The position numbers and the translations under genes are program-made. Below are positions 1 through 64,000 of a DNA stretch of 64,000 bases, one piece after another (positions within the stretch are counted from its first letter, which is position 1; the number at the start of each line of letters is the position of its first letter). Source of the stretch: Sphingomonas sp. (GTDB taxonomy: Bacteria; Pseudomonadota; Alphaproteobacteria; Sphingomonadales; Sphingomonadaceae); assembly GCF_030145815.1 (NCBI RefSeq), contig NZ_JAIXHL010000014.1, positions 1 to 64,000 on the forward strand. The letters run 5' to 3'. Below the pieces are notes generated by a model. The model was not told the origin of the DNA. It was given only the letters and a program-made list of their open reading frames with translations, and did no database searches.

Positions 1-248
1 GCGGGACGCGGCGCGGGGGCCGGCGGCGGCGGCGGCGCGGCGACAGGTGCGGGCGGCGGCGGTGCAGCCTCTTCGGTGGCGGTCCCGCTCTGTGGGCCGA
101 GCATGCGGCGGCGCTTCACTTCGACCACGACGGTGTTCGAGCGTCCGTGGCTGAAGCTTTGCTTCACCTTGCCGGTCTCGACCGTGCGCTTCAGCCCCAA
201 TGGCTGGCGCATTCCGAGTTTCGGCTTGTCGTTTTCGGTATCGCTCAA
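1..248 (-). CDS. infB: Translation initiation factor IF-2, N-terminal fragment
   Basis: This is the amino-terminal part of IF-2, the GTPase that brings initiator tRNA to the 30S subunit; the gene runs off the left edge of the window. The visible protein opens with MSDTENDKPKLGMRQPLGLK and continues with the SFSHGRSNTVVVEVKRR segment that is typical of the IF-2 N-terminal domain in alphaproteobacteria, followed by an Ala/Pro-rich linker. The start is TTG at 248, with AGGA about eight bases upstream. It is the last gene of rimP-nusA-ylxR-infB. The GTPase domain cannot be checked here. Confidence 0.9.
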   Translation of the reverse strand, partial: MSDTENDKPKLGMRQPLGLKRTVETGKVKQSFSHGRSNTVVVEVKRRRMLGPQSGTATEEAAPPPPAPVAAPPPPPAPAPRP

Positions 249-288
249 GTCTCTAATCCTGTCGTTCTTCGTCGTTCGTTCAGATCGC

Positions 289-311
289 CGCAAGGCCCGA
301 TGCGCCTTGCG
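289..311 (-). repeat. Short inverted repeat between ylxR and infB
   Basis: CGCAAGG and CCTTGCG form a 7-bp inverted repeat with a 9-nt loop in the 79-nt gap between ylxR and infB. A third CGCAAGG lies at 321-327. It could form an RNA hairpin in the operon transcript, but there is no T-run, so it is not a clear terminator. Confidence 0.3.
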
Positions 312-327
312 AGCGGGTTTCGCAAGG

Positions 328-996
328 CTATGGGGCCGGGTCGGGTCCGATAAAATGGAGCAGTCGGTCGAGTGCTTCGCGCACCCGCCCCGCTGCTCGT
401 GGGTCGGTCAGGCCTGCATGTACCACATTTTCGCGGCCAAGCGCCAAGGACAATATGGTGCGTGGGAACGGCAATGTGAACCCCGTGTCCCCGGAGCCCT
501 CACGATCAGTGCCGACGCGCAACGCCTGGTCGAGCTTGCGCGAGCCGTCCGCCCCAGCGTCAGCAGCGTGCAGCAGCAGGTGCAGCTTGCCCATCCGGCC
601 CGCCTTTTCGATCCGCTCGCCGCCGATCACCACATAGCCGGCCTTGGCCTCCAGCCCGAGCCGATCGAGGAACGCGCGTTCGAGCTGCGCCACGATGCGC
701 GCGCCAAGATCTTCGGGGATGTTGAGGTCGCTCGTCTTGAACGCCCGCGACAGCGCGCCGCGCAGCTGCTTGCCGCTCGCCTCCAGCGTCGCGCGGTCGA
801 CGCCGATCCATGCCCCGCGCCCCGGGGCCTTGGCACGAACGTCGGGCAGCACATCGCCATCGGGCGACACGGCAAGCCGGATCAGCCCGTCGCGAGGCTG
901 ACCCTCGCGCGAGAGGATACAGGTGCGGATGGGACCCCCATCCGCACGCTGACCGTCCGTCAGTTCAACCGGGCGCTCATTGTTCGGAGTCCGCAA
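328..996 (-). CDS. ylxR: YlxR-family (DUF448) RNA-binding protein with L7Ae-like second domain
   Basis: A 222-aa protein encoded between nusA and infB, the usual place for this family. Residues about 21-75 match the YlxR/DUF448 fold: RTCILSREGQPRD and the strongly conserved GRGAW at 59-63. Residues about 95-150 (DRLGLEAKAGYVVIG) resemble the L7Ae-like fold found fused to YlxR in alphaproteobacteria. The start is TTG at 996, because AGGAGG lies exactly six bases upstream; an in-frame ATG at 1050 lies further inside nusA and has no such site. The start overlaps the nusA end by 20 nt, so translation is probably coupled. The family is thought to bind RNA; a specific role is not shown by the sequence. 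Confidence 0.85.
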   Translation of the reverse strand: MRTPNNERPVELTDGQRADGGPIRTCILSREGQPRDGLIRLAVSPDGDVLPDVRAKAPGRGAWIGVDRATLEASGKQLRGALSRAFKTSDLNIPEDLGARIVAQLERAFLDRLGLEAKAGYVVIGGERIEKAGRMGKLHLLLHAADAGADGSRKLDQALRVGTDREGSGDTGFTLPFPRTILSLALGRENVVHAGLTDPRAAGRVREALDRLLHFIGPDPAP

Positions 997-2605
997 CAGC
1001 GTCCTCCTCGCCTGCCGAGGCAGGTTCTTCGTCCGCGAACCAGTGTGCACGGGCCGCCATGATGATCTCGTTGCCCTGCTCGTCGGTCAGACCGTACTCG
1101 CCGAGCACGCCGCCCTTGTCCTGCTCGCGCACTGGCGCTGCCGGGCCATCGCCACGGCGACGCGGTTCGGCGCGCTTCTTGGCGACCAGTTCGTCGGTGG
1201 CGAGATCGGCCAGATCGTCGAGCGTCTTGATCCCGGCCTTGCCCAGTGTGACCAGCATCGCTTCGGTCAGATACGGCATGGTCGCCAGATCGTCCTCGAC
1301 GCCCAGCGCACGGCGGGCCTCGCGGTTTGCCTCTTCGCGGCGCTCAAGTGCCTCGGCGGCGCGGCTCTGCAGCTCCTGCGCGAGGTCGTCGTCAAAGCCT
1401 TCGATGCTCGCCAGCTCGTCGATTTCGACATAGGCGACCTCTTCCAGCTGGCTGAAGCCTTCGGCAACCAGCAGCTGGGCAAGCGTCTCGTCGACGTCGA
1501 GTTCGTTCTGGAACATCTCGCTGTTGGCGACGAATTCCTGCTGACGCTTCTCGCTCGAATCGGTCTCGGTCATGATGTCGATCGCCTTGCCGGTCAGCTG
1601 GCTGGCGAGGCGGACATTCTGGCCGCGACGGCCGATGGCAAGGCTCAGCTGATCGTCGGGCACGACCACTTCGATGCGGTCATCCTCTTCGTCGATGACG
1701 ACGCGCGCGACGTTCGCCGGCTGCAGCGCGTTGACGACGAAGGTCGCGGTGTCGGGCGACCACGGGATGATGTCGATCTTCTCGCCCTGCATTTCCTGAA
1801 CGACCGCCTGCACGCGGCTGCCCTTCATGCCGACGCAGGCGCCGACCGGGTCGATCGAGGAATCGTGCGAAATCACGCCGATCTTGGCGCGCGAACCCGG
1901 GTCGCGGGCAGCGGCCTTGATCTCGATGATCCCGTCATAGATTTCCGGGACTTCCTGCGCGAACAGCTTCTTCATGAAGTCGGGATGCGCGCGGCTCAGG
2001 AAGATCTGGGGCCCACGCGTTTCGCGCACGACCTTCAGGATCAGGCTGCGGACGCGGTCGCCGACGCGCACCACTTCGCGCGGGATCTGTGCGTCGCGGC
2101 GGATCACGCCTTCGGCACGGCCCAGATCGACCACGACATGGCCGAACTCGACGCGCTTGACGACGCCGGTGATGATCTCGCCCTGGCGGTCCTTGAACTC
2201 TTCATACTGGCGCTCACGCTCGGCGTCGCGGACCTTCTGGAAGATGATCTGCTTGCTTGCCTGCGCCTGGATGCGGCCGAATTCGATCGGCGGCAGCGGA
2301 TCGACGATGAAGTCGCCGACCTTGGCATCCTTCTGGATCTTCTGCGCGCCCTTGAGGTCGACCTGCTTGAAATAGTCGTCGACGGCCTCGACCACCTCGA
2401 CCACGCGCCACAGGCGCAGGTCGCCGGTCATCGGGTCCAGCTTGGCGCGGATGTCGTTCTCGACGCCATAGCGATTCTTGGCGGCACGCTCGATCGCGTC
2501 CTCCATCGCCTCGATGACGATCGCCTTGTCGATCATCTTCTCGGACGCCACCGAATTGGCGATGGCGATCAGCTCGGCCTTGTTGGCGGAAATGGCGGTG
2601 GCCAT
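977..2605 (-). CDS. nusA: Transcription termination/antitermination protein NusA
   Basis: NusA binds RNA polymerase and nascent RNA and modulates pausing, termination and antitermination. The 542-aa protein shows the full domain order: N-terminal polymerase-binding domain (about 1-130), S1 domain (about 143-205, GVVKRVEFGHVVVDLGRAEG), KH1 with GMKGSR at 259-264, KH2 with GRRGQN at 325-330, and an acidic C-terminal part with two helix-hairpin-helix-like repeats (about 370-540). The ATG at 2605 shares one base with the rimP stop codon (TGATG). It is the second gene of the rimP-nusA-ylxR-infB operon. Confidence 0.97.
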   Translation of the reverse strand: MATAISANKAELIAIANSVASEKMIDKAIVIEAMEDAIERAAKNRYGVENDIRAKLDPMTGDLRLWRVVEVVEAVDDYFKQVDLKGAQKIQKDAKVGDFIVDPLPPIEFGRIQAQASKQIIFQKVRDAERERQYEEFKDRQGEIITGVVKRVEFGHVVVDLGRAEGVIRRDAQIPREVVRVGDRVRSLILKVVRETRGPQIFLSRAHPDFMKKLFAQEVPEIYDGIIEIKAAARDPGSRAKIGVISHDSSIDPVGACVGMKGSRVQAVVQEMQGEKIDIIPWSPDTATFVVNALQPANVARVVIDEEDDRIEVVVPDDQLSLAIGRRGQNVRLASQLTGKAIDIMTETDSSEKRQQEFVANSEMFQNELDVDETLAQLLVAEGFSQLEEVAYVEIDELASIEGFDDDLAQELQSRAAEALERREEANREARRALGVEDDLATMPYLTEAMLVTLGKAGIKTLDDLADLATDELVAKKRAEPRRRGDGPAAPVREQDKGGVLGEYGLTDEQGNEIIMAARAHWFADEEPASAGEEDAVADSEQ

Positions 2606-3150
2606 CAGTCCTGTTCCTCTGCTTCGAATTCGTCCGCGCCCTCGGTCGAGAGCGGCTTGGTTGCGGCGATCAGCCGGTCGGTGATCAGGAGCTTGGCATC
2701 CTCGATCTTGCCGAACGGCACTGAATAAGTGACGCCCTGCGCGTCGGTAATCGCGACCACCTCACCGGTCACACCGGCAAGGTCGCCCTTATATTGTTTG
2801 CGCCCGTCGACCTTCTCGCTGAGCGTGATGCGGGCTTCATGCCCCTTCCAGTCCGCGAAATCCTTGAGCCGGGTCAGCGGCCGGTCGATGCCGGGCGAGC
2901 TGACCTCCAACCGGTACGCTTCGGGGATCGGATCGCGGCCTGCCTCTTCGAGTTCATCGAGCCGGTCGGAGATGCGGCGCGACAGGTCGGCGCAATCGTC
3001 GATGTTGAGCTGACGCGTGTCGGGCCGCTCCGCCATCACCTGCAGCGTACGGTCGCCCTCACCGCCAAACAGCTTGACGCGCACCAGATCGAAGCCGAGC
3101 GCACGTGCCTCGGGCTCGATGATTGCGGTCAGGACTGCCAGATCGGTCAA
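2605..3150 (-). CDS. rimP: Ribosome maturation factor RimP
   Basis: RimP assists maturation of the 30S subunit. The 181-aa product has the family's N-terminal domain (LTAIIEPEARALGFDLVRVK) and the YRLEVSSPGIDRPLT motif at about residues 82-96, followed by the SH3-like C-terminal domain. The start is TTG at 3150 with GGAG ten bases upstream; no ATG gives a better N-terminus. It is the first gene of the nusA operon, and its stop overlaps the nusA start by one base. Confidence 0.95.
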   Translation of the reverse strand: MTDLAVLTAIIEPEARALGFDLVRVKLFGGEGDRTLQVMAERPDTRQLNIDDCADLSRRISDRLDELEEAGRDPIPEAYRLEVSSPGIDRPLTRLKDFADWKGHEARITLSEKVDGRKQYKGDLAGVTGEVVAITDAQGVTYSVPFGKIEDAKLLITDRLIAATKPLSTEGADEFEAEEQD

Positions 3151-3244
3151 CGCTCAAAACTCCAACTGCACCGGATACACCCCGTCGCCGCCGGACCCGG
3201 TGGGTCCGACCTCGCCAAGGTTGCCAATGTCGAGAACGGCCTCC

Positions 3245-3273
3245 CTATACGCGCACGCCGCACAAACGGCAAG
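3245..3273 (-). promoter_or_regulatory. Predicted sigma-70 promoter of the rimP-nusA operon
   Basis: On the minus strand TTGCCG (3273-3268) is followed after exactly 17 bases by TATAGG (3250-3245). This puts a start near 3238 and gives a leader of roughly 90 nt before the rimP TTG. The leader contains a 7-bp hairpin (CGGACCC/GGGTCCG, 3192-3208). The assignment rests on motif and spacing only. Confidence 0.5.
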
Positions 3274-3372
3274 CCGTTCGAGTCTGCTCCTTGCGACCCC
3301 TTTTCGCGCGCCGCTTCGCATGCAACATCGTCGCATCTCGCGCGTTGCGCGCACAGTTTCTGGGAGGATTTG

Positions 3373-4506
3373 ATGCGCCTGTTACCGATCGCCGCCGTGC
3401 CGTTCGTCCTGATCGCCTGCACCACGGCCCAGCCCGGCAACAGCCAGGAAAGCGTCGCCGCATCCGGCGCGCTGCCTTTCACCGTGACCCCGGTGGCCGA
3501 TTTCGACGCGCCCTGGTCGATGACCTTCCTGCCCGACGGGCGCATGCTGGTGACCGAAAAGGCCGGCAAGCTGATCATGGTCAGCGCCGACGGCAAGACC
3601 AAGACCGAAGTGACCGGCGTCCCCGCAGTCGACAGCGCCGGGCAAGGCGCGCTCAAGGAAATTCTGCTCGCGCCGGACTATGCGAAGAGCAAGCGCGTCT
3701 ATTTCAGCTTTTCCGAGGCCGGGCAGGGCGGCAAGGGCGTCGTCCTTGCCCGCGCGGTGCTGACCGACGGCACTGCGCCAACGCTGACCAATGTCGAGCG
3801 GCTGTTCCAGGCCAGCCCCTATGTCGAGGGCAGCGGCCATTATTCGGGCCGCATCGCCTTTGCCCCCGACGGCAAGCATCTGTTCTTCGCCAATGGCGAG
3901 CGCCAGAAGTTCGATCCGGCACAGGACCCCAAGTCCACGCTCGGCAAGATGCTGCGCCTCACCCTCGACGGCAAACCCGCCGGCGATCCGGGCCTGACGG
4001 CGAAGGGTTTCCACCCGGCCGTCTGGTCCTACGGCCATCGCAACCTGCTCGGCATCGCGTTCGACAGCGCCGGCAATCTGTGGGAGCAGGAAATGGGCCC
4101 CAAGGGCGGCGACGAGGTCAATCTGGTCCTGCCTGGCCGCAACTATGGCTATCCGATCGTCTCGGACGGCGATCATTATGACGGGCGCGACATTCCCGAC
4201 CACAAGACGCGCCCGGAGTTCGAGGCGCCCAAAGTGTCGTGGAACCCGGCAATCTCGCCGGGCGGGCTGATCGTCTATTCGGGCAAGATGTTCCCGCAAT
4301 GGAAGGGCGATCTGTTCATCGGCGGCCTGTCGAGCCAGGCGCTGGTCCGCGTCGATGTCAACGGTACCAATGCGACCAAGGGCGACCAATGGCCGATGGG
4401 TGCCCGCATCCGTGAGGTCGAGGAGGGCCCCGATGGCGCGATCTGGCTGCTCGAAGATGGCGGCCGCGGGTCGGAAGGGCGGCTGCTCAAGCTGACGCGG
4501 AAATAA
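3373..4506 (+). CDS. PQQ-dependent sugar dehydrogenase (soluble aldose dehydrogenase type), lipoprotein
   Basis: A 377-aa member of the soluble glucose/aldose sugar dehydrogenase family (YliI/Asd-like), a six-bladed beta-propeller that oxidises aldoses with PQQ in the periplasm. The N-terminus is a lipoprotein signal with lipobox LIAC. Family motifs are present: WSMTFLPDGRMLVTEK, the HYSGRIAFAPDGKHLFFANG blade, the VWSYGHRN segment and the GGDEVN motif with GRNYGYP. The start at 3373 follows GGGAGGA. It is transcribed divergently from rimP and ends four bases before a convergent thioesterase gene. The true electron acceptor and substrate are unknown. Confidence 0.88.
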   Translation: MRLLPIAAVPFVLIACTTAQPGNSQESVAASGALPFTVTPVADFDAPWSMTFLPDGRMLVTEKAGKLIMVSADGKTKTEVTGVPAVDSAGQGALKEILLAPDYAKSKRVYFSFSEAGQGGKGVVLARAVLTDGTAPTLTNVERLFQASPYVEGSGHYSGRIAFAPDGKHLFFANGERQKFDPAQDPKSTLGKMLRLTLDGKPAGDPGLTAKGFHPAVWSYGHRNLLGIAFDSAGNLWEQEMGPKGGDEVNLVLPGRNYGYPIVSDGDHYDGRDIPDHKTRPEFEAPKVSWNPAISPGGLIVYSGKMFPQWKGDLFIGGLSSQALVRVDVNGTNATKGDQWPMGARIREVEEGPDGAIWLLEDGGRGSEGRLLKLTRK

Positions 4507-4509
4507 CTC

Positions 4510-4896
4510 TTACCCGATCAGGAAATTCATCCGGGCCGCCGCCACCGGGCGGTCCGGGTCATCCTGCCAGGCGAATGCCTCGACATTCGCAACGCGGTTG
4601 CCCAGCCGGCTGACCTTCCCCTGTGCGCGCGTGACCTTTTCGCGCCCGCCGCGCATGAAATCGACGGTGACGTTGACCGGCTTGATCCGTGCGCCTTCGC
4701 GATCCTCCGCCGCCAGCGCATGCCGCAGCGCGGCGACCGCTGCCATTTCGAGCAGTCCCGACAGCGCGCCGCCATGGACGAACCCCGGACGCCCCAGCAC
4801 GCCGCTGCCGAACGGCATGTCGAGGATCGGAGGCCCCTTCCCGCGCTCGATCGTGATGCCGAGCAATTCGGCATAGGGCGGCAGCGCAAAGCTCAT
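4510..4896 (-). CDS. PaaI-family hotdog thioesterase
   Basis: A 128-aa single hotdog-fold protein. The segment GRPGFVHGGALSGLLEMAA (about 37-55) is the central helix motif of PaaI/YbdB-type acyl-CoA thioesterases, and VNVTVDFMRGG follows as the typical beta strand. It is expected to hydrolyse an acyl- or aryl-CoA ester in the cytoplasm; the substrate cannot be told. Its ATG overlaps the stop of the upstream paralogous thioesterase gene by four bases (ATGA), so the two are a coupled pair and may act as a heteromer or on related substrates. Confidence 0.82.
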   Translation of the reverse strand: MSFALPPYAELLGITIERGKGPPILDMPFGSGVLGRPGFVHGGALSGLLEMAAVAALRHALAAEDREGARIKPVNVTVDFMRGGREKVTRAQGKVSRLGNRVANVEAFAWQDDPDRPVAAARMNFLIG

Positions 4897-5330
4897 GCCG
4901 CACCCTCCATGAACATGAAGGTGCCGGCGACATGCGCGACCGGATCGTCGGGATCGCCGTCATGCGCCACTCCGCGCACGAACCCGACCGAGCGGGTCAC
5001 GCGATAGCATTCACCCCGCCCGATCACCTCACGCCCCGCCACCGCCGGCCGCAGATAATCGACACGCAGGTCGAGCGTCGCATGCGGCAGGAACCCGCCG
5101 CGCTTCATCCACACCGCCACGCTGGTCGCCATGTCGAGCAGGGTGATGATCGGCCCCGACGCCAGCACCCCGCGCTCGACATCGCCGATCAGTTTTGGAT
5201 CGAACGGCAGTGCAAGCTCGCACCAGTCAGGACCGTGAGCGCGATAACGGATGCCCAGCGCATCGCCATGCCCGCCCACCCGGGCGGTGAAAAAGCGTTG
5301 GGGGTCAAAGGGGATCGGCGCCGCGCTCAT
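4893..5330 (-). CDS. PaaI-family hotdog thioesterase (second of a pair)
   Basis: A 145-aa hotdog protein. The core reads LASGPIITLLDMATSVAVW with the strand TLDLRVDYLRPA, the pattern of PaaI-type thioesterases, though the HGG of the partner gene is replaced by SGP, so its active site may differ. The ATG at 5330 gives a family-length protein; the reading frame continues upstream to 5474, but that extension does not look like coding sequence. It is the first gene of the two-gene unit with 4510-4896 and is divergent from the peptide cassette at 5459. Confidence 0.78.
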   Translation of the reverse strand: MSAAPIPFDPQRFFTARVGGHGDALGIRYRAHGPDWCELALPFDPKLIGDVERGVLASGPIITLLDMATSVAVWMKRGGFLPHATLDLRVDYLRPAVAGREVIGRGECYRVTRSVGFVRGVAHDGDPDDPVAHVAGTFMFMEGAA

Positions 5331-5458
5331 GGCGGTCGCGCTAGCGGGCCGAGTGACGCACGGCAAGCCGGGGGCGAACGCAACATAAAGTCGAATTAAC
5401 TCAGCCATTGCGACGTCACCGCCTAGCCTGACCCCATCATCAAATGGGGGGCACGACC

Positions 5459-5605
5459 ATGCTGACGCTCGCACTGTCCGACATCGCCACGCTGGGCACT
5501 CAGGTCGCGATGCACGGCGCGATCCGCGCTTCGGAAATCGCCGGGGACGAGATTTTCGAGATGATGGTCGCGATCGTCATCATCGTTTACGACACCGCCG
5601 CTTGA
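5459..5605 (+). CDS. Small 48-aa peptide at the head of an uncharacterised cassette
   Basis: An ATG-started 48-codon ORF with a G-rich stretch 5-12 bases upstream. The peptide starts MLTLALSDIATLGTQVAMH, has an acidic middle (SEIAGDEIFE) and a hydrophobic C-terminal run (MMVAIVIIVYD). There is no Cys. Its TGA overlaps the TTG start of the next gene (TTGA), a layout that suggests translational coupling. No known family was recognised. It could be a precursor or partner peptide of the neighbouring proteins, a small membrane peptide, or only a leader ORF that drives translation of the next gene. Confidence 0.5.
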   Translation: MLTLALSDIATLGTQVAMHGAIRASEIAGDEIFEMMVAIVIIVYDTAA

Positions 5606-6504
5606 CCAGCCTCGCCCCGGCGGTGTCGGGAGTGCGCGCGCGATCGACTTGCGCCAATGCCGCCTTTGCCGACGCCGTGCGCGACCGCGTTGGCGCCCGG
5701 TTCGCCGGGCTTGGTGATGCGGACGCGGTGCAGGAACAAGCCCGCGTGCTGCTGTCCGACAGCGACTGGATCGCCGACCTGATCGCGCCGCTGGTCGATG
5801 CCCTGCGCGCCGATCCGTGGTTCGATCCGGCGCTCCGCATGACCCGCGATGCCCTGCGCACGGCGGTGGTGCTCGCCGATCTGCCCAGCGTGACGCTGAC
5901 CGCGAGCGTCACATCGGCCGCTGCGCTCGCCGGGATCGATCCGCCAAGCACGGTGGTGCTGTCGGGGCGGCGCGCGCTGACCCGGTATGTCCGGGGCGGG
6001 GAGGCACAGGTGCGGCGTTGGCGGCTCGCCGATGCCGACCCACGCCGCTGCGTCGAGATTGCGCGCCTCACGCTGCACGACGGTGACCTGATCGAACTGG
6101 ACGGTCGGCGCGAAGGGCGGCTGATCGTTGCTGCAGCCAGCGACGTCGTTGCCATCACGGCAACTGCCAAGCCGGGCGCCGATCCGCTGATCCACGAATT
6201 CGCGATCGCCGATGGCACACCCGTCCGCAGCGCGACCGCCGACGATCGGGCCTCGCGGGCCGAGCTGCTGCTCGCGCTGCTCCGCGCCAGCGGGCGGAGC
6301 GATGCGGTGGACAGCTTTGACGCCATGACTCGAGACCCCGCCTTTCACCTGCGCTGGGCGGCGATGCGTGAATGGCTGATGCTTGACGCACGCGCCGCAC
6401 GGCCCCGGCTGGCCGAAATGGCAGCCAAGGACCCCGACCCGGGCGTGCGCGCCGCGGCGGCGCAAACGCTCAACCGACTCGACGCCCGGATCGCCGCCGC
6501 ATGA
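5602..6504 (+). CDS. Uncharacterised protein with C-terminal HEAT-like repeats
   Basis: A 300-aa protein not assigned to a named family. The first half is helical (VQEQARVLLSDSDWIADLI). The middle is beta-rich and reads like a small cupin-type sandwich (ARLTLHDGDLIELDGR, about 155-170). The end is a helical repeat with HEAT character (LRWAAMREWLM and DPDPGVRAAAAQTLNRL). The start is TTG at 5602, which overlaps the stop of the 48-aa ORF. Its stop overlaps the ATG of the next gene by four bases. The layout indicates a coupled transcript of peptide, this protein, the cupin-like protein and the regulator. Confidence 0.7.
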   Translation: MTSLAPAVSGVRARSTCANAAFADAVRDRVGARFAGLGDADAVQEQARVLLSDSDWIADLIAPLVDALRADPWFDPALRMTRDALRTAVVLADLPSVTLTASVTSAAALAGIDPPSTVVLSGRRALTRYVRGGEAQVRRWRLADADPRRCVEIARLTLHDGDLIELDGRREGRLIVAAASDVVAITATAKPGADPLIHEFAIADGTPVRSATADDRASRAELLLALLRASGRSDAVDSFDAMTRDPAFHLRWAAMREWLMLDARAARPRLAEMAAKDPDPGVRAAAAQTLNRLDARIAAA

Positions 6505-7430
6505 CCCGCTTGATCGACCCCGGCATCGGTGGCGCGATCACCCTCGACGACCTGGTCGAGGCGTTAGAAACCACCCCATTCGATCCGCATGACGAGGACA
6601 GCTTTGCCGCACTCGGCCCGCTGCTTGCCCGGCTGGGGCGCAACCGGGATTTCCTCGCCGACCTCGCCATCGCCGAGCTCAAGACGCGCTGCGCCGGACA
6701 GAGCGCCGCCAACAGCTATGGCGCGCAGGTGTTCCTGCTGCGCCCGCCCAATCGCCGGTTCGTGCTGCGCGCCAACTTCTGGCCGTCGGGCGATGACGGC
6801 ATCGTCCAGGCGAGCGGCACTGCGCCGTTCGTTTATGGGATGGCGCACGACCATAATTTCCCGTTCCTGACCTATGGCTATCTCGGCCCCGGCTATTGGA
6901 GCGATTATTGGGAGCATGATCCCGACCGACCGGAGCAGCCGATGCGCTTCACCGGCCGTCGCCGGATCGAACCAGGGCAGCTGATGCTCTATCGCATGTG
7001 CCGCGACGTGCATGCGCAGCTGCCGCCTGACGCCTTTTCGGTCACGCTCAACATCCTGGGGAGCCATCCGTCACATCGCTGGATCGACCAGCATCGCTTC
7101 GACCCGGCGACCGGAGCCATCGCCGACGTGCTGACCACCGCGCCGTCGGAGGGGCTGGCGACGATCGCCACGCATCTCGGCGGTGGCAACGGGCTCGACC
7201 TGATCGACCACCTCGCCCGCCGCCACCCGCATCCGCGCATGCGCGCGACCGCGCTCGCCGCACTCGCATCGGCGCGACCGGACTGCCCGGAGGCCATGGC
7301 GCTGATCGCCCGCGCCGCACCGGATCACCCCGCTTTGGACCCATCTGCGGCAGACAGGGTGCAGCCGATCCGCGCAAAAGCGCCCTGTGGGCCCGGTGAT
7401 TCTATCCGAAGTCGAGATACCGTGGCTTGA
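6501..7430 (+). CDS. Cupin-like metalloprotein with C-terminal helical repeat
   Basis: A 309-aa protein. Residues about 108-135 contain YGMAHDHNFPFLT followed by GPGYWSDYWE, which fits cupin motif 1 (HxH followed by E). Residues about 155-185 read IEPGQLMLYRMCRDVHAQLP then SVTLNI, which fits cupin motif 2 with its PG turn and His. A metal-dependent enzyme or binding protein is therefore likely. The C-terminal 100 residues (HPHPRMRATALAALASA) look like HEAT-type repeats, as in the preceding gene, so the two may share an architecture. It overlaps the next gene by 44 nt. No family name is claimed; the cupin reading is by eye. Confidence 0.68.
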   Translation: MTRLIDPGIGGAITLDDLVEALETTPFDPHDEDSFAALGPLLARLGRNRDFLADLAIAELKTRCAGQSAANSYGAQVFLLRPPNRRFVLRANFWPSGDDGIVQASGTAPFVYGMAHDHNFPFLTYGYLGPGYWSDYWEHDPDRPEQPMRFTGRRRIEPGQLMLYRMCRDVHAQLPPDAFSVTLNILGSHPSHRWIDQHRFDPATGAIADVLTTAPSEGLATIATHLGGGNGLDLIDHLARRHPHPRMRATALAALASARPDCPEAMALIARAAPDHPALDPSAADRVQPIRAKAPCGPGDSIRSRDTVA

Positions 7431-7992
7431 CCAGGCCGTGCGCGCGCGGGGCTATCGGCTTGAGATCGGCGATGCGCGCGCCGCGCCCGCACCCCCTGTC
7501 GCGGCGATCCTGTGTCGATGGCAGATCGGGCGGGCGATCATGGCCGGGCCCGTCCCACAGATCGCGCTCACGCAGGACCGCGCCGCACTGGTCGCGGCGC
7601 TCGAAGCCGGCGCGTCCGACGCCGTGGTTGTTCCAGTCGATCCCGATGAGCTCGCCGCCCGTGTCGATGTCCGGGTGCGGCGCCATGCCGCCACCCCGCT
7701 CACGGTCGGCGCGCTGACGCTCGACCCGGTCGCACGCACCGCCATCCGGGCGGGAACGCAGATCGCGCTGGTTCCGCGCGAGTTCGCGCTGCTACGCTAC
7801 CTAGCCGAGTCGCACGGCCGATTCGTGCCCCGCAGCGAGCTGTTGGAACAAGTCTGGGGACTTCGCTTCGACCCCGGCACCAATGTTGTCGCGGTCCATA
7901 TTTCCAACCTGCGCGCCAAGCTCGACCGCCCGTTTCCGACCGCGCTGATCGAGGGTCGCAAGGGGCTAGGCTATCGCCTCATCGCCGATTAA
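7387..7992 (+). CDS. OmpR-type winged-helix regulator with degenerate receiver
   Basis: A 201-aa protein with a GTG start at 7387 (a second GTG lies at 7396). Residues about 108-200 are a clear OmpR/PhoB DNA-binding domain (LVPREFALLRYLAESHGRFVPR, VWG, NVVAVHISNLRAKLD, GLGYRLI). The first 100 residues have receiver-like pattern and length, but the strand that normally ends in the phospho-acceptor Asp reads VAAILCRW, so the Asp is missing. It is likely a phosphorylation-independent regulator, and probably controls the cassette in which it is the last gene. Confidence 0.8.
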   Translation: MGPVILSEVEIPWLDQAVRARGYRLEIGDARAAPAPPVAAILCRWQIGRAIMAGPVPQIALTQDRAALVAALEAGASDAVVVPVDPDELAARVDVRVRRHAATPLTVGALTLDPVARTAIRAGTQIALVPREFALLRYLAESHGRFVPRSELLEQVWGLRFDPGTNVVAVHISNLRAKLDRPFPTALIEGRKGLGYRLIAD

Positions 7993-8027
7993 CGTAAGCG
8001 TAAAGCAAGATCGAACGGAGCGGAGCC

Positions 8028-8813
8028 ATGACCGAGCAGCGCGTAACCATCCATATCGCCAACGGCATCGCCGATGTTCGGCTGGCGCGGCCGGACAAGA
8101 TGAACGCGCTCGACCCGGCAATGTTCGCAGGGATCGCCGACGCGATCGATCAGCTTACCGCCACGCCCGGCCTGCGCGCGGTGGTGCTGTCGGGCGAGGG
8201 GCGCGCCTTTTGCGCCGGGCTCGACATGGCGAGCATGGCGGGCGGGGGTACCGATCTCGACATCCACGCCCGCAGCCATGGCGAGGCCAATCTGTTCCAG
8301 CAGGTCGCCTGGGGCTGGCGTACCTTGCCGGTTCCGGTGATCGCTGCGGTGCACGGCATCGCGTTTGGCGGCGGCTTCCAGATCATGTCCGGCGCGGACA
8401 TCCGTATCATGGCGCCGGACACGCGCTGCTCGATCATGGAGATGAAATGGGGCATCGTCCCCGACATGGCCGGGTTCGCGCTGTGGCGCACGACCGTGCG
8501 CGACGATGTGCTGCGCGAGCTGACCTATACCGCGCGTGAGTTCGACGCGGCGGAGGCAGCGGCGCTCGGCTTCGTCACACATCTGTCCGACGCGCCCTAT
8601 GCTGCTGCGATGGACATTGCCGCCGCGATTGCCGGGCGCAATCCCGAAGCGATCCGCGCCGCCAAACGCCTCGCCAATCTGGCCGCCGATGCCAGTACGG
8701 GGCCGATCCTGGCAGCCGAAAGCGCCGAGCAGGGCAAGCTGATGCGCTCGCCCAATCAGATGGAGGCGGTGATGGCCAATATGCAGAAGCGCACGCCGAC
8801 CTTCACCGACTGA
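8028..8813 (+). CDS. Crotonase / enoyl-CoA hydratase family protein
   Basis: A 261-aa crotonase-fold protein. It shows ADVRLARPDKMNALD, the oxyanion-hole segment SGEGRAFCAGLDM and HGIAFGGGFQI. At the position of the hydratase Glu pair the sequence reads IMEMKWGIVPDM, so one acidic residue may be absent; some crotonases of this type are hydratases, others hydrolases or isomerases. The downstream thiolase at 8881 suggests a role in beta-oxidation or a related acyl-CoA pathway. The ATG at 8028 follows GGAGC. Confidence 0.85.
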   Translation: MTEQRVTIHIANGIADVRLARPDKMNALDPAMFAGIADAIDQLTATPGLRAVVLSGEGRAFCAGLDMASMAGGGTDLDIHARSHGEANLFQQVAWGWRTLPVPVIAAVHGIAFGGGFQIMSGADIRIMAPDTRCSIMEMKWGIVPDMAGFALWRTTVRDDVLRELTYTAREFDAAEAAALGFVTHLSDAPYAAAMDIAAAIAGRNPEAIRAAKRLANLAADASTGPILAAESAEQGKLMRSPNQMEAVMANMQKRTPTFTD

Positions 8814-8880
8814 CTCTTCCAATGCAGCCCCGCGCACGATAAAGGATCGCCATACCCGATATACGAATGAGAGGATGTCC

Positions 8881-10077
8881 ATGCGCGAAGCCGCGATCGT
8901 CTCCACCGCCCGGACGGGCATTGGCAAGGCGTATCGCGGCGCGTTCAACGCGACCGAGGCGCCGGTGCTCGCCGCCCATGTGATGAACGCCGCGGTCGAG
9001 CGTGCCGGGATCGACCCGGCGCGGATCGACGACATCTTCTGGGGGGTAGGCAATCAATGGGGGACACAGGGCGGCAATGCCGGGCGCATGGCGGTGTTCG
9101 CCGCCGGACTGCCGCAGAGCGTCCCCGCCTTCACGCTCGACCGCAAGTGCGGCTCCGGCCTCACCGCGCTCGCGCTGGCGGCGCGCTCGATCATCGCGGG
9201 GGATATCGATGTCGCACTGTCCGGGGGCATGGAATCGATCAGCCTGACGGTGACCAAGGACGCGCCGCGCTTTGCCAACCAGTCGGTGCTGGCGAACGAA
9301 TCCCACGCCTACATGCCGATGATCGAGACGGCGGAGATCGTCGCCGAACGCTATGGCATCAGCCGCGAAGCGCAGGACGCCTATGCCGCGCAGAGCCAGC
9401 AGCGCGCTGAAGCCGGACTTTCCAAGGGGGCGTTCGCGGAGGAGATCGCCCCGATCACGGTCGAAAAGGCGCTGTTCGACAAGGAAGGCAACCGCACCGG
9501 GAGCGAGACGGTCACGGTGACGCAGGACGAGGGCATCCGGCCCGGCACCACCATCGAAGCGCTGGCCGGCCTCAAGACCGTGTGGAAAGACGGGCAGGTC
9601 ATCAAGGAAGGCCGCCACATCACCGCCGGCAATGCCAGCCAGCTGTCAGACGGCGCCGCCGCGCAGATCGTGATGGACCGCGCCACCGCGCAGGCCGAGG
9701 GCAAGGACATCCTCGGCATCTATCGCGGCTTTCAGGCGGCGGGCTGCGGCCCTGACGAAATGGGCATTGGCCCGATCTTCGCGATCCCCAAGCTGCTCGA
9801 CCGCGCCGGGCTGTCGGTCGCGGATATCGGCCTGTGGGAACTCAATGAGGCGTTCGCCAGCCAGTGCCTCTATTGCCGCGATCACCTCGGCATCGATCCC
9901 GACACGTACAACGTCAATGGCGGCGCGATCGCGATCGGCCATCCGTTCGGCATGACCGGCGCGCGGCTGGTCGGCCATGCGCTGATCGAAGGACGCAAGC
10001 GCGGGGTGCGCTGGGTGGTAGTGTCGATGTGCACCGCCGGCGGCATGGGCGCAGCGGGATTATTCGAGATTCCCTGA
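8881..10077 (+). CDS. Acetyl-CoA C-acyltransferase (thiolase)
   Basis: A 398-aa thiolase that cleaves or forms 3-ketoacyl-CoA. All three catalytic elements are present: the acyl-accepting Cys at about residue 90 (DRKCGSGLTALA), the His motif GGAIAIGHPFG and the C-terminal CTAGGMG. Two ATGs are possible, 8875 and 8881; 8881 is preferred because AGAGG sits at the right distance for it but overlaps the region just ahead of 8875. It lies 67 nt after the enoyl-CoA hydratase gene, on the same strand, consistent with a fatty-acid or dicarboxylate degradation unit. Confidence 0.93.
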   Translation: MREAAIVSTARTGIGKAYRGAFNATEAPVLAAHVMNAAVERAGIDPARIDDIFWGVGNQWGTQGGNAGRMAVFAAGLPQSVPAFTLDRKCGSGLTALALAARSIIAGDIDVALSGGMESISLTVTKDAPRFANQSVLANESHAYMPMIETAEIVAERYGISREAQDAYAAQSQQRAEAGLSKGAFAEEIAPITVEKALFDKEGNRTGSETVTVTQDEGIRPGTTIEALAGLKTVWKDGQVIKEGRHITAGNASQLSDGAAAQIVMDRATAQAEGKDILGIYRGFQAAGCGPDEMGIGPIFAIPKLLDRAGLSVADIGLWELNEAFASQCLYCRDHLGIDPDTYNVNGGAIAIGHPFGMTGARLVGHALIEGRKRGVRWVVVSMCTAGGMGAAGLFEIP

Positions 10078-10117
10078 CCCCTTCGACATCGCCCGAACGC
10101 TTCGCTAGACGGCACCG

Positions 10118-11029
10118 ATGCAGCTTCGTCTCGGTACCCGCGGTTCGCCGCTCGCGCTTGTTCAGGCCAATATGGTGCGCGATGCGCTGCTCGCCGCGCA
10201 TGGCTGGGCGCCGGAGCGAATCGAGATCGTGCCGATCCGCACCACGGGCGACCGTGTGCAGGACCGGCCCTTGGCCGAAATCGGCGGAAAGGCGCTGTGG
10301 ACCAAGGAACTCGACCGCGCGCTGCTCGACCGCGAGATCGACCTTGCCGTCCATTCGATGAAGGATGTCGAGACGATCCGTCCGGAGTCGATCGCCGTCG
10401 CCGCGATGCTGCCTCGCGCCGATGTGCGCGACCGGTTGATCGGAGCTGAGTCGATCGCCGCGCTGCCGCAGGGCGCACGCATCGGCACAAGCTCGCCGCG
10501 CCGCGCCGCGCAGCTGCGTCGCCTGCGCCCCGACCTGACCATCCTGTCGCTGCGCGGCAATGTCGACACGCGCCGCGCCAAGGTCGCGATGGGTGAGGTT
10601 GACGCCACTTTGCTCGCCGCCGCCGGGCTCGACCGGCTGGGCTATGGCGATGTCGGGGTGGCGATCGACATCGATCAGCTGCTCCCCGCCCCATCGCAGG
10701 GCGCGGTCGGGATCGAGGTGCGCGCCGACGATTCGACGACCCGCATCCATGTCGCCGCGATCGGCGACGCGCTGACCGAGCGCTGCGTCTGGGCCGAGCG
10801 CGCGCTGCTCGCGGCGATCAGCGGCGATTGCCATTCCCCGATCGCGGCGCTGGCGACGGTCGCGCCGGACGGGCTGCGGCTGCGCGCCGAAATCCTGCGC
10901 GAAGACGGGGCGGAGCATGTTCGCATCGACCGTAGCGGTCTCTCCGGCACCGCGGAAGAAGCGGTGGACCATGCCCAGGCGCTGCTGGCCGGTGCCTCGC
11001 CGCAGCTGCGCCGCCTGTTCGGCCATTGA
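10118..11029 (+). CDS. hemC: Porphobilinogen deaminase (hydroxymethylbilane synthase)
   Basis: HemC polymerises four porphobilinogen units into hydroxymethylbilane in heme synthesis. The 303-aa product begins LRLGTRGSPLALVQ, has the HSMKDVE and GTSSPRRAAQLR motifs, and carries the dipyrromethane-binding Cys at 238 (SGDCHSPIA). It is followed directly by hemD, with the stop and start overlapping as TGATG. Confidence 0.97.
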   Translation: MQLRLGTRGSPLALVQANMVRDALLAAHGWAPERIEIVPIRTTGDRVQDRPLAEIGGKALWTKELDRALLDREIDLAVHSMKDVETIRPESIAVAAMLPRADVRDRLIGAESIAALPQGARIGTSSPRRAAQLRRLRPDLTILSLRGNVDTRRAKVAMGEVDATLLAAAGLDRLGYGDVGVAIDIDQLLPAPSQGAVGIEVRADDSTTRIHVAAIGDALTERCVWAERALLAAISGDCHSPIAALATVAPDGLRLRAEILREDGAEHVRIDRSGLSGTAEEAVDHAQALLAGASPQLRRLFGH

Positions 11030-11700
11030 TGCGGCCGATTGCCATTCTGCGCCCGGAGCCAGGCGGAGCGGCGACTGCCGAGCGCGTGCGCGCGGCCGGA
11101 CTCGATCCGCTGGTGCTGCCGCTCTTTGCGGTTGTCCCGCTTGACTGGACCCCGCCCGATCCCGCCAGCTTCGACGCGCTGCTGCTGACCAGCGCCAATG
11201 CCGCGCGGCATGCCGGACCGGGACTGGATGTGCTCGCCCGCCTCCCGGTGCTGGCAGTGGGTCGGGAGACCGCACGCGCCTCCGAACACGCCGGTCTGCG
11301 TGTGATCGAACACGGCCAATATGGCGTCGAAACCCTGCTCGCCCGCCAGCCCTGGTCGCAGCGGCTGCTCTGGCTGGCCGGACGCGACCGGATCGCGATC
11401 GAGCATCCGGCGATCCGCGCGATCATTCCGGTCTATGCCAGCGAAACCATCGCGATCACCGGAGCGCAGGCGCTGAGCCTGTCCGGCACGGTTGCTCTGG
11501 TCCATTCCGCCCGCGCGATGCGGCAATTGGCAGCGCAGCTCGACACTCATCGCATCCCCCGCACATCGCTCCGCATCGCGGCGATCAGCGCGCGCGCCGC
11601 CGATGCCGATGGGCGCGGATGGGACCGCGTTGCCATAGCCCCCCGGCCCGACGACACCGCACTGATCGAAGTTGCGCAGCGGCTGGCGATTGACCCTTGA
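11029..11700 (+). CDS. hemD: Uroporphyrinogen-III synthase
   Basis: HemD cyclises hydroxymethylbilane with inversion of ring D. The 223-aa protein is divergent, as is normal for this family. It opens RPIAILRPEPGG and has the DALLLTSANAARH and LWLAGRDR segments, and the two-domain length is right. The ATG at 11029 overlaps the hemC stop; a TTG one codon upstream is the alternative. Position after hemC supports the call more than sequence identity does. Confidence 0.92.
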   Translation: MRPIAILRPEPGGAATAERVRAAGLDPLVLPLFAVVPLDWTPPDPASFDALLLTSANAARHAGPGLDVLARLPVLAVGRETARASEHAGLRVIEHGQYGVETLLARQPWSQRLLWLAGRDRIAIEHPAIRAIIPVYASETIAITGAQALSLSGTVALVHSARAMRQLAAQLDTHRIPRTSLRIAAISARAADADGRGWDRVAIAPRPDDTALIEVAQRLAIDP

Positions 11701-11724
11701 GCGCATCGGGAGAATAAGCAGGCC

Positions 11725-12594
11725 ATGACCCCCGACGCTCCGGTTCCCACCGCCCCCGCGCGCGGCAATTCCATGACGATGATTCTGGTGGCGGGGCTGA
11801 TTGCCTTCATCGCCGGCCTGGCGGTGATGGCGGTCGTGTACCGCGCTGGCGACTGGTGGGGCCAACCCGCCGTCGCGCCTGCCACAGTCGTCCAGCCGCC
11901 GATCTCCGCCGCGCCCGTCACCGCGCCGGGCATGGATGTCGCCACGCTGGCGGCACGCGAACAGGCGCTCGCTGCGCGGCTCGAATCGCTCGATGCGCGG
12001 CTCAAGGCGACCGACGCCGACGCCCGCGTCGCGGCCAGCTATGCCGGGCGCGCCGAAGCGATGATGCTGGTGTTCGGTGCCCGCCGCGCGTTGGAACGCG
12101 GACAGGAGCTCGGCATCGTCGCAGGTGAACTGCGCCGCCGACTCGGCGCGGCGGAGCCCAACGCGGTGGCGACCGTCGTCTCCGCCTCGGGCGAGCCGAT
12201 CACGCTGGAGGATCTGCGCGTCGCATTCGACCAGATCGCCCCGCGCCTGTCGACGTCACAGCCCGACGATGGCTGGCTGAGCGCGATCCAGCGCGAGCTG
12301 TCCACGCTCGTCATCATCCGCAAACAGGACGCCCCCAGCCCCCACCCGCGCGAGCGGCTGGCGCGCGCGCGTCGTCTGCTGGGACAGGGGCATGTCGAGG
12401 CCGCGCTGGCCGAAGTGTCGCGCCTGCCCGGCGCACAGGGCGCGGAGAGCTGGATGGCGGCAGCGGGCCGCTACATCGCGACGCGCCGCGCGCTCGACAC
12501 GCTTGAGGATGCCGCAATCGAGGGCAAGGCACAGCCGGCGGCAGGCGCGACCGCGCCAGCTGCGCCCGCACAAAAAACCGTTCAGGGAGAGTAA
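11725..12594 (+). CDS. Mic60/mitofilin-like inner membrane protein
   Basis: A 289-aa protein with one N-terminal membrane helix (about 18-41), a Pro/Ala-rich linker, a short coiled coil (about 75-105, [19 protein letters not shown]) and a helical C-terminal domain ending in [19 protein letters not shown]. Position directly after hemC-hemD is the known place of alphaproteobacterial Mic60 homologues (COG4223), the relatives of mitochondrial mitofilin, which shape cristae and intracytoplasmic membranes. The coiled coil is short for that family. Function in this organism is inferred from context only. Confidence 0.7.
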
Positions 12595-12595
12595 G

Positions 12596-13780
12596 ATGGC
12601 CGAGATGGGCCGGTTCGACTGGCAGGATCCGTTCGCGCTCGACGCACAGCTGACCGACGAAGAACGGATGGTCCGCGACGCCGCGCGCGCCTATGCGCAG
12701 GAACAGCTGCTGCCGCGCGTCACCCGCGCATTTCTGGACGAATCGTTCGACCGCGAAATCATGCGCGAAATGGGCCAGCTCGGCCTGCTCGGCCCGACGA
12801 TTCCCGAAACCTATGGCGGCGCAGGCCTTGGCTATGTCGCCTATGGCCTGGTCGCGCGTGAGGTGGAGGCGGTCGATTCGGGCTATCGCAGCGCGATGAG
12901 CGTGCAGTCGAGCCTCGTCATGCACCCGATTCATGCGTACGGCACCGAGGAGCAGAAGCGGAAATATCTGCCCAAGCTCGCCAGCGGCGAATGGGTCGGC
13001 TGTTTCGGCCTGACCGAGCCCGATGCCGGCAGCGATCCCGCAGGGATGCGCACCCGCGCGACGAAGATCGACGGCGGATACAAGCTGACCGGGTCCAAGA
13101 TGTGGATCACCAATTCGCCGATCGCCGATGTCTTCGTCGTCTGGGCCAAAAGCGACGCACATGGCGGCGGGATCAAGGGCTTCGTCCTCGAAAAGAGGAT
13201 GAAGGGCCTTTCGGCGCCCAAGATCGAGGGCAAGCTGAGCCTGCGCGCATCGATCACCGGCGAGATCGTGATGGACGGCGTGGAAGTGGGTGAAGACGCG
13301 CTGCTGCCCGAAGTTCAGGGGCTCCAGGGTCCATTCGGCTGCCTCAACCGCGCACGCTATGGCATCGCGTGGGGCACGATGGGCGCCGCTGAAGCCTGCA
13401 TGCAGGCCGCCCGTCAATATACGCTCGACCGTCACCAGTTCGGCCGCCCGCTCGCCGCGACCCAGCTGGTGCAGCTGAAGCTCGCAAACATGGAGACCGA
13501 GATCGCGCTCGGCCTGCAGGCTGCACTGCGCGCAGGCCGGATGTTCGACGAGGGCACGCTGTCACCCGAGGCGATCAGCATCATCAAACGCAACAATTGC
13601 GGCAAGGCGCTCGATATCGCCCGCGTCGCGCGCGACATGCATGGCGGCAACGGCATCTCTGCCGAATTCCATGTGATGCGCCACGCGATCAACCTCGAAA
13701 CGGTCAACACCTATGAGGGCACGCACGACGTCCACGGCCTGCTCCTCGGTCGCGCGATCACGGGCATCGCTGCGTTCTGA
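12596..13780 (+). CDS. gcdH: Acyl-CoA dehydrogenase, glutaryl-CoA dehydrogenase type
   Basis: A 394-aa flavoprotein. FAD and substrate motifs are present ([28 protein letters not shown]), and the C-terminal [18 protein letters not shown] carries the catalytic Glu at about residue 374. This C-terminus is characteristic of glutaryl-CoA dehydrogenase, which oxidises and decarboxylates glutaryl-CoA to crotonyl-CoA. ATG at 12596 follows GGGAGA and lies one base after the preceding stop. The class III CoA-transferase two genes downstream could supply glutaryl-CoA. Confidence 0.88.
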
Positions 13781-14298
13781 TGGAGCCGGATCGGCAGCCG
13801 CTCCTCGACGGCGAACTGGTCACGATTCGCCCTCTCCAAGAGGGTGATTGGGACGCCCTCTTCGCCGTTGCGTCGGACCCGCTGATCTGGGAACTCCACC
13901 CGGCTAACGACCGCTGGCAGGAACCGGTGTTCCGCAAATTCTTCGACGACGCGCTGGCGTGTGGCGGTGGACTCGCGATCCTCGACAAGGCAACCGGCGC
14001 GGTCATCGGGTCGAGCCGCTATGACTGCTGGGTGCCGGACGAAGACGAGATCGAGATAGGCTGGACCTTCATCGCGCGGAGCCATTGGGGCGGCACCTAT
14101 AACCGCGAGATCAAGCGGCTGATGCTCGACCATATCCACCGCTTCGTGAATCGCGTCGTGTTCATCGTCGGGCAGGACAATCTGCGCTCGCGCGGCGCGA
14201 TGGAGAAGATCGGCGGGCGCCTGATCCCCGGTCGCACCCATCGCGGCGGCGGAAAATCCTTCCCCGACCATGTCGTCTACGAGATTTGCCGCGCATGA
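13780..14298 (+). CDS. GNAT-family N-acetyltransferase
   Basis: A 172-aa protein of the RimJ/RimL-like GNAT group. It begins with a typical [20 protein letters not shown] segment and continues with [21 protein letters not shown], the acetyl-CoA-binding region, and [17 protein letters not shown] near the end. The ATG overlaps the stop of gcdH (TGATG), and its stop overlaps the start of the CoA-transferase (ATGA), so it is co-translated with both. The substrate is unknown; a link with glutarate metabolism is only positional. Confidence 0.85.
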
Positions 14299-15413
14299 AG
14301 CCGCTCGCCGGGGTCAAGGTGGTCGAACTCGCCCGCATCCTTGCCGGGCCGTGGTGCGGGCAGCTGCTCGCCGATCTGGGGGCAGAGGTGATCAAGGTCG
14401 AGCGCCCCGGCGCCGGCGACGACACCCGCCACTGGGGGCCACCCTTCCTGCATGACAGCGAAGGGGTAAGCCGCGACGCCGCTTATTACCACTCGGCCAA
14501 TCGCGGGAAGACCGCCCGCTTCATCGATATCACAACCCCGGAGGGTCAGGCCGAAGTTCGCGCACTGGTCGCCGACGCCGATGTCGTGATCGAAAACTAC
14601 AAGGTCGGCGGGCTAATCAAATATGGCCTCGACCATGCCAGCCTGAGCGCACTCAACCCGCGCCTGATCACCTGTTCGATCACCGGCTTTGGCCAGACCG
14701 GTCCCTATGCCCACCGCGCTGGCTATGATTTCATCATTCAGGGGATGGGCGGGATCATGTCGCTGACCGGCGAACCCGATGGCGCGCCGCAAAAGGCCGG
14801 GATCGCCTATGCCGACATCTTCACCGGCGTCTATTCCGCCGTCGCGATCCTCGCCGTGCTGCGTCAGCGGGATGCGACGGGAGTTGGCGCGCATATCGAC
14901 ATGGCGCTGCTCGACACCCAGGTCGCAGTGCTCGCCAACCAGGCGCTGAACTGGATGGCCAACCCGGCCAAGGTCCCGCACCGCATGGGCAATGGTCACG
15001 CCAACCTCGCCCCCTATCAAGCGTTTACGGCCCGCGACGGCGACCTGATCATCGCGGTGGGCAATGACGGCCAGTTCCGCAAGCTGTGCACCGTCCTCGG
15101 CCTCCCCCTGGCCGACGATCCCGATTTCGCGACCAATCCCGCGCGCGTGCGCAACCGCGCGCGCCTGATCGCACCGATTCAGGCGGCAGTTGCCGATTGG
15201 ACCAAACAGGCGCTGTCCGATGCGCTCGAGGCACAGGGCGTCCCCGCCGGGCCGATCAACACCGTGGACGAGGTGTTCGCCGACCCGCAGGTGATCGCAC
15301 GCGGCATGCAGATCGCGGCGGAGGGCCTTCCGGGCGTTGCCAGCCCGATCGTGATCGACGGGCAGCGCATGGTGTCCGACCGCGCCAGCCCGGCGCGACC
15401 GGTGGAGGATTAA
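14295..15413 (+). CDS. Class III CoA-transferase (CaiB/BaiF family)
   Basis: A 372-aa family III CoA-transferase. It opens [19 protein letters not shown], has LGAEVIKVERPGAGDDTR, and carries the catalytic Asp at about residue 174 (IAYADIFTGVYS). Pairing with glutaryl-CoA dehydrogenase suggests a succinyl-CoA:glutarate CoA-transferase, as in animal SUGCT, but the specificity is inferred from context. The ATG at 14295 overlaps the GNAT stop codon (ATGA); a TTG lies three codons upstream. Confidence 0.88.
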   Translation: MKPLAGVKVVELARILAGPWCGQLLADLGAEVIKVERPGAGDDTRHWGPPFLHDSEGVSRDAAYYHSANRGKTARFIDITTPEGQAEVRALVADADVVIENYKVGGLIKYGLDHASLSALNPRLITCSITGFGQTGPYAHRAGYDFIIQGMGGIMSLTGEPDGAPQKAGIAYADIFTGVYSAVAILAVLRQRDATGVGAHIDMALLDTQVAVLANQALNWMANPAKVPHRMGNGHANLAPYQAFTARDGDLIIAVGNDGQFRKLCTVLGLPLADDPDFATNPARVRNRARLIAPIQAAVADWTKQALSDALEAQGVPAGPINTVDEVFADPQVIARGMQIAAEGLPGVASPIVIDGQRMVSDRASPARPVED

Positions 15414-15414
15414 G

Positions 15415-16587
15415 CTGCCCCCGCTGGATATCGCGGTGGCAGGATGCGGCACTGCCGGGCTGGCCGCAGCCTTGCTGCTCCACCGCGACGGTCATCGCGT
15501 CACACTGTTCGAGCGCTTTGAAAGCCCCCGCCCGCTCGGTTCGGGCCTGCTGATCCAGCCGACCGGGCAGGCTGTTCTGCGCGCGCTGGGACTGGAGGCA
15601 GAGCTGATCACGCGTGGCGCGTCGGTCACAAGGCTGATCGGCCATGCCGGGAAGCACTGCGTGCTCGACGTGCGCTATGCCGCATTGAAGCACTGTGGCG
15701 TCGGGATCGGCGTGCACCGGGCAACGCTGTTCGCGATCCTTCACGATGCCGTGCTGGCCGAGGGGATCGAAATCCAAGCCGGTCGTGCGATCACGGCGTG
15801 CGCGGACGGTCGGCTGCACTTCGCGGATGGCCCGCAGACCGCGCGGTTCGACCTGATCGTCGATGCGATGGGCAGCCGCTCCCCGCTCGTCCCCGCGACG
15901 CGTCCGTTGGCGTTCGGCGCGCTGTGGGCCGATCTCGACTGGGCGGGCGACTTCATCCCCGATGCGCTCCAGCAACGCTATCGCCGCGCCAGCGTGATGA
16001 CCGGCGTGCTGCCGATCGGAACGCCGCGCCATGCGACGGGGCCGCGCGCGGCGCTGTTCTGGTCGCTGCGCGGTGATCGCCTCGCCGACTGGCGCGCGAC
16101 CGGCCTCGCTGCATGGAAGGACGAGCTGCTGGCGCTTTGGCCCGCGACCGCGCCGCTGCTCGACCAGATCACCGATCCCGACCAGCTGACCTTTGCCAGC
16201 TACGCGCACCGCACCTTGCGCCAGCCGGTCGAACCCGGCCTGATCCATCTCGGCGATTCCTGGCATTCGACCAGCCCGCAGCTGGGGCAGGGCGCGAACA
16301 TGGCGTTGCTCGACGCCTATGCCCTCGCATTGGGTCTACGGCGCGCGCGCACCCTGCCCGATGCGCTCGCCGAAACCATCCGCCTGCGTCGCGACCAGAT
16401 TCAACTCTATCAGCTGCTCAGTCGTTTGCTGACCCCGGTCTATCAGTCCGATGGCGCTGCGATCCCCTGGCTGCGCGACCGGGTAATGGGGCCTGTGTCG
16501 AAGCTGTGGCCGCTTACTGCGGCACAGGCGGCGTTGGTCAGCGGGGCGGTGGGTCACCCGCTCGCCCGCCTTGGACTCGCCTTCTGA
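15415..16587 (+). CDS. FAD-dependent monooxygenase-like oxidoreductase, probable CTG start
   Basis: A 390-aa protein (383 aa from the GTG at 15436) of the PHBH/salicylate-hydroxylase-like flavoprotein fold. The N-terminus has the Rossmann GxGxxG motif (VAGCGTAGLAAALLL), an acidic end to the second strand (VTLFERFE), and the second FAD motif GLIHLGDSWHSTSPQLGQG. Starting at GTG would remove the first residues of the FAD-binding strand. CTG at 15415 restores them (LDIAVAGCG) and has a perfect GGAGG six bases upstream, so CTG is preferred. The substrate is unknown. It lies right after the CoA-transferase. Confidence 0.8.
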   Translation: MPPLDIAVAGCGTAGLAAALLLHRDGHRVTLFERFESPRPLGSGLLIQPTGQAVLRALGLEAELITRGASVTRLIGHAGKHCVLDVRYAALKHCGVGIGVHRATLFAILHDAVLAEGIEIQAGRAITACADGRLHFADGPQTARFDLIVDAMGSRSPLVPATRPLAFGALWADLDWAGDFIPDALQQRYRRASVMTGVLPIGTPRHATGPRAALFWSLRGDRLADWRATGLAAWKDELLALWPATAPLLDQITDPDQLTFASYAHRTLRQPVEPGLIHLGDSWHSTSPQLGQGANMALLDAYALALGLRRARTLPDALAETIRLRRDQIQLYQLLSRLLTPVYQSDGAAIPWLRDRVMGPVSKLWPLTAAQAALVSGAVGHPLARLGLAF

Positions 16588-17623
16588 TCCAGTTGCGCAG
16601 CGCCCCGGTGTGCGCCTCGGTCCGCGCCGCGAACAGCCACGCCGCGGCGAGCGCCAGTATCAGAATCGCCACTACTGCCAACACAGCCTCACCCCCGGGC
16701 GCCAGCCGCGCGTCGCCGACGATCCACCCCGCCGCCAGCGCAATCAATGGGAAGTGGATCGCATAGAGCGAGAAGCTCGCCTGTGCACCAAAGCTGGCGA
16801 GCGGGCGCAAAGCGGCGATGCGGGGCGGATCACTGCGCAGCAGTGTAAACAGGAACAGCGCGAAGCTGGCAGCCTCGATCGGATCCTCGACCCCGAAATC
16901 ACCCGTCCGCCCCCATAGCAATGCGGCGAGGCAAAGCAGCCCGGCCGGAACCGGCGTCCAGCGCGGCAGGCGCAAATCCGGCCAGCGCCGCTCCGCGCCA
17001 AGCAACGCCGCGCCGCACAGCCAGCTGAGGAAGCCGAGCGCGATCTCCGGATTGGCGAACGCGATTCCCAACGTCGCCAGCGCAATGCCGGGCCGCCGAT
17101 AGCGCAGCGCCAGCCAGAGCGCCGGAAACCACAGATAATACCAGAATTCGAACGCCAGGCTCCACAACGGCCCGTTGCTGCCAAAGGGGGGGACGATCAG
17201 ATGCTGCAGGAACAGCAGATTGCCGACCAGCGCGCGCAGCGTCAGCGATTGCGACAGATCCTGCGTGAACACCCACGCGCCCGTCAGCCCATAGTGCGTG
17301 GGCAGCTCCCGCAGATGATAGCCGATCCAATCGAGCATTCCGCCCAACATGAGGGCCGGGACCAGCACGATCCCCAACCGCGCGACCCGGTCGATCAGAT
17401 AATCGTCCCAGCGCCAACCCCGCTCGGCCCGCGCCGACACGCTGCGCGCGATCCAGTATCCGCTGAGCACAAAGAACAAAATCACCGCCGAATGCGCGAA
17501 CCCGGCAAGGAAATAGCCGAAATTGACCAGCACCGACGCGGTCGGCCGGTAATCCTCAACCAGCAGCCCCCACAAATGCCCGAACGCGACCGTCACCGCG
17601 AGCACCGCGCGCATCGCATCCAT
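16538..17623 (-). CDS. Acyltransferase 3 family membrane protein
   Basis: A polytopic membrane protein of about 361 aa with roughly ten hydrophobic segments, of the family that O-acylates sugars on cell-surface glycans. The N-terminal MDAMRAVLAVTVAFGHLW carries the family's conserved H, and LFFVLSGYWIARS and NGPLWSLAFEFWYYL are the family signatures. The start is uncertain: ATG at 17623 has no good ribosome-binding site, and an upstream CTG near 17665 would add FH before MDAMR as in other members. The 3' end overlaps the convergent flavoprotein gene by 50 nt. Confidence 0.85.
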   Translation of the reverse strand: MDAMRAVLAVTVAFGHLWGLLVEDYRPTASVLVNFGYFLAGFAHSAVILFFVLSGYWIARSVSARAERGWRWDDYLIDRVARLGIVLVPALMLGGMLDWIGYHLRELPTHYGLTGAWVFTQDLSQSLTLRALVGNLLFLQHLIVPPFGSNGPLWSLAFEFWYYLWFPALWLALRYRRPGIALATLGIAFANPEIALGFLSWLCGAALLGAERRWPDLRLPRWTPVPAGLLCLAALLWGRTGDFGVEDPIEAASFALFLFTLLRSDPPRIAALRPLASFGAQASFSLYAIHFPLIALAAGWIVGDARLAPGGEAVLAVVAILILALAAAWLFAARTEAHTGALRNWIRRRVQGGRAGDPPPR

Positions 17624-17667
17624 ATGGAACCACGCTGCGGGCGGCGCAGACTGTTCCCCGGTCGCGT

Positions 17668-18468
17668 TCAGCCGCGCACCCGTGTCGCCAGCGCCTGCGC
17701 CCCGGCGGGCGCCCGCACCTTTCCGCCGTGGATCAGGAACACAAAGGTTTCGCGCGGTGTCGCGGGCGGATCGCCCTCCGCGACATAGGGCAGGCCCGCT
17801 GGCCGCCCGCCGGCTGCCCAGCACGTCGCCGCTTCCGCCCAGCGATCCAGCTCGGCCTCGGGATAGCAAAGCGGGTTGTCGTCCTCCCCCGACTCCAGCC
17901 GCGCATAGACGAAATCGCCGGTCACATCGGCAATCGCGGGGTATTCGGGCGAGTGGGCATAGACGATCGCGACACCCGCATCGCGGCACATCGCCACGAA
18001 CTCGGGCACCGCGAAACTCTGATGCCGCACCTGCACCGCATGGCGCAGCGTCACACCATCATGTGATGCGGGCAGCAGCTTCAAGAACGCCCCGAAATCC
18101 GCCGCGTCGAACTTCTTGGTTGCCATGAACTGCCACAGGATCGGCCCGAGCTTGTCGCCCAGCTCGACAATCCCCTGCCCCACGAACTTGGCGATCGATT
18201 CGCCAGCGTCCGCGAGGACCTTTCTATTGGTGCAATAACGCGATGCCTTGACCGCGAATACGAACCCCTCGGGCACACTCGCCGCCCAGCCGGCAAAGGT
18301 CGCGGGCTTGAACCCCGAATAATAGGTGCCGTTGATCTCGATCGCGCCGAGCTGGCGGCTGGCGAACTCCAGCTCCTTCTTCTGCGCGAGACCGTCAGGG
18401 TAAAAGGTCCCGCGCCAACGTTCGAAGGTCCAGCCACCGATGCCGGTGCGAATGGGTGCGTGCGTCAT
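17668..18468 (-). CDS. DUF72 (YecE-like) protein
   Basis: A 266-aa TIM-barrel-like DUF72 protein. It starts RTGIGGWTFERWRGTFYP, has INGTYYSGFKPATFAGW and the VEVR-type segment HAVQVRHQSF. The family is common in bacteria and archaea but its reaction is unknown. It is upstream of the acyltransferase on the same strand, 44 nt apart, and downstream of DUF2147. Confidence 0.9.
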   Translation of the reverse strand: MTHAPIRTGIGGWTFERWRGTFYPDGLAQKKELEFASRQLGAIEINGTYYSGFKPATFAGWAASVPEGFVFAVKASRYCTNRKVLADAGESIAKFVGQGIVELGDKLGPILWQFMATKKFDAADFGAFLKLLPASHDGVTLRHAVQVRHQSFAVPEFVAMCRDAGVAIVYAHSPEYPAIADVTGDFVYARLESGEDDNPLCYPEAELDRWAEAATCWAAGGRPAGLPYVAEGDPPATPRETFVFLIHGGKVRAPAGAQALATRVRG

Positions 18469-18502
18469 GCCGCGTGCTTAGCGCGCCGCTGCCCGCCTCA
18501 CA

Positions 18503-18958
18503 TCACGAAATACGCGTCCAGGTCTGCGACTTGCAGATAAAGCCGAGCACGCAGCCCTTGCCGATCATCGCATTGCCCTGGACGCGCATCTGGCCGCTAA
18601 AGGTGCGGTTCATGTCGGGCACGAACACACGGCCCTTATACTGGCCGGGCGCGACCTGCCGGAATTCTCGAAACAGGTTTGCGCCGACCAGCTTGTCGGT
18701 GCCGCCCCTGCGCGCATCGGCCTTGGCCTTGTCGCTCGCCCAGATCACCGTCCCGCACATGCGGTCGTCGCCGCATGGGGTGATGCGGATATGCACGCTG
18801 TTACTCGGGTTGCGCCATTCGCTCGACACCAGCTGCGTCGCGCCATTGCCGGCGGCGGTGGCGCCACCCAGCGGCGCGGCCAGCATCGCCAGCCCGGCCA
18901 CCGCCATCATCCATGCCCGCGGACGCGCCGTGCGCCGCACCGGTCCCTCGATCGTCAT
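18503..18958 (-). CDS. DUF2147 secreted protein
   Basis: A 151-aa protein with an N-terminal signal peptide (about 15-36, cleaved near ATAAG) and one DUF2147 domain: SEWRNPSNSVHIRITPCGDDRMCGTVIWAS, then GKGCVLGFICKSQTWTR at the C-terminus. Domain members are small periplasmic beta proteins of unknown role. Two Cys pairs may form disulfides. It ends 34 nt before DUF72 on the same strand. Confidence 0.85.
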   Translation of the reverse strand: MTIEGPVRRTARPRAWMMAVAGLAMLAAPLGGATAAGNGATQLVSSEWRNPSNSVHIRITPCGDDRMCGTVIWASDKAKADARRGGTDKLVGANLFREFRQVAPGQYKGRVFVPDMNRTFSGQMRVQGNAMIGKGCVLGFICKSQTWTRIS

Positions 18959-19149
18959 GGTCTAAACTCCTGTATGTCCGTCGGAATCGCGCTTCCGCGC
19001 GCTGAAATCCTGTTTGAACAGATAATTAGGGGCCAGACCCGGCGCGAAAAGGGCGGGAAGGGGGCAATTTGCGAAACGCCGCGTTCGCGAAGTGTCGCGC
19101 GCGGCAATCGGTTCAGCGACATAGCGGATGGTGCTGCCACCGCGGCGAC

Positions 19150-19224
19150 TGGAGCGGGCGAAGGGATTCGAACCCTCGACCCCAACCTTGGCAAGGTTGT
19201 GCTCTACCCCTGAGCTACGCCCGC
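19150..19224 (-). tRNA. tRNA-Gly (anticodon GCC)
   Basis: The minus strand folds as a complete cloverleaf: acceptor GCGGGCG/CGCCCGC, D arm GCTCAGGGGTAGAGC, anticodon loop CTTGCCAAG with anticodon GCC, and T arm GAGGGTTCGAATCCCTT. Discriminator T and CCA (19152-19150) are encoded. No intron is present. Confidence 0.97.
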
Positions 19225-19278
19225 TCTCTGGCGCCATATGTGCCCACTCGCAGCGGAGGGGGCGGGGCAAGGTGGCGG

Positions 19279-19307
19279 CCTCTAGCAGCGGGTTTGTGGG
19301 TCTGCAA
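19279..19307 (-). promoter_or_regulatory. Predicted promoter of tRNA-Gly
   Basis: TTGCAG (19307-19302), 17 bases, then TAGAGG (19284-19279) on the minus strand. This gives a start near 19272, about 48 nt before the tRNA 5' end. The spacing matches the other promoters noted in this window. Confidence 0.45.
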
Positions 19308-19411
19308 GGGGGAAGTTGCGGGATTCGCGATTCCCGCTCAGGGGGTTGGCCCTGAGCCCGCGAGCGCCCAAATAGGGCGCAACGCATTGCTCGAACGACA
19401 AGGGATTCGCC

Positions 19412-20323
19412 GTGGCCACGCTAGGACTTTCCGCCGCCGACAAGGACGCCGTCGAGGCATTTCGCCGCGACATCGCCGAACCGTCGATGACGAAGCTCGT
19501 CATCCTCGATTTCTGGGCGGAATGGTGCGGGCCGTGCAAGGCGCTCGCCCCGGTGCTGGAAAAGGTCGCGGCGGACTATGCCGACAAGGGCGTGATGCTC
19601 GCCAAGATCGACGTCGACGCGAATCAGTTCATCGCCGCGCAGTTCCAGGTGCGATCGATCCCGACCGTCTATGCGATGTTCCAGGGCCAGCTGGTCGCAG
19701 ACCTGACCAACGCGCGCACCGAATCGCAGCTCAAGGCGATGCTCGACCAGATCCTGCGCCAGATTCCGGTCGAAAGCGACGAGGCCGCGCAGGCCGCCGA
19801 GCTCGAGCCGCTACTGGCGATGGGCGAAGAGGTGCTGGCGGGCGGCGAGACCGAACGCGCGCTGTCGATCTTCGAACAGATTGCCGAGATCGCCCCCGAC
19901 AATGCACAAGCCGCCGCCGGTCGCGCCCGTGCATTGACCGCGCTCGCGCGACTCGATGAGGCCGCCGCCGTGCTCGCCGCTTTGCCAGATGACGCCGCCA
20001 AGGCGCCCGAGGTCGAACGCGCCCGCGCCGCACTCAGCCTGGCACAGGAGGCTCCCGCCGCTGCCGGTGACGATGAACTCGGCGAACTGCGCGCCAAGGC
20101 CGCGACCGGCGACATGGAGGCACGCTACGAGCTGGCCGGCGCGCTGATGGGCAGCGACCGTCAGGCTGCGGCCGACACGCTGCTGGCGATGATCGCCGAG
20201 GATAAGGAATGGAATGACGGCGCCGCCCGCGCGCGACTGCTCAAGCTGTTCGAAGCGGTCGGGCTCGAGGATCCGTGGGTGTCGGCACATCGCCGCAAGC
20301 TGTCCGCGATCCTGTTCGGATGA
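19412..20323 (+). CDS. Thioredoxin-TPR co-chaperone (YbbN/CnoX-like)
   Basis: A 303-aa protein with an N-terminal thioredoxin domain (about 10-115, active site WCGPC with Cys 39 and 42, and the cis-Pro in RSIPT) and a C-terminal helical TPR-like region (about 130-300). This architecture is that of YbbN/CnoX, which protects proteins from oxidation and hands them to chaperones. Unlike E. coli CnoX, the CXXC is intact, so it may be redox-active. The start is GTG at 19412. Its stop overlaps the next start (ATGA). Confidence 0.9.
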   Translation: MATLGLSAADKDAVEAFRRDIAEPSMTKLVILDFWAEWCGPCKALAPVLEKVAADYADKGVMLAKIDVDANQFIAAQFQVRSIPTVYAMFQGQLVADLTNARTESQLKAMLDQILRQIPVESDEAAQAAELEPLLAMGEEVLAGGETERALSIFEQIAEIAPDNAQAAAGRARALTALARLDEAAAVLAALPDDAAKAPEVERARAALSLAQEAPAAAGDDELGELRAKAATGDMEARYELAGALMGSDRQAAADTLLAMIAEDKEWNDGAARARLLKLFEAVGLEDPWVSAHRRKLSAILFG

Positions 20324-20940
20324 CCGCATTGGCGACCGGCACGCGCCTCTCGATCTTCCCGCTGCCCGGGGCGCTGCTGTTCCCCGGCATGCATTTGCCG
20401 CTGCATATTTTCGAGCCGCGCTACCGGGCGATGGTCAATGACAGCCTTGCCCGCGACCGCCGCATCGCGATGATTCAGCCCAAGGGGGGCGGGGACAAGC
20501 CGCCCTTGTTCGAGATCGGCTGTGTCGGCCGCATTGCCGATGTCGAGGCGATGGAGGATGGCCGCTTCAACGTGGTGCTGGAGGGGCTGTCGCGCTTCCG
20601 GATCTTGCGTGAGCTGGAGGTGACCACCCTGTTCCGCCAGGTCGAGGCCGAGCTGATCGCCGACCCGGTCGACGAAACCCTGTCGATGGGTGCCCGCGCC
20701 GCACTCGAACTCGAATCGCGCCGCTTTGCCGAGGTGCAGGGCTATGCCGTCGACTGGGAAGCGGTCGCGCGGCTCGATGACCAGAATCTCGTCAACGGCA
20801 TCGCCCAGATCGCCCCCTTCGACCCCGCCGCAAAACAGGCGCTGCTGGAAGCCGACACCATCGCCGACCGCGCCGAGCTGATCATCCAGCTGATGCAGTT
20901 TTTCGGCCGGCACGAGGGGGAAGAGGGGACGTTGCAGTGA
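20320..20940 (+). CDS. Lon N-terminal (LON substrate-binding) domain protein
   Basis: A 206-aa stand-alone LON substrate-binding domain: FPLPGALLFPGMHLPLHIFEPRYR followed by DRRIAMIQPK, IGCVGRI and ALEGLSRFRI-type strands, then a helical end. There is no ATPase or protease domain. The product is coupled to the thioredoxin-TPR gene by a four-base overlap, an arrangement common in alphaproteobacteria, which hints at a protein quality-control role. Confidence 0.88.
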   Translation: MTALATGTRLSIFPLPGALLFPGMHLPLHIFEPRYRAMVNDSLARDRRIAMIQPKGGGDKPPLFEIGCVGRIADVEAMEDGRFNVVLEGLSRFRILRELEVTTLFRQVEAELIADPVDETLSMGARAALELESRRFAEVQGYAVDWEAVARLDDQNLVNGIAQIAPFDPAAKQALLEADTIADRAELIIQLMQFFGRHEGEEGTLQ

Positions 20941-20957
20941 CCCGTTCCCCTCGCGTC

Positions 20958-20978
20958 GTCCCGGACTCGACCCGGGAC
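20958..20978. repeat. REP-type palindrome
   Basis: GTCCCGG, 7-nt spacer, CCGGGAC. The sequence resembles the short GC-rich palindromes scattered in sphingomonad intergenic DNA; related units occur at 21321, 53956 and 54034 in this window. Confidence 0.6.
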
Positions 20979-21030
20979 AGGGCTTTTCTTTGCGAGCGGC
21001 GAACGCCAGCCATGAAGGGGGCTAAAGGAA

Positions 21031-21291
21031 GTGGTCAAGCTAGTCCTCGGAGCGGAGCATGACCTCGCGCTCACCAACACTCTGCTCGATGTGCTTCGCG
21101 AATTGGGCGCGGAGGAAGTTTTCCGAAACTGGGGCGTAGCCGGCTCTCAGGAAATCAATACCTTACAGTACAAGCTCGACGGAACGCCGCTGACTGTCGA
21201 GGCCGAAACCTACATCGGCCTGTCGCTCTCAGGTGACGAGCTGGCAATTCAGTCGATTGTTGACCGCGTCAGAGACCGCAAGCGAGGCTAA
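21031..21291 (+). CDS. Hypothetical small protein (86 aa)
   Basis: A GTG-started 86-aa ORF with GGAAGTG-type upstream sequence (AAAGGAA). The product has alternating helix and strand pattern (LGAEHDLALTNTLLDVLRELGAEE, TLTVEAETYIGLSLSG) and looks soluble. No family was recognised. Its codon use is less GC3-biased than that of its neighbours, and it lies between two REP-type palindromes, so it may be a later insertion. Confidence 0.6.
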   Translation: MVKLVLGAEHDLALTNTLLDVLRELGAEEVFRNWGVAGSQEINTLQYKLDGTPLTVEAETYIGLSLSGDELAIQSIVDRVRDRKRG

Positions 21292-21320
21292 CGCCTCACG
21301 CATCCACTCCAAGAAGCCCA

Positions 21321-21341
21321 GCCCCGGCTCAAGGCCGGGGC
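21321..21341. repeat. REP-type palindrome
   Basis: GCCCCGGC, 5-nt spacer, GCCGGGGC. It lies between the 86-aa gene and the convergent hydroxylase gene, where it could also act as a transcript-end hairpin. Confidence 0.6.
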
Positions 21342-21356
21342 GACGGTGGTAATGAT

Positions 21357-22574
21357 CTACGCCATCTCCCCATGCAGCAATCGCGGCACCTTGCCCGATT
21401 CGCCGCGTGCTTCGGCCATGAACCAGTTTTTCAGCGTCGGCACCTTGTCCACCGCCGACAGCCCGAACCGCCGCGCCGCGTTCGCCGCGCCGCCCGGAAG
21501 GCCGAACAGATGCGTCAGCGCGTCGGTGGCGATGCTGACCATCATCGTGTCGAGGCTGCGCCAGCGTTCGTAGCGCGACAGCAGGGCGGGATCGCACATG
21601 TCGAGCCCCAGCCTTTTCCCCTCGACCAGCACCTCGACCAAAGCTGCCACGTCGCGGAAGCCGACATTGACCCCCTGCCCCGCAATCGGGTGGATGCCGT
21701 GCGCGGCGTCGCCGACCAGCGCCAGCCGCTCCGCCGTGATCTTCGCGGCATGGTGGAAGCCGAGCGGATAGCTGAAGCGCGGCCCAAGCGGCCCGAGCTT
21801 GCCGAGGAACCCGCCCATCTTCTTGTCCGCCTCGGCGAGAAAGCCGCGTTCGGACAGCTTCATCATCCCCGCCTCTTCGCTGCGCTTCACCGACCACACG
21901 ATCGCCGAACGGTGGCCGTTTTCGTCATCACGCAGCGGAAGAATCGCGAACGGCCCCTGCGGGTAGAAGATCTCGAACGCGGTATTCTCGTGGCTATGCT
22001 CGTGATGGAGCGAGGTCACGATCGCCGCGTGATCGTAGTTCCAGCGCGCCACCCGCAGCAGCGCGGCGTCGCGCGTCGGCGATGCACGCCCCTCAGCGCC
22101 GATCAGCAATTGCGCGCGCACTGTCTCACCCGAATCAAGCGTCGCGGTGACACCAGCCGCGTCGCGCTCGACCGACACCGCGCGCGTCTTCATCCGCACA
22201 TCGGCCAGCGGCGCACGCTCCGCCGCCGCCATCAGCGCCCGGCGCAGGTCGCGATTCTCGAACATCGTGCCGAGCGCGCCCTCCCCCTCCTGCGGATCGA
22301 AATCGAGCTTGCCGGGCTTCAACCCATCCGACACGCGAATGCTCTCGATCGGGCACCCCTTGCCCGCCAGATCATCGGCGAGGCCGATTGCCTCCAGCAT
22401 GCGCAGCGGCGCGGCGGCGATGGCGGATGCGCGCCCGTCATGGCTGGCCGCCAGGATTGCGTCCGGGTCCGCCGGGTCGATCACGATGCTGGAGATGCCA
22501 TGCGCGTCGAGCGCCACGGCAAGCGCGCTCCCGACCAGTCCGCCGCCGAGAATGAGAAGGTCTGCCTGGGTCAT
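21357..22574 (-). CDS. ubiH: UbiH/UbiF-family FAD hydroxylase (ubiquinone synthesis)
   Basis: A 405-aa flavin monooxygenase. The N-terminal Rossmann motif is LLILGGGLVGSALAVAL, the middle has LLIGAEGRASPTRDAA, and the second FAD signature is LALVGDAAHGIHPIAGQGVN with the GQGVNVGFRD of the UbiH/UbiF/UbiL group. These enzymes add hydroxyl groups to the ubiquinone ring. Which ring position is modified cannot be decided from sequence alone. It is divergent from ftsK. Confidence 0.88.
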   Translation of the reverse strand: MTQADLLILGGGLVGSALAVALDAHGISSIVIDPADPDAILAASHDGRASAIAAAPLRMLEAIGLADDLAGKGCPIESIRVSDGLKPGKLDFDPQEGEGALGTMFENRDLRRALMAAAERAPLADVRMKTRAVSVERDAAGVTATLDSGETVRAQLLIGAEGRASPTRDAALLRVARWNYDHAAIVTSLHHEHSHENTAFEIFYPQGPFAILPLRDDENGHRSAIVWSVKRSEEAGMMKLSERGFLAEADKKMGGFLGKLGPLGPRFSYPLGFHHAAKITAERLALVGDAAHGIHPIAGQGVNVGFRDVAALVEVLVEGKRLGLDMCDPALLSRYERWRSLDTMMVSIATDALTHLFGLPGGAANAARRFGLSAVDKVPTLKNWFMAEARGESGKVPRLLHGEMA

Positions 22575-22650
22575 ATCCCGCAGTTAGGCGCTCGCTCGCC
22601 TTGACGCCAGAGTCCACAAGGGGGATGATTGGAACGATTATCGAACACGG

Positions 22651-24966
22651 GTGGGAATGATGGCGAGCCGGGCGCAGCCGATGCTGTGGCGTGACACGAT
22701 GCGGGCAGGGGCACGACGGAGCGGCGCGCTGATCGGCGCGATCGCGCTGTTCGCGCTGACGCTGGCCGGGGTGCTCGCGATCGGGACCTACAATGGCGAG
22801 GATCCCTCGCTCAACACCGCCGCTGGCGGCCCGGCGCGCAACCTGCTGGGTGAGCCGGGCGCGTGGCTCGCCGACCTGTTGCTCGCGATCGGCGGCCTGC
22901 CCATCGTGCTGCTCGCTCCGGTCGGGATCATCATAGGCCTGCGGTTGTGGCGCGGCGAGGGGGCTGGGAACTGGCGGCGCATGCTGTTCGGCGCGCTCGG
23001 CGGCATTGCGCTCATGGGCGCGGCGCTCGCGTCGATCTCCAGTGTCGCGGTGATGGAGCTGCCCGGCGGATGGGGCGGGCTGTTCGGCCTTGCGGTGGTC
23101 AGCGCAGTGCGCGGGCTGCTCGGCCTAAGCGGAGACGCGACGGTCGCCTTGTGGGGCACCCGCGCGGTCGGGCTGGTCCTTGGCATCGGCGGCGTGATCC
23201 TGTGGGCGCGCAGCGTGCAGTTCGACTTCCGCCAGCATATCCGCCTGCCGCGCAAGCCGCAGCGTGAGGCGGTCGGCGCGCTGCCGTTCGACACCGATGT
23301 CGACGATGCCGACGACGTCTTCACCCCCGCCGCCCCGCGGCCGCGCAAGCTCGCGCTGCCCGACGAACGCCCCGGCCCGGTCATCGCCGACCGCACCCCC
23401 GCACCCCAGCCGCCCAAGGCCAAGCCGGTTCAGGCGACGCTGGACTTCAAGGGGACCTATCAGCTTCCCCCGCTCAAACTGCTCAAGGAGCCGACCAAGA
23501 GCGGAACCGCCGCGATCGACAAGGCGGCGCTGGAGCGCAACGCCCGCCTGCTCGAATCGGTGCTCGACGACTTCCATGTGAAGGGCCAGATCGTCGAAGT
23601 CCGCCCCGGCCCGGTGGTGACGATGTACGAACTCGAACCCGCATCGGGCATCAAGGCGAGCCGCGTCGTCCAGCTCGCCGACGATATCGCGCGCAACATG
23701 TCCGCCGTTTCCGCGCGCGTCGCGACGATCCCCGGCCGAAGCGTGATCGGCATCGAACTGCCCAATGTGAAGCGCGAAACCGTGTCGCTCCACGAACTGA
23801 TCGGCAGCGAGACGTTCGAGGATCTGGGCGCGCAGCTCCCGATCGTGCTGGGCAAGAATATAGCGGGCGATCCGGTCATCGCCGATCTTGCGCCGATGCC
23901 CCACCTGCTCGTCGCCGGCACCACCGGGTCGGGCAAGTCGGTCGGGCTCAACTGCATGATCCTGTCGCTGCTCTACCGGCTCACCCCGGATCAGTGCCGC
24001 ATGATCATGATCGATCCCAAGATGCTGGAACTCAGCATGTACAAGGATATCCCGCATCTGCTGGCGGACGTGGTTACCGACCCGCCCAAGGCGGTGCGCG
24101 CGCTCAAATGGGCAGTCGAGCAGATGGAGGAACGCTATCGCATGATGGCGTCGGTCAATGTCCGATCCTTGGGCAGCTTTAACGACAAGGTGCGCCAGGC
24201 GCTGGCCAAGGGGCAGAAGCTCGGCCGCAAGGTACAGGTCGGCTACGACCCCGAAACGCGCAAGCCGCTCTATGAGGAAGAAACGCTCGACCTCAATCCG
24301 CTGCCGCAGATCGTGATCATCGTCGACGAGCTCGCCGATCTGATGATGACCGCGGGCAAGGAAGTCGAATTCCTGATCCAGCGTTTGGCACAAAAGGCAC
24401 GTGCGGCGGGCATCCACCTGATCATGGCAACGCAGCGCCCGTCGGTCGATGTCATCACCGGCGTCATCAAGGCGAACTTGCCCACCCGAATCAGCTTCCA
24501 CGTCACGTCGAAGATCGATTCGCGCACGATCCTGGGCGAACAGGGTGCCGAACAGCTGCTCGGCAAGGGCGACATGCTCTACATGCCCGGCGGCAAGCAG
24601 ATCGCCCGCGTCCACGGCCCGTTCGTGTCGGATGAGGAAGTGATGGCAGTCGCCGATCACTGGCGCGCGCAGGGCGCGCCCGACTATATCTCCGCCGTCA
24701 CCGAAGAGCCGGAGGGCGGCGAATTCGCCCTCGACGGCGCCCCGACCGGCGAGGATTCGCCAGAAGAACAACTCTACCGCCGCGCGGCGCAGCTGGTCGC
24801 GGAGAGCCAGAAGGCATCGACGTCATGGCTGCAACGCCAGCTGCGCGTCGGTTACAACAGCGCGGCGCGCTTGGTCGAACGGATGGAAAAGGACGGCCTC
24901 GTCTCGCGCCCCGACCATGTCGGCCGGCGCGAGGTGCTGATGGATCAGGACGGGCGACCGTTGTGA
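22651..24966 (+). CDS. ftsK: DNA translocase FtsK
   Basis: FtsK is the septal DNA pump that clears the chromosome terminus and activates XerCD recombination. The 771-aa protein has an N-terminal region with about four membrane helices (about 26-185), a shortened linker (about 195-270), the motor with Walker A GTTGSGKS at about 424-431 and Walker B IIIVDELADLMM at about 553-565, and a C-terminal gamma winged helix (about 705-770, SWLQRQLRVGYNSAARL) that reads KOPS-type sites. Start may be GTG 22651, ATG 22657 or ATG 22660. The length is typical for alphaproteobacteria, with a linker far shorter than in E. coli. Confidence 0.96.
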   Translation: MGMMASRAQPMLWRDTMRAGARRSGALIGAIALFALTLAGVLAIGTYNGEDPSLNTAAGGPARNLLGEPGAWLADLLLAIGGLPIVLLAPVGIIIGLRLWRGEGAGNWRRMLFGALGGIALMGAALASISSVAVMELPGGWGGLFGLAVVSAVRGLLGLSGDATVALWGTRAVGLVLGIGGVILWARSVQFDFRQHIRLPRKPQREAVGALPFDTDVDDADDVFTPAAPRPRKLALPDERPGPVIADRTPAPQPPKAKPVQATLDFKGTYQLPPLKLLKEPTKSGTAAIDKAALERNARLLESVLDDFHVKGQIVEVRPGPVVTMYELEPASGIKASRVVQLADDIARNMSAVSARVATIPGRSVIGIELPNVKRETVSLHELIGSETFEDLGAQLPIVLGKNIAGDPVIADLAPMPHLLVAGTTGSGKSVGLNCMILSLLYRLTPDQCRMIMIDPKMLELSMYKDIPHLLADVVTDPPKAVRALKWAVEQMEERYRMMASVNVRSLGSFNDKVRQALAKGQKLGRKVQVGYDPETRKPLYEEETLDLNPLPQIVIIVDELADLMMTAGKEVEFLIQRLAQKARAAGIHLIMATQRPSVDVITGVIKANLPTRISFHVTSKIDSRTILGEQGAEQLLGKGDMLYMPGGKQIARVHGPFVSDEEVMAVADHWRAQGAPDYISAVTEEPEGGEFALDGAPTGEDSPEEQLYRRAAQLVAESQKASTSWLQRQLRVGYNSAARLVERMEKDGLVSRPDHVGRREVLMDQDGRPL

Positions 24967-25232
24967 ACGTTGATTTCACAGTCATCAGCGGTGCGGCCTT
25001 CAATATGATTATATTGGGGCCGATTATTTGGGGCGGCCTGTCTCGCAGCGAGTATCACCGAAGCCGCATCTGGATGGCGGTCGGGCTGCCCGCCTCTATC
25101 AATCTGCTTTTCCTAGTGTTCCGAAGCGATTTCTCGCTTGAAGATCGCTTAGCAGGGTTAGCCGTGACCTTGTCTTTGGCGGCCTTGGGCCTAGCCGTCT
25201 CTCGTCGCTTGGATAAGCGAGAATCGCGCTAA
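24963..25232 (+). CDS. Hypothetical small membrane protein
   Basis: An 89-aa ORF whose GTG start overlaps the ftsK stop (GTGA). Three hydrophobic segments are visible (FNMIILGPIIWGGL, IWMAVGLPASINLLFLVF and LAGLAVTLSLAALGLAV), and the C-terminus is basic and charged (RRLDKRESR). No family was recognised. The DNA is richer in A+T and weaker in third-position GC than flanking genes, which suggests a recent arrival or a weakly constrained gene. Its stop overlaps the convergent LysR gene by four bases. Confidence 0.55.
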   Translation: MNVDFTVISGAAFNMIILGPIIWGGLSRSEYHRSRIWMAVGLPASINLLFLVFRSDFSLEDRLAGLAVTLSLAALGLAVSRRLDKRESR

Positions 25233-26119
25233 CTCTCGATATCAAACAACCCGATCAGCCAGTCATGGAACAGCTTCACCGGCCGCTGCTCCAGCGCGCG
25301 GGGGCGGCAGACGAACCAGTAGCTGTACGGGCTCTTCACGCTCGGCTCGCCGAACAGCGTTCCAATGCGCGGATCATCGGGATCGATGCGGTGCGAATCG
25401 AGCATGAAGGCGATTCCCACCCCCTGCGCCGCCGCCTCCAGCAGCAGCGATCCCGAATCGAACAGGTCGATCGACACCGGCTCCAGATCGGGCAGGCCCA
25501 AAGCCGCGCGCCAGATCTCGAAACTGTCGGCCATGTCGCGATGCGCCAGGATCGAATAGCCGGCCAGCTCCTCCGGCCGCCCGATCGCTTCGGGCCCATG
25601 CGCCAGCCGCCGCGCCGCCACCGGGCGGATTCGGTTGCGGTCGAGGCGGCGGCCATACAGAGTCGGCTCGATATCGCGCGCCAGCACGATCGCCGCGTCC
25701 AGCCCGTCGCCCAGCCGCGACATGCCATGTCCGCCGGTATCGATATCGAGGTGGAGCTGCGGATGCACCGCACGCAACGAGGTAAGATAGGGCAGCAGCC
25801 GCTGGCTCGCGAACAGCGACGGCGTGCCCAGCCGCAACCGCAGCACCTCGGTCCCGCTGTTCATGCTCTCGATCGCGTCGCTCATCGTATCGAGCGCCGG
25901 CGCGATCAGACCGAGCAACCGCTCGCCCTCCGCATTCAGCTTCATCGCCTGATGTCGCCGCTCGAACAATTGTTTGCCGATGAATCGCTCGAGCGCCTGA
26001 ACGCGACGGCTCAGCGCGGGCGAGGACAGCGCCAGTTCCTCCGACGCGGCCTTGACCGATCCCAGCCGTGCGACCTGGACAAACGCCTCGATGGCGGTGA
26101 GGGGCGGCAGCCTGCGCAT
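25229..26119 (-). CDS. LysR-family transcriptional regulator
   Basis: A 296-aa LysR-type regulator of the GcvA-like group. The N-terminal winged helix reads LTAIEAFVQVARLGSVKAASEEL followed by LSSPALSRRVQALE, and the C-terminal part is the periplasmic-binding-like effector domain. The cognate effector is unknown. It is transcribed away from the small RNA candidate and the CDC48 gene; the 329-bp divergent region between them holds a dyad at 26219-26237 which may be its operator. Confidence 0.9.
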   Translation of the reverse strand: MRRLPPLTAIEAFVQVARLGSVKAASEELALSSPALSRRVQALERFIGKQLFERRHQAMKLNAEGERLLGLIAPALDTMSDAIESMNSGTEVLRLRLGTPSLFASQRLLPYLTSLRAVHPQLHLDIDTGGHGMSRLGDGLDAAIVLARDIEPTLYGRRLDRNRIRPVAARRLAHGPEAIGRPEELAGYSILAHRDMADSFEIWRAALGLPDLEPVSIDLFDSGSLLLEAAAQGVGIAFMLDSHRIDPDDPRIGTLFGEPSVKSPYSYWFVCRPRALEQRPVKLFHDWLIGLFDIES

Positions 26120-26218
26120 TTTATATTTCTGTGGTGCAGCGTAGCATATTGCAACTCATTCCCCTGGATGCCCGGCGGATGACACCTTTGTCATCGGCAG
26201 TAATCCGCGAATGTTACA

Positions 26219-26237
26219 GATTGCAGAATCTGCAATC
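26219..26237. promoter_or_regulatory. Perfect 9-bp dyad, candidate LysR operator
   Basis: GATTGCAGA-A-TCTGCAATC is a perfect inverted repeat with a single central base. It lies 100 bp upstream of the LysR start and about 40 bp upstream of the -35 element of the small RNA candidate. LysR proteins bind T-N11-A type dyads; this one has the right size but the link is an inference. Confidence 0.4.
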
Positions 26238-26257
26238 GCAACGAACGCTCTTCGCAC

Positions 26258-26286
26258 TTGCACAAAAACTCGCCGCACTGCACATA
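26258..26286 (+). promoter_or_regulatory. Predicted promoter of the small RNA candidate
   Basis: TTGCAC (26258-26263), 17-base spacer, CACATA (26281-26286). The start would be near 26292. The -10 is only a moderate match. Confidence 0.4.
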
Positions 26287-26291
26287 GGACG

Positions 26292-26355
26292 TGCCTTTCA
26301 GGCATCCTCTCCTAAACCTTTCAAAGGGCTGGTCTTCGGACCGGCCCATTTTTTT
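26292..26355 (+). ncRNA. Candidate small regulatory RNA (about 64 nt)
   Basis: A promoter-like pair is followed by a 5' hairpin (TGCCT-TTC-AGGCA, 26292-26304), an unpaired pyrimidine stretch with CCTCTCCT (26306-26313), and a strong intrinsic terminator. There is no ORF of note inside. The order of hairpin, exposed anti-Shine-Dalgarno-like motif and terminator is that of alphaproteobacterial trans-acting RNAs such as the CCUCCUCCC-motif family. It could instead be an attenuated leader of the CDC48 gene, 93 nt downstream. Confidence 0.5.
26326..26355 (+). terminator. Intrinsic terminator with TTCG tetraloop
   Basis: GGGCTGGTC-TTCG-GACCGGCCC, a 9-bp stem with one G-T wobble, followed by A and seven T. 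This is a textbook intrinsic terminator, on the plus strand, with no annotated plus-strand gene before it for 1 kb. Confidence 0.8.
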
Positions 26356-26448
26356 GCCCGAATCGCCTGCGGAACGACCCGCAACCTAGGCGAGATGGAA
26401 CCGGCTGCCTATCTGCGCGTCACCCCCCGACGGGCGAAAGGAGAGCCG

Positions 26449-28743
26449 ATGGCCGATACCGAATCAGACACGCGCAAGCTGCAGGTCGCCAATTCACGAC
26501 CCGAGGACAGTGGTCGCGGCATCGCGCATCTGCCGCGCGCGATGATGGACGCGCTCGGCCTGCAACAGGGCGACGTGGTCGAAATTATCGGCAAGCGCAC
26601 CACCCCCGCGCGCGCCGTCTACCCCTATCCCGAGGATGAAGGGCTGGAGCTGCTGCGCATCGACGGGCTTCAGCGCGCCAATGCCGGCGTCGGTTCGGGC
26701 GATTTCGTCGAGGTGCGCAAGGCCGAGTCGCGCCCAGCGACTCGCGTCGTCTTCGCCCCCGCGCGCCGCGACCTGCGCCTCGAGGGTTCCGGCGACGCGC
26801 TGCGCCGCACCTTTCTCGGTCGCCCGCTCTGCCAGGGGGACACGATTTCCACCGTTGGGCAGCAGCGCGTGTCGGACATGCCGCCCAATGTGCTCCAGCA
26901 CCTACGCGCGCCCGCTTATGCGCTGCAGGAGATTCGCCTGACCGTCGTCTCGGCCGTCCCGCGCGGCATCGTCCATATCGACGCCGAGACCGAGATCGAG
27001 CTGCGCAACGAGTTCGAGGAAGCCCGCGAGCTGCGCCGCGCCGACGTAACCTATGACGATATCGGCGGCATGGCCGCGACGATCGACCAGTTGCGCGAGA
27101 TGGTCGAACTGCCGCTGCGCTACCCCGAACTGTTTCAGCGTCTGGGCGTCGATCCGCCCAAGGGCGTGCTGCTCCATGGGCCGCCCGGCACCGGCAAGAC
27201 GCGGCTTGCCCGCGCGGTCGCCAACGAATCCGACGCGCAATTCTTCCTGATCAACGGTCCCGAGATCATGGGATCGGCCTATGGCGAATCGGAAAAGCGG
27301 CTGCGCGACGTGTTCGAGGAAGCCTCGAAGAACGCCCCATCGATCGTATTCATCGACGAGATCGATTCGATCGCGCCCAAGCGCGGCCAGGTGTCGGGCG
27401 AGGCCGAGAAGCGCCTCGTCGCCCAGCTGCTGACGCTGATGGACGGGCTGGAGGCGCGCGCCAACATCGTCGTGATCGCTGCGACTAACCGGCCCGAGGC
27501 GATCGACGAAGCGCTGCGCCGCCCCGGCCGCTTCGACCGCGAGATCATCGTCGGCGTCCCCGACGAGCGCGGACGGCGCGAGATCCTCGGCATCCACACG
27601 CGCGGCATGCCGATCGAGGAGCGCGTCGATCTCGACGAGCTCGCCCGCACCACCTTCGGCTTTGTCGGGGCGGATATTGCCGCGCTCGCCCGGGAGGCGG
27701 CGATCGAGGCGGTGCGGCGGATCATGCCGCGCCTCAACCTCAGCGAAAAAACCGTGCCCGCAGATGTCCTCGAAACCCTCGCCGTCACGCGCGAGGATTT
27801 CGTTGAGGCATTGAAGCGCGTCCAGCCGAGCGCGATGCGCGAGGTGATGGTGCAAAAGCCGAACATCAAATGGGAGGATGTCGGCGGCCTCGACGATGCG
27901 CAGATGCGCCTCAAGGAAGGCGTCGAGCTGCCGATGCGCGATCCCGACGCGTTCCGCCGCCTCGGCATCCGCCCGGCCAAGGGCTTCCTGCTCTACGGCC
28001 CGCCCGGCACCGGTAAGACGTTGCTCGCAAAGGCGGTGGCGCGCGAAGCGGAGGCGAATTTCATCGCCACCAAGTCGAGTGACCTCCTGTCCAAATGGTA
28101 TGGCGAGAGCGAGCAGCAGATCGCCCGGCTATTCGCCCGCGCCCGCCAGGTCGCGCCCTGCGTCATCTTCATCGATGAGCTCGACAGCCTCGTCCCCGCA
28201 CGCGGGTCGGGGATGGGCGAGCCACAGGTGACCGAGCGGGTGGTCAACACCATCCTCGCCGAGATGGACGGGCTGGAGGAGCTGCAGTCGGTCGTGGTGA
28301 TCGGTGCGACCAACCGGCCGAACCTGATCGACCCCGCGCTGATGCGTCCGGGCCGACTCGACGAGCTGATCTATGTCGGCGTGCCCGATGCCCCAGGGCG
28401 CGAGCGCATCCTCAAGATCCAGACGCAGAAGATGCCGCTTGCCGACGATGTCGACCTTGCGTCGATCGCGGCGCGGGCGGAGCGCTTTACCGGCGCGGAT
28501 CTGGAGGACGTCGCCCGGCGCGCTGGCCTTGCCGCGCTACGCGAACGTCCACCGGCTACACAGGTGACGATGGCGCATTTCGAGACGGCGCTCGCCGATT
28601 CGCGCGCCACCGTCACGCCGGAAATGGAACGCGAGTACGAACAGATCGTCTCGAAGATGAAGCAGGACGCGGTCGCGCTGAACCCGATCGGCTTTATCGC
28701 TCCGGGGATGCTTCAGGGGCGGACTCGCTCGTCCGAAGACTGA
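26449..28743 (+). CDS. CDC48/VCP-like double AAA+ ATPase
   Basis: A 764-aa protein with the full CDC48/p97/VAT layout: N domain (about 1-190, double-psi barrel start [21 protein letters not shown]), D1 with Walker A GPPGTGKT at about 244-251 and Walker [10 protein letters not shown]2 with GPPGTGKT at about 517-524 and VIFIDELDS. Both Walker B motifs keep their Glu and both second regions of homology have Asn and Arg residues ([19 protein letters not shown]). It is expected to be a hexameric unfoldase. Start ATG 26449 follows AAAGGAGAG. The last 50 nt overlap the convergent MFS gene. Confidence 0.93.
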
Positions 28744-30010
28744 ACCAGCCATAGACGACCAGCACTGCCAGGGCGGCGGCCGCGACCAGATAGGGGAGCG
28801 GCCGCCATCCCCCATAGAGTGCGACGCCGATCGACGGGCCCAGGATGAACGCCGCGCCGTTGATCGACGTGACCTTCCCCGCCACCGACCCCTGCGCCCC
28901 CTGCGGCACCGCCAGCGACGATCCCGCCGTGAAACCGGGGCGCGAGAAGCCGAAGCCCATCGTTGTCAGCGCATAGGCCGTCGCAATGCCGTACAGCGAG
29001 GTCGCCGTCCCGGTCGCCAGGCACCCGACCGCGCTCAAACTCAATCCGATCAGCATCAGCTGGCGCGGGTTCAGCCCAAGCAGCGGGATAATCCCCCATT
29101 GCACCAGCAAAGCCGAGCCAGCGCCCATCATCAGCACCAGACCCGTCGCCTCGATCGCCTCCAGCGGCGGCACGCCCAGCCTGTCGATGATCAGGAACCC
29201 GATCACCTGCCCCGCCATCGCCTGCGCATGGCCGAGGATCAGGCCACAGATCATCCATGCGCGCACCCGCGGGTCGAGGAAGCCGATCGGTTCGATCTTG
29301 TCGGCGGTCGCGGCGGTTACGCTCGCCCCGCTCGCCTGTCCGCCGATCGACGGGTAGCTCGCCGCCGCGCCATGGCTGACCGGATCGTCGACATCGCGCG
29401 GCAACAGCCGGGCGACCGCGAACAGCATCGCCAGCGCGAGGATGCTGAAGATCAGCGCCGGCCCCGCCAGCCCGATCGTTGGCCCGCCTCGCCACAGATC
29501 GCCCAGTACCAGATAGGGCGCGATCGCCGGGCCAAGGATGGTCCCAAGCCCGAACGCCGAGCCTAGCAGGGTCAGCGCTTTGGTCCGCTCCTCCCGGCTG
29601 GTGCGCGATGCGACGATCGCCTGGATCGCCGGGGGTGCAGCCGATCCGAATCCGCCATAGAGCATGCGCGCAGCGACGAAGAAGGCGAATGCGGTGACCG
29701 GCGCGATCCAGCCATTGATCCCGGCGGCAAGGAACAGGCCGCAGAAGAACAGCGACGCGGTCAACCCGATCTGCCCCAGCAACACCATCTTGCGCCGCCC
29801 ATAGCGGTCCGACCGGTTGGCCCAGAAGGGCGCGACCATCGTCCATAGCAACGCCGAAACCGAAAACGCCGCCGCCACGGCGCTGTCGGGCACACCCAGC
29901 GAGCGACCGAGCGCAGGCAGCACCGATTGCAGCGCGGTGTTGCCCGCAGCGATCACGAACATGACGGCGAACAGGATCGCAAAGGTCCGGTCGAACCGCG
30001 TCTCGCTCAT
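28694..30010 (-). CDS. MFS transporter
   Basis: A 438-aa polytopic membrane protein with about 12 hydrophobic segments. The loop between helices 2 and 3 has WANRSDRYGRRKMVL, the MFS signature, and GSAFGLGTILGPAIAP matches the helix 5 motif of drug/proton antiporters. It is probably an exporter of the DHA1 type. The start ATG at 30010 overlaps the stop of the small monooxygenase gene (ATGA), so the two are co-translated. Confidence 0.88.
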   Translation of the reverse strand: MSETRFDRTFAILFAVMFVIAAGNTALQSVLPALGRSLGVPDSAVAAAFSVSALLWTMVAPFWANRSDRYGRRKMVLLGQIGLTASLFFCGLFLAAGINGWIAPVTAFAFFVAARMLYGGFGSAAPPAIQAIVASRTSREERTKALTLLGSAFGLGTILGPAIAPYLVLGDLWRGGPTIGLAGPALIFSILALAMLFAVARLLPRDVDDPVSHGAAASYPSIGGQASGASVTAATADKIEPIGFLDPRVRAWMICGLILGHAQAMAGQVIGFLIIDRLGVPPLEAIEATGLVLMMGAGSALLVQWGIIPLLGLNPRQLMLIGLSLSAVGCLATGTATSLYGIATAYALTTMGFGFSRPGFTAGSSLAVPQGAQGSVAGKVTSINGAAFILGPSIGVALYGGWRPLPYLVAAAALAVLVVYGWFSLRTSESAPEASPER

Positions 30011-30330
30011 CCACGCCTCCAGCCATAGCTCCGCTCGACCCGCGTCACGTCCAGCGAATACCAGTCGTACCAGCGCGCCCGACCCAGATCGCGGATGCGC
30101 GCATGCTCGGGATGGTCGCGCCATGCCACGGCGCTTGCTTCGTCGGTCCAGTAGCTGATCGTGATGCCCAGGCCCTGCGCATCGCGGACACTGTCCACCC
30201 CGGCATAGCCCGGCTGCGTCGCGGCGAGCGCATCCATCGCCGTTGCAGCCGCGGCATAGCCAGCGGCATCCACGCCGGTCCGCTGCGAGACAAAGATCAC
30301 GGCGATCTGCCCTGTGCGCGGATGGTCCAT
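30007..30330 (-). CDS. Antibiotic biosynthesis monooxygenase (ABM)-family protein
   Basis: A 107-aa ferredoxin-like ABM-type protein: GQIAVIFVSQRTG, then AAATAMDALAATQPGYAGVDSVRDAQGLGITISYW, and WRDHPEHARIRDLGRARWYDWY at the end. These small dimeric proteins act as cofactor-free monooxygenases, heme-degrading enzymes or EDC-type binding proteins; which is not clear. It precedes the MFS transporter gene with a four-base overlap. ATG 30330 is the only good start. Confidence 0.8.
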   Translation of the reverse strand: MDHPRTGQIAVIFVSQRTGVDAAGYAAAATAMDALAATQPGYAGVDSVRDAQGLGITISYWTDEASAVAWRDHPEHARIRDLGRARWYDWYSLDVTRVERSYGWRRG

Positions 30331-30462
30331 GAGTTTCAGGATGAAACGTTTCCCGCCGTGGCGCAACCGCTGCGGCAGGATCAACGTTAATGCGCTATGT
30401 CGATGATGACAGGACGGTGGCAACTGTCCTACAGATGCGCGACACCGACTTGAGGATGTTTG

Positions 30463-31086
30463 ATGACCGGTTCGACCACGATCGCCCGCGCGAAGCGCAA
30501 GGCTTCGCGCCCGCTGTCGCCGCAGGCTTTGTTTCTTCAGGGTTTTTTCAAGCATCCGGTGATGGTCGGATCGATCATCCCGTCCTCGGGCAAGCTGATC
30601 CGCAAGATGCTCGGCCCGGTCGACTGGGATAACTGCAAGGTCTTTGTCGAATATGGCCCGGGCGTCGGCACCTTCTGCCGCGCGATCCTCGACCGGCTTG
30701 GCCCCGACGCGAAATATATCGCGATCGACACCAATGCCGACTTCGTCGCCTATCTGCGCCGCACCATCGTCGACCCGCGCTTTTCGGCGATCCACGGCTC
30801 GGCCGCTGACGTGAACACAATCGTCGCCGACCATGGCGCGGAGCACGCAGATTATGTCCTGTCGGGCCTGCCCTTCTCGACCCTTCCGCCCGGCGTGGGG
30901 GAGGAGATTGCGGCAGCGACGCATCAGGTGCTGCGCACCGGCGGCCAGTTCCTGGTCTATCAGTTCAATCCCAATGTCCGCAATTTCCTGACCCCCCATT
31001 TCCCGCGCATCGACCATGCGATGGAATGGTGGAACGTGCCCCCGGCGCAATTGTGGTGGGCGTGGAAGGATGCGCCGGCGGATTGA
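30463..31086 (+). CDS. SAM-dependent methyltransferase, phospholipid N-methyltransferase (PmtA-like)
   Basis: A 207-aa class I methyltransferase. Motif I is [14 protein letters not shown] with [13 protein letters not shown] as motif II, and [13 protein letters not shown] is the NPPF-like region of the PmtA/KsgA group. The N-terminus [20 protein letters not shown] is typical of the alphaproteobacterial phosphatidylethanolamine N-methyltransferases that make phosphatidylcholine. ATG 30463 with GAGG seven bases upstream is preferred over TTG 30460. Confidence 0.82.
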
Positions 31087-31118
31087 CGCCAGCAGAGGCG
31101 CGTCCCACATTCCGGGGC

Positions 31119-31529
31119 ATGGATCAGCTCAACCTGTCAGAGTCGGAGTGGCGTCAGCGTCTTACTCCGCAACAATATCATGTGCTCCGCGAAGCCGGGA
31201 CCGAGCGCGCCTTTTCTGGCGCGTTGTCGGATAACACGGCGGACGGGACCTACCGCTGCGCGGGGTGCCATCTGGAGCTGTTCGACAGCGACGACAAATA
31301 TGATTCGGGGTCGGGCTGGCCCAGCTTCACCCGGCCGATCGCGCCCGATCATATCAGCGAACATCGCGACACCAGCCACGGCATGACCCGGGTCGAGGTG
31401 CGGTGCGCGCGCTGCGACGGGCATCAGGGCCATGTCTTCCCCGACGGACCGCCGCCCACCGGCCTGCGCTACTGCATCAATTCGGTCGCGCTCGAATTCC
31501 GGCCAAGAGCGGCATCCAACGACGAATGA
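31119..31529 (+). CDS. msrB: Peptide-methionine (R)-S-oxide reductase
   Basis: MsrB reduces methionine-R-sulfoxide in proteins. In the 136-aa protein the zinc ligands are Cys 47, 50, 96 and 99 (CAGC and CARC), the SGSGWPSF motif is at 63-70, HQGHVF at 102-107, and the catalytic Cys is 119 (RYCINSVAL). The active-site sequence is canonical. It follows the methyltransferase gene by 32 nt on the same strand. Confidence 0.95.
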
Positions 31530-31578
31530 TTCGCTTGTGACAGCACCGGTTCACCCGTAAATCGTCACACAGCGTCCC

Positions 31579-33684
31579 ATGGCCATCCGTAAACCAATGC
31601 TCTCGCCCAAGGCGCGTCGCATCCTCCTCTGGGTGGGTGGCGGCATTGCGTTGACGGCGCTCGCCGCGTTCATCGCGCTGCTGATCGCGGTCTATACGGC
31701 AAAGGCGTCGTTGCCGAGTTACGAGGATCTAAAATCCTCCCCCAATGGCCAGATGATTCGCGTCCATGCCGCCGACGGCACGGTGATCGTATCGCTCGGG
31801 CCAAGCTATGGCGAGTGGATCGAATACGACAAGATCCCCGAGCCGATGCGCGACGCGATGGTCGCAATCGAGGATCGCCGCTTCCGATCGCACTGGGGCG
31901 TCGATCCGGTTGCGCTGATGCGCATCACCAAATTCGCAATCGACAATCGCGGCACCGGCCGTCGGCTGCAGGGCGCGTCGACGATCACACAACAGGTCGC
32001 GCGCACCATCTTCCTGTCGAACAAGTACGATGTCGGGCGCAAATTTCGCGAGATGATCCTCGCCCTCGCGCTGGAACGCAAGTTTACCAAGGACCAGATC
32101 CTCGAACTCTATTTGAACAAGGTGTATTTCGGCGGCGGCGCCTATGGCATCGATGCTGCCTCACGCACCTTTTTCGGCCATCCGGCAACCAATCTGACGC
32201 TGTCCGAAGCGGCGGTGATTGCGGGGCTCGTCAAAGCACCCTCGCGCTATTCGCCCACCGCCGACGCGCAGGCCGCCGTGGGCCGCGCCAGCGTCGTGCT
32301 CGACGTGATGGTCGAAACCGGCGCGCTGACCGCCGCCGAGGCCGCCGCCGCCAGCCCCGCCCAGGTCAAGCTCGCCGCCGCGCCCAAGCAGAACAGCGTG
32401 CGCTATTTCACCGATTGGGCACTGCCCCAGCTCGAAGTGCTGATCGACGAAACCGTCGCCCCGCTCGACGTGTGGACGACGATCGACCTCAAGATGCAGA
32501 ACGCCGCGACCCAGGCGATCCAGGCAAACACGCCCAAGGGCGCGCAGGGCGCCTTGGTCAGCCTCGACCGCGACGGCGCAGTGCGCGCGATGGTCGGCGG
32601 GCGCGATTACGTCTCATCAATCTACAACCGTGCGACCCAGGCGACGCGCCAGCCGGGCTCGGCGTTCAAGCTGTTCGTCTATCTCGCCGCGCTGGAGGGG
32701 GGCCACAAGGTCGAGGACCGGGTGGTCGACGAGCCCGTCACGATCGATGGCTGGTCCCCGCGCAACAATAGCGGCCGATTCAGCGGTGAAATGACGCTGC
32801 GCTCGGCCTTTGCCTATTCGATCAACACCGTCGCGGCGAAGCTGGGGCAGGAAACCGGCTTCGGCACCGTCGCCGACATGGCGCGGCGCTTTGGTATCAC
32901 CACGCCGATCAATACCCAGCCGGCGATGGTGCTCGGCACCTCCAACGTCCGCCTGATCGACATGACCCGCGCCTTCGCCTCGGTCGGGCAAAAGGGCGTG
33001 GCAGTGACCCCCTATGCCATCACCCGCGTTACCGCGAATGGCGCCGTCATCTATCAGCATGAGGTCGATACCTCACGCGTGCTGGTCGCCCCCTATGTCG
33101 CGGCGCAGATGACCGACCTGCTCCAGACCGCGGTCAACACCGGCACCGGGCGCGCGGCCCAGATCGGCCGCCCGGTCGCGGGCAAGACCGGCACGACCAC
33201 ATCGAACAAGGATGGCTGGTTCCTCGGCTTTTCTTCCGGCCTCACCACCGGCGTGTGGATGGGCCGCGACGATGCCAAGCGCGTCGGCGGACTGCAGGGC
33301 GGCACAGCGCCCGCACGCGCCTTCGCCAATTTCATGCGTGTTGCAGTCGCCAGCCGCCCGGTCGAAAATTTCGACACCGAAGTGACCCTGCCCGAATGGC
33401 AGCTCGAGCCCGATCAAGAGGCGTGGGGCGAGGCGGATAATGGCGTGTTCGTCGATCAGGACGGTAACCCGGTCGCCCGCGATGAGGAAGCGATCGAGGG
33501 TGAGCCCGCACCGGGTGACGAAGGCGGGATCAGTCAGGACTGGCTCGACCGCATGACCGGGCGTGACGCTCCGCGCGACCAGCAACCCGCGCCGCGCCGC
33601 GAACCTGCCGACCGCGCGCCGCAGCAGCAACAGCCGCAGCGCGAGCCGCTACGCGCGCCTCAGGACGACCGCCCGAACGAGTGA
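31579..33684 (+). CDS. Class A penicillin-binding protein (PBP1a-type)
   Basis: A bifunctional peptidoglycan glycosyltransferase-transpeptidase of 701 aa. One N-terminal membrane helix (about 15-40), a glycosyltransferase domain with catalytic Glu 98 (EDRRFRSHWGVD) and GASTITQQVAR, then a transpeptidase domain with SxxK at Ser 361 (PGSAFK), SIN at 414 and KTGT at about 536. The tail (about 645-701) is Pro/Gln/Arg-rich and disordered. The domain between is shorter than in E. coli PBP1a. The last 25 nt overlap the convergent metallopeptidase gene. Confidence 0.95.
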   Translation: MAIRKPMLSPKARRILLWVGGGIALTALAAFIALLIAVYTAKASLPSYEDLKSSPNGQMIRVHAADGTVIVSLGPSYGEWIEYDKIPEPMRDAMVAIEDRRFRSHWGVDPVALMRITKFAIDNRGTGRRLQGASTITQQVARTIFLSNKYDVGRKFREMILALALERKFTKDQILELYLNKVYFGGGAYGIDAASRTFFGHPATNLTLSEAAVIAGLVKAPSRYSPTADAQAAVGRASVVLDVMVETGALTAAEAAAASPAQVKLAAAPKQNSVRYFTDWALPQLEVLIDETVAPLDVWTTIDLKMQNAATQAIQANTPKGAQGALVSLDRDGAVRAMVGGRDYVSSIYNRATQATRQPGSAFKLFVYLAALEGGHKVEDRVVDEPVTIDGWSPRNNSGRFSGEMTLRSAFAYSINTVAAKLGQETGFGTVADMARRFGITTPINTQPAMVLGTSNVRLIDMTRAFASVGQKGVAVTPYAITRVTANGAVIYQHEVDTSRVLVAPYVAAQMTDLLQTAVNTGTGRAAQIGRPVAGKTGTTTSNKDGWFLGFSSGLTTGVWMGRDDAKRVGGLQGGTAPARAFANFMRVAVASRPVENFDTEVTLPEWQLEPDQEAWGEADNGVFVDQDGNPVARDEEAIEGEPAPGDEGGISQDWLDRMTGRDAPRDQQPAPRREPADRAPQQQQPQREPLRAPQDDRPNE

Positions 33685-34334
33685 AGCCGCATCGCGTTGG
33701 CACGGAGCCATGCGCGTTCCGGCTTCGGATCGCGCCCATAAAGGGTGCGAACCAGCGCATGAAATGCCGGGCTGTGGTTCATATGCGTGCGATGCGCCAC
33801 TTCATGCGCCACCGTCGCCCGCCGCACCGCCGGCGGGGCGAGGATCAGCCGCCAGTTATAGCGGATCACGCCCGATGACGCACAGCTGCCCCAGCGCCCC
33901 TTGGGATCGCCGATTGCGACCTTGCTGACCTTGACGCCCGACAGCGCGGCATAGTCAGCCGTCTCCGCGCTCAGCGTCTCCAGCGCGCGCTTGCGCAACC
34001 ACAGCTCGATCCGCCGCTCGAATCCCTCACGCGGTCCACCCGCGATGATCTGGCCGTCGTCGAGCAGCGGTGTGCGCGGAAAGCCGCTGTCCCAGCCAAG
34101 GCCGACCTCTTCGCCCAGATACAGGATCGTCGCGCCCGGTTCGAACGGTGTCGGCGCGGCGCGGTTGGCCAGCGCGCGCGCAATCCATTCCTGCTGCCCC
34201 TCAGCCCAGCGCAAAGCCGGCCCGGCCGGGGCACGCGGCGGGATCGTCAGCCGCACCGCCCCGGTCGCAGAATCGACCGACAGCCGCATCGTCCGCGCGC
34301 GTGGATGGCGGACGATCTGGATCTCATGGCTCAC
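33660..34334 (-). CDS. YgjP-like M48-type metallopeptidase (DUF45)
   Basis: A 224-aa protein with the zinc-protease motif HEVAHRTHMNHSPAFH (HExxH followed by a third His), and the conserved RWGSCASSGVIRYNWRLILAP just before it, as in YgjP/DUF45 proteins. Members are SprT/WSS1-like fold proteases of uncertain substrate. The start is GTG at 34334, overlapping the YcgN stop by four bases (GTGA), so it is the last gene of SCO-YcgN-peptidase. Confidence 0.87.
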   Translation of the reverse strand: MSHEIQIVRHPRARTMRLSVDSATGAVRLTIPPRAPAGPALRWAEGQQEWIARALANRAAPTPFEPGATILYLGEEVGLGWDSGFPRTPLLDDGQIIAGGPREGFERRIELWLRKRALETLSAETADYAALSGVKVSKVAIGDPKGRWGSCASSGVIRYNWRLILAPPAVRRATVAHEVAHRTHMNHSPAFHALVRTLYGRDPKPERAWLRANAMRLHSFGRSS

Positions 34335-34768
34335 AGGATGCGGTCGACCATATGATGTTCGAGGTCGCCCGCCATATCCTCCGAAATCGTCCAGCCACGG
34401 GTCGATTCGCCCGCCTCATGCACGCTCTCGCGGCTGCCCGAGATCAGATAATGCCAGTCGGGCAGCGGCTCGCCCGCCGCGCGCAGGCGATAGGCGCAGG
34501 TCACCGGCAGCCACGCGATCTCGTCGACATTGCCCGCGTTCAGCCGAACACATTCGGCGACATAGGCGTGGCGGTGACGATAATCGCTGCACTGCCCCTG
34601 ATCGCGGTCGAGCAAGCGGCACGCGACATTGGTGGCATAGATAGCGCCGCTATCGGCATCCTCGACCTTGTGCAGACAGCATTTGCCGCAGCCGTCGCAC
34701 AGCGCCTCCCACTGCGCGCGGTCGAGCCGGGCGAGCGGCAATTCCCAGAACGGGGTCAGCCGATCCAC
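34331..34768 (-). CDS. YcgN-family cysteine-cluster protein
   Basis: A 145-aa UPF0260/YcgN protein with the Cys-rich motif CDGCGKCCLHK near residue 25 and further Cys at VACRLLD, QCSDY and VTCAYRL, the CxxCxxCC-type metal-binding pattern. Function is unknown; the cysteines probably hold zinc or an iron-sulfur cluster. GTG at 34768 gives the family N-terminus and overlaps the SCO gene by 13 nt. Confidence 0.85.
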   Translation of the reverse strand: MDRLTPFWELPLARLDRAQWEALCDGCGKCCLHKVEDADSGAIYATNVACRLLDRDQGQCSDYRHRHAYVAECVRLNAGNVDEIAWLPVTCAYRLRAAGEPLPDWHYLISGSRESVHEAGESTRGWTISEDMAGDLEHHMVDRIL

Positions 34769-35349
34769 CGCGTGATTTCCGCGACGATCGCCTCGGGGCT
34801 CTGCTCCTGCGGCAACAATGCGATCGGCTCGCCATTCGGGCCCATCAGATAGGCCTGACGACCATGGTCCATCAGATATCCGGTCGGCGTCTCGCGCTTG
34901 GCATAGGGGACGCGATAGACCTTGGCCGCCGCATCGACCTGTGCCGCGCTGCCGGTCAGCCCGACCATGCGCGGGTGGAACGCCGCGGTGAATTCCTTGA
35001 CCACGGCGGGCGTGTCGCGCGCCGGATCGATCGACACGAACACGGGGACGATCTTCGCCGCCAGCTGCGGATTCTGCTGGTCCAACCGCTTCATCGCGCC
35101 GCCGATATTCTGCACATCGACCGGGCACACATCGGGGCAGAAGGTGTAGCCGAAATACATGATGCGGTATTTGCCCGCAAAATCCTTCTCGGTGACAGTC
35201 TTGCCGTCGCCATTCACCAGCGTGAACGGCCCGCCGATAGAGGCCCCTGCGAGCGGCGCATCGGCCAGCGACTTGGGCTGTGGCGCACCGCCCCCACAGG
35301 CGGCGAGGGTCAGAAGGGCGGGCAGGGCGAAGAAAAATATCCTGTTCAT
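34756..35349 (-). CDS. SCO1/SenC-family copper chaperone, lipoprotein
   Basis: A 197-aa SCO protein with thioredoxin-like fold that delivers copper to cytochrome c oxidase or reduces its Cys ligands. The lipobox is LAAC at Cys 18, the copper ligands are C71-PDV-C75 and the His in YLMDHGRQAY. ATG at 35349 gives a normal signal peptide; upstream in-frame starts (35364, 35388) would extend it and lack good ribosome-binding sites. Confidence 0.92.
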   Translation of the reverse strand: MNRIFFFALPALLTLAACGGGAPQPKSLADAPLAGASIGGPFTLVNGDGKTVTEKDFAGKYRIMYFGYTFCPDVCPVDVQNIGGAMKRLDQQNPQLAAKIVPVFVSIDPARDTPAVVKEFTAAFHPRMVGLTGSAAQVDAAAKVYRVPYAKRETPTGYLMDHGRQAYLMGPNGEPIALLPQEQSPEAIVAEITRWIG

Positions 35350-35420
35350 GACAAGGCGACCCATGATCTGATAGGGGGGCTTAGGCAAGGCTTGCAGTTG
35401 TTCAGGGGTGTATTCCGACC

Positions 35421-36020
35421 ATGTTGACCGTTCCGTCCCGGCTCGTATTCGCCGCGGCGCTGCTGTGCGTAGCGCTTCCGGCCGGCGCCCAGCGCTTTTC
35501 CGAAAGCTACAACTTCCTCAAAGCCGTGCGCGAGCAGGACGGCAACAAGGTCACCGAATATCTCAACGCCCCGGGCCAGACCATCGTCAATGCCAAGGAC
35601 GACAAGGGCGAAGCCGCGATCCACATCGTCACCAAACGGCGCGACATGACCTATCTGCGCTTCGTCCTGGCGCGCGGCGGCAATGTGAATCTGCAGGACG
35701 GGGCGGGCAACACCGCACTGCTGCTGGCGGTCGAGGCGGCCTGGACCGACGGGGTGCGCGAGCTGATCACGCGCAAGGGTAACGTCAACCTCGCCAATAA
35801 TGGCGGCGAAACCCCGCTGATGCGCGCCGTGCAGCGCCGCGACGGCGAGCTCGTCCAGCTGCTGCTGTCCAACGGCGCCGATCCCGACATGGTCGACCGC
35901 CTCGCCGGGCTCAGCGCGCGCGACTATGCCGCCCGCGACGGCCGCGCGCCCGCCATCGCCGAAGCGCTCAAGAACGCCCCCAAGGTCCAGAAGCGCGCCG
36001 TTTCCGGCCCCAGTTTCTAA
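35421..36020 (+). CDS. Ankyrin-repeat protein, exported
   Basis: A 199-aa protein with a signal peptide (about 1-23, cleaved near AGAQR) and about four ankyrin repeats in residues 50-175 (AAIHIVTKRRDMTYLRFVLARGG; NTALLLAVEAAW; ETPLMRAVQRRDGELVQLLLSNG). Likely a periplasmic protein-interaction scaffold. It is transcribed divergently from the SCO gene and overlaps the convergent mmcB end by four bases. Confidence 0.85.
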   Translation: MLTVPSRLVFAAALLCVALPAGAQRFSESYNFLKAVREQDGNKVTEYLNAPGQTIVNAKDDKGEAAIHIVTKRRDMTYLRFVLARGGNVNLQDGAGNTALLLAVEAAWTDGVRELITRKGNVNLANNGGETPLMRAVQRRDGELVQLLLSNGADPDMVDRLAGLSARDYAARDGRAPAIAEALKNAPKVQKRAVSGPSF

Positions 36021-36520
36021 CCGCCCCAACCCAGCCCGTCGGCATCGGGATCGGTCAACGTGATCACCCGCCGCGCTGCGCGGCGGGCAAAGGCGAGCGT
36101 GCATTTGCGCCGCGTCGCGCTCGCCAGCGGCACGGTCCGCGCCTCACGCACGATCGCCGCGTCATAGCGGTCGGCGACGATAATCCCGGCACGTTCGGGC
36201 AGGAAATCGGGGCGTTCCAGCGGGGACAGGTCGAACCCCTGCGGCACCGCCCAGAAATAGCGGTCGCAATGCGCGAGATAATCGGTCCACTTGCCATCGC
36301 CAATCAGGTCCGCGCGCGAGACCTTGACCTCCACGATCACGATCTCGCCGCGGACATTGAGCGCCATCAGGTCAGCCCGGCGGCCATCGCCCAGCGGTAC
36401 CTCCGCCATCGCCACCGTTTCGTGGCGCAGCAACATCCGGCACACGCCGCGCGTGACATCGGCGGCGATCAGCGGATCGGAGTCGGCAACGGAAATGGCC
36501 GGGGAGGGGTTCGAAACCAT
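36017..36520 (-). CDS. mmcB: MmcB-family DNA repair protein
   Basis: A 167-aa protein of the MmcB family, which in Caulobacter is part of the DNA-damage response to mitomycin C. The core reads VRGEIVIVEVKVSRADLIGDGKWTDY followed by CDRYFWAVPQGFD and ERAGIIVADRYDA, a restriction-endonuclease-like fold with the E-x-K of a nuclease (VEVK). No LexA box was searched for in detail upstream. Confidence 0.87.
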   Translation of the reverse strand: MVSNPSPAISVADSDPLIAADVTRGVCRMLLRHETVAMAEVPLGDGRRADLMALNVRGEIVIVEVKVSRADLIGDGKWTDYLAHCDRYFWAVPQGFDLSPLERPDFLPERAGIIVADRYDAAIVREARTVPLASATRRKCTLAFARRAARRVITLTDPDADGLGWGG

Positions 36521-36571
36521 CCCCGGCCCTTAGAACATTTGACGAACGAACGAAAACCCGTCCGCCACGTC

Positions 36572-37207
36572 TCAACGATAGAAGATGTGGTTGCCGACGC
36601 TACCCACGCGCGCCCGGCGCCAGCCGGGCGAGACATAGCGGGCGTGAAAGAACAGCGCATTCGACACGCGGCTGTCCCACGCATCGTCGCGCGCGACCTG
36701 CGCCACGGCGAGCGCGGTCTTCCACGCGCGGGCGCTCGCCGGCGGCTGCGGCAGACGGCCGTTGCGCACGAACGAGAATTGCCCGCGCTGGGTCAGCACG
36801 CCGCACACCGATGCGGGGAAGCGGCCGGACTTGGCGCGGTTGAGGATCACTTCGGCGACCGCGAGCTGGCCTTCGAGCGGCTCGCCCTTGGATTCATAAT
36901 AGACGCCGATCGCCAGACAGTTGTGCCCGGCATCGTCTGCAATCGCGTCCTGCGCCGCGACCGCAGCGGCCAGCGTCGCATAGGTGGCGGAGTCGGATTC
37001 GGAGTCTTCGGTGATGGCGGCGTCGTCGGCGTCGAGCGCAGCGAGCGATTCGCCCATCGTGGGAACCTGTTCAGCCGCAGCTTCGTTGATCGCCTGAACC
37101 GGGGTCTTTTCGGCCTCTCCGGCAACACCCGGGGCCGTTGCACCAATGCCCGCGGCAAAGGTGAGGGTCGTGGCCGCGATAATCGCAGCCCGGAACGAAA
37201 AAGACAT
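36572..37207 (-). CDS. Cell wall hydrolase, SleB family
   Basis: A 211-aa exported protein. After a signal peptide (about 1-30) and an acidic linker (about 35-90) comes a SleB-type hydrolase domain (about 94-211): CLAIGVYYESKGEPLEGQLAVAEVILNR, SGRFPASVCGVLTQRGQFSF, and FFHARYVSPGW. The Glu in YESKGE is the expected catalytic residue. It is probably a murein lytic enzyme of the periplasm. Confidence 0.88.
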   Translation of the reverse strand: MSFSFRAAIIAATTLTFAAGIGATAPGVAGEAEKTPVQAINEAAAEQVPTMGESLAALDADDAAITEDSESDSATYATLAAAVAAQDAIADDAGHNCLAIGVYYESKGEPLEGQLAVAEVILNRAKSGRFPASVCGVLTQRGQFSFVRNGRLPQPPASARAWKTALAVAQVARDDAWDSRVSNALFFHARYVSPGWRRARVGSVGNHIFYR

Positions 37208-37369
37208 TCAACTTCGATACTATGCGGTTGGTGCGCGATCGTGTCTCTCAAGGTGCGAATGCACGGACCGATCGGGCTTGCCCCCCGACTGCGTAACCAC
37301 CGGCCTCTGACCCCGACGGCACAACGCTATTAAATCGTCGCGCGCCCCTGCCGACATTGTTGCGGTGCG

Positions 37370-37711
37370 TCAACCACCGATAATCGTTTCAGCGGCGAAC
37401 CGTTCTGCCGCTGCGATATCCAGTTCGACCACCCACAGATCTGGATCGCGACTACGCCGCCGCTGCCAGTAATCGGCGACCGCGCCCGGATCTTCGAACG
37501 TCGATGGTCCGCTCGGCAGCAGTGCCGACTGCCCATCCGGCCCAATCCCCCGCTCGAAAAAGCGCGGATTCTCTCCCCGTTCCAGCGCCAGGATCAGGAT
37601 CGCGCCCGCCTCGGCATGGCCCTTGGCCAGCACCATGGCGCTGCCACCCTCGGCATTGACGCGGCGGACCAGCGCGTTGACGACCAGCCCGCTCGCCAGC
37701 CGCGGCGTCAC
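37370..37711 (-). CDS. DUF1491 protein
   Basis: A 113-aa DUF1491 protein, a family confined mainly to alphaproteobacteria: RLASGLVVNALVRRVNAEGG, AGAILILALERGENPRFFERG and the end DPDLWVVELDIAAAERFAAE. Function unknown. GTG start at 37711 overlaps the thioesterase stop by four bases (GTGA). It closes the hpf-ptsN-thioesterase-DUF1491 unit. The 158 nt that separate it from the SleB gene show no clear hairpin. Confidence 0.85.
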   Translation of the reverse strand: MTPRLASGLVVNALVRRVNAEGGSAMVLAKGHAEAGAILILALERGENPRFFERGIGPDGQSALLPSGPSTFEDPGAVADYWQRRRSRDPDLWVVELDIAAAERFAAETIIGG

Positions 37712-38184
37712 GGCGCGACGCGATAACCGGGCAGCCCGGCCAGCGCGATCCGCGATTTCATGAAGGTGCCGGTCCCGCGCGCCGCCTCTTCGCCCGTGGC
37801 ATCGATCAGCCGCGCTTCGGCCACGAACACGCGCCGCTGCCCGCTGACCCAGCGTCCCTCGGCGGTAACGGGTCCCGGCCCCAGCGGCTTGGTGAAGAGC
37901 AGGTTGAACGCCGTGGTCAGCAGGAACCGGTCGGTCACCAGGCTGTTGGCCGCGTAGAACGCCGCGTCGTCGAGCATCTTGAAATAGCTCGTCCCATGCG
38001 CCGCGCCGCCGGCATGGAAATGGCGCTGGTCGATGGTGAAGTGGATCCGCGCGACCCCAGCTTGGGCAATCTCCAGTCGCGAGTCGAACAGCTGATTGAT
38101 CGGCGCGGCGGCATAGAGCGATTCGAGCGCACGGTGATGCGCCGCCGCGCCGAACGCCGGAGTGGCGTCAGGCGGCAGCGTCAC
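37708..38184 (-). CDS. PaaI-family hotdog thioesterase
   Basis: A 158-aa hotdog protein: HFHAGGAAHGTSYFKMLDDAAFYAAN is the central helix with the conserved HAG/HG, and FLLTTAFNLLFTKPL the strand that follows. It is expected to hydrolyse an acyl-CoA; the substrate is unknown. GTG at 38184 overlaps the ptsN end by 17 nt. It is the third hotdog gene in the window. Confidence 0.8.
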   Translation of the reverse strand: MTLPPDATPAFGAAAHHRALESLYAAAPINQLFDSRLEIAQAGVARIHFTIDQRHFHAGGAAHGTSYFKMLDDAAFYAANSLVTDRFLLTTAFNLLFTKPLGPGPVTAEGRWVSGQRRVFVAEARLIDATGEEAARGTGTFMKSRIALAGLPGYRVAP

Positions 38185-38638
38185 GCGCTTCGGTCCCGGC
38201 GAGCAGGGCGTAGATCGCGTCGGCCGACCCCGCCCCGCGCAACTTGGCGGTAAAGCCACGGTCGCGCAGCCGCCGCGAAACGCGCGCCAGCGCCTTCAGA
38301 TGATCCGCCCCGGCATTGACCGGGGACAACAGCATGAACACCAGATCGACCGGACTGTCATCGACCGCCCCGAAATCCATCGGCCTGTCGAGCCGCACCA
38401 TCACCCCGCGCACGGCATCCAGTCCCTCGATCCGCCCGTGCGGGATCGCGATTCCGCCACCAAATCCAGTGGTGCCAAGCTTTTCGCGCGCGGCAAGTGC
38501 GGTGGCGACGGTCGCGGCGTCCAGGCCATAGACCCGCGCCGCGACGTCGGCGAGCAGCGCGAAGAGCTTCTTCGTGCTGCCCGCCGTCACGCCCGAGACC
38601 ACCGCCTCGGGCGTCACCAGATCCGTCAGATCAAGCAT
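38168..38638 (-). CDS. ptsN: PTS IIA-like nitrogen-regulatory protein
   Basis: EIIA-Ntr of the nitrogen phosphotransferase system, a regulator of potassium, nitrogen and stress functions. The 156-aa protein has the phosphorylated His at 67 (GIAIPHGR) with FGGG before it. It lies 8 nt after hpf, the usual neighbour. No rpoN gene, the third usual neighbour, is in the window. Confidence 0.93.
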   Translation of the reverse strand: MLDLTDLVTPEAVVSGVTAGSTKKLFALLADVAARVYGLDAATVATALAAREKLGTTGFGGGIAIPHGRIEGLDAVRGVMVRLDRPMDFGAVDDSPVDLVFMLLSPVNAGADHLKALARVSRRLRDRGFTAKLRGAGSADAIYALLAGTEARDAAA

Positions 38639-38646
38639 CAGGTGGA

Positions 38647-39222
38647 TCAGGCCGCCCGGTTGGGTTCGACCCAGCCGATCGTGCCGTCGGTGCGGCGATA
38701 GACCATGTTGTAGGCGCCCGTTCCCGTATTCTTGAACAGCAGCGCATTGGTGTTGCGCAGGTCGAGCATCATCACCGCATCGGACACGCTGGCGTCCGGC
38801 ACGTCGACGCGGGTTTCCGCGATGATCGCCGGCGCATCGGCGACCTCTTCGGTCTCCTCCACCTGGAACACGGTATAGCCAGCGTCGAAATCGGCCATCA
38901 TCGCCTGCTGCTGACCGTTATTGCGGTCCTTCAGGCGGCGCATGTAGCGGCGCAGCTGCTTCTCGATCTTGTCGGCGGCGCCGTCGAACGCAAGATGCGC
39001 CTCGGACGGGGCCGAATGCGACCCCTTGAGCACCAGCCCCTGCATCACGTGCGCCACGATGTCGCAGGTAAAGCCATGGTCGTGCGGACCCTTGCCGAAC
39101 GTCACCTGCGCCGAGATGGCACGGGCGAAATACTTTTCGGCGATACCCTGCAGCCGGTCGTCCACGTGCTGGCGCAGTGCTTCGCCCGTGTCTACCTGAT
39201 GACCAGAAACGCGGATATCCAT
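38647..39222 (-). CDS. hpf: Long-form ribosome hibernation-promoting factor
   Basis: A 191-aa long HPF that dimerises 70S ribosomes in stationary phase. The N-terminal domain (about 1-105) begins DIRVSGHQVDTGEALRQHV, and the conserved basic RRYMRRLKDR (about 91-100) contacts rRNA. The C-terminal dimerisation domain (about 135-191) has NALLFKNTGTGAYNMVYRR. A GGAGG lies five bases ahead of the ATG, and a predicted promoter is at 39249-39277. Confidence 0.93.
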   Translation of the reverse strand: MDIRVSGHQVDTGEALRQHVDDRLQGIAEKYFARAISAQVTFGKGPHDHGFTCDIVAHVMQGLVLKGSHSAPSEAHLAFDGAADKIEKQLRRYMRRLKDRNNGQQQAMMADFDAGYTVFQVEETEEVADAPAIIAETRVDVPDASVSDAVMMLDLRNTNALLFKNTGTGAYNMVYRRTDGTIGWVEPNRAA

Positions 39223-39248
39223 ATCGTCCTCCGTCTAAACAAGAGGAG

Positions 39249-39277
39249 CACCTAGGAATGGGGGGCGACAGCGTCAA
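39249..39277 (-). promoter_or_regulatory. Predicted promoter of hpf-ptsN
   Basis: TTGACG (39277-39272), 17 bases, TAGGTG (39254-39249) on the minus strand. The -35 is near consensus and overlaps the dnaQ stop. The start would be near 39242, about 20 nt before the hpf ATG, so hpf has a short leader and can be expressed apart from dnaQ. Confidence 0.55.
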
Positions 39278-39966
39278 CCGGACGCCGGAACTCCCCAGAC
39301 AGGGTCCTCGAACCCGGCCATAAACGCCGAATGGCGCGCCAGTTCCTCTGCGCTCGGCGTAAAAATGCGCGCCGGGCGTATATTGCTCTTAGTCGAAGCG
39401 ACGGTGATCCGGTCGGGCCCGGTAGTTTCACCCACCGCCAGCCCCAGCGCGATCTGCCGCCCGCCGGTCAGTTCGATGAACACCTGCGCCAGCAATTGCG
39501 CGTCGAGCAGCGCGCCGTGCAGCTCGCGCGCCGACAGGTCGACGCCATAGCGCACGCACAGCGCGTCGAGCGTATGCTTGGCCCCGGGATGTTTGGCGCG
39601 CGCGATCTGGAGCGTGTCGACGATGCGGTCGACCGGTAACATCGCGCGGCCGCACGCCTTCAGCTCACCGTTCATGAAGCCAAGGTCGAACATCGCATTG
39701 TGCGCGATCAGCGGACAATCGCCCAGAAACTCGATCAGCTCGTCGCAAATCTCGTGAAAGCGCGGCTTGTCGGCCAGGAACGCCTCCGAAAGGCCATGCA
39801 CCGCGAACGCCTCGACCGGCATGTCGCGGTCGGGGTTCACGTAACGGTGGAAATGTCGCCCGGTCGGTACGCGGTTGATCAGCTCGACACAGCCAATCTC
39901 CACCAGCCGGTGCCCGGCACTGTAGCTCAGGCCGGTTGTTTCGGTGTCGAACACGATTTCGCGCAT
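39274..39966 (-). CDS. dnaQ: DNA polymerase III epsilon subunit
   Basis: The 3'-5' proofreading exonuclease of the replicase. In the 230-aa protein Exo I is FDTETTGL (6-13), Exo II is LIAHNAMFDLGFMN, and Exo III HxxxxD is HGALLDAQLLAQVFIELTGG. ATG 39966 starts directly at the exonuclease domain; an upstream in-frame start at 40017 would add a basic tail inside coaE. It follows coaE by 7 nt in the ppsR-maf-aroE-coaE-dnaQ cluster. Confidence 0.95.
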   Translation of the reverse strand: MREIVFDTETTGLSYSAGHRLVEIGCVELINRVPTGRHFHRYVNPDRDMPVEAFAVHGLSEAFLADKPRFHEICDELIEFLGDCPLIAHNAMFDLGFMNGELKACGRAMLPVDRIVDTLQIARAKHPGAKHTLDALCVRYGVDLSARELHGALLDAQLLAQVFIELTGGRQIALGLAVGETTGPDRITVASTKSNIRPARIFTPSAEELARHSAFMAGFEDPVWGVPASG

Positions 39967-39973
39967 GCCCTGC

Positions 39974-40570
39974 TTATCCGCCCGTTTGGCCCGTGAGGCA
40001 AGCGATGACCGCCGCAACTTCGGCGCGCGTCGCCTCTTTCGTCGTGCCGGTATCGATCACGAAATCCGCCCGCGCGCGCTTCTCCGCATCGGGCATCTGC
40101 CGCGCCAGGATCGACTCGAACCGCTCGACCGTCATGCCCGGCCGCGCCAGCACCCGCGCGCGTTGGACCTCTGCCGGAGCCGACACGACGACGATCTTGT
40201 CCACCTGCCGCCACCCACCGGCCTCGAACAGCAACGGCACGTCGAGCAACACCAGCGGCTTGTCGGCATTGGCCTTGAGAAATTCATTGCGGGCATGGGC
40301 GACGGCGGGGTGGACGATCCCCTCCAGCCGCTTGAATGCCTCCGGATTGCCGAACACCGCCTCGCCGAGGAGCGTGCGATCCACCCCCAATTCGGTCGTC
40401 GTATCCGGAAACTCGGCCTCGATCGCCGCGACTAGCGCGCCGCCCGGCCCCTGCAGCCGGTGTACCTCCGCATCGGCGTCGAACACCGGCACCCCCGCCT
40501 CGGCAAACATCGCCGCGACGGTCGACTTGCCCATCCCGATCGAACCGGTGAGGCCAAGGACGAGGCTCAT
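39974..40570 (-). CDS. coaE: Dephospho-CoA kinase
   Basis: CoaE makes CoA by phosphorylating the ribose 3'-OH of dephospho-CoA. The 198-aa protein has the P-loop GLTGSIGMGKST (6-17), the DAD motif at 31-33, and the LVLLDVPLLFE segment with the catalytic region. ATG overlaps the aroE stop by four bases. Confidence 0.96.
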   Translation of the reverse strand: MSLVLGLTGSIGMGKSTVAAMFAEAGVPVFDADAEVHRLQGPGGALVAAIEAEFPDTTTELGVDRTLLGEAVFGNPEAFKRLEGIVHPAVAHARNEFLKANADKPLVLLDVPLLFEAGGWRQVDKIVVVSAPAEVQRARVLARPGMTVERFESILARQMPDAEKRARADFVIDTGTTKEATRAEVAAVIACLTGQTGG

Positions 40571-41379
40571 TTCAGTAGCAGCGCCCGCAACTCCGCATCA
40601 TGCTCGCGCGGCGCCGCCTTGCCGAAGAACAGCTCGAACGCCAGCGCCGCCTGGCCGATCAGCATTTCCAGCCCGTCAACCGTCTCCAGCCCGCGCGCCC
40701 GTGCCGCCGCCAGCAACCCGGTCTCGAGCGGCGCATAGACCGCGTCATAGACCAGCGCGTCTTCAGGCAGGTTCGACAGGTCGAGGTCGAGCGGTGGCTG
40801 GCCGAGCATCCCTAACGCGCTGGCATTGACCAGCAACGCCACCGGAGGCAGCGGCGCATCGAGTGCTACCACATCGCCCTTGAGCCCGAACGTCGCGAGA
40901 AGCCCCATCGCCTTCAACGGGGACCGGTTGAGGATCGTGACATGCCCGACCCCCGCCCGTGCCAGCGCGAACAGGATCGCGCGCGCCGCACCGCCCGCAC
41001 CCACCACCGCGACCGGCGCACCCTCCAGATCGAACTCGGCAATCGGAGCGTAGAAGCCCGCGGCGTCGGTATTGGTCCCGATCACGCTCCCATCCGGCTG
41101 CCGCAAAATCGTGTTCATCGCACCGATCGTGTCACGGACCCCACCCGGATCATCAACAAGATCCATCACGGCGATCTTGTGGGGCAGCGTGACATTGCAA
41201 CCGCGCCAGTCAGCATCAGCGCAAGCACCGGCTATGTAATCTACCAGCTCGTCCGGCGGGACGTGGAAAGCGCGATAATCGCCCGGAATCCCAAGTTTAG
41301 AGAGCCAGAACTTGTGGATCAGCGGCGACTTGGATTGCGCGATGGGATCGCCGATGACTTCGGCAAAGGGAGTGGTCAT
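40567..41379 (-). CDS. aroE: Shikimate 5-dehydrogenase
   Basis: AroE reduces 3-dehydroshikimate with NADPH in aromatic amino acid synthesis. The 270-aa protein has the shikimate-binding SKSPLIH (16-22), the catalytic Lys 68 (NVTLPHK), IGTNTDAAGFYAP and the nucleotide motif VVGAGGAARA. ATG 41379 gives the family N-terminus; the stop of maf overlaps it by four bases. Confidence 0.96.
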   Translation of the reverse strand: MTTPFAEVIGDPIAQSKSPLIHKFWLSKLGIPGDYRAFHVPPDELVDYIAGACADADWRGCNVTLPHKIAVMDLVDDPGGVRDTIGAMNTILRQPDGSVIGTNTDAAGFYAPIAEFDLEGAPVAVVGAGGAARAILFALARAGVGHVTILNRSPLKAMGLLATFGLKGDVVALDAPLPPVALLVNASALGMLGQPPLDLDLSNLPEDALVYDAVYAPLETGLLAAARARGLETVDGLEMLIGQAALAFELFFGKAAPREHDAELRALLLK

Positions 41380-41963
41380 GACGTCAACTGGCCTCTGGTC
41401 CGCAGATAATCGAGGATGTTGAGCAACGGCATCCCCAGGATCGTATAATGGCTGCCCTCTATCCGGCTGAACAGCTGCACCCCCGGCCCCTCGACCCGGT
41501 AGCAACCGACACAGCCTGAAATCGCCGGCCATTCGGCGTCGAGATACTCCGCGATGAAGGCGTCCGACATCGGCCGTACCCATAATCGCGCCCGGTCGAC
41601 ATGCCGCCACACGGCGCGGCCATTCTCGGCAACTACCGCCGCGCTGTAGAGGTCATGGCGCTTGCCCGACAGCATCCGAAGGTGCTTCTCGGCATCCGCG
41701 CGGTCGACCGGCTTGTCGAGCAACGTCCCGTCCTCGATCGCTACGACCGAGTCCCCACCGAGCACCAGCGTGCCCGGCACCCGCTGACTGACCTTGAGCG
41801 CCTTCATCTCCGCGAGCGCATCGGCCAAGTCGCGCGGCGCAACTTCGCCCATCGCGGCTTTGACCGCATCCTCGTCGACCAATGCCGGCAGCGCCTCATG
41901 CGCCACACCCGCCGCCGTCAGCATCGCGCGCCGCGACGCACTGGTTGATGCCAGCACGATCAT
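41376..41963 (-). CDS. maf: Maf-family nucleotide pyrophosphatase
   Basis: A 195-aa Maf protein that hydrolyses modified or non-canonical nucleoside triphosphates. It begins LASTSASRRAMLTAAG, has LGGDSVVAIEDGTLLDKP and LRMLSGKRHDLYSA. The ISGCVGCYRVEGPG segment near residue 150 is where Maf sub-families differ; the YceF type, which acts on 7-methyl-GTP, is most likely but not certain. Coupled to aroE and ppsR by four-base overlaps. Confidence 0.92.
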   Translation of the reverse strand: MIVLASTSASRRAMLTAAGVAHEALPALVDEDAVKAAMGEVAPRDLADALAEMKALKVSQRVPGTLVLGGDSVVAIEDGTLLDKPVDRADAEKHLRMLSGKRHDLYSAAVVAENGRAVWRHVDRARLWVRPMSDAFIAEYLDAEWPAISGCVGCYRVEGPGVQLFSRIEGSHYTILGMPLLNILDYLRTRGQLTS

Positions 41964-42781
41964 GCGCGGCCTCCCGCGGTCACCCGCTCATTCGCCATGG
42001 TGATGATCGCTGCTGCCGTTTCCTCGATCGACCGCCGCGTCACATCGATGACCGGCCAGCCATTGTCGGCGAACATGCGCCGGGCATAGGCGACCTCCTT
42101 CTGCACCGCCTCCTGCTCGACATAGCTGGTCTCGTCCTGCTGGTTGAGTGCGAGCAGGCGGTTGCGCCGTACCTGGATCAGTCGCTCGGGACTGGTGGTC
42201 AGACCGACGACCATCGGATTTTTCAGCGAAAACAGCAGTTCGGGTGGCGGCGATTGCGGCACGATCGGGATATTGGCGACCTTGAACCCGCGATTGGCGA
42301 GGTAGATCGATGTCGGCGTCTTCGACGTGCGCGACACCCCGGCGAGCACGATGTCCGCCTCCTCCCAATTCTCCCAATTGACGCCATCGTCATGCGCGAT
42401 GGTGAACTGGATCGCATCGACGCGCGCGAAATAGGCAGCGTCGAGCATATGCTGCCGCCCCGGCCGCGCCTTCATCTCCTGTCCCAGCAGATTGGACAGC
42501 GCATGATTGACCGGATCGAGCGGCGCCACGGCGGGCAGCCCGATCGCGCGGCACCGCGTCTCGAGCTGACGGCGGATCTCCGGGTTCACCAGCGTGAAGA
42601 TCACCAGCCCTGGATTCTGCGCGATCTCCGCCAGGATCCGCTCGAGATGCGTCTCGCTACGCACCATCGGCCAGAAATGGCGCAGCACCTCGACATCGTC
42701 GAACTGCGCGAGCGCCGCCTTTGCGATATTCTCCAGCGTCTCGCCGGTGGAATCGGAGAGCAGATGCAGGTGCAGTTTCAC
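41960..42781 (-). CDS. ppsR: PEP synthase regulatory protein PpsR (DUF299)
   Basis: A bifunctional kinase/pyrophosphorylase that regulates phosphoenolpyruvate synthase or pyruvate phosphate dikinase. The 273-aa protein starts KLHLHLLSDSTGETLENIAKA, and the P-loop-like GVSRTSKTPTS is at 148-158. GTG at 42781 gives this N-terminus; the frame stays open into the origin but that part has no family match. In alphaproteobacteria this gene (Rickettsia RP001 homologue) borders the replication origin, opposite hemE, as here. Confidence 0.94.
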   Translation of the reverse strand: MKLHLHLLSDSTGETLENIAKAALAQFDDVEVLRHFWPMVRSETHLERILAEIAQNPGLVIFTLVNPEIRRQLETRCRAIGLPAVAPLDPVNHALSNLLGQEMKARPGRQHMLDAAYFARVDAIQFTIAHDDGVNWENWEEADIVLAGVSRTSKTPTSIYLANRGFKVANIPIVPQSPPPELLFSLKNPMVVGLTTSPERLIQVRRNRLLALNQQDETSYVEQEAVQKEVAYARRMFADNGWPVIDVTRRSIEETAAAIITMANERVTAGGRA

Positions 42782-42807
42782 CTGAAAATCGCCTGTCTGG
42801 ACAGTTC

Positions 42808-42816
42808 TGTGGAAAA
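42808..42816 (-). promoter_or_regulatory. DnaA box (TTTTCCACA)
   Basis: The minus strand reads TTTTCCACA, a full match to TTWTNCACA. It is the leftmost consensus box of the putative origin. Confidence 0.7.
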
Positions 42817-42930
42817 CATGGGGGAAATCGCTAGCGCAACGCGCCGGACCCGCCAAGCGGGGGACTCTGTCCACGCTCCGGGTCATTCGTCCACAACCGC
42901 GCCCACAGCGACGCGATCCGCTCCACAGCC

Positions 42931-42939
42931 TGTGGATAA
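42931..42939 (-). promoter_or_regulatory. DnaA box (TTATCCACA)
   Basis: The minus strand reads TTATCCACA, the strongest DnaA-binding 9-mer. It is followed at once by TGTGGACGG (42940-42948), a weaker box in the same direction. Confidence 0.8.
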
Positions 42940-43102
42940 TGTGGACGGTTGAATCGAATCGCGGCGGAATCGCGGGACTCCGCGCCGTCAATCTGTTGGC
43001 AGAATGGGGACGAACGCTTAAGCCCCAGCATCCACGCACCAACACACAACTACATCTTTCTAAGATTCTTCTTCTTATTTTTGTTGAGAGACGGGCGACC
43101 CT

Positions 43103-44134
43103 GTGACTGCGAAAAAACTGCTCCGAGTGCTGTCAGGGGAACGCGTCGATGCCCCGCCGATGTGGCTGATGCGTCAGGCGGGTCGCTATCTCCCCGAATA
43201 TCGCGCACTCCGCGCCGAGAAGGGCGGGTTTCTCGAGTTGGTCAACGACAGCGACGCCGCGGCCGAAGTCACGCTCCAGCCGATCCGCCGCTTCGGCTTC
43301 GATGGCGCCATCCTGTTCTCCGACATCCTCGTCGTTCCGCACGCGCTCGGCCAGGACCTGTGGTTCGAAGCCGGGGAGGGACCGCGCCTTGCCCCCAAGC
43401 TGGTCGATACCGCGCTGGAAAGCCTTACAGCTGCCCCACAGCGGCTCGACCCGGTCTATGGCACCGTCACCCGTGTCGCCGCTGCGTTGCCGCCTGACGT
43501 GACGTTTCTGGGCTTTGCAGGAAGTCCCTGGACCAACGCGACGTACATGGTCGCGGGGCAGGGGAGCCGCGACCAGAGCGAGACGCGCCGCATGGCCTAT
43601 ACCGACCCGGCGGCGTTTCAGGCGATCATCGATGCCATCGTCGCGATGACCATCGACTATCTCGCCAAGCAGATCGAAGCGGGGGGGGAGGCGGTGCAGC
43701 TGTTCGACAGCTGGGCCGGATCGCTCAGCCCTGCGCAATTCGAACGCTGGGTGATCGCTCCCAATGCCGCAATCGTCGCCGGGCTGCGCTCACGTTGCCC
43801 GAATGCGAAAATTATCGGTTTCCCGAAGGGCGCCGGCGGCAAGCTCGCCGCCTATGCCCGGGAGACTGGCGTAGACGCGATCGGCCTCGACGAAACCGTC
43901 GATCCCGCTTGGGCGCACCGGGAGCTCCCCGCCGGCATGCCGGTTCAGGGCAATCTCGACCCGCTCGCGCTGATCGCGGGCGGGGAGGAGCTCAAGGCAG
44001 CGGCAACCCGCGTGGTTGATGCCCTGCGCGACCGCCCCCATATCTTCAATCTGGGCCACGGCATTCAACAGGACACGCCGATCGGCCATGTCGAACAGCT
44101 GATCGCGATCGTTCGGGGGACAGCACCAGCATGA
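43103..44134 (+). CDS. hemE: Uroporphyrinogen decarboxylase
   Basis: HemE removes four carboxyl groups from uroporphyrinogen III. The 343-aa protein has the N-terminal PPMWLMRQAGRYLPEYR (12-31) with the substrate-binding Arg pair, ILFSDILVVPHALG with catalytic Asp, FAGSPWTNATYM, and GHGIQQDTP near the end. It starts at GTG 43103, has only a weak ribosome-binding site, and borders the probable origin. Its stop overlaps the hemJ ATG. Confidence 0.96.
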   Translation: MTAKKLLRVLSGERVDAPPMWLMRQAGRYLPEYRALRAEKGGFLELVNDSDAAAEVTLQPIRRFGFDGAILFSDILVVPHALGQDLWFEAGEGPRLAPKLVDTALESLTAAPQRLDPVYGTVTRVAAALPPDVTFLGFAGSPWTNATYMVAGQGSRDQSETRRMAYTDPAAFQAIIDAIVAMTIDYLAKQIEAGGEAVQLFDSWAGSLSPAQFERWVIAPNAAIVAGLRSRCPNAKIIGFPKGAGGKLAAYARETGVDAIGLDETVDPAWAHRELPAGMPVQGNLDPLALIAGGEELKAAATRVVDALRDRPHIFNLGHGIQQDTPIGHVEQLIAIVRGTAPA

Positions 44135-44586
44135 CCGGATTTCTGAGCTTCGCCTGGCTGTGGGTGAAGGCCGCGCACGTCATCTTCGTGATCTTCTGGA
44201 TGGCCGGCCTGTTCATCCTGCCACGCTATCTCGTCCATCATCAGGAGGCGCTTGGCGACCCGGTGCAGGCGAAAGCATGGGCCGAACGCGAAGCCAGATT
44301 GCGCCGCGTGATCCTCACCCCCTCGCTGGTGATCGTCTGGGTGCTGGGGCTTGCGCTCGCGATCAATCTCGGGCTGTTCGAGGGCGGTGCGGGCCTCGGC
44401 TGGCTCCATGCGAAGCTGCTGCTGGTCGTGCTGCTATCCGGCTATCACGGATGGGCGATCGCCTATTCGAAGAAGCTCGCGGCGGGGCAGGGGTCGCTGA
44501 CCTCCAAACAGCTGCGCATGGCCAACGAAATCCCGGCGATCTTCGTCGCACTGATCGTGATCCTCGCGGTGGTGCGTCCGTTCTGA
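44131..44586 (+). CDS. hemJ: Protoporphyrinogen oxidase HemJ
   Basis: A 151-aa, four-helix membrane protein of the HemJ family, which oxidises protoporphyrinogen IX. The conserved His is in WVKAAHVIFVIFWMAGLFILPRYLV-type helix 1, and the conserved Lys in LHAKLLLVVLLSGYHGW. Position between hemE and rho is typical of alphaproteobacteria. It is a four-base overlap with hemE. Confidence 0.93.
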   Translation: MTGFLSFAWLWVKAAHVIFVIFWMAGLFILPRYLVHHQEALGDPVQAKAWAEREARLRRVILTPSLVIVWVLGLALAINLGLFEGGAGLGWLHAKLLLVVLLSGYHGWAIAYSKKLAAGQGSLTSKQLRMANEIPAIFVALIVILAVVRPF

Positions 44587-44740
44587 TCGCTTGACTTGAA
44601 CCCGGCCGAATCCTAATCCGCTTGGGTCGCGTCGCCGTTCCGGCGGCGGCCCGGCATCCCTCCTTTTTTCCTCAAGCCATCGCCTCCCGCGCGTCCAAAC
44701 GCCCGAAAACCTTGTAGCGATCGCCAGACGGACTTCTCCC
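44587..44740 (+). promoter_or_regulatory. Long C-rich leader of rho
   Basis: The 154-nt gap before rho contains a small hairpin (CGCCG-TTC-CGGCG, near 44631-44645) and a stretch from about 44651 to 44711 with about three C for each G and a run of six T. Such C-rich, G-poor RNA is the kind Rho binds, and rho is autoregulated by attenuation in other bacteria. No terminator fits well: the T-run is too far from the hairpin. Confidence 0.4.
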
Positions 44741-45997
44741 ATGCATTTGAAAGATTTAAAGAAAACCGCGCCCGCCGAACTGGTGACGATGGCCGAGGAA
44801 CTCGGCGTCGAAAGCGCGTCCACGCTGCGCAAGCAGGACCTGATGTTCGCCATCCTCAAGGCCCAGGCCGAAAATGGCGAGCTGATCATGGGCGAGGGCA
44901 CGATCGAAGTGCTTCAGGACGGCTTCGGCTTCCTGCGCAGCCCGCAGTCCAACTATCTCGCCGGCCCCGACGACATCTATGTTTCGCCGAACCAGGTCCG
45001 CAAGTTCGGACTGCGCACCGGCGACACGGTCGAAGGCGAAATCCGCGCCCCCAAGGATGGCGAGCGCTATTTCGCGCTGACCAAGCTAGTCAGCGTCAAT
45101 TTCGACGATCCCGATGTGGTCCGCCATCGCGTCAATTTCGACAATTTGACGCCACTCTACCCGGATCAGAAGCTCAAGCTCGATCCTGCCGATCCGACGC
45201 AAAAGGACAAGTCGGCGCGCGTCATCGACATCGTCAGCCCGCAGGGGAAGGGCCAGCGCACGCTGATCGTCGCGCCGCCGCGCGTCGGCAAGACGGTGAT
45301 GCTGCAGAACATCGCCAAGGCGATCACCGACAATCATCCCGAGGTGTTCCTGCTCGTCCTGCTGATCGACGAGCGGCCCGAGGAAGTCACCGACATGCAG
45401 CGCAGCGTGAAGGGTGAGGTGGTCAGCTCGACCTTCGACGAACCCGCCACGCGCCACGTCCAGGTCGCCGAAATGGTGATCGAAAAGGCCAAGCGCCTGG
45501 TCGAGCACAAGAAGGATGTCGTCATCCTGCTCGACTCGATCACCCGCCTCGGCCGCGCCTACAACACCGTCGTGCCCAGCTCGGGCAAGGTGCTGACCGG
45601 CGGTGTCGACGCGAACGCGCTCCAGCGTCCGAAGCGCTTCTTCGGTGCCGCCCGCAATATCGAGGAAGGCGGCTCGCTCTCGATCATCGCCACCGCGCTG
45701 ATCGACACCGGCAGCCGCATGGACGAAGTGATCTTTGAAGAGTTCAAGGGCACCGGCAACTCCGAAATCGTGCTCGACCGCAAGGTCGCGGACAAGCGCA
45801 TCTTCCCGGCGCTCGACGTCGGCAAGAGCGGCACGCGCAAGGAAGAGCTGCTGCTCGACAAGGCGACGCTGTCGAAAATGTGGGTGCTGCGCCGCATCCT
45901 CATGCAGATGGGCACCACCGACGCGATGGAGTTCCTGCTCGACAAGATGAAGGATTCGAAGACCAACGAAGACTTCTTTGATTCGATGAACCAATAA
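44741..45997 (+). CDS. rho: Transcription termination factor Rho
   Basis: A hexameric RNA helicase that ends transcription. The 418-aa protein has the N-terminal helix bundle ([20 protein letters not shown]), the cold-shock RNA-binding fold with [12 protein letters not shown] at about 62-73, Walker A APPRVGKT near 178-186, [12 protein letters not shown] (Q/R-loop region) and [13 protein letters not shown]. No insertion domain is present. Confidence 0.97.
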
Positions 45998-46020
45998 ACG
46001 GCCAGAGGGTTTAGCCGCAC

Positions 46021-46698
46021 ATGCAGGAAATTTGGGGCCATATCGTCGCCGACTTCGCTGGCTTGTTCTCGGGCAGCGGGTCCGCCTGGCTGGCATTCGG
46101 CCAGGTCATTCTGATCGACATCGTCCTGGCGGGCGATAACGCGATCGTCATCGGTGCGCTCGCCGCCGGGCTGCCCGCGGATCAGCGCAAGAAGGTCATC
46201 CTGATCGGCATCGTCGCCGCGCTGGTGCTGCGCATCGGCTTTGCGCTGGTGGTGACACAGTTGCTGCAGGTTATCGGCCTGGTTTTCGCCGGCGGCGTCC
46301 TGCTGCTGTGGGTGGCGTGGAAGATGTGGCGCGAAATCGGCCATGGCGGCGAAAGCGCCGGATCGCCAGAGATTGAGGGCGACGAACATTCGGGCGTGAA
46401 GCCGGCGAAGAGCTTTGCCAGCGCCGCCTGGGCGGTCGCGGTCGCCGACGTCTCGATGAGCCTCGACAACGTCCTTGCCGTCGCCGGGGCTGCGCGCGAC
46501 CATCCGGGTATCCTGATGGTCGGGCTGGTGATCGCGGTTGCGCTGATGGGCGTCGCGGCGAACATCATCGCCAAGTACATCGAACGCTATCGCTGGATCG
46601 CGTGGATCGGTCTTGCGGTGATTGTCTATGTCGCCGGTTCGATGATCTACACCGGGATCACCGACCAGGAAATCGGTCTGCTTCAGCTTTTCCGCTAA
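46021..46698 (+). CDS. TerC/YjbE-family integral membrane protein
   Basis: A 225-aa protein with about seven membrane helices of the TerC group. The signature LIDIVLAGDNAIVIGALAAGLP is in helix 1-2, and the second half repeats it as ADVSMSLDNVLAVAGAA; the paired Asp-Asn motifs are thought to bind metal. Relatives export manganese or help metal loading of secreted proteins. It lies 23 nt after rho. Confidence 0.88.
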   Translation: MQEIWGHIVADFAGLFSGSGSAWLAFGQVILIDIVLAGDNAIVIGALAAGLPADQRKKVILIGIVAALVLRIGFALVVTQLLQVIGLVFAGGVLLLWVAWKMWREIGHGGESAGSPEIEGDEHSGVKPAKSFASAAWAVAVADVSMSLDNVLAVAGAARDHPGILMVGLVIAVALMGVAANIIAKYIERYRWIAWIGLAVIVYVAGSMIYTGITDQEIGLLQLFR

Positions 46699-46719
46699 GG
46701 CATTGATCTAAAATCAGGA

Positions 46720-46752
46720 AAGGGCGGCATCCGCGAGGATGCCGCCCTTTTC
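46720..46752. terminator. Bidirectional intrinsic terminator
   Basis: AAGGGCGGCATCC-GCGA-GGATGCCGCCCTT: a perfect 13-bp stem with T-rich flank on the right and A-rich flank on the left. It sits between the convergent TerC and dienelactone hydrolase genes and can serve both. Confidence 0.9.
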
Positions 46753-46755
46753 GAT

Positions 46756-47448
46756 TCAGCCGATATGCTCGGCGAAGAACGCCTCGGTCCGGCTGTCGGC
46801 CAGCTGCGCTGCCGCCTCCGACCGCCGCTTGCCCATCTCGGTGGCAAAGCCATGGTCCTCACCCGGATAGTCGTGCAGCGTCACCTTTGGATGGTCGTCC
46901 AACCCCTCATGCATCGCCTTCTGGGTCGCGGCGGGAACGAAGCCATCGTCGCCGGCAATGTGCAGCATCAGCGGGTTGGCGATGGCATGCTTCTCACCGA
47001 GCAGCCCATCGACGCCGACCGCATAATAGCCAACGCTGGCGTCGCTATCGGTCCGCGCTGCGGTCATGAAGGCCAGGCGACCGCCCAGACAATAGCCGGT
47101 GACCCCGACCTTGCCGCCGCTGACGTCGCGCGCCACGCGGATTGTCGCCTCGATATCGGCGACGCCTTTGTCCTGATCGAACTTCCCCATCCAGTCGAGC
47201 GCCTGCTTGAACTCCGGCTCGACATCGGGGTCCAGATCGATGCCAGGCTCAAGCCGCCAGAACAGGTCGGGGGCGAGCGCGACATAGCCGAGCGACGCGA
47301 AATGATCGCATTTGCGCCGGATGCCCTCATTCACGCCAAAGATTTCCTGGATGACGACGATCGCGCCGCGCGGGGTGCCCTCTGGGTCGGCACGATAGGC
47401 GGCGAAGCTGCCGCTGCCGTCGATTGCCTGGATTTCGATACTCGCCAT
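46756..47448 (-). CDS. Dienelactone hydrolase family protein
   Basis: A 230-aa alpha/beta hydrolase of the dienelactone hydrolase type. The nucleophile Cys is in VTGYCLGGRLAF, the acid in IAGDDGFVP and the His in GEDHGFATE. IVVIQEIFGVNEGIR provides the Glu at the base of the active site. A role in aromatic degradation is possible, but no such genes are nearby. It follows the alkyltransferase gene by 15 nt and has a good AAGGAG site. Confidence 0.9.
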   Translation of the reverse strand: MASIEIQAIDGSGSFAAYRADPEGTPRGAIVVIQEIFGVNEGIRRKCDHFASLGYVALAPDLFWRLEPGIDLDPDVEPEFKQALDWMGKFDQDKGVADIEATIRVARDVSGGKVGVTGYCLGGRLAFMTAARTDSDASVGYYAVGVDGLLGEKHAIANPLMLHIAGDDGFVPAATQKAMHEGLDDHPKVTLHDYPGEDHGFATEMGKRRSEAAAQLADSRTEAFFAEHIG

Positions 47449-47463
47449 GATACGCTCCTTGGT

Positions 47464-47928
47464 TCAGCGGTGACGCTGCTCGTGGTCGAGCAGCCATTGC
47501 TTGGTCGCGGGGCCGTCACCCGCAGAATAGCTGCCCAGCGCGCCGCCGGCAGCGGTCACCCTGTGGCATGGAATGATGACGGGAAGCGGATTGCGCGCGC
47601 ACAACTGCCCGATGGCGCGCGGTCCCGACTGGAGTCGTCGCGCGAGTTCGCCGTAACTGGCCGTCTCGCCATAGCCCAGCGCGACCAGGCCGTCGCGCAA
47701 CACGCGACCGCGTGGCGACGACACCGGGGCCAGCGGGAGATCGAACGTTCTGAGATCGCCGGAGAAATACGCCAGCAGCTGTTCCGCCGCAGTGCGAACC
47801 GGTGCGGTCGCGCCCATTGCTGGCGGTCCCTCCGCACCGATGGTCACGCGCAGCACGCTGCATGCGTCGCCCTCGATCTTCATCGGGCCGATGGGCGTTG
47901 CGATCAGGGCATGGTCGCGCGCATACAT
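47464..47928 (-). CDS. ogt: Methylated-DNA-protein cysteine methyltransferase
   Basis: A 154-aa suicide repair protein that removes alkyl groups from O6-guanine. The acceptor Cys is 121 in IIPCHRV, with the helix-turn-helix ASYGELARRL and the Asn hinge in ARNPLPV. ATG 47928 is used; an in-frame TTG at 47964 would add 12 residues. It forms a unit with the dienelactone hydrolase gene. Confidence 0.93.
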   Translation of the reverse strand: MYARDHALIATPIGPMKIEGDACSVLRVTIGAEGPPAMGATAPVRTAAEQLLAYFSGDLRTFDLPLAPVSSPRGRVLRDGLVALGYGETASYGELARRLQSGPRAIGQLCARNPLPVIIPCHRVTAAGGALGSYSAGDGPATKQWLLDHEQRHR

Positions 47929-47978
47929 GGGCTGAGCGTAGGGCAGGGGATGCTTCGGGCTCAAGTGGAGAAGACGGT

Positions 47979-48218
47979 ATGAAGATCAATGTCGAGGTCG
48001 ACTGCACCCCTGAAGAGGCGCGCCGTGCGATGGGCTTGCCCGATTTCACTCCGGTCCATGACCGCTACATCCAGATGATGCTCGATTCGATCGACAAGGG
48101 CGGGGTCAATCCCGAGATGATGGAGAGCATGATGAAGAGCTGGACCCCGATGGGTGAGGCAGGAATGAATTTCTGGCGCGGCATGTTCGATATGGGCAAG
48201 CGTAGCGGGGGCGAGTGA
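47979..48218 (+). CDS. DUF6489 small protein
   Basis: A 79-aa protein: MKINVEVDCTPEEARRAMGL, then LPDFTPVHDRYI and a Met-rich helix (PEMMESMMKSW). It matches the sphingomonad/alphaproteobacterial DUF6489 proteins encoded in front of mnmE. It is presumably cytosolic; function unknown. ATG at 47979 follows GGAG. Its stop overlaps the GTG of mnmE (GTGA). Confidence 0.8.
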   Translation: MKINVEVDCTPEEARRAMGLPDFTPVHDRYIQMMLDSIDKGGVNPEMMESMMKSWTPMGEAGMNFWRGMFDMGKRSGGE

Positions 48219-49510
48219 CCGACACGATTTTCGCGCTGTCGAGCGGGGCATTGCCGGCCGGCATCGCGGTTATCCGCATTTCGGGGCCGCATGCATTCGC
48301 GGCGGTCACGACGCTGGCGGGCGAACTTCCGGCACAGCGTCGCGCGTCTCTGCGAACCCTGCGGTGTGACGGCGAAGTGCTCGACCGCGCGCTGGTCCTC
48401 ATCTTCCCCGGTCCAGCAACGGCGACCGGCGAAGATCTGGCGGAGTTGCATCTTCACGGCGGCCGCGCCGTGGTGCGCGCGGTCGAGGCAGCGCTCGCCG
48501 CGATCCCGGGTCTGCGCGGCGCCGAGCCAGGGGAGTTTACCCGGCGGGCGCTCGAACATGGCCGCATCGACCTGACCGAGGCCGAAGGGCTGGGCGACCT
48601 GCTTGCGGCGGAGACTGAGATGCAACGCCGCACCGCGTTGCGTGCTGCCGAGGGTGGCGTGCGCGCGCGGATCGAGGACTGGGCGGCGCGCGCGCTGCGC
48701 CTGTCGGCGCTCATCGAGGCCATGCTTGATCATGGCGACGAGGATGACGTGGCGGGGGAGGGTGATGTGCTCGCCGTCGTTCAGAACGACGCCAGCGCAC
48801 TCGCCGCGGAGATCGAGGCCGTAATCGCCCAGCCACCGGTGGAACGCATTCGTGACGGCATCCGCATTGTGCTGGCAGGGTCGCCCAACGCTGGCAAATC
48901 GACCTTGCTCAACGCGCTAGCCGGGCGCGAGGCGGCGATCGTCTCGTCGCTGGCGGGCACGACGCGCGACCGGATTGAGGTGCCGGTGATGCGCGGCGGC
49001 GTTGCTTATCTGCTCACCGACACCGCCGGCCTCCACGCCGCTCCTGCGGATATCGTGGAGGAGATCGGGATCGCCCGGGCGCGGACCGCGATCGAAGCTG
49101 CCGATCTCGTCCTCTGGCTTGATGATGCGCCGCTGCCCCCGGAGTTGGTGGGCGTTCCGCACCTCCTGATCCACCCCCGTGCAGACGCTGCAGGCCGCTA
49201 CGTCGGTCCGGATGAGCGGATCAGTGTATCGGCGCAGATGGGGCGGGGCATCGACGGCCTATGGGATGCGATAGCCCGGGTCACTGCGGCGCTGCTGCCA
49301 CCGTCGGACAGCGTCGCACTCAACATCCGACAGCGCAGGCTTGCCGATCAGGCGGCGACAGCCCTACGCGCCGCTTCAGGCCTGCACGATCTTCTGCTCG
49401 CTGCCGAAGAGCTCCGTGCCGCGCTGCGCGCGTTCCATCGCATCACTGGCGCAGCGGATGTCGAGGCGATGCTCGACACGCTGTTCGGGCGGTTCTGTAT
49501 CGGCAAGTGA
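48215..49510 (+). CDS. mnmE: tRNA modification GTPase MnmE
   Basis: MnmE and MnmG together add the carboxymethylaminomethyl group to U34 of tRNAs. The 431-aa protein has the folate-binding N domain (about 1-115), a helical domain, and a G domain with G1 GSPNAGKST (222-230), G2 GTTRD (249-252) and G3 DTAG (269-272). The C-terminus FGRFCIGK carries the catalytic Cys. The G4 NKxD motif is not visible: the corresponding strand reads LLIHPRAD (about 317-324). The start is GTG. Confidence 0.94.
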
Positions 49511-49511
49511 A

Positions 49512-49527
49512 TGTTCCACGTGGAACG
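49512..49527. promoter_or_regulatory. parS: parS site 1
   Basis: GTTCCACGTGGAAC is a perfect 14-bp palindrome of the parS class, between the mnmE stop and the mnmG start. It differs from the universal parS (GTTTCACGTGAAAC) at one position in each arm, symmetrically. Confidence 0.8.
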
Positions 49528-49565
49528 CTTTTGACCTGACCCCCGCGCGCGGCTATGCGGCCGGT

Positions 49566-51401
49566 ATGCAATCCCTCGACGTGATCGTGATCGGCGGCGG
49601 CCATGCCGGGACCGAAGCAGCGGCTGCGGCCGCCCGCTGCGGCGCGCGGACGGCGCTCATCACGTTTGACCCAGCGATGATCGGCGCGATGTCGTGCAAT
49701 CCGGCGATCGGTGGGCTCGGCAAGGGGCATCTGGTCCGCGAAGTCGATGCCCTGGACGGACTGATCGCCCGCGCTGCTGACGCTGCGGCGATCCACTACC
49801 GACTGCTCAACCGCTCTAAAGGGCCAGCAGTGCAGGGACCCCGCGTGCAGGCCGACCGCGTCCGCTACGCCGCCGCCATTCAGACGATGCTAGCCGCCCA
49901 ACATGGCCTCGATATCGTCGCCGGGGAAGCGGTCGCGCTGTTGATTGAGCAGGGCAGGGTGGCGGGTATCCGGCTGGCCGACGATCGCGTGCTCCGCGCA
50001 CCGGCAGTTGTCCTTGCCAGTGGCACCTTCCTGGGCGGCCGCATTTTCCGGGGCGAGGAGCGCGAGACCGGCGGCAGGGTAGGGGAGCGTGCCGCGACCG
50101 CATTGGGTGTCCAGCTGCGCGACTGCGGCCTCCCGATCACCCGGCTCAAAACCGGCACGCCCCCGCGATTAGATGGCCGCACGATCGACTGGGGCGCGCT
50201 TGATGAGCAACCCAGCGACGCCGACGACTGGCGCATGTCGCCCATGACATCGGGACCCCGGCTGCCGCAGCTCGCCTGCGCAATCACCCGCACCACGCTC
50301 GAAACCCATGAGATTATCCGTGGCGGACTCGACCGCTCACCGCTGTTCAGCGGCGCAATCGAAGCCGGCGGCCCCCGCTACTGCCCCTCGATCGAGGACA
50401 AGATCTTCCGCTTCGGCGACCGCGATGGGCATCAGGTTTTTCTCGAACCGGAGGGGCTGGCGACTCACCTCGTCTATCCCAACGGCCTTTCGACCTCGCT
50501 TCCGACCGATGTTCAGTCCGCGATGATCGCATCGATTCCCGGCCTCGACCGTGCCCAGATCGTCACGCCGGGCTATGCCGTCGAATATGACCATGTCGAT
50601 CCGCGCGCCCTGTCGCACCAGCTGGAGTGCCGCGATCTTCCTGGCCTTTATTGTGCGGGCCAGATCAACGGCACTACCGGCTATGAGGAGGCGGCCGCTC
50701 AGGGCCTTGTTGCCGGGATCAACGCCGCAGCCGCAGTGCTCGGCCACCCCCCGACCGTCTTCCCGCGCGAGATCAGCTATATCGGAGTGATGATCGACGA
50801 CCTGACGCTGCAAGGCGTGACCGAACCCTATCGCATGCTCACCGCCCGCGCCGAACACCGCCTGCACCTCCGCGCCGACAATGCCCATAGCCGGCTCGCC
50901 GAATTGGGCGAGGCGGCGGGTTGCCTTGGGCCAGACCGGCGGGCGTTCGTCGCCCAGCGGCGTGACGCGCGCGCACGGCTGGACATGTTGTTCGCCGACA
51001 CCCGCACCGCCCATGTGCTCGGTCAGGCCGGCGCGCCCGTGGCGCAGGACGGCGCCCGCCGCACCGCATTCGAATGGTTACGGTTTCCAACTGTGACGCT
51101 CGATCATCTCCAGATCGATGCCGGCGGTGCGGACCCGGCAGTGCTGGCCGAGCTGATCGAGGATGCCCGCTACGCACCCTATCTCGAACGCCAGGCGCAG
51201 GAGAGCGCGACCATGCAGCGCGCGGACGGGACGCGCATTCCCGCCGAGCTCGACTATGCATCCGTTCCAGGGCTGTCGAACGAGATGGTCGAGCGGCTTG
51301 CCACCGCGCGTCCGGACACGATTGGCGACGCTGCGCGCGTCCGCGGCATCACGCCCGCAGCATTGACCGCGATCCTCCTCCATGTGAAGCGCGCGGCATG
51401 A
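49566..51401 (+). CDS. mnmG: tRNA U34 carboxymethyltransferase subunit MnmG
   Basis: The FAD-binding partner of MnmE. The 611-aa protein begins [22 protein letters not shown], has [23 protein letters not shown], the [11 protein letters not shown] motif, and the C-terminal [21 protein letters not shown]. The ATG at 49566 gives the family N-terminus; the frame is open upstream into mnmE and parS 1 but without family match. Confidence 0.97.
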
Positions 51402-52006
51402 CCAAAGACGAAGCTCGCGACTGGATACGCAGCCGTTACGATGTTTCACGTGAAACACGGCTCGCAACCTTTGTGGACCTGCTGCGCGATGAGTCCACGC
51501 GTCAGAACCTCGTTTCCCCAACGTCCCTGGAGCAAATTTGGGCGCGGCACATCGTTGATTCAGCTCAGCTGCTTGAGCATGCCGATGTCGGCGGCTTGTG
51601 GCTCGACATCGGCAGCGGCGCCGGCCTGCCCGGAATCGTCCTAGCGATCCTCCGTGACGAGCCCGTCGAACTGGTCGAACCGCGTAAACTCCGCACGGCC
51701 TTTCTCCAGCATTGCGTTGATACGCTCGGTCTCACCAACGTTACCATCCACACGGCCAAGGTAGAGCGAACAACGGGACGCGCCGCCGTCATCACCGCCC
51801 GCGCTGTCGGATCGCTCGACACACTGTTCCGCATCGCTCGCCACCGGAGCGATCGGTCCACAATCTGGGTGCTCCCCAAAGGCCGCAATGCGCAATCGGA
51901 GGTGGAAGATGCGCAGCTATGGTGGCAAGGTTCGTTCCACGTGGAACCGAGCGTGACCGCACCGGACTCGCTCATCATCGTCGCCAAAGAGGTGCGCCCC
52001 AGATGA
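51398..52006 (+). CDS. rsmG: 16S rRNA G527 N7-methyltransferase
   Basis: RsmG methylates G527 of 16S rRNA. The 202-aa protein has [13 protein letters not shown], the SAM motif [16 protein letters not shown] (68-83) and [12 protein letters not shown]. Two parS palindromes lie in its coding sequence: one at the codons for DVSRET near the start and one at FHVEP near the end. It overlaps mnmG and parA by four bases each. Confidence 0.95.
51442..51457. promoter_or_regulatory. parS: parS site 2 (universal consensus)
   Basis: TGTTTCACGTGAAACA is a perfect 16-bp match to the universal parS. It is inside rsmG, at codons for DVSRET. Confidence 0.92.
51933..51948. promoter_or_regulatory. parS: parS site 3
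   Basis: CGTTCCACGTGGAACC contains the same 14-bp palindrome as site 1. It lies inside the 3' part of rsmG, 56 bases before the parA ATG. Confidence 0.8.
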
Positions 52007-52782
52007 TCTGCATCGCCATTGCGAATCAGAAGGGCGGCGTGGGCAAGACCACGACCGCGATCAACGTCGGCACCGCACTCGCCGCGACCGGCAAGCGGGT
52101 GCTGCTGCTCGATCTCGACCCGCAGGGCAATTGTTCCACTGGCCTTGGCATCGGTCGCGCTGATCGCGAGCGGTCGACCTACGACTTGCTGATCGGTGAG
52201 ACCAACCTCGAGGACGTGTTTGTCCCGACCCGCGTGCCGGGCCTCGACATCGTTCCCGCCACGGTCGACCTCTCGGGCGCGGAGATCGAGCTGATCGAGT
52301 TCGAAGCACGCACCCATCGTCTGGCCACCACGATCGAGCGCAGCGCACAGCGTTGGGATGTTGTGCTGATGGACTGTCCGCCCTCGCTCGGGCTGCTCAC
52401 CATCAACGCGATGGTCGCGTCGGACGCGCTGCTCGTACCCCTCCAATGCGAATTCTTTGCCCTCGAAGGGCTTAGCCAGTTGCTCAACACGGTCGAGCGC
52501 ATCCGCGGACGCTTCAATCCCGGCCTGTCGATCCTGGGTGTCGTCCTCACCATGTACGACCGCCGCAACCGTCTGACCGATCAGGTTGCGGACGACGTCC
52601 GCGCCGTCCTGGGCAAGGTGGTGTTCGATACCGTCATCCCGCGCAACGTCCGCCTGTCCGAGGCGCCCAGCCACGGCCTGCCTGCGCTGATCTATGATTA
52701 TCGCTGCGCGGGGTCCGAAGCCTATATCGCTCTTGCCCGCGAAGTGATCGATCGCCTGCCCAAGCTGAAGAAGGCCGCATGA
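52003..52782 (+). CDS. parA: Chromosome partitioning ATPase ParA
   Basis: A 259-aa deviant Walker ATPase that moves ParB-parS complexes. The N-terminus [22 protein letters not shown] has the deviant Walker A motif KGGVGKT (10-16), with LLLDLDPQGN and VLMDCPPSLG following. The short N-terminus is that of chromosomal ParA (Soj) without a DNA-binding extension. It overlaps rsmG and parB by four bases. Confidence 0.97.
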   Translation: MICIAIANQKGGVGKTTTAINVGTALAATGKRVLLLDLDPQGNCSTGLGIGRADRERSTYDLLIGETNLEDVFVPTRVPGLDIVPATVDLSGAEIELIEFEARTHRLATTIERSAQRWDVVLMDCPPSLGLLTINAMVASDALLVPLQCEFFALEGLSQLLNTVERIRGRFNPGLSILGVVLTMYDRRNRLTDQVADDVRAVLGKVVFDTVIPRNVRLSEAPSHGLPALIYDYRCAGSEAYIALAREVIDRLPKLKKAA

Positions 52783-53711
52783 CCGAAGAGACACCGCAAG
52801 AGCCGACGACGCCCGCTGCCTCGCCACTCAGCCCCCGCAAGGCGCGGCCCGGCCTTGGCCGTGGTCTCAGCGCATTGCTGGGCGATGCCGAGCGTGAAGA
52901 GCCCGTTCGTCCTGGTACCGAGCCGTCGATGGGCGTGCGGCTGCTCCCGGTCAGCTCGCTGTCGCCGCACCCGGATCAGCCACGCCGCCATTTCGATGAG
53001 GATGCGCTGGAGGAGCTCGCCAAGTCGATCGCGATGCGTGGCCTCATTCAGCCGATTGTCGTGCGCCCGCATGGCAAGGATTATCAGATCGTCGCCGGCG
53101 AACGCCGCTGGCGCGCCGCCCAGCGTGCACGACTGCACGAGGTGCCGGTCATCGTTCGCGACCTGGACGAGGCGCAGACCGTCGAAATCGCGATCGTCGA
53201 GAATATCCAGCGTGAGGATCTCAACGCAATTGAAGAGGCCGAGGCGTACGCCAAGCTGATCAACGAATTCGGCCATAGCCAGGAGGCACTGGCCAAGGTC
53301 GTCCACAAGTCGCGCAGCCATATCGCGAACCTGATCCGCCTGCTTGACCTGCCCGCCACCGTCCGCCAGCGCGTGGTCGAAGGCGCGCTGACCATGGGCC
53401 ACGCCCGCGCGCTGATTGGTGCGCCGGACCCGGAAAAGCTCGCCAAGATCGTCGTCGAACGTGACCTGTCGGTACGCGACACCGAAAAACTCGCCCGCGA
53501 AGCCAAGCCGCGCGCGGCGGGGAAGGGTGGCGAGAAGGGCGGCGGCGGCAGCAACGCCGACATCGTCGCGCTGGAGCGCCAACTGGGCGACGTGCTCGGC
53601 CTCAACGTCAAGATCAGCTTCGGCGAGAAGGGCGGGGCGCTTACGCTGGCCTATTCGACGCTGGACCAGCTGGACATGATCTGCCAGCGCCTGACCGGCG
53701 AGAAAATATAG
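52779..53711 (+). CDS. parB: Chromosome partitioning protein ParB
   Basis: A 310-aa CTPase that loads at parS and spreads. The N-terminal KARPGLGRGLSALLG segment binds ParA, the CTP-binding region has GERRWRAAQRA (the conserved GERR/R motif), the helix-turn-helix reads ALAKVVHKSRSHIANLIRLL, and a C-terminal dimerisation domain follows at about 265-310. The three parS sites just upstream are its expected loading sites. Confidence 0.96.
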   Translation: MTEETPQEPTTPAASPLSPRKARPGLGRGLSALLGDAEREEPVRPGTEPSMGVRLLPVSSLSPHPDQPRRHFDEDALEELAKSIAMRGLIQPIVVRPHGKDYQIVAGERRWRAAQRARLHEVPVIVRDLDEAQTVEIAIVENIQREDLNAIEEAEAYAKLINEFGHSQEALAKVVHKSRSHIANLIRLLDLPATVRQRVVEGALTMGHARALIGAPDPEKLAKIVVERDLSVRDTEKLAREAKPRAAGKGGEKGGGGSNADIVALERQLGDVLGLNVKISFGEKGGALTLAYSTLDQLDMICQRLTGEKI

Positions 53712-53742
53712 TTATATCAGTAGTTTAGGTGTCTTCTAAAGC

Positions 53743-53868
53743 CCCTCCCGCCTGCGGGAGGGGTTGGGGAGGGTCTTCTTCTTCTTCTTCTTCTTGAAAC
53801 GGGGAACCTCGCTCCCCCTCAAAATGAAGAAGACCCTCACCCAACCCTCTCCCGCAAGCGGGAGAGGG
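53743..53868. repeat. Inverted pair of G+C-rich hairpins (miniature repeat element)
   Basis: The left unit is a hairpin CCCCTCCCG/CGGGAGGGG (53743-53764) followed by TTGGGGAGGGTCTTC. The right unit is the inverse: GAAGACCCTCACCCAA then CCCTCTCCCGC-AA-GCGGGAGAGGG (53845-53868). The two arms, about 43 bp each, are near-complementary over their length. It could also end parB transcription. Confidence 0.65.
53775..53796 (+). repeat. TCT/TTC trinucleotide microsatellite
   Basis: Seven TCT units plus one base, inside the loop of the 53743-53868 element. A poly-Phe reading frame across it is not a gene. Confidence 0.8.
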
Positions 53869-53955
53869 CTAAGAGGCGGTAGTCCGCATTCGGGCACCTG
53901 CCCGACGCGCGCTCAACCAGAGCGAGATATCCACCGGCGTTCGCCAACTCCCATC

Positions 53956-54061
53956 GTCACCCCGGCCCTGTGCCGGGGTCCACTGGGAGGCAAGCGCGAA
54001 GCTCCAGCTTCAATCCGCTGCGCGCGAGGATGCGTGGACCCCGGAACAAGTCCGGGGTGAC
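53956..54061. repeat. Inverted pair of REP-type palindromes
   Basis: Left unit 53956-53983 has ACCCCGGC/GCCGGGGT and right unit 54034-54061 has ACCCCGGA/TCCGGGGT. The units face each other (GTCACCCCGG and CCGGGGTGAC ends) with 50 bp between. This is the bipartite form of the GC-rich palindromes at 20958 and 21321. Confidence 0.7.
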
Positions 54062-54113
54062 GACCAGATAAAGTCGACTTGTCGCCTGCGGAATCCGCCG
54101 CCAGATAGTTGGC

Positions 54114-54503
54114 GTGGAAATAGAAGGCCTTACTCCCGCCGCCTTGCGGGCTTTACCAAGCGGCGAGCTGGATGCTCTGCTCGCGTTCGGGCGACCGATC
54201 ACATTTCGTATCGGATCGGCAACCGTGCTCGCTGAGTTCAACCAAGATGACGATTGCCTCACCGTCAATCTCGCTCACATCGACGGTGGCGGGGAGGGCG
54301 TGCTTGTGTCGCTATGGAAGCTCGTCACCGCGTTCGCGAAAGAACGTGGCTATCGTCGCGTATTGTGGAACGTGCATGCACTCACCTGTGCCAATCCCAA
54401 CCCACGCCTCCAGAGGTTTTTGGGCGAACGCGGGTTTGTTGAAACGCACAGCGAAAGACACGGTCGGGTCTTGAGTCGTCTGGAGCCGATTCAATATCCC
54501 TGA
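54114..54503 (+). CDS. Hypothetical protein, possibly GNAT-like
   Basis: A 129-aa ORF with GTG start. The second half, GYRRVLWNVHALTCANPNPRLQRFLGERGFVE-like in layout, resembles the end of a GNAT fold (N-x-R-x-x-x-F-x-x-x-x-G-F), and the first half has strands FRIGSATVLAEFNQDDDCLTV. The acetyl-CoA loop is not clear, so no function is claimed. Codon use is less biased than in neighbours and the gene borders a repeat element, so it may be acquired. Confidence 0.55.
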   Translation: MEIEGLTPAALRALPSGELDALLAFGRPITFRIGSATVLAEFNQDDDCLTVNLAHIDGGGEGVLVSLWKLVTAFAKERGYRRVLWNVHALTCANPNPRLQRFLGERGFVETHSERHGRVLSRLEPIQYP

Positions 54504-54515
54504 ACTGGCCGCCCC

Positions 54516-55535
54516 TCACCCCCGCGCCGCCCCGCGCGCCAGCACCGCCAGCTCATGATCCGCCAGCACCTGTCCGGCATTCCCCCCACCGCGCGTCATC
54601 GCCCGCTCCGCCTCCCGCGCACGTTCCACGGCGCGGGCGAGCATCGGGCTGTTCCAGCGTTGCAGCGCGCGGATCGTCGCGGCTTCTTCCTTGAAGAACA
54701 CGCGATGCTTCTTGACCACCTCGCCGGGGCTCATCCCATGATCGATATCGGCGCGCATCTCGGCCAGCGCCATCAGGCGTCGGACCAGCCCGCGCAGCAG
54801 CGGAATGGTCGACACCCCCGCCGCATCGAGCCGCGCAAGCTCGACGCCGATCTCGGCCGGGCGACCGCCCACCACCGCCTCGATCGCGCCCGACATCTCG
54901 GCCTCGCCCAGATCGGCGCCAATTGCATCTAGCGCCTCGATCCCCGCCTCGCGCGGCCGATCGGGCGCGGCGTCGAGGAACAGCGACAATTTCTCGATCT
55001 CGCGCGCCAGCACCGCGCGGTCGCCGCCCGACATGGCGGCGAGGCGATCCGCCGCTCCGCCAACCAGCCGCAACCCATGTTCGCGCGCAATTCCGGTCGC
55101 CAGCTGCCCGGCGGTGCGCGCGTCGGGCACGTAACAGGAGTGAACCATCACATTGGGCGCGGCGAGCGCGAGCTTGAGCAGCCGACCGGTGCCCTTCAGC
55201 CCGCCGCCGACCGCGACCACCGGATTCCCTGCGGTCTCGGCCTCGATCAGCATCCGCACGGCATCGGTGCCGCCATCGTCGATCCCCGACACGCGGATGT
55301 AGCGCGCTCCCCCGAACAGCGACAGCGATGCCGCTTCGCCAGCCAACAAGCCGGCATCGTCCTTCAGCGCGCTGCCCTCGATATCGATGCGCTCGGCATC
55401 CGGCCCCATCGCCCGGCCCAGCCGCGCGGCCAGGTCGTTCGCGCCCGCCTCATCGGGGCCGTAGAGCAGGAACAGACGAATATCGGCGCCCGGCTTGTCC
55501 AGCCGCGCGCGGATCTGCGCCTCGCTCGCCTTCAC
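54516..55535 (-). CDS. holA: DNA polymerase III delta subunit
   Basis: The clamp-loader delta subunit that opens the sliding clamp. The 339-aa protein begins LFLLYGPDEAGANDLAARLGRAM, lacks a P-loop as expected, and has the C-terminal RGLVRRLMALAEMR and KKHRVFFKEEAATIRALQRW segments. The lptE gene precedes it with a four-base overlap, as is usual. Confidence 0.92.
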   Translation of the reverse strand: MKASEAQIRARLDKPGADIRLFLLYGPDEAGANDLAARLGRAMGPDAERIDIEGSALKDDAGLLAGEAASLSLFGGARYIRVSGIDDGGTDAVRMLIEAETAGNPVVAVGGGLKGTGRLLKLALAAPNVMVHSCYVPDARTAGQLATGIAREHGLRLVGGAADRLAAMSGGDRAVLAREIEKLSLFLDAAPDRPREAGIEALDAIGADLGEAEMSGAIEAVVGGRPAEIGVELARLDAAGVSTIPLLRGLVRRLMALAEMRADIDHGMSPGEVVKKHRVFFKEEAATIRALQRWNSPMLARAVERAREAERAMTRGGGNAGQVLADHELAVLARGAARG

Positions 55536-56038
55536 TTCGTTTTGGAACTGCGCGCGTAGCGGGCCAGCCGCGCGACGATTTGGTCCGCGACGATGCCCGA
55601 CAGCCGCTCCAGCGCGCTCCGCTCGGCCGCGATCGTCGCATATTCGGATCCCGCGACGTCGATGCCGGCGTCCGACCCGGCGGTCGCGTCAAGCACGGTC
55701 TGCCCGGTCGCCAGATCGATCAGCTGATAGCGCGCACGCAACGTCCGCCGCTCGCGCGTCACCACGTCATCGCTGCGCACGCCCAGACCCTCGATCCGGT
55801 CATCCAGCTTGATTTCCAGCCGATAGGCGGGAGTGCCGCTGCGCGTCGCTTCGATCCGGTCGCGCACGGCATTGGCGACCAGCCAGCCATTCTCACCCGG
55901 AATCGGCGCCACCTCGACCCCCGACAGCATCGTCTGCACCGGGCCACCCACGCCGCCGCCATAGAGTGGCCGCAGCCCGCAAGCCGACAGCGTGGTGCTC
56001 GCCGCGACCAGCGCGATCAGGAGTGCTGCGCGCTTCAT
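55532..56038 (-). CDS. lptE: LPS assembly lipoprotein LptE
   Basis: A 168-aa outer-membrane lipoprotein that plugs the LptD barrel. The lipobox is LSAC at about residue 20 with GLRPLYGGG after it, typical of LptE in alphaproteobacteria. Its place between leuS and holA supports the call. The sequence is variable across the family. Confidence 0.9.
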
Positions 56039-58545
56039 GCGACGATGTTCACCAGACGGTCGGGCACGACGATCACCTTTCGCGGGGTAGCGCCGTCCAG
56101 AATGCGCTGCACATTGGGGTTTGCCAAGGCCATGGCTTCCAGATCGGCCTTGTCGGCGCCCTTGGCGGCGGTGACCGTGTCGCGCAGCTTGCCATTGACC
56201 TGGATCGCGATCGTCACATCGTCATCGACCAGCAGGGCAGGGTCGACCGCGGGCCATTCGGCATCGGCGATCAGGCCGTCCTGGCCCATCGCTGCCCAGG
56301 CTTCCTCGGCCAGATGCGGCACCATCGGCGCGGCGACCAGGATCGCGGTGCGGATCGCGGTTGCGCGCGATGCGCTGGGTGCAGCCTTCTCGATCGCGTT
56401 GACCAGCCCATAGAGCTTGGCCACCGCCTTGTTGAACTGCAGCCCCTCGATATCCGCGGCGACCCCAGCGATGGTCTGGTGGAGCACGCGGTCGAGGCTC
56501 TTGTCCTCGCCGGTCCAGTCGCCCAGCCCGTCGAACAACCGCCACAGCCGCTGGACGAAGCGCCACGCGCCCTCGATGCCGTTCTCGGTCCACTCCAGAT
56601 CGCGCTCGGGCGGCGAATCCGACAGCACGAACCACCGCACCGCGTCCGCGCCATATTGGTCCACGATCGGTTCGGGATCGACCGTGTTCTTCTTGGACTT
56701 GGACATCTTCTCGATGCGACCGACGGTGACCGGACCACCGCCTTCGGCTTCGACCAGCGCATCATTGCTGCGCACCACCTCGCCCGGCGACAGCCAGCGG
56801 CCATCGGCGGACTTGTAGGTTTCGTGCGTCACCATGCCTTGCGTGAACAGCCCCTCGAACGGCTCGGCAATGTCGATCATCCCGATTCGCTTGAGCGCGC
56901 GCGTCCAGAAGCGGGCGTAGAGCAGGTGCAGGATCGCATGCTCGACCCCGCCGATATATTGATTCACCGGCAGCCATTGCTCGGCCACCGCGCGGTCGAA
57001 CGGCTTGTCCTTGGGCTGGCTGGCGAAGCGGATGAAATACCAGCTCGAATCGACGAAGGTATCCAGCGTATCGGTCTCGCGCCGCGCCGGCTTGCCGCAT
57101 TGCGGGCAATCGACATGCTTCCACGTCGGATGGCGGTCGAGCGGGTTGCCGGGGATGTCGAAACTGACATCTTCGGGCAGCACGACCGGCAGCTGCTTCT
57201 TGGGCACCGGCACCGCGCCGCAAATCTCGCAATGCACGATCGGGATCGGCGTGCCCCAGTAACGCTGGCGCGACACGCCCCAGTCGCGCAGCCGCCACAC
57301 GGTCGTGCCCTTGCCCCATCCTTCGGATTCGGCGCGGCAGATCACCTCCCGCTTCGCGTCGGCGACATCCATGCCATTCAGGAAGTGAGAATTGACCAGC
57401 GTACCGGGGCCGGTGTAGCTTTCTTCCTCGACATATTCGCTTTGGGTTTTTTCGCCATCCGAGACGACGCGCCGGATCGGCAGCCCATATTTGGTGGCAA
57501 ATTCGAAATCGCGCTGGTCATGCGCCGGCACCCCGAACACCGCGCCAGTGCCATAGTCCATCAGCACGAAGTTGGCGATATAGACCGGCAATTCCCAAGT
57601 GGAATCAAAGGGATGGGCCGCCCGGATGCCGGTGTCGAAGCCCAATTTCTCCTGCGTCTCGATCTCCGCTGCAGTGGTCCCGCCCAGCTTGCACTGCGCG
57701 ATAAACTCCGCCGCTGCCGCATCCTTGGCCGCCAGCGCCTGCGCGATCGGATGATCCGCCGCGATCGCCACGAAGCTCGACCCGAAAATCGTGTCGGGGC
57801 GGGTGGTGAACACCTCTACTTCATTGAAATCGCTGGACGAAAGCTTGAAGCGGAACTGCATGCCCTGCGATTTGCCGATCCAGTTTTCCTGCATCAGCCG
57901 GACCTTGTCGGGCCATTTGTCGAGGGTATCGAGGCCGTCGAGCAGCTCGTCGGCAAAGTCGGTGATCTTGAGGAACCACTGGTTGAGCTTCTTCTTCTCG
58001 ACCAGCGCCCCCGACCGCCAGCCGCGCCCGTCGATCACCTGCTCATTGGCGAGCACGGTCATATCGACCGGGTCCCAGTTGACCGTCGATTCCTTGCGAT
58101 AAACCAATCCGTTAGCGAACAGGTCCAGGAACAGCGCCTGTTCGTGGCCGTAGTAATCGGGCTCGCACGTCGCCAGTTCGCGACCCCAGTCGATCGCGAG
58201 GCCAAGGCGTTTCAGCTGCGCGCGCATCGTCGCGATGTTGTCGCGGGTCCAGCCGCCGGGATGGACCTTCTTCTCCATTGCTGCATTTTCGGCCGGCATG
58301 CCGAACGCGTCCCACCCCATCGGGTGGAGCACTTCCATGCCCTTCATCCGCCGATAGCGCGTCAGCACGTCGCCCATCGTATAGTTGCGGACATGCCCCA
58401 TATGGATGCGCCCCGACGGATAGGGAAACATCTCAAGCACATAGGATTTGGGCTTGGGCGAATGATCGTCCGCGGCGAAGGTGCGGCGTTCTTCCCAGAC
58501 CTTCTGCCACGCGGAATCGGCGTTCAGCGCGTTGAACCGCGACAC
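56035..58545 (-). CDS. leuS: Leucyl-tRNA synthetase
   Basis: An 836-aa class I synthetase. The HIGH-type motif is in [14 protein letters not shown] (about 42-55), the editing domain lies in the middle with the TRPDTIFG threonine-rich region, the zinc-binding [10 protein letters not shown] and CPQCGKP are present, and KMSKSKKNT is the KMSKS loop. Length is normal. Confidence 0.97.
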
Positions 58546-58590
58546 ATGTCTTTCCTTGTCTTCATCCGGACGGGCGCTTGGCCCGCCGGA

Positions 58591-59028
58591 TCACTTCTCG
58601 ACGATGACGGCGCGGCGCAGGTCGCGGGCCTTGGTCAGGATGATGTCTTCCAGCTTCTGGACCGTCGCCGCTTCGACCGGGGCATCGACCCACTGGCCGC
58701 CGCGATTCTGCTGACGCTGGACGCTGACGCGCAGCGCATCTGCACGCAGATCCTGATCGAGGATCGCCACCGTGATCTTCACCCGCTCGGTCGCGAGGTT
58801 GGGATTCACATGCCAGTCGGTAACGATGACGCCGCCATTCGAATCGGTCTGTGCGATCGGCGCGAACGACACGGTGTCGAGCGCGGCGCGCCACAGATAG
58901 GCGTTGACGCCGATCGTCGTGACTTTCGACGCGGCAAGATCGGCACGCGGGCGATCGCCACCGCCACCGCAAGCGGCGAGGGTGAGGGCAACGCTGCCCA
59001 GGATCGCGGTGCGCAACTGGCGGTTCAT
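58591..59028 (-). CDS. DUF3576 lipoprotein
   Basis: A 145-aa lipoprotein with lipobox LAAC, of the DUF3576 family: TIGVNAYLWRAALDTVSFAPI, then GVIVTDWHVNPNLATERVKITV and a helix VQKLEDIILTKARDLR. Found next to leuS in many alphaproteobacteria; role in the envelope unknown. ATG 59028 gives a normal signal peptide with AGGA upstream; the frame is open further upstream without signal-like sequence. Confidence 0.86.
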   Translation of the reverse strand: MNRQLRTAILGSVALTLAACGGGGDRPRADLAASKVTTIGVNAYLWRAALDTVSFAPIAQTDSNGGVIVTDWHVNPNLATERVKITVAILDQDLRADALRVSVQRQQNRGGQWVDAPVEAATVQKLEDIILTKARDLRRAVIVEK

Positions 59029-59216
59029 CGGCATCATCCTATGGGAAATCTCTTCGGCTCGGTGTGCATCTATAGATGCTGGCGCGCGCGCCGCAAGCGC
59101 AAGCCGCTGCAGGTCCATGCTGTGCGTCTTGAGCAACACCTGCACCAAAATCGGATTCGCCCTGTGGAACATCGCGGTCGAATCATGGTAGTGGCTAGCG
59201 CGAATAAGGGGTTTCG

Positions 59217-59936
59217 ATGCGTATTCGTCGGATCATTGCGGGATTGGGGCTGGGGGCGCTGAGCGTCGCCGGGCTCGTTGCCGCGCCGGCGTTGCTCGCG
59301 CAGACCGGGGCGCCACGGCAGGCTGCGCCACAGCGCGCGAGCCAGATTGCGGGCATCGGCACCTTTACCCCGGCATCGGCCGACCCGCGACTCGCGGCCG
59401 CCCTGGCGCGCAGCGGCCTTTCCGGCAGCGGGTTCCGCTTCACGCCAGCCGACACGCGCGGGACCAATAATCGCAGCGTGACCGTCGCGGTCCGCGCCCG
59501 CACGACGCGCCCAGCCGCCGCCATCGCCGATCGCGGCGCGGCTGCCCCAGCTTCGGTGACGCTGCAGCCGATCGCCTATAATCTGGGCGTGTCGGTGGGC
59601 TGGAAGCGTTTTGCGATCTCGGGCGACCTCGCCAAGATGGATCTGGCCGGTCAGCCGGGTAGCAGCCAGAAGATGGACCTCGGCGTTTCCTATACCGGAA
59701 AGCGCGCATCGGGACGGATCAAGGCGACCAGCGAGAAGCCGACCGAGCGCGGTCCGCGCCTGTTGACGGTCGATCCCAATTATTCGCTTGATGTCGGCGG
59801 GGCCTATTCGATCACCCGCAATCTCGATGTGACGGCTGGCGTTCGCTATACTAGCGAGAAGGATCGTCTGCCGCAGCTGAAGGATGACCGCCGCGACAGC
59901 CAGGCGGTCTATGTCGGGACCGCGATCCGCTTCTGA
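59217..59936 (+). CDS. Hypothetical exported protein, probable outer-membrane beta-barrel
   Basis: A 239-aa protein with a signal peptide (about 1-28, ending AQT) and a second half of alternating strands: NLGVSVGWKRFAISGDLAKMD, KMDLGVSYTGKRASGRI, SLDVGGAYSITRNLDVTAGVRY. It ends in YVGTAIRF, a C-terminal Phe typical of BAM substrates. The first 100 residues are low complexity and repeat-poor. No family name is claimed. Confidence 0.75.
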   Translation: MRIRRIIAGLGLGALSVAGLVAAPALLAQTGAPRQAAPQRASQIAGIGTFTPASADPRLAAALARSGLSGSGFRFTPADTRGTNNRSVTVAVRARTTRPAAAIADRGAAAPASVTLQPIAYNLGVSVGWKRFAISGDLAKMDLAGQPGSSQKMDLGVSYTGKRASGRIKATSEKPTERGPRLLTVDPNYSLDVGGAYSITRNLDVTAGVRYTSEKDRLPQLKDDRRDSQAVYVGTAIRF

Positions 59937-59949
59937 TCGCTGAGCCGGC

Positions 59950-60474
59950 TTAGGCCCAGGCGTCGATCCCGGCCCATCCATAGGCACCGATGAGGCGGAG
60001 CGCGCGCCAACGGTTCTCGTCCATCCCGCCCAGAGCGATCACCGGTAGCTTGAGTCCACGAATCATCAGCCCGAATCGCACCGGGCCGAGCGACGGCGCG
60101 CCGGGGTGCGAGCGGGTGGGATAGACCGGCGACACGAACAGCAGCGCTGCGCCGGCCCGTTTTGCCGCGATCGCTTCAGTCCGCGAATGGACGGGCGCGG
60201 TCAGGACGTCGCGGTGACGACCATGGCGCTGGATGGCACCGCGACCCAGCGGTGGGCCGGCCACGACCAGCACCAGCCTCCTTCGGCACGCATATCGACG
60301 CACGCGTTCGAACAGCGCGCGTCGCGCCTGGGGCGCAGTGACGTAGTGGCGGAAGACGATGCCCGACCCCCGCGGCAATGCGTCGATCGCCGCCCATAGC
60401 GCCTCGCCAAGTCGCTCGTCGGTCATCAGCCAGCGGCGCGGCAAGCGGGCAGGGTGGGGGTGGCGGCGCGGCAT
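59950..60474 (-). CDS. Thiamine phosphate synthase-like (TENI) protein, short
   Basis: A 174-aa protein with the ThiE/TenI TIM-barrel C-terminal half: LLFVSPVYPTRSHPGAPSLGPVRF followed by PVIALGGMDENR. The N-terminal half is shortened and arginine-rich, and the motif GPxRxTDxx with the pyrophosphate ligands of ThiE is not seen. It may be a TenI-like or degenerate paralogue. It starts 22 bp away from the divergent yggS gene. Confidence 0.68.
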   Translation of the reverse strand: MPRRHPHPARLPRRWLMTDERLGEALWAAIDALPRGSGIVFRHYVTAPQARRALFERVRRYACRRRLVLVVAGPPLGRGAIQRHGRHRDVLTAPVHSRTEAIAAKRAGAALLFVSPVYPTRSHPGAPSLGPVRFGLMIRGLKLPVIALGGMDENRWRALRLIGAYGWAGIDAWA

Positions 60475-60496
60475 CGTGCCACCTATAGCGCCGATC

Positions 60497-61165
60497 ATGT
60501 CCGCCGAAACCGCCTCCTCCCGCCTCGCCGATATCCAGTCGCGGATTGCCCATGCGGCAAAGATCGCTGGCCGCCGCGTTGATGATGTGACGCTCATCGC
60601 CGTGTCCAAGACGCATGACGCTGACGCGATCCAGCCACTGATCGACGCCGGCCAGCGCGTGTTCGGCGAAAATCGGGTGCAGGAGGCGGCAGCGAAATGG
60701 CCCGCGCTCAAGGTCGCGCATCCCGATATCCGCCTGCACCTGGTTGGTCAGCTTCAGTCGAACAAGGCAGCGGATGCGGTGGCGCTGTTCGACGCGATCC
60801 ACTCGGTCGACCGCCCGTCGCTGATCGCTGCATTGGCCAAGGCGATGGCGGAGAGCGGCAAGCGTCCCGATTGCTTCATTCAGGTCAATATCGGTGACGA
60901 GCCGCAAAAGGGTGGGGTCGCCGTTGCCGAGCTGCCCGCGCTGCTGGCTGAGGCGCAGGCGGCTGGCCTGCCGATCGCCGGGCTGATGGCGGTGCCGCCG
61001 GTGGGCGTCGACTCGGCCCCCTATTTCGCCTTGCTAGCCAAGCTGGCGCGTGAGGCCGCGCTGGAGGGCCTCAGCATCGGCATGTCGGACGATTTCGAGG
61101 TCGCGGTGACGATCGGCGCAACCCATGTCCGCGTCGGGACGGCCTTGTTCGGAGCACGCGCATGA
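60497..61165 (+). CDS. YggS-family PLP-binding protein
   Basis: A 222-aa PLP homeostasis protein. The PLP Lys is 38 in LIAVSKTHDA, with RVFGENRVQEAAAKW and LHLVGQLQSNKA following, and SIGMSDDFEVAV and THVRVGTALFG at the end. These proteins carry PLP to other enzymes. The HAD gene that follows overlaps it by four bases. Confidence 0.93.
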   Translation: MSAETASSRLADIQSRIAHAAKIAGRRVDDVTLIAVSKTHDADAIQPLIDAGQRVFGENRVQEAAAKWPALKVAHPDIRLHLVGQLQSNKAADAVALFDAIHSVDRPSLIAALAKAMAESGKRPDCFIQVNIGDEPQKGGVAVAELPALLAEAQAAGLPIAGLMAVPPVGVDSAPYFALLAKLAREAALEGLSIGMSDDFEVAVTIGATHVRVGTALFGARA

Positions 61166-61836
61166 GCCTGCCGGTCCGATTTGATGCACTGATCTTCGAT
61201 TTCGACGGCGTGCTGCTCGAAAGCGAGTTTGAGGGCAATCGGCACATCGCCGAGTATCTGACCGCAATCGGCCATCCGACCAGTCCGGAAGACTCGATGG
61301 CGAACTTCATGGGCCTCGCCGGGCGCGAGTTCATCGAGGCAATCGAGTCGTGGATCGGGCGCACATTGCCCGCAGACTTCCACGACGCGCGCGAGGCCGA
61401 GAATCGCCGCGCGCTGGCAGAAGGCGTGGCCGAGGTGGCCGGGGCGATTGCGTTCGTCCGCGCGTTGCCCGACGATCTGCCGCGCGCCATTGCCTCGTCG
61501 AGCAACAGCCACTGGATCGGGACACATCTCGACCATCTCGGCATCCGCGACGCATTCGATGGCCGTATCTTCAGCGGGCGCGAGCATGTCGCGCGGGGCA
61601 AACCGGCGCCGGATATCTACCTTCACGCCGCCGCGCAGCTTGGCGTGTCCATCGAACGCTGTGCGATTCTCGAGGATTCACCGGTGGGGGCGACTGGAGC
61701 GGTAGCTTCCGGCGCGCATGTCATCGGCCTGTGTGCCGGCAATCATTGCGGCCCGGACCACGCCAGTCGCCTGCGCGCGCTGGGCGTCCACGACATCGCG
61801 CACGACTTTACCGAAGTCGCGCGGCTGCTGGCTTAG
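61162..61836 (+). CDS. HAD-superfamily hydrolase
   Basis: A 224-aa HAD subfamily IA phosphatase. Motif I is FDFDGVLLESE (12-22), motif II AIASSSNSH, motif III RGKPAPDIYL and motif IV ILEDSPVGATGAV. A helical cap follows motif I. Substrate unknown; beta-phosphoglucomutase-like or phosphoglycolate phosphatase-like enzymes share this layout. It overlaps the convergent tldD end by four bases. Confidence 0.88.
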   Translation: MSLPVRFDALIFDFDGVLLESEFEGNRHIAEYLTAIGHPTSPEDSMANFMGLAGREFIEAIESWIGRTLPADFHDAREAENRRALAEGVAEVAGAIAFVRALPDDLPRAIASSSNSHWIGTHLDHLGIRDAFDGRIFSGREHVARGKPAPDIYLHAAAQLGVSIERCAILEDSPVGATGAVASGAHVIGLCAGNHCGPDHASRLRALGVHDIAHDFTEVARLLA

Positions 61837-63251
61837 GCGGTCCCGCCGACGGTCAGTCCGTCGAGCAGCAGCGTTGGCTGGCCCACGCCGGCTGGCACCG
61901 ACTGGCCGCCCTTGCCGCACATACCGATGCCCTCATCGAGCGCGAAATCATTGCCGATCCCGATCACCCGGGTCAGGCTGGTTGGCCCGTCGCCGATCAG
62001 GGTTGCGCCCTTGATCGGGGCACCGAGCTTGCCGTTTTCGATCTTGTAGGCCTCGGTGCAACTGAACACGAACTTGCCCGAGACAATGTCGACCTGACCG
62101 CCGCCGAAGCTCTTGGCGAAAATGCCCTTCTTCACCCGGCTCAGTAATTCGGCGGGATCGTCCTGGCCACCCTTCATGAAGGTGTTGGTCATGCGTGGCA
62201 TCGGGGCGTGCTGGAAGCTCTCGCGGCGGCCATTGCCGGTCGGTTCGACCCCCATCAGCCGCGCGTTCATGCGATCCTGCATATAGCCGCGCAGGATGCC
62301 GTCCTCGATCAGCACGGTTTCGCGTGTTGGCGTGCCTTCGTCGTCGATCGACAGCGATCCGCGGCGGTCCATGATCGACCCGTCATCGACCACGGTGACG
62401 CCGGGCGCGGCAACGCGCTCGCCAATGCGGCCGGAAAAGGCGCTGGTGCCCTTGCGGTTGAAGTCGCCCTCAAGCCCATGGCCGATCGCTTCGTGCAGCA
62501 GGATACCGGGCCAGCCCGGGCCGAGCAGCACGGTCATCTCCCCCGCCGGAGCATCGACCGCGTCGAGATTGACCAAAGCCTGCGCCAGCGCCTCGTCGAT
62601 CGCGCGGTTCCAGGTTTCGGGTTGCATCAGCCGATCGTAGAGCGCGCGGCCGCCGGTGCCGAAGCTGCCGGTCTCACGGCGCCCGTTGGATTCGACCACG
62701 ATGCTGACGTTGAGGCGAACCAGCGGGCGGATATCGGTGGCGATGAAGCCGTCCGGACGGACGATCTCGACCACGCTCCACGATCCGAGCAGGCTGACCG
62801 ACACCTGCACCACGCGCGAGTCGCGGGCGCGGGCGGCGGCGTCGATCGTCTGGCAGAGGTTCACCTTGTCGGCGAAGGGGACCAGGTCGAGCGGGTCGGC
62901 ATCGGTGTAGAGGTGGCGGTTGGTGCGCGCCGGGGCCGCCGCCTTGGGTCCGGTCGCCGGATCGATCAGCGCCATCGTCTCACCCGCGCGGCGGATCGCG
63001 GCGTCGCTGATCTCGTTCGCATGGGCAAAGGCGGTGGTCTCGCCGCTCACCGCGCGCAGGCCGAAGCCCGAGTCGGTGTTGTACGACGCGGTCTTGAGCC
63101 GCCCGTCGTCGAAGCCGAACGCCTCCGACTTGCGGTATTGGAGGTAAAGCTCGCCATCCTCGGCGGTGGCGAGGATCGATGCGGTCAGGCGCTGCGCGGC
63201 GTCGGCGTCGAAGCCGTCGCGGTAGAGGAAGCCTCGGGGATCGCTGTACAT
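61833..63251 (-). CDS. tldD: Metalloprotease TldD
   Basis: A 472-aa TldD, half of the TldD/TldE protease that trims peptides such as microcins and antitoxins. The zinc-binding motif is HEAIGHGLEGD (HExxxH), with LGPGWPGILLHEA before it and SVPAGVGQPTLLLDGLTVGG at the end. TldE is not in the window. Two inverted repeats lie upstream of its ATG. Confidence 0.95.
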   Translation of the reverse strand: MYSDPRGFLYRDGFDADAAQRLTASILATAEDGELYLQYRKSEAFGFDDGRLKTASYNTDSGFGLRAVSGETTAFAHANEISDAAIRRAGETMALIDPATGPKAAAPARTNRHLYTDADPLDLVPFADKVNLCQTIDAAARARDSRVVQVSVSLLGSWSVVEIVRPDGFIATDIRPLVRLNVSIVVESNGRRETGSFGTGGRALYDRLMQPETWNRAIDEALAQALVNLDAVDAPAGEMTVLLGPGWPGILLHEAIGHGLEGDFNRKGTSAFSGRIGERVAAPGVTVVDDGSIMDRRGSLSIDDEGTPTRETVLIEDGILRGYMQDRMNARLMGVEPTGNGRRESFQHAPMPRMTNTFMKGGQDDPAELLSRVKKGIFAKSFGGGQVDIVSGKFVFSCTEAYKIENGKLGAPIKGATLIGDGPTSLTRVIGIGNDFALDEGIGMCGKGGQSVPAGVGQPTLLLDGLTVGGTA

Positions 63252-63281
63252 CCCCTCAATATAGGCGGATCAGGTTCTTTG

Positions 63282-63302
63282 AAAATGCGCGTTGCGCATT
63301 TT
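63282..63302. repeat. 9-bp dyad upstream of tldD
   Basis: AAAATGCGC-GTT-GCGCATTTT is a perfect dyad with a 3-base centre, 31 bases upstream of the tldD ATG. In the transcript it may form a hairpin ending in U residues, or it may be an operator. Confidence 0.5.
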
Positions 63303-63305
63303 GCC

Positions 63306-63381
63306 GCACCGGCCCGCTCCCCCACCCGGCCACCCATATCATGCTACCGCGGGGTGGCCGGGTGGGGGAGCGGGCCGGTGC
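63306..63381. repeat. Perfect 30-bp inverted repeat with 16-nt loop
   Basis: Positions 63306-63335 and 63352-63381 are exact reverse complements over 30 bp (CACCGGCCCGCTCCCCCACC core). It lies between tldD and the zf-CHCC gene, so a transcript would form a long stem. No T-run follows on the minus strand side. It may be a repeat element with a regulatory or terminator effect. Confidence 0.75.
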
Positions 63382-63392
63382 CGCCTAGAAAC

Positions 63393-63623
63393 TTAGAGAC
63401 TCGCGCCAGCCGGGTGGTCGGGCAATTGCGACTGGTCGGCGCCATCGGCGGGGCCGCCGATCAGCACGAAGCGGCGGTCGCAATAGCCGCAATCGACATA
63501 GCCATGCTCGTCGATCTGCAGAAACACGCGCGGATGGCCGAGCGCGGCGGGGATACCGGCATGCGCGCCGTCACAGGCGACGCGGGCGGTGGTGACGCGG
63601 GTGATTTCGGGCGGCGCGATCAT
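63393..63623 (-). CDS. zf-CHCC zinc-finger protein
   Basis: A 76-aa protein with the Cys-His-Cys-Cys pattern: [22 protein letters not shown], then [13 protein letters not shown]. It is a homologue of the mitochondrial complex I subunit NDUFS6 zinc domain, and its short form is typical of alphaproteobacteria. Role unproven; an assembly function for respiratory or zinc proteins is plausible. Confidence 0.85.
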
Positions 63624-63677
63624 GGGATGCGGTTAGCAAAGCGCGCGGGGTCGGGCAATCACGCTGTGCAGTGATGT

Positions 63678-63986
63678 TCACATCGTCCCGGTAGCGCGCT
63701 CAAACTCGTCCGCACAGCGTTCGGCGAGCTTGGCTGCCCCTTCTACACCGCCGGCCTGCATCGACTCTGCGACTGCCTCCATCGCCGGACCGAGCATCGC
63801 CGCTCCGCTGCGCCCGACGATCTTGCCGAGGAAAAAGCTCATCGTCATGTCGAGTCCCTGCTTGTCGGACGCAGATGCGCTTTCGCCCAGCATCGTCATC
63901 GCGAACACGCATTTGGCGTCCGCCTGGTCGGCGGGTGTCGGGGTGGCCTGAACCATGGCAAGCGCGAGTGCGTGGGTGATGAGCAT
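63678..63986 (-). CDS. Hypothetical small exported protein
   Basis: A 102-aa protein with a signal-like N-terminus (MLITHALALAMVQATPTPA) and a mature helical domain with Cys 26 and Cys 91 (AKCVFAMTM; AERCADEFERA). GGGGAGG lies seven bases before the ATG. No family was recognised. Similar Cys-pair exported helical proteins are common in sphingomonads. Confidence 0.7.
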   Translation of the reverse strand: MLITHALALAMVQATPTPADQADAKCVFAMTMLGESASASDKQGLDMTMSFFLGKIVGRSGAAMLGPAMEAVAESMQAGGVEGAAKLAERCADEFERATGTM

Positions 63987-64000
63987 CGGTGTTCCTCCCC

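Follow-up and report, generated by a model that had tools for sequence, protein, structure and literature searches.

Where does replication of the chromosome begin in a Sphingomonas strain that is known here only as a draft genome of 4.66 Mb in 82 contigs? The DNA analysed (hereafter the window, a single stretch of 64,000 nucleotides) holds a gap between two genes that a preliminary description, made from the letters alone, had taken for the probable origin. Comparison with related genomes upholds this reading, and with high confidence the origin of this chromosome can now be placed: positions 42782–43102 very probably represent the DnaA-dependent chromosomal oriC, as supported by the GC skew of relatives, a single parS site 8.3 kb away, a recurring gene order, the DnaA boxes and an AT-rich tract. 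The proposed ends are the exact ends of the intergenic region, which is 321 bp long, and the flanking genes diverge from it as had been described.

42782–43102, no strand: predicted oriC, the whole ppsR–hemE intergenic region, assigned from gap conservation, GC skew in relatives and the nearby parS
41960–42781, minus strand: ppsR (PPDK/PEP synthase regulator), boundary gene; its profile score lies above the NF003742 cut-off and below the NF049928 cut-off
43103–44134, plus strand: hemE, boundary gene

The ppsR product is presumably the protein otherwise listed as DUF299/COG1806. For the comparison, the best 80 of 265 matching loci were taken together with the window, and the ppsR–hemE gap was present in all 81 (median 321 bp, range 282–537 bp). 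Within this set of 80, the proteins encoded by the three nearest hemE loci are 95–96% identical to that of the window. The gap has an AT content of 43%, compared with 34% for the window as a whole. No Rfam family matched at gathering thresholds within 40000–46000, and dnaA, rightly described as lying outside the window, was found on another contig of the draft genome. Three of the loci carry unexpected titles: those labelled Arthrobacter, Bacillus and Brevundimonas (L022, L064 and L052) are sphingomonad-like hemE–ppsR loci with HemE proteins 73–78% identical to the query, and the titles are probably wrong.

The two consensus DnaA boxes of the preliminary description are the only occurrences of TTWTNCACA in the 64 kb, both on the minus strand, and its several degenerate boxes correspond to ten further 9-mers within the gap at two to three mismatches from TTATCCACA. 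The latter figure is a raw count, and six of the ten are given here as parts.

42808–42816, minus strand: DnaA box 1, TTTTCCACA, from strict pattern search and alignment
42828–42838, no strand: block CGCTAGCGCAA between box 1 and the box cluster, a near-palindrome CGCTAGCG conserved in the alignment of 81 loci
42867–42875, plus strand: degenerate DnaA box CTGTCCACG, three mismatches
42887–42895, plus strand: degenerate DnaA box TCGTCCACA, two mismatches, core conserved in the alignment
42919–42927, plus strand: degenerate DnaA box CGCTCCACA, three mismatches, facing box 2 (CCACAG-CC-TGTGG)
42931–42939, minus strand: DnaA box 2, TTATCCACA, perfect consensus, from strict pattern search and alignment
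42940–42948, minus strand: degenerate DnaA box, three mismatches, abutting box 2
43005–43013, minus strand: degenerate DnaA box, three mismatches, with a TCCCCA core that we take to resemble the W-box
43028–43036, plus strand: degenerate DnaA box GCATCCACG, three mismatches, adjoining the AT-rich tract

We know of no protein that binds the near-palindrome. The W-box is a class of DnaA sites named in PMC4468827. Taken alone, the number of strict boxes in the window is weak evidence, since two were found against 0.54 expected and 8 of 100 shuffles reached at least two. Nor are such boxes enriched genome-wide, as TTWTNCACA occurs 37 times in the draft genome and its reversed control pattern 52 times. 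It is their clustering at this locus that exceeds chance: 148 strict boxes lie in the 27,256 bp of the 81 gaps versus 66 in 1,551,161 bp of flanking DNA, a 128-fold higher density. Only two pairs of strict boxes less than 1 kb apart exist in the draft genome, one in the origin gap and the other before ccrM. At least one strict box was found in 71 of the 81 gaps and at least two in 49; the remaining 10 have none, and degenerate boxes must therefore serve there. Pairs of CTGTGGA-like sites spaced by 105–135 bp occur in 69 of 81 gaps, the commonest spacing being 123 bp, as in the window.

The AT-rich stretch noted earlier at 43050–43087 is 74% AT and forms part of a slightly longer tract.

43044–43087, no strand: AT-rich tract, likely the unwinding element (DUE), with a GANTC at 43064, from the AT scan

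Among the 63,962 windows of 38 bp, 14 are at least as AT-rich as 43050–43087, and they fall at two places only, 43044 and 53701. An AT-rich tract recurs at the locus in the relatives. The second place, 53701–53741, lies at the end of a parB-like gene. A reading of the CTTCTTCTTATT tract as a BUS/DnaA-trio element was rejected, as the published pattern (a box with up to two mismatches, a spacer of 0–16 and at least three NAN trios read 3'–5', PMC8287927) is absent from the window in either direction. Over the 81 gaps the pattern was met 18 times towards hemE and 23 times towards ppsR (largest values in 20 block shuffles, 12 and 19), in a test that accepted either box orientation and a single box and was thus looser than the published program; with four trios, the counts stayed within the shuffle range.

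The GC skew was measured in five complete relatives because the strain's own assembly consists of 82 contigs, and 20-kb samples were taken round each chromosome. The sign of the skew changes at hemE–ppsR, and the interval of the best split (300–440 kb wide at the given sampling) holds the locus in four of the five. In the fifth relative (G091), the locus ranks 9 of 169 positions and the skew optimum is 190–330 kb away. Altogether, 26 of 30 samples to the right of the locus were positive and 23 of 29 to its left negative, one sample at the locus itself being excluded. The skew within the window is of no help here, since the cumulative curve has no minimum at 42.8 kb and keeps falling to about 60 kb. 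To the right of the gap, a partitioning site and two genes named by eye from their translations were found:

51442–51457, no strand: parS TGTTTCACGTGAAACA, exact, inside the start of an rsmG-like frame (ATG at 51398)
52003–53711, plus strand: parA-like (52003–52782) and parB-like (52779–53711) genes

This parS, 8.3 kb from the gap, is the only copy in the genome within two mismatches. Of the relatives' loci, 65 extend at least 10 kb to the right of the gap, and 56 of these have a parS with up to two mismatches on that side; exact copies were seen in 16 of the full 81 loci.

By eye, the longest nearly invariant block of the aligned loci is GTCAANCTGTTGGCA, referred to as the GTCAA element.

42987–43001, plus strand: GTCAA element GTCAATCTGTTGGCA, unique in the genome, matching only the IHF-like core TCAA-N4-TTG

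The exact GTCAANCTGTTGGCA occurs in 40 of 199 family genomes with one copy each (reversed control, 7 copies in 6 of 199 genomes) and is absent from the other 159, so it is to be regarded as a family feature with variants or absences. Wherever else it was found, it stood beside ppsR or hemE (39 of 39 sites, with 1–2 kb fetched; hemE in 38, ppsR in 38), the two incomplete cases being L119, which has no hemE, and L106, which is cut by a contig end. It can thus be used as a one-per-genome tag for locating the origin in a part of the family, the 40 of 199 genomes. At L106, the contig (end of G144:C1) stops inside the origin, 37 bases past the element, which is probably the cut made when the circle was opened. 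As to a binding protein, the pattern WATCAN5WTR, applied to IHF in PMC1914354, is absent from the window and present in 8 of 81 gaps. The full pattern WATCAAN4TTR has no match in the window's gap either, and the short core TCAAN4TTR is found in 70 of 81 gaps. Hence, IHF as the binder of the element is a guess: the short core fits, the two fuller patterns fail, and 14 fixed bases exceed what IHF needs.

A further property of the gap is its density of GANTC, the site of the methyltransferase CcrM. Besides the copy in the AT-rich tract, the following sites were found:

42863–42867, no strand: GANTC, GACTC
42951–42955, no strand: GANTC, GAATC
42956–42960, no strand: central GANTC, position conserved in the family
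42967–42971, no strand: GANTC, GAATC
42976–42980, no strand: GANTC, GACTC

The six GANTC of the gap compare with 0.8 expected from the window (Poisson, 0.00015). The 81 gaps together contain 392, whereas 200 shuffles gave 100.7 on average and never more than 128; the counts of seven comparable palindromic 5-mers run from 32 to 120. No 321-bp piece of the flanks has six or more (0 of 4370, the largest count being five). As GANTC has been reported to favour intergenic DNA (PMC8116508), coding DNA would be an unfair sole control and was dropped as such. Compared with 430 other intergenic pieces, delimited by a crude gene caller of our own, the gaps are five times denser (14.4 versus 2.85 per kb), and all 177 intergenic pieces of 250 bp or more stay below the origin median. 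Elsewhere in the window, the intergenic stretch 18959–19411 holds five GANTC.

The sites are fixed in position as well as numerous. For this, 120 loci were aligned (80 relatives, the window and 39 from the GTCAANCTGTTGGCA search, the latter picked for the GTCAA element and not for GANTC), and four were left out of the position count (L010 and L013, misplaced; L009 and L034, with four mismatches). The central GANTC lies at −30/−31 from the GTCAA element in 115 of the 116 loci and within −40 to −26 in all 116; these are not 116 independent species, because L008/L109, L073/L091 and L071/L103 are the same genomes twice (400 bp identical). Across 115 rows, its N reads C 62 times and A 53 times, with flanks little conserved beyond a preceding C; the base table was built on chosen GANTC instances, so that only the flanks and the N column are informative. 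The AT-rich part carries a GANTC in 84 of 116 loci (N being T in 33, A in 33, C in 17 and G in 1), and the remainder of the gap also shows a threefold excess of GANTC (224 versus 73 in 77 gaps). This pattern looks like selection for a methylation site, although a protein-binding motif at the central position would also be possible since N is limited to A and C there. Clustered target sites of an orphan adenine methyltransferase are present in the predicted origin, with a CcrM match in the strain's own genome and methylation predicted. In the open-access literature searched, no report of clustered GANTC sites at sphingomonad origins was found.

Could this cluster gate the origin through CcrM, similar to Dam and SeqA but with another reader? 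Such gating would be an addition to the reading as oriC and not an alternative to it, and we consider it possible but doubtful. The enrichment over shuffles and intergenic DNA, the central site in 115 of 116 loci and the AT-part site in 84 of 116 argue for it, whereas the A/C-limited N could instead mean a protein-binding motif. The genome encodes two GcrA-family matches above the cut-off (G000:C5:84590–85219 and G000:C29:40665–41078, one strong, one weaker); SeqA was looked for and not found, which counts against gating. A contrast within the family is precluded, as 197 of 199 genomes have a CcrM-fragment match. Of 80 gaps collected at the level of the class, 21 were set aside for want of a ppsR match in the stretch and 3 for exceeding 900 bp, 24 in all, leaving 50 CcrM-positive and 6 CcrM-negative cases. 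A genome was scored negative when its best E value was poorer than about 1e-60 or, as in G208, the match was broken, and five genomes absent from the results were taken by elimination to be G328, G329, G330, G331 and G338. The negative gaps were not significantly poorer in GANTC (15 versus 6.0 expected, n = 6) than the positive ones (134 versus 38.4, n = 50; p = 0.58). Two of the six negatives, G231 and G294 (loci L273 and L225), have no convincing CcrM match but GANTC-rich gaps, with 6 and 3 sites versus about 1.0 and 0.6 expected; CcrM may have been lost recently, its gene may have been missed, or GANTC may have some other role.

Published work also weighs on this question. A model from 2008 assumed that the Caulobacter origin must be fully methylated (PMC2217572), and GANTC motifs have been noted in Caulobacter origins, yet CcrM is described as dispensable for the control of initiation there (PMC3973325). 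In Agrobacterium, CcrM affected ori2, whereas its depletion caused no visible change in the timing of the DnaA-dependent ori1 (PMC11514494). As the class-wide comparison did not separate and these studies speak against a general role, gating is treated as a hypothesis only. A possible second half of a control circuit was found upstream of ccrM:

L084:495–527, equal to G000:C10:146194–146226: DnaA box pair upstream of ccrM

The pair consists of two perfect boxes, 126–150 bp upstream, with starts 24 bp apart. Among the best-scoring 30 family ccrM loci (not a random draw), a strict box lies in the first 60 bp of the gene or no more than 350 bp upstream in 20, with none in the rest of the 3.3 kb; the exact TTATCCACA is found in 19 of 30 and a site with at most one mismatch in 22 of 30. 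Control of ccrM by DnaA where CtrA sites are missing was predicted in 2010 (PMC2877005), and to this prediction our data add the position and conservation in sphingomonads. On the strength of these sites, one may picture initiation in sphingomonads as timed by CcrM methylation of the origin, in a DnaA–CcrM loop that would be a counterpart of Dam/SeqA evolved apart. Hemimethylated GANTC sites at the centre and in the AT-rich tract, recognized by a reader other than SeqA, with GcrA as a candidate, would then keep the origin shut, while DnaA would drive ccrM via the conserved upstream box. We regard this full scheme as unlikely. The dense, fixed CcrM sites bring the old question of methylation-timed, DnaA-dependent initiation in alphaproteobacteria down to changes of a base pair or two, and this in sphingomonads, most of whose origins have no recognizable CtrA site (70 of 81 gaps have none with up to one mismatch).

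A different explanation of the same features would be that the true origin lies elsewhere and that the gap is a divergent promoter region for ppsR and hemE, under the control of DnaA and of GcrA acting at methylated GANTC. Both genes do diverge from the gap, the genome encodes GcrA and a CcrM match, and GANTC sites are known to work in Caulobacter promoters (PMC3973325, PMC8116508). However, a scan of 42700–43150 found neither promoters nor terminators, the search for sigma-70-like promoters being a weak test in this group, and the split of the relatives' skew at the locus, the parS 8.3 kb away and the origins of Caulobacter and Rickettsia, which occupy the same hemE–COG1806 gap (PMC1914354), also speak against it. 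We therefore rate this explanation as very improbable. It is scarcely credible that the origin lies nearby in another gap, for example at the AT-rich place around 53.7 kb beside the parB-like gene: 53701 equals the origin tract in AT richness, the skew minimum of the window is nearer to 60 kb and a distance of 10 kb is below the resolution of the sampled skew, but TTWTNCACA occurs nowhere else in the window, and ppsR–hemE is favoured both by the clustered boxes and by the recurrence of the gap.

Returning to the ppsR–hemE gap as a DnaA-dependent origin, we infer an order of binding, opening and timing from the observed sites, their positions and conservation and the skew in relatives. DnaA would settle on the strong boxes at 42808 and 42931 and spread over the weak boxes between and beside them. 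A bending protein, perhaps IHF, on GTCAATCTGTTGGCA may draw the box cluster near the AT-rich tract 43044–43087, which would open and allow helicase loading. ParB at parS, 8.3 kb away, would then separate the new origins. Each initiation would leave the GANTC sites of the cluster and of the AT-rich tract hemimethylated until restored by CcrM.

For comparison with known systems, the closest well-described relative is the Caulobacter origin Cori. Both lie between hemE and the COG1806 gene and have an AT-rich region, of 40 bp in Cori (PMC1914354); weak DnaA boxes and a parS, in Caulobacter within 8 kb of Cori (PMC4468827), as well as several GANTC sites (PMC3973325), are further likenesses. Unlike Cori, the window's gap has no CtrA site TTAA-N7-TTAA with up to one mismatch, and 11 of the 81 gaps have one. 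The G-box, TGATCCACA, is absent from the window's gap and from all 81. In addition, two strong boxes are present, one of them the perfect TTATCCACA, and dnaA is on another contig. The preliminary assignment to a Caulobacter type rather than that of E. coli thus holds for location and the mostly degenerate boxes but not for regulation: CtrA site and G-box are missing, and box 2 matches the E. coli consensus perfectly. An indirect role of CtrA is possible, since an effect of CtrA on replication has been reported for Sphingomonas melonis (PMC8116508).

With E. coli oriC, the locus shares consensus and weak boxes, an AT-rich tract and a cluster of methylation sites. E. coli oriC also has an IHF site, for which there may be a counterpart here, and the gene neighbourhood differs. 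In contrast to E. coli, SeqA was not found, the likely methylase is CcrM rather than Dam, and sequestration is at most hypothetical. The methylation sites are eleven GATC in E. coli (PMC10073500) versus six GANTC here.

Within the family itself, the kind of origin is already known, and sphingomonad origins beside hemE have been predicted in print. For Sphingopyxis and most Sphingomonadaceae in DoriC, Ori-Finder and DoriC place the origin near hemE, in Sphingopyxis with conserved DnaA boxes and a putative DUE (PMC4741004), which agrees with our window in locus, origin type, boxes and DUE. A putative origin was likewise predicted near hemE in Novosphingobium PP1Y, there also near a dnaA gene (PMC4059872). 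The available portions of the Sphingopyxis report (PMC4741004) make no mention of the GTCAANCTGTTGGCA element, the GANTC cluster or parS. What this analysis adds is the GTCAANCTGTTGGCA element at the locus together with the dense, positionally fixed GANTC cluster.
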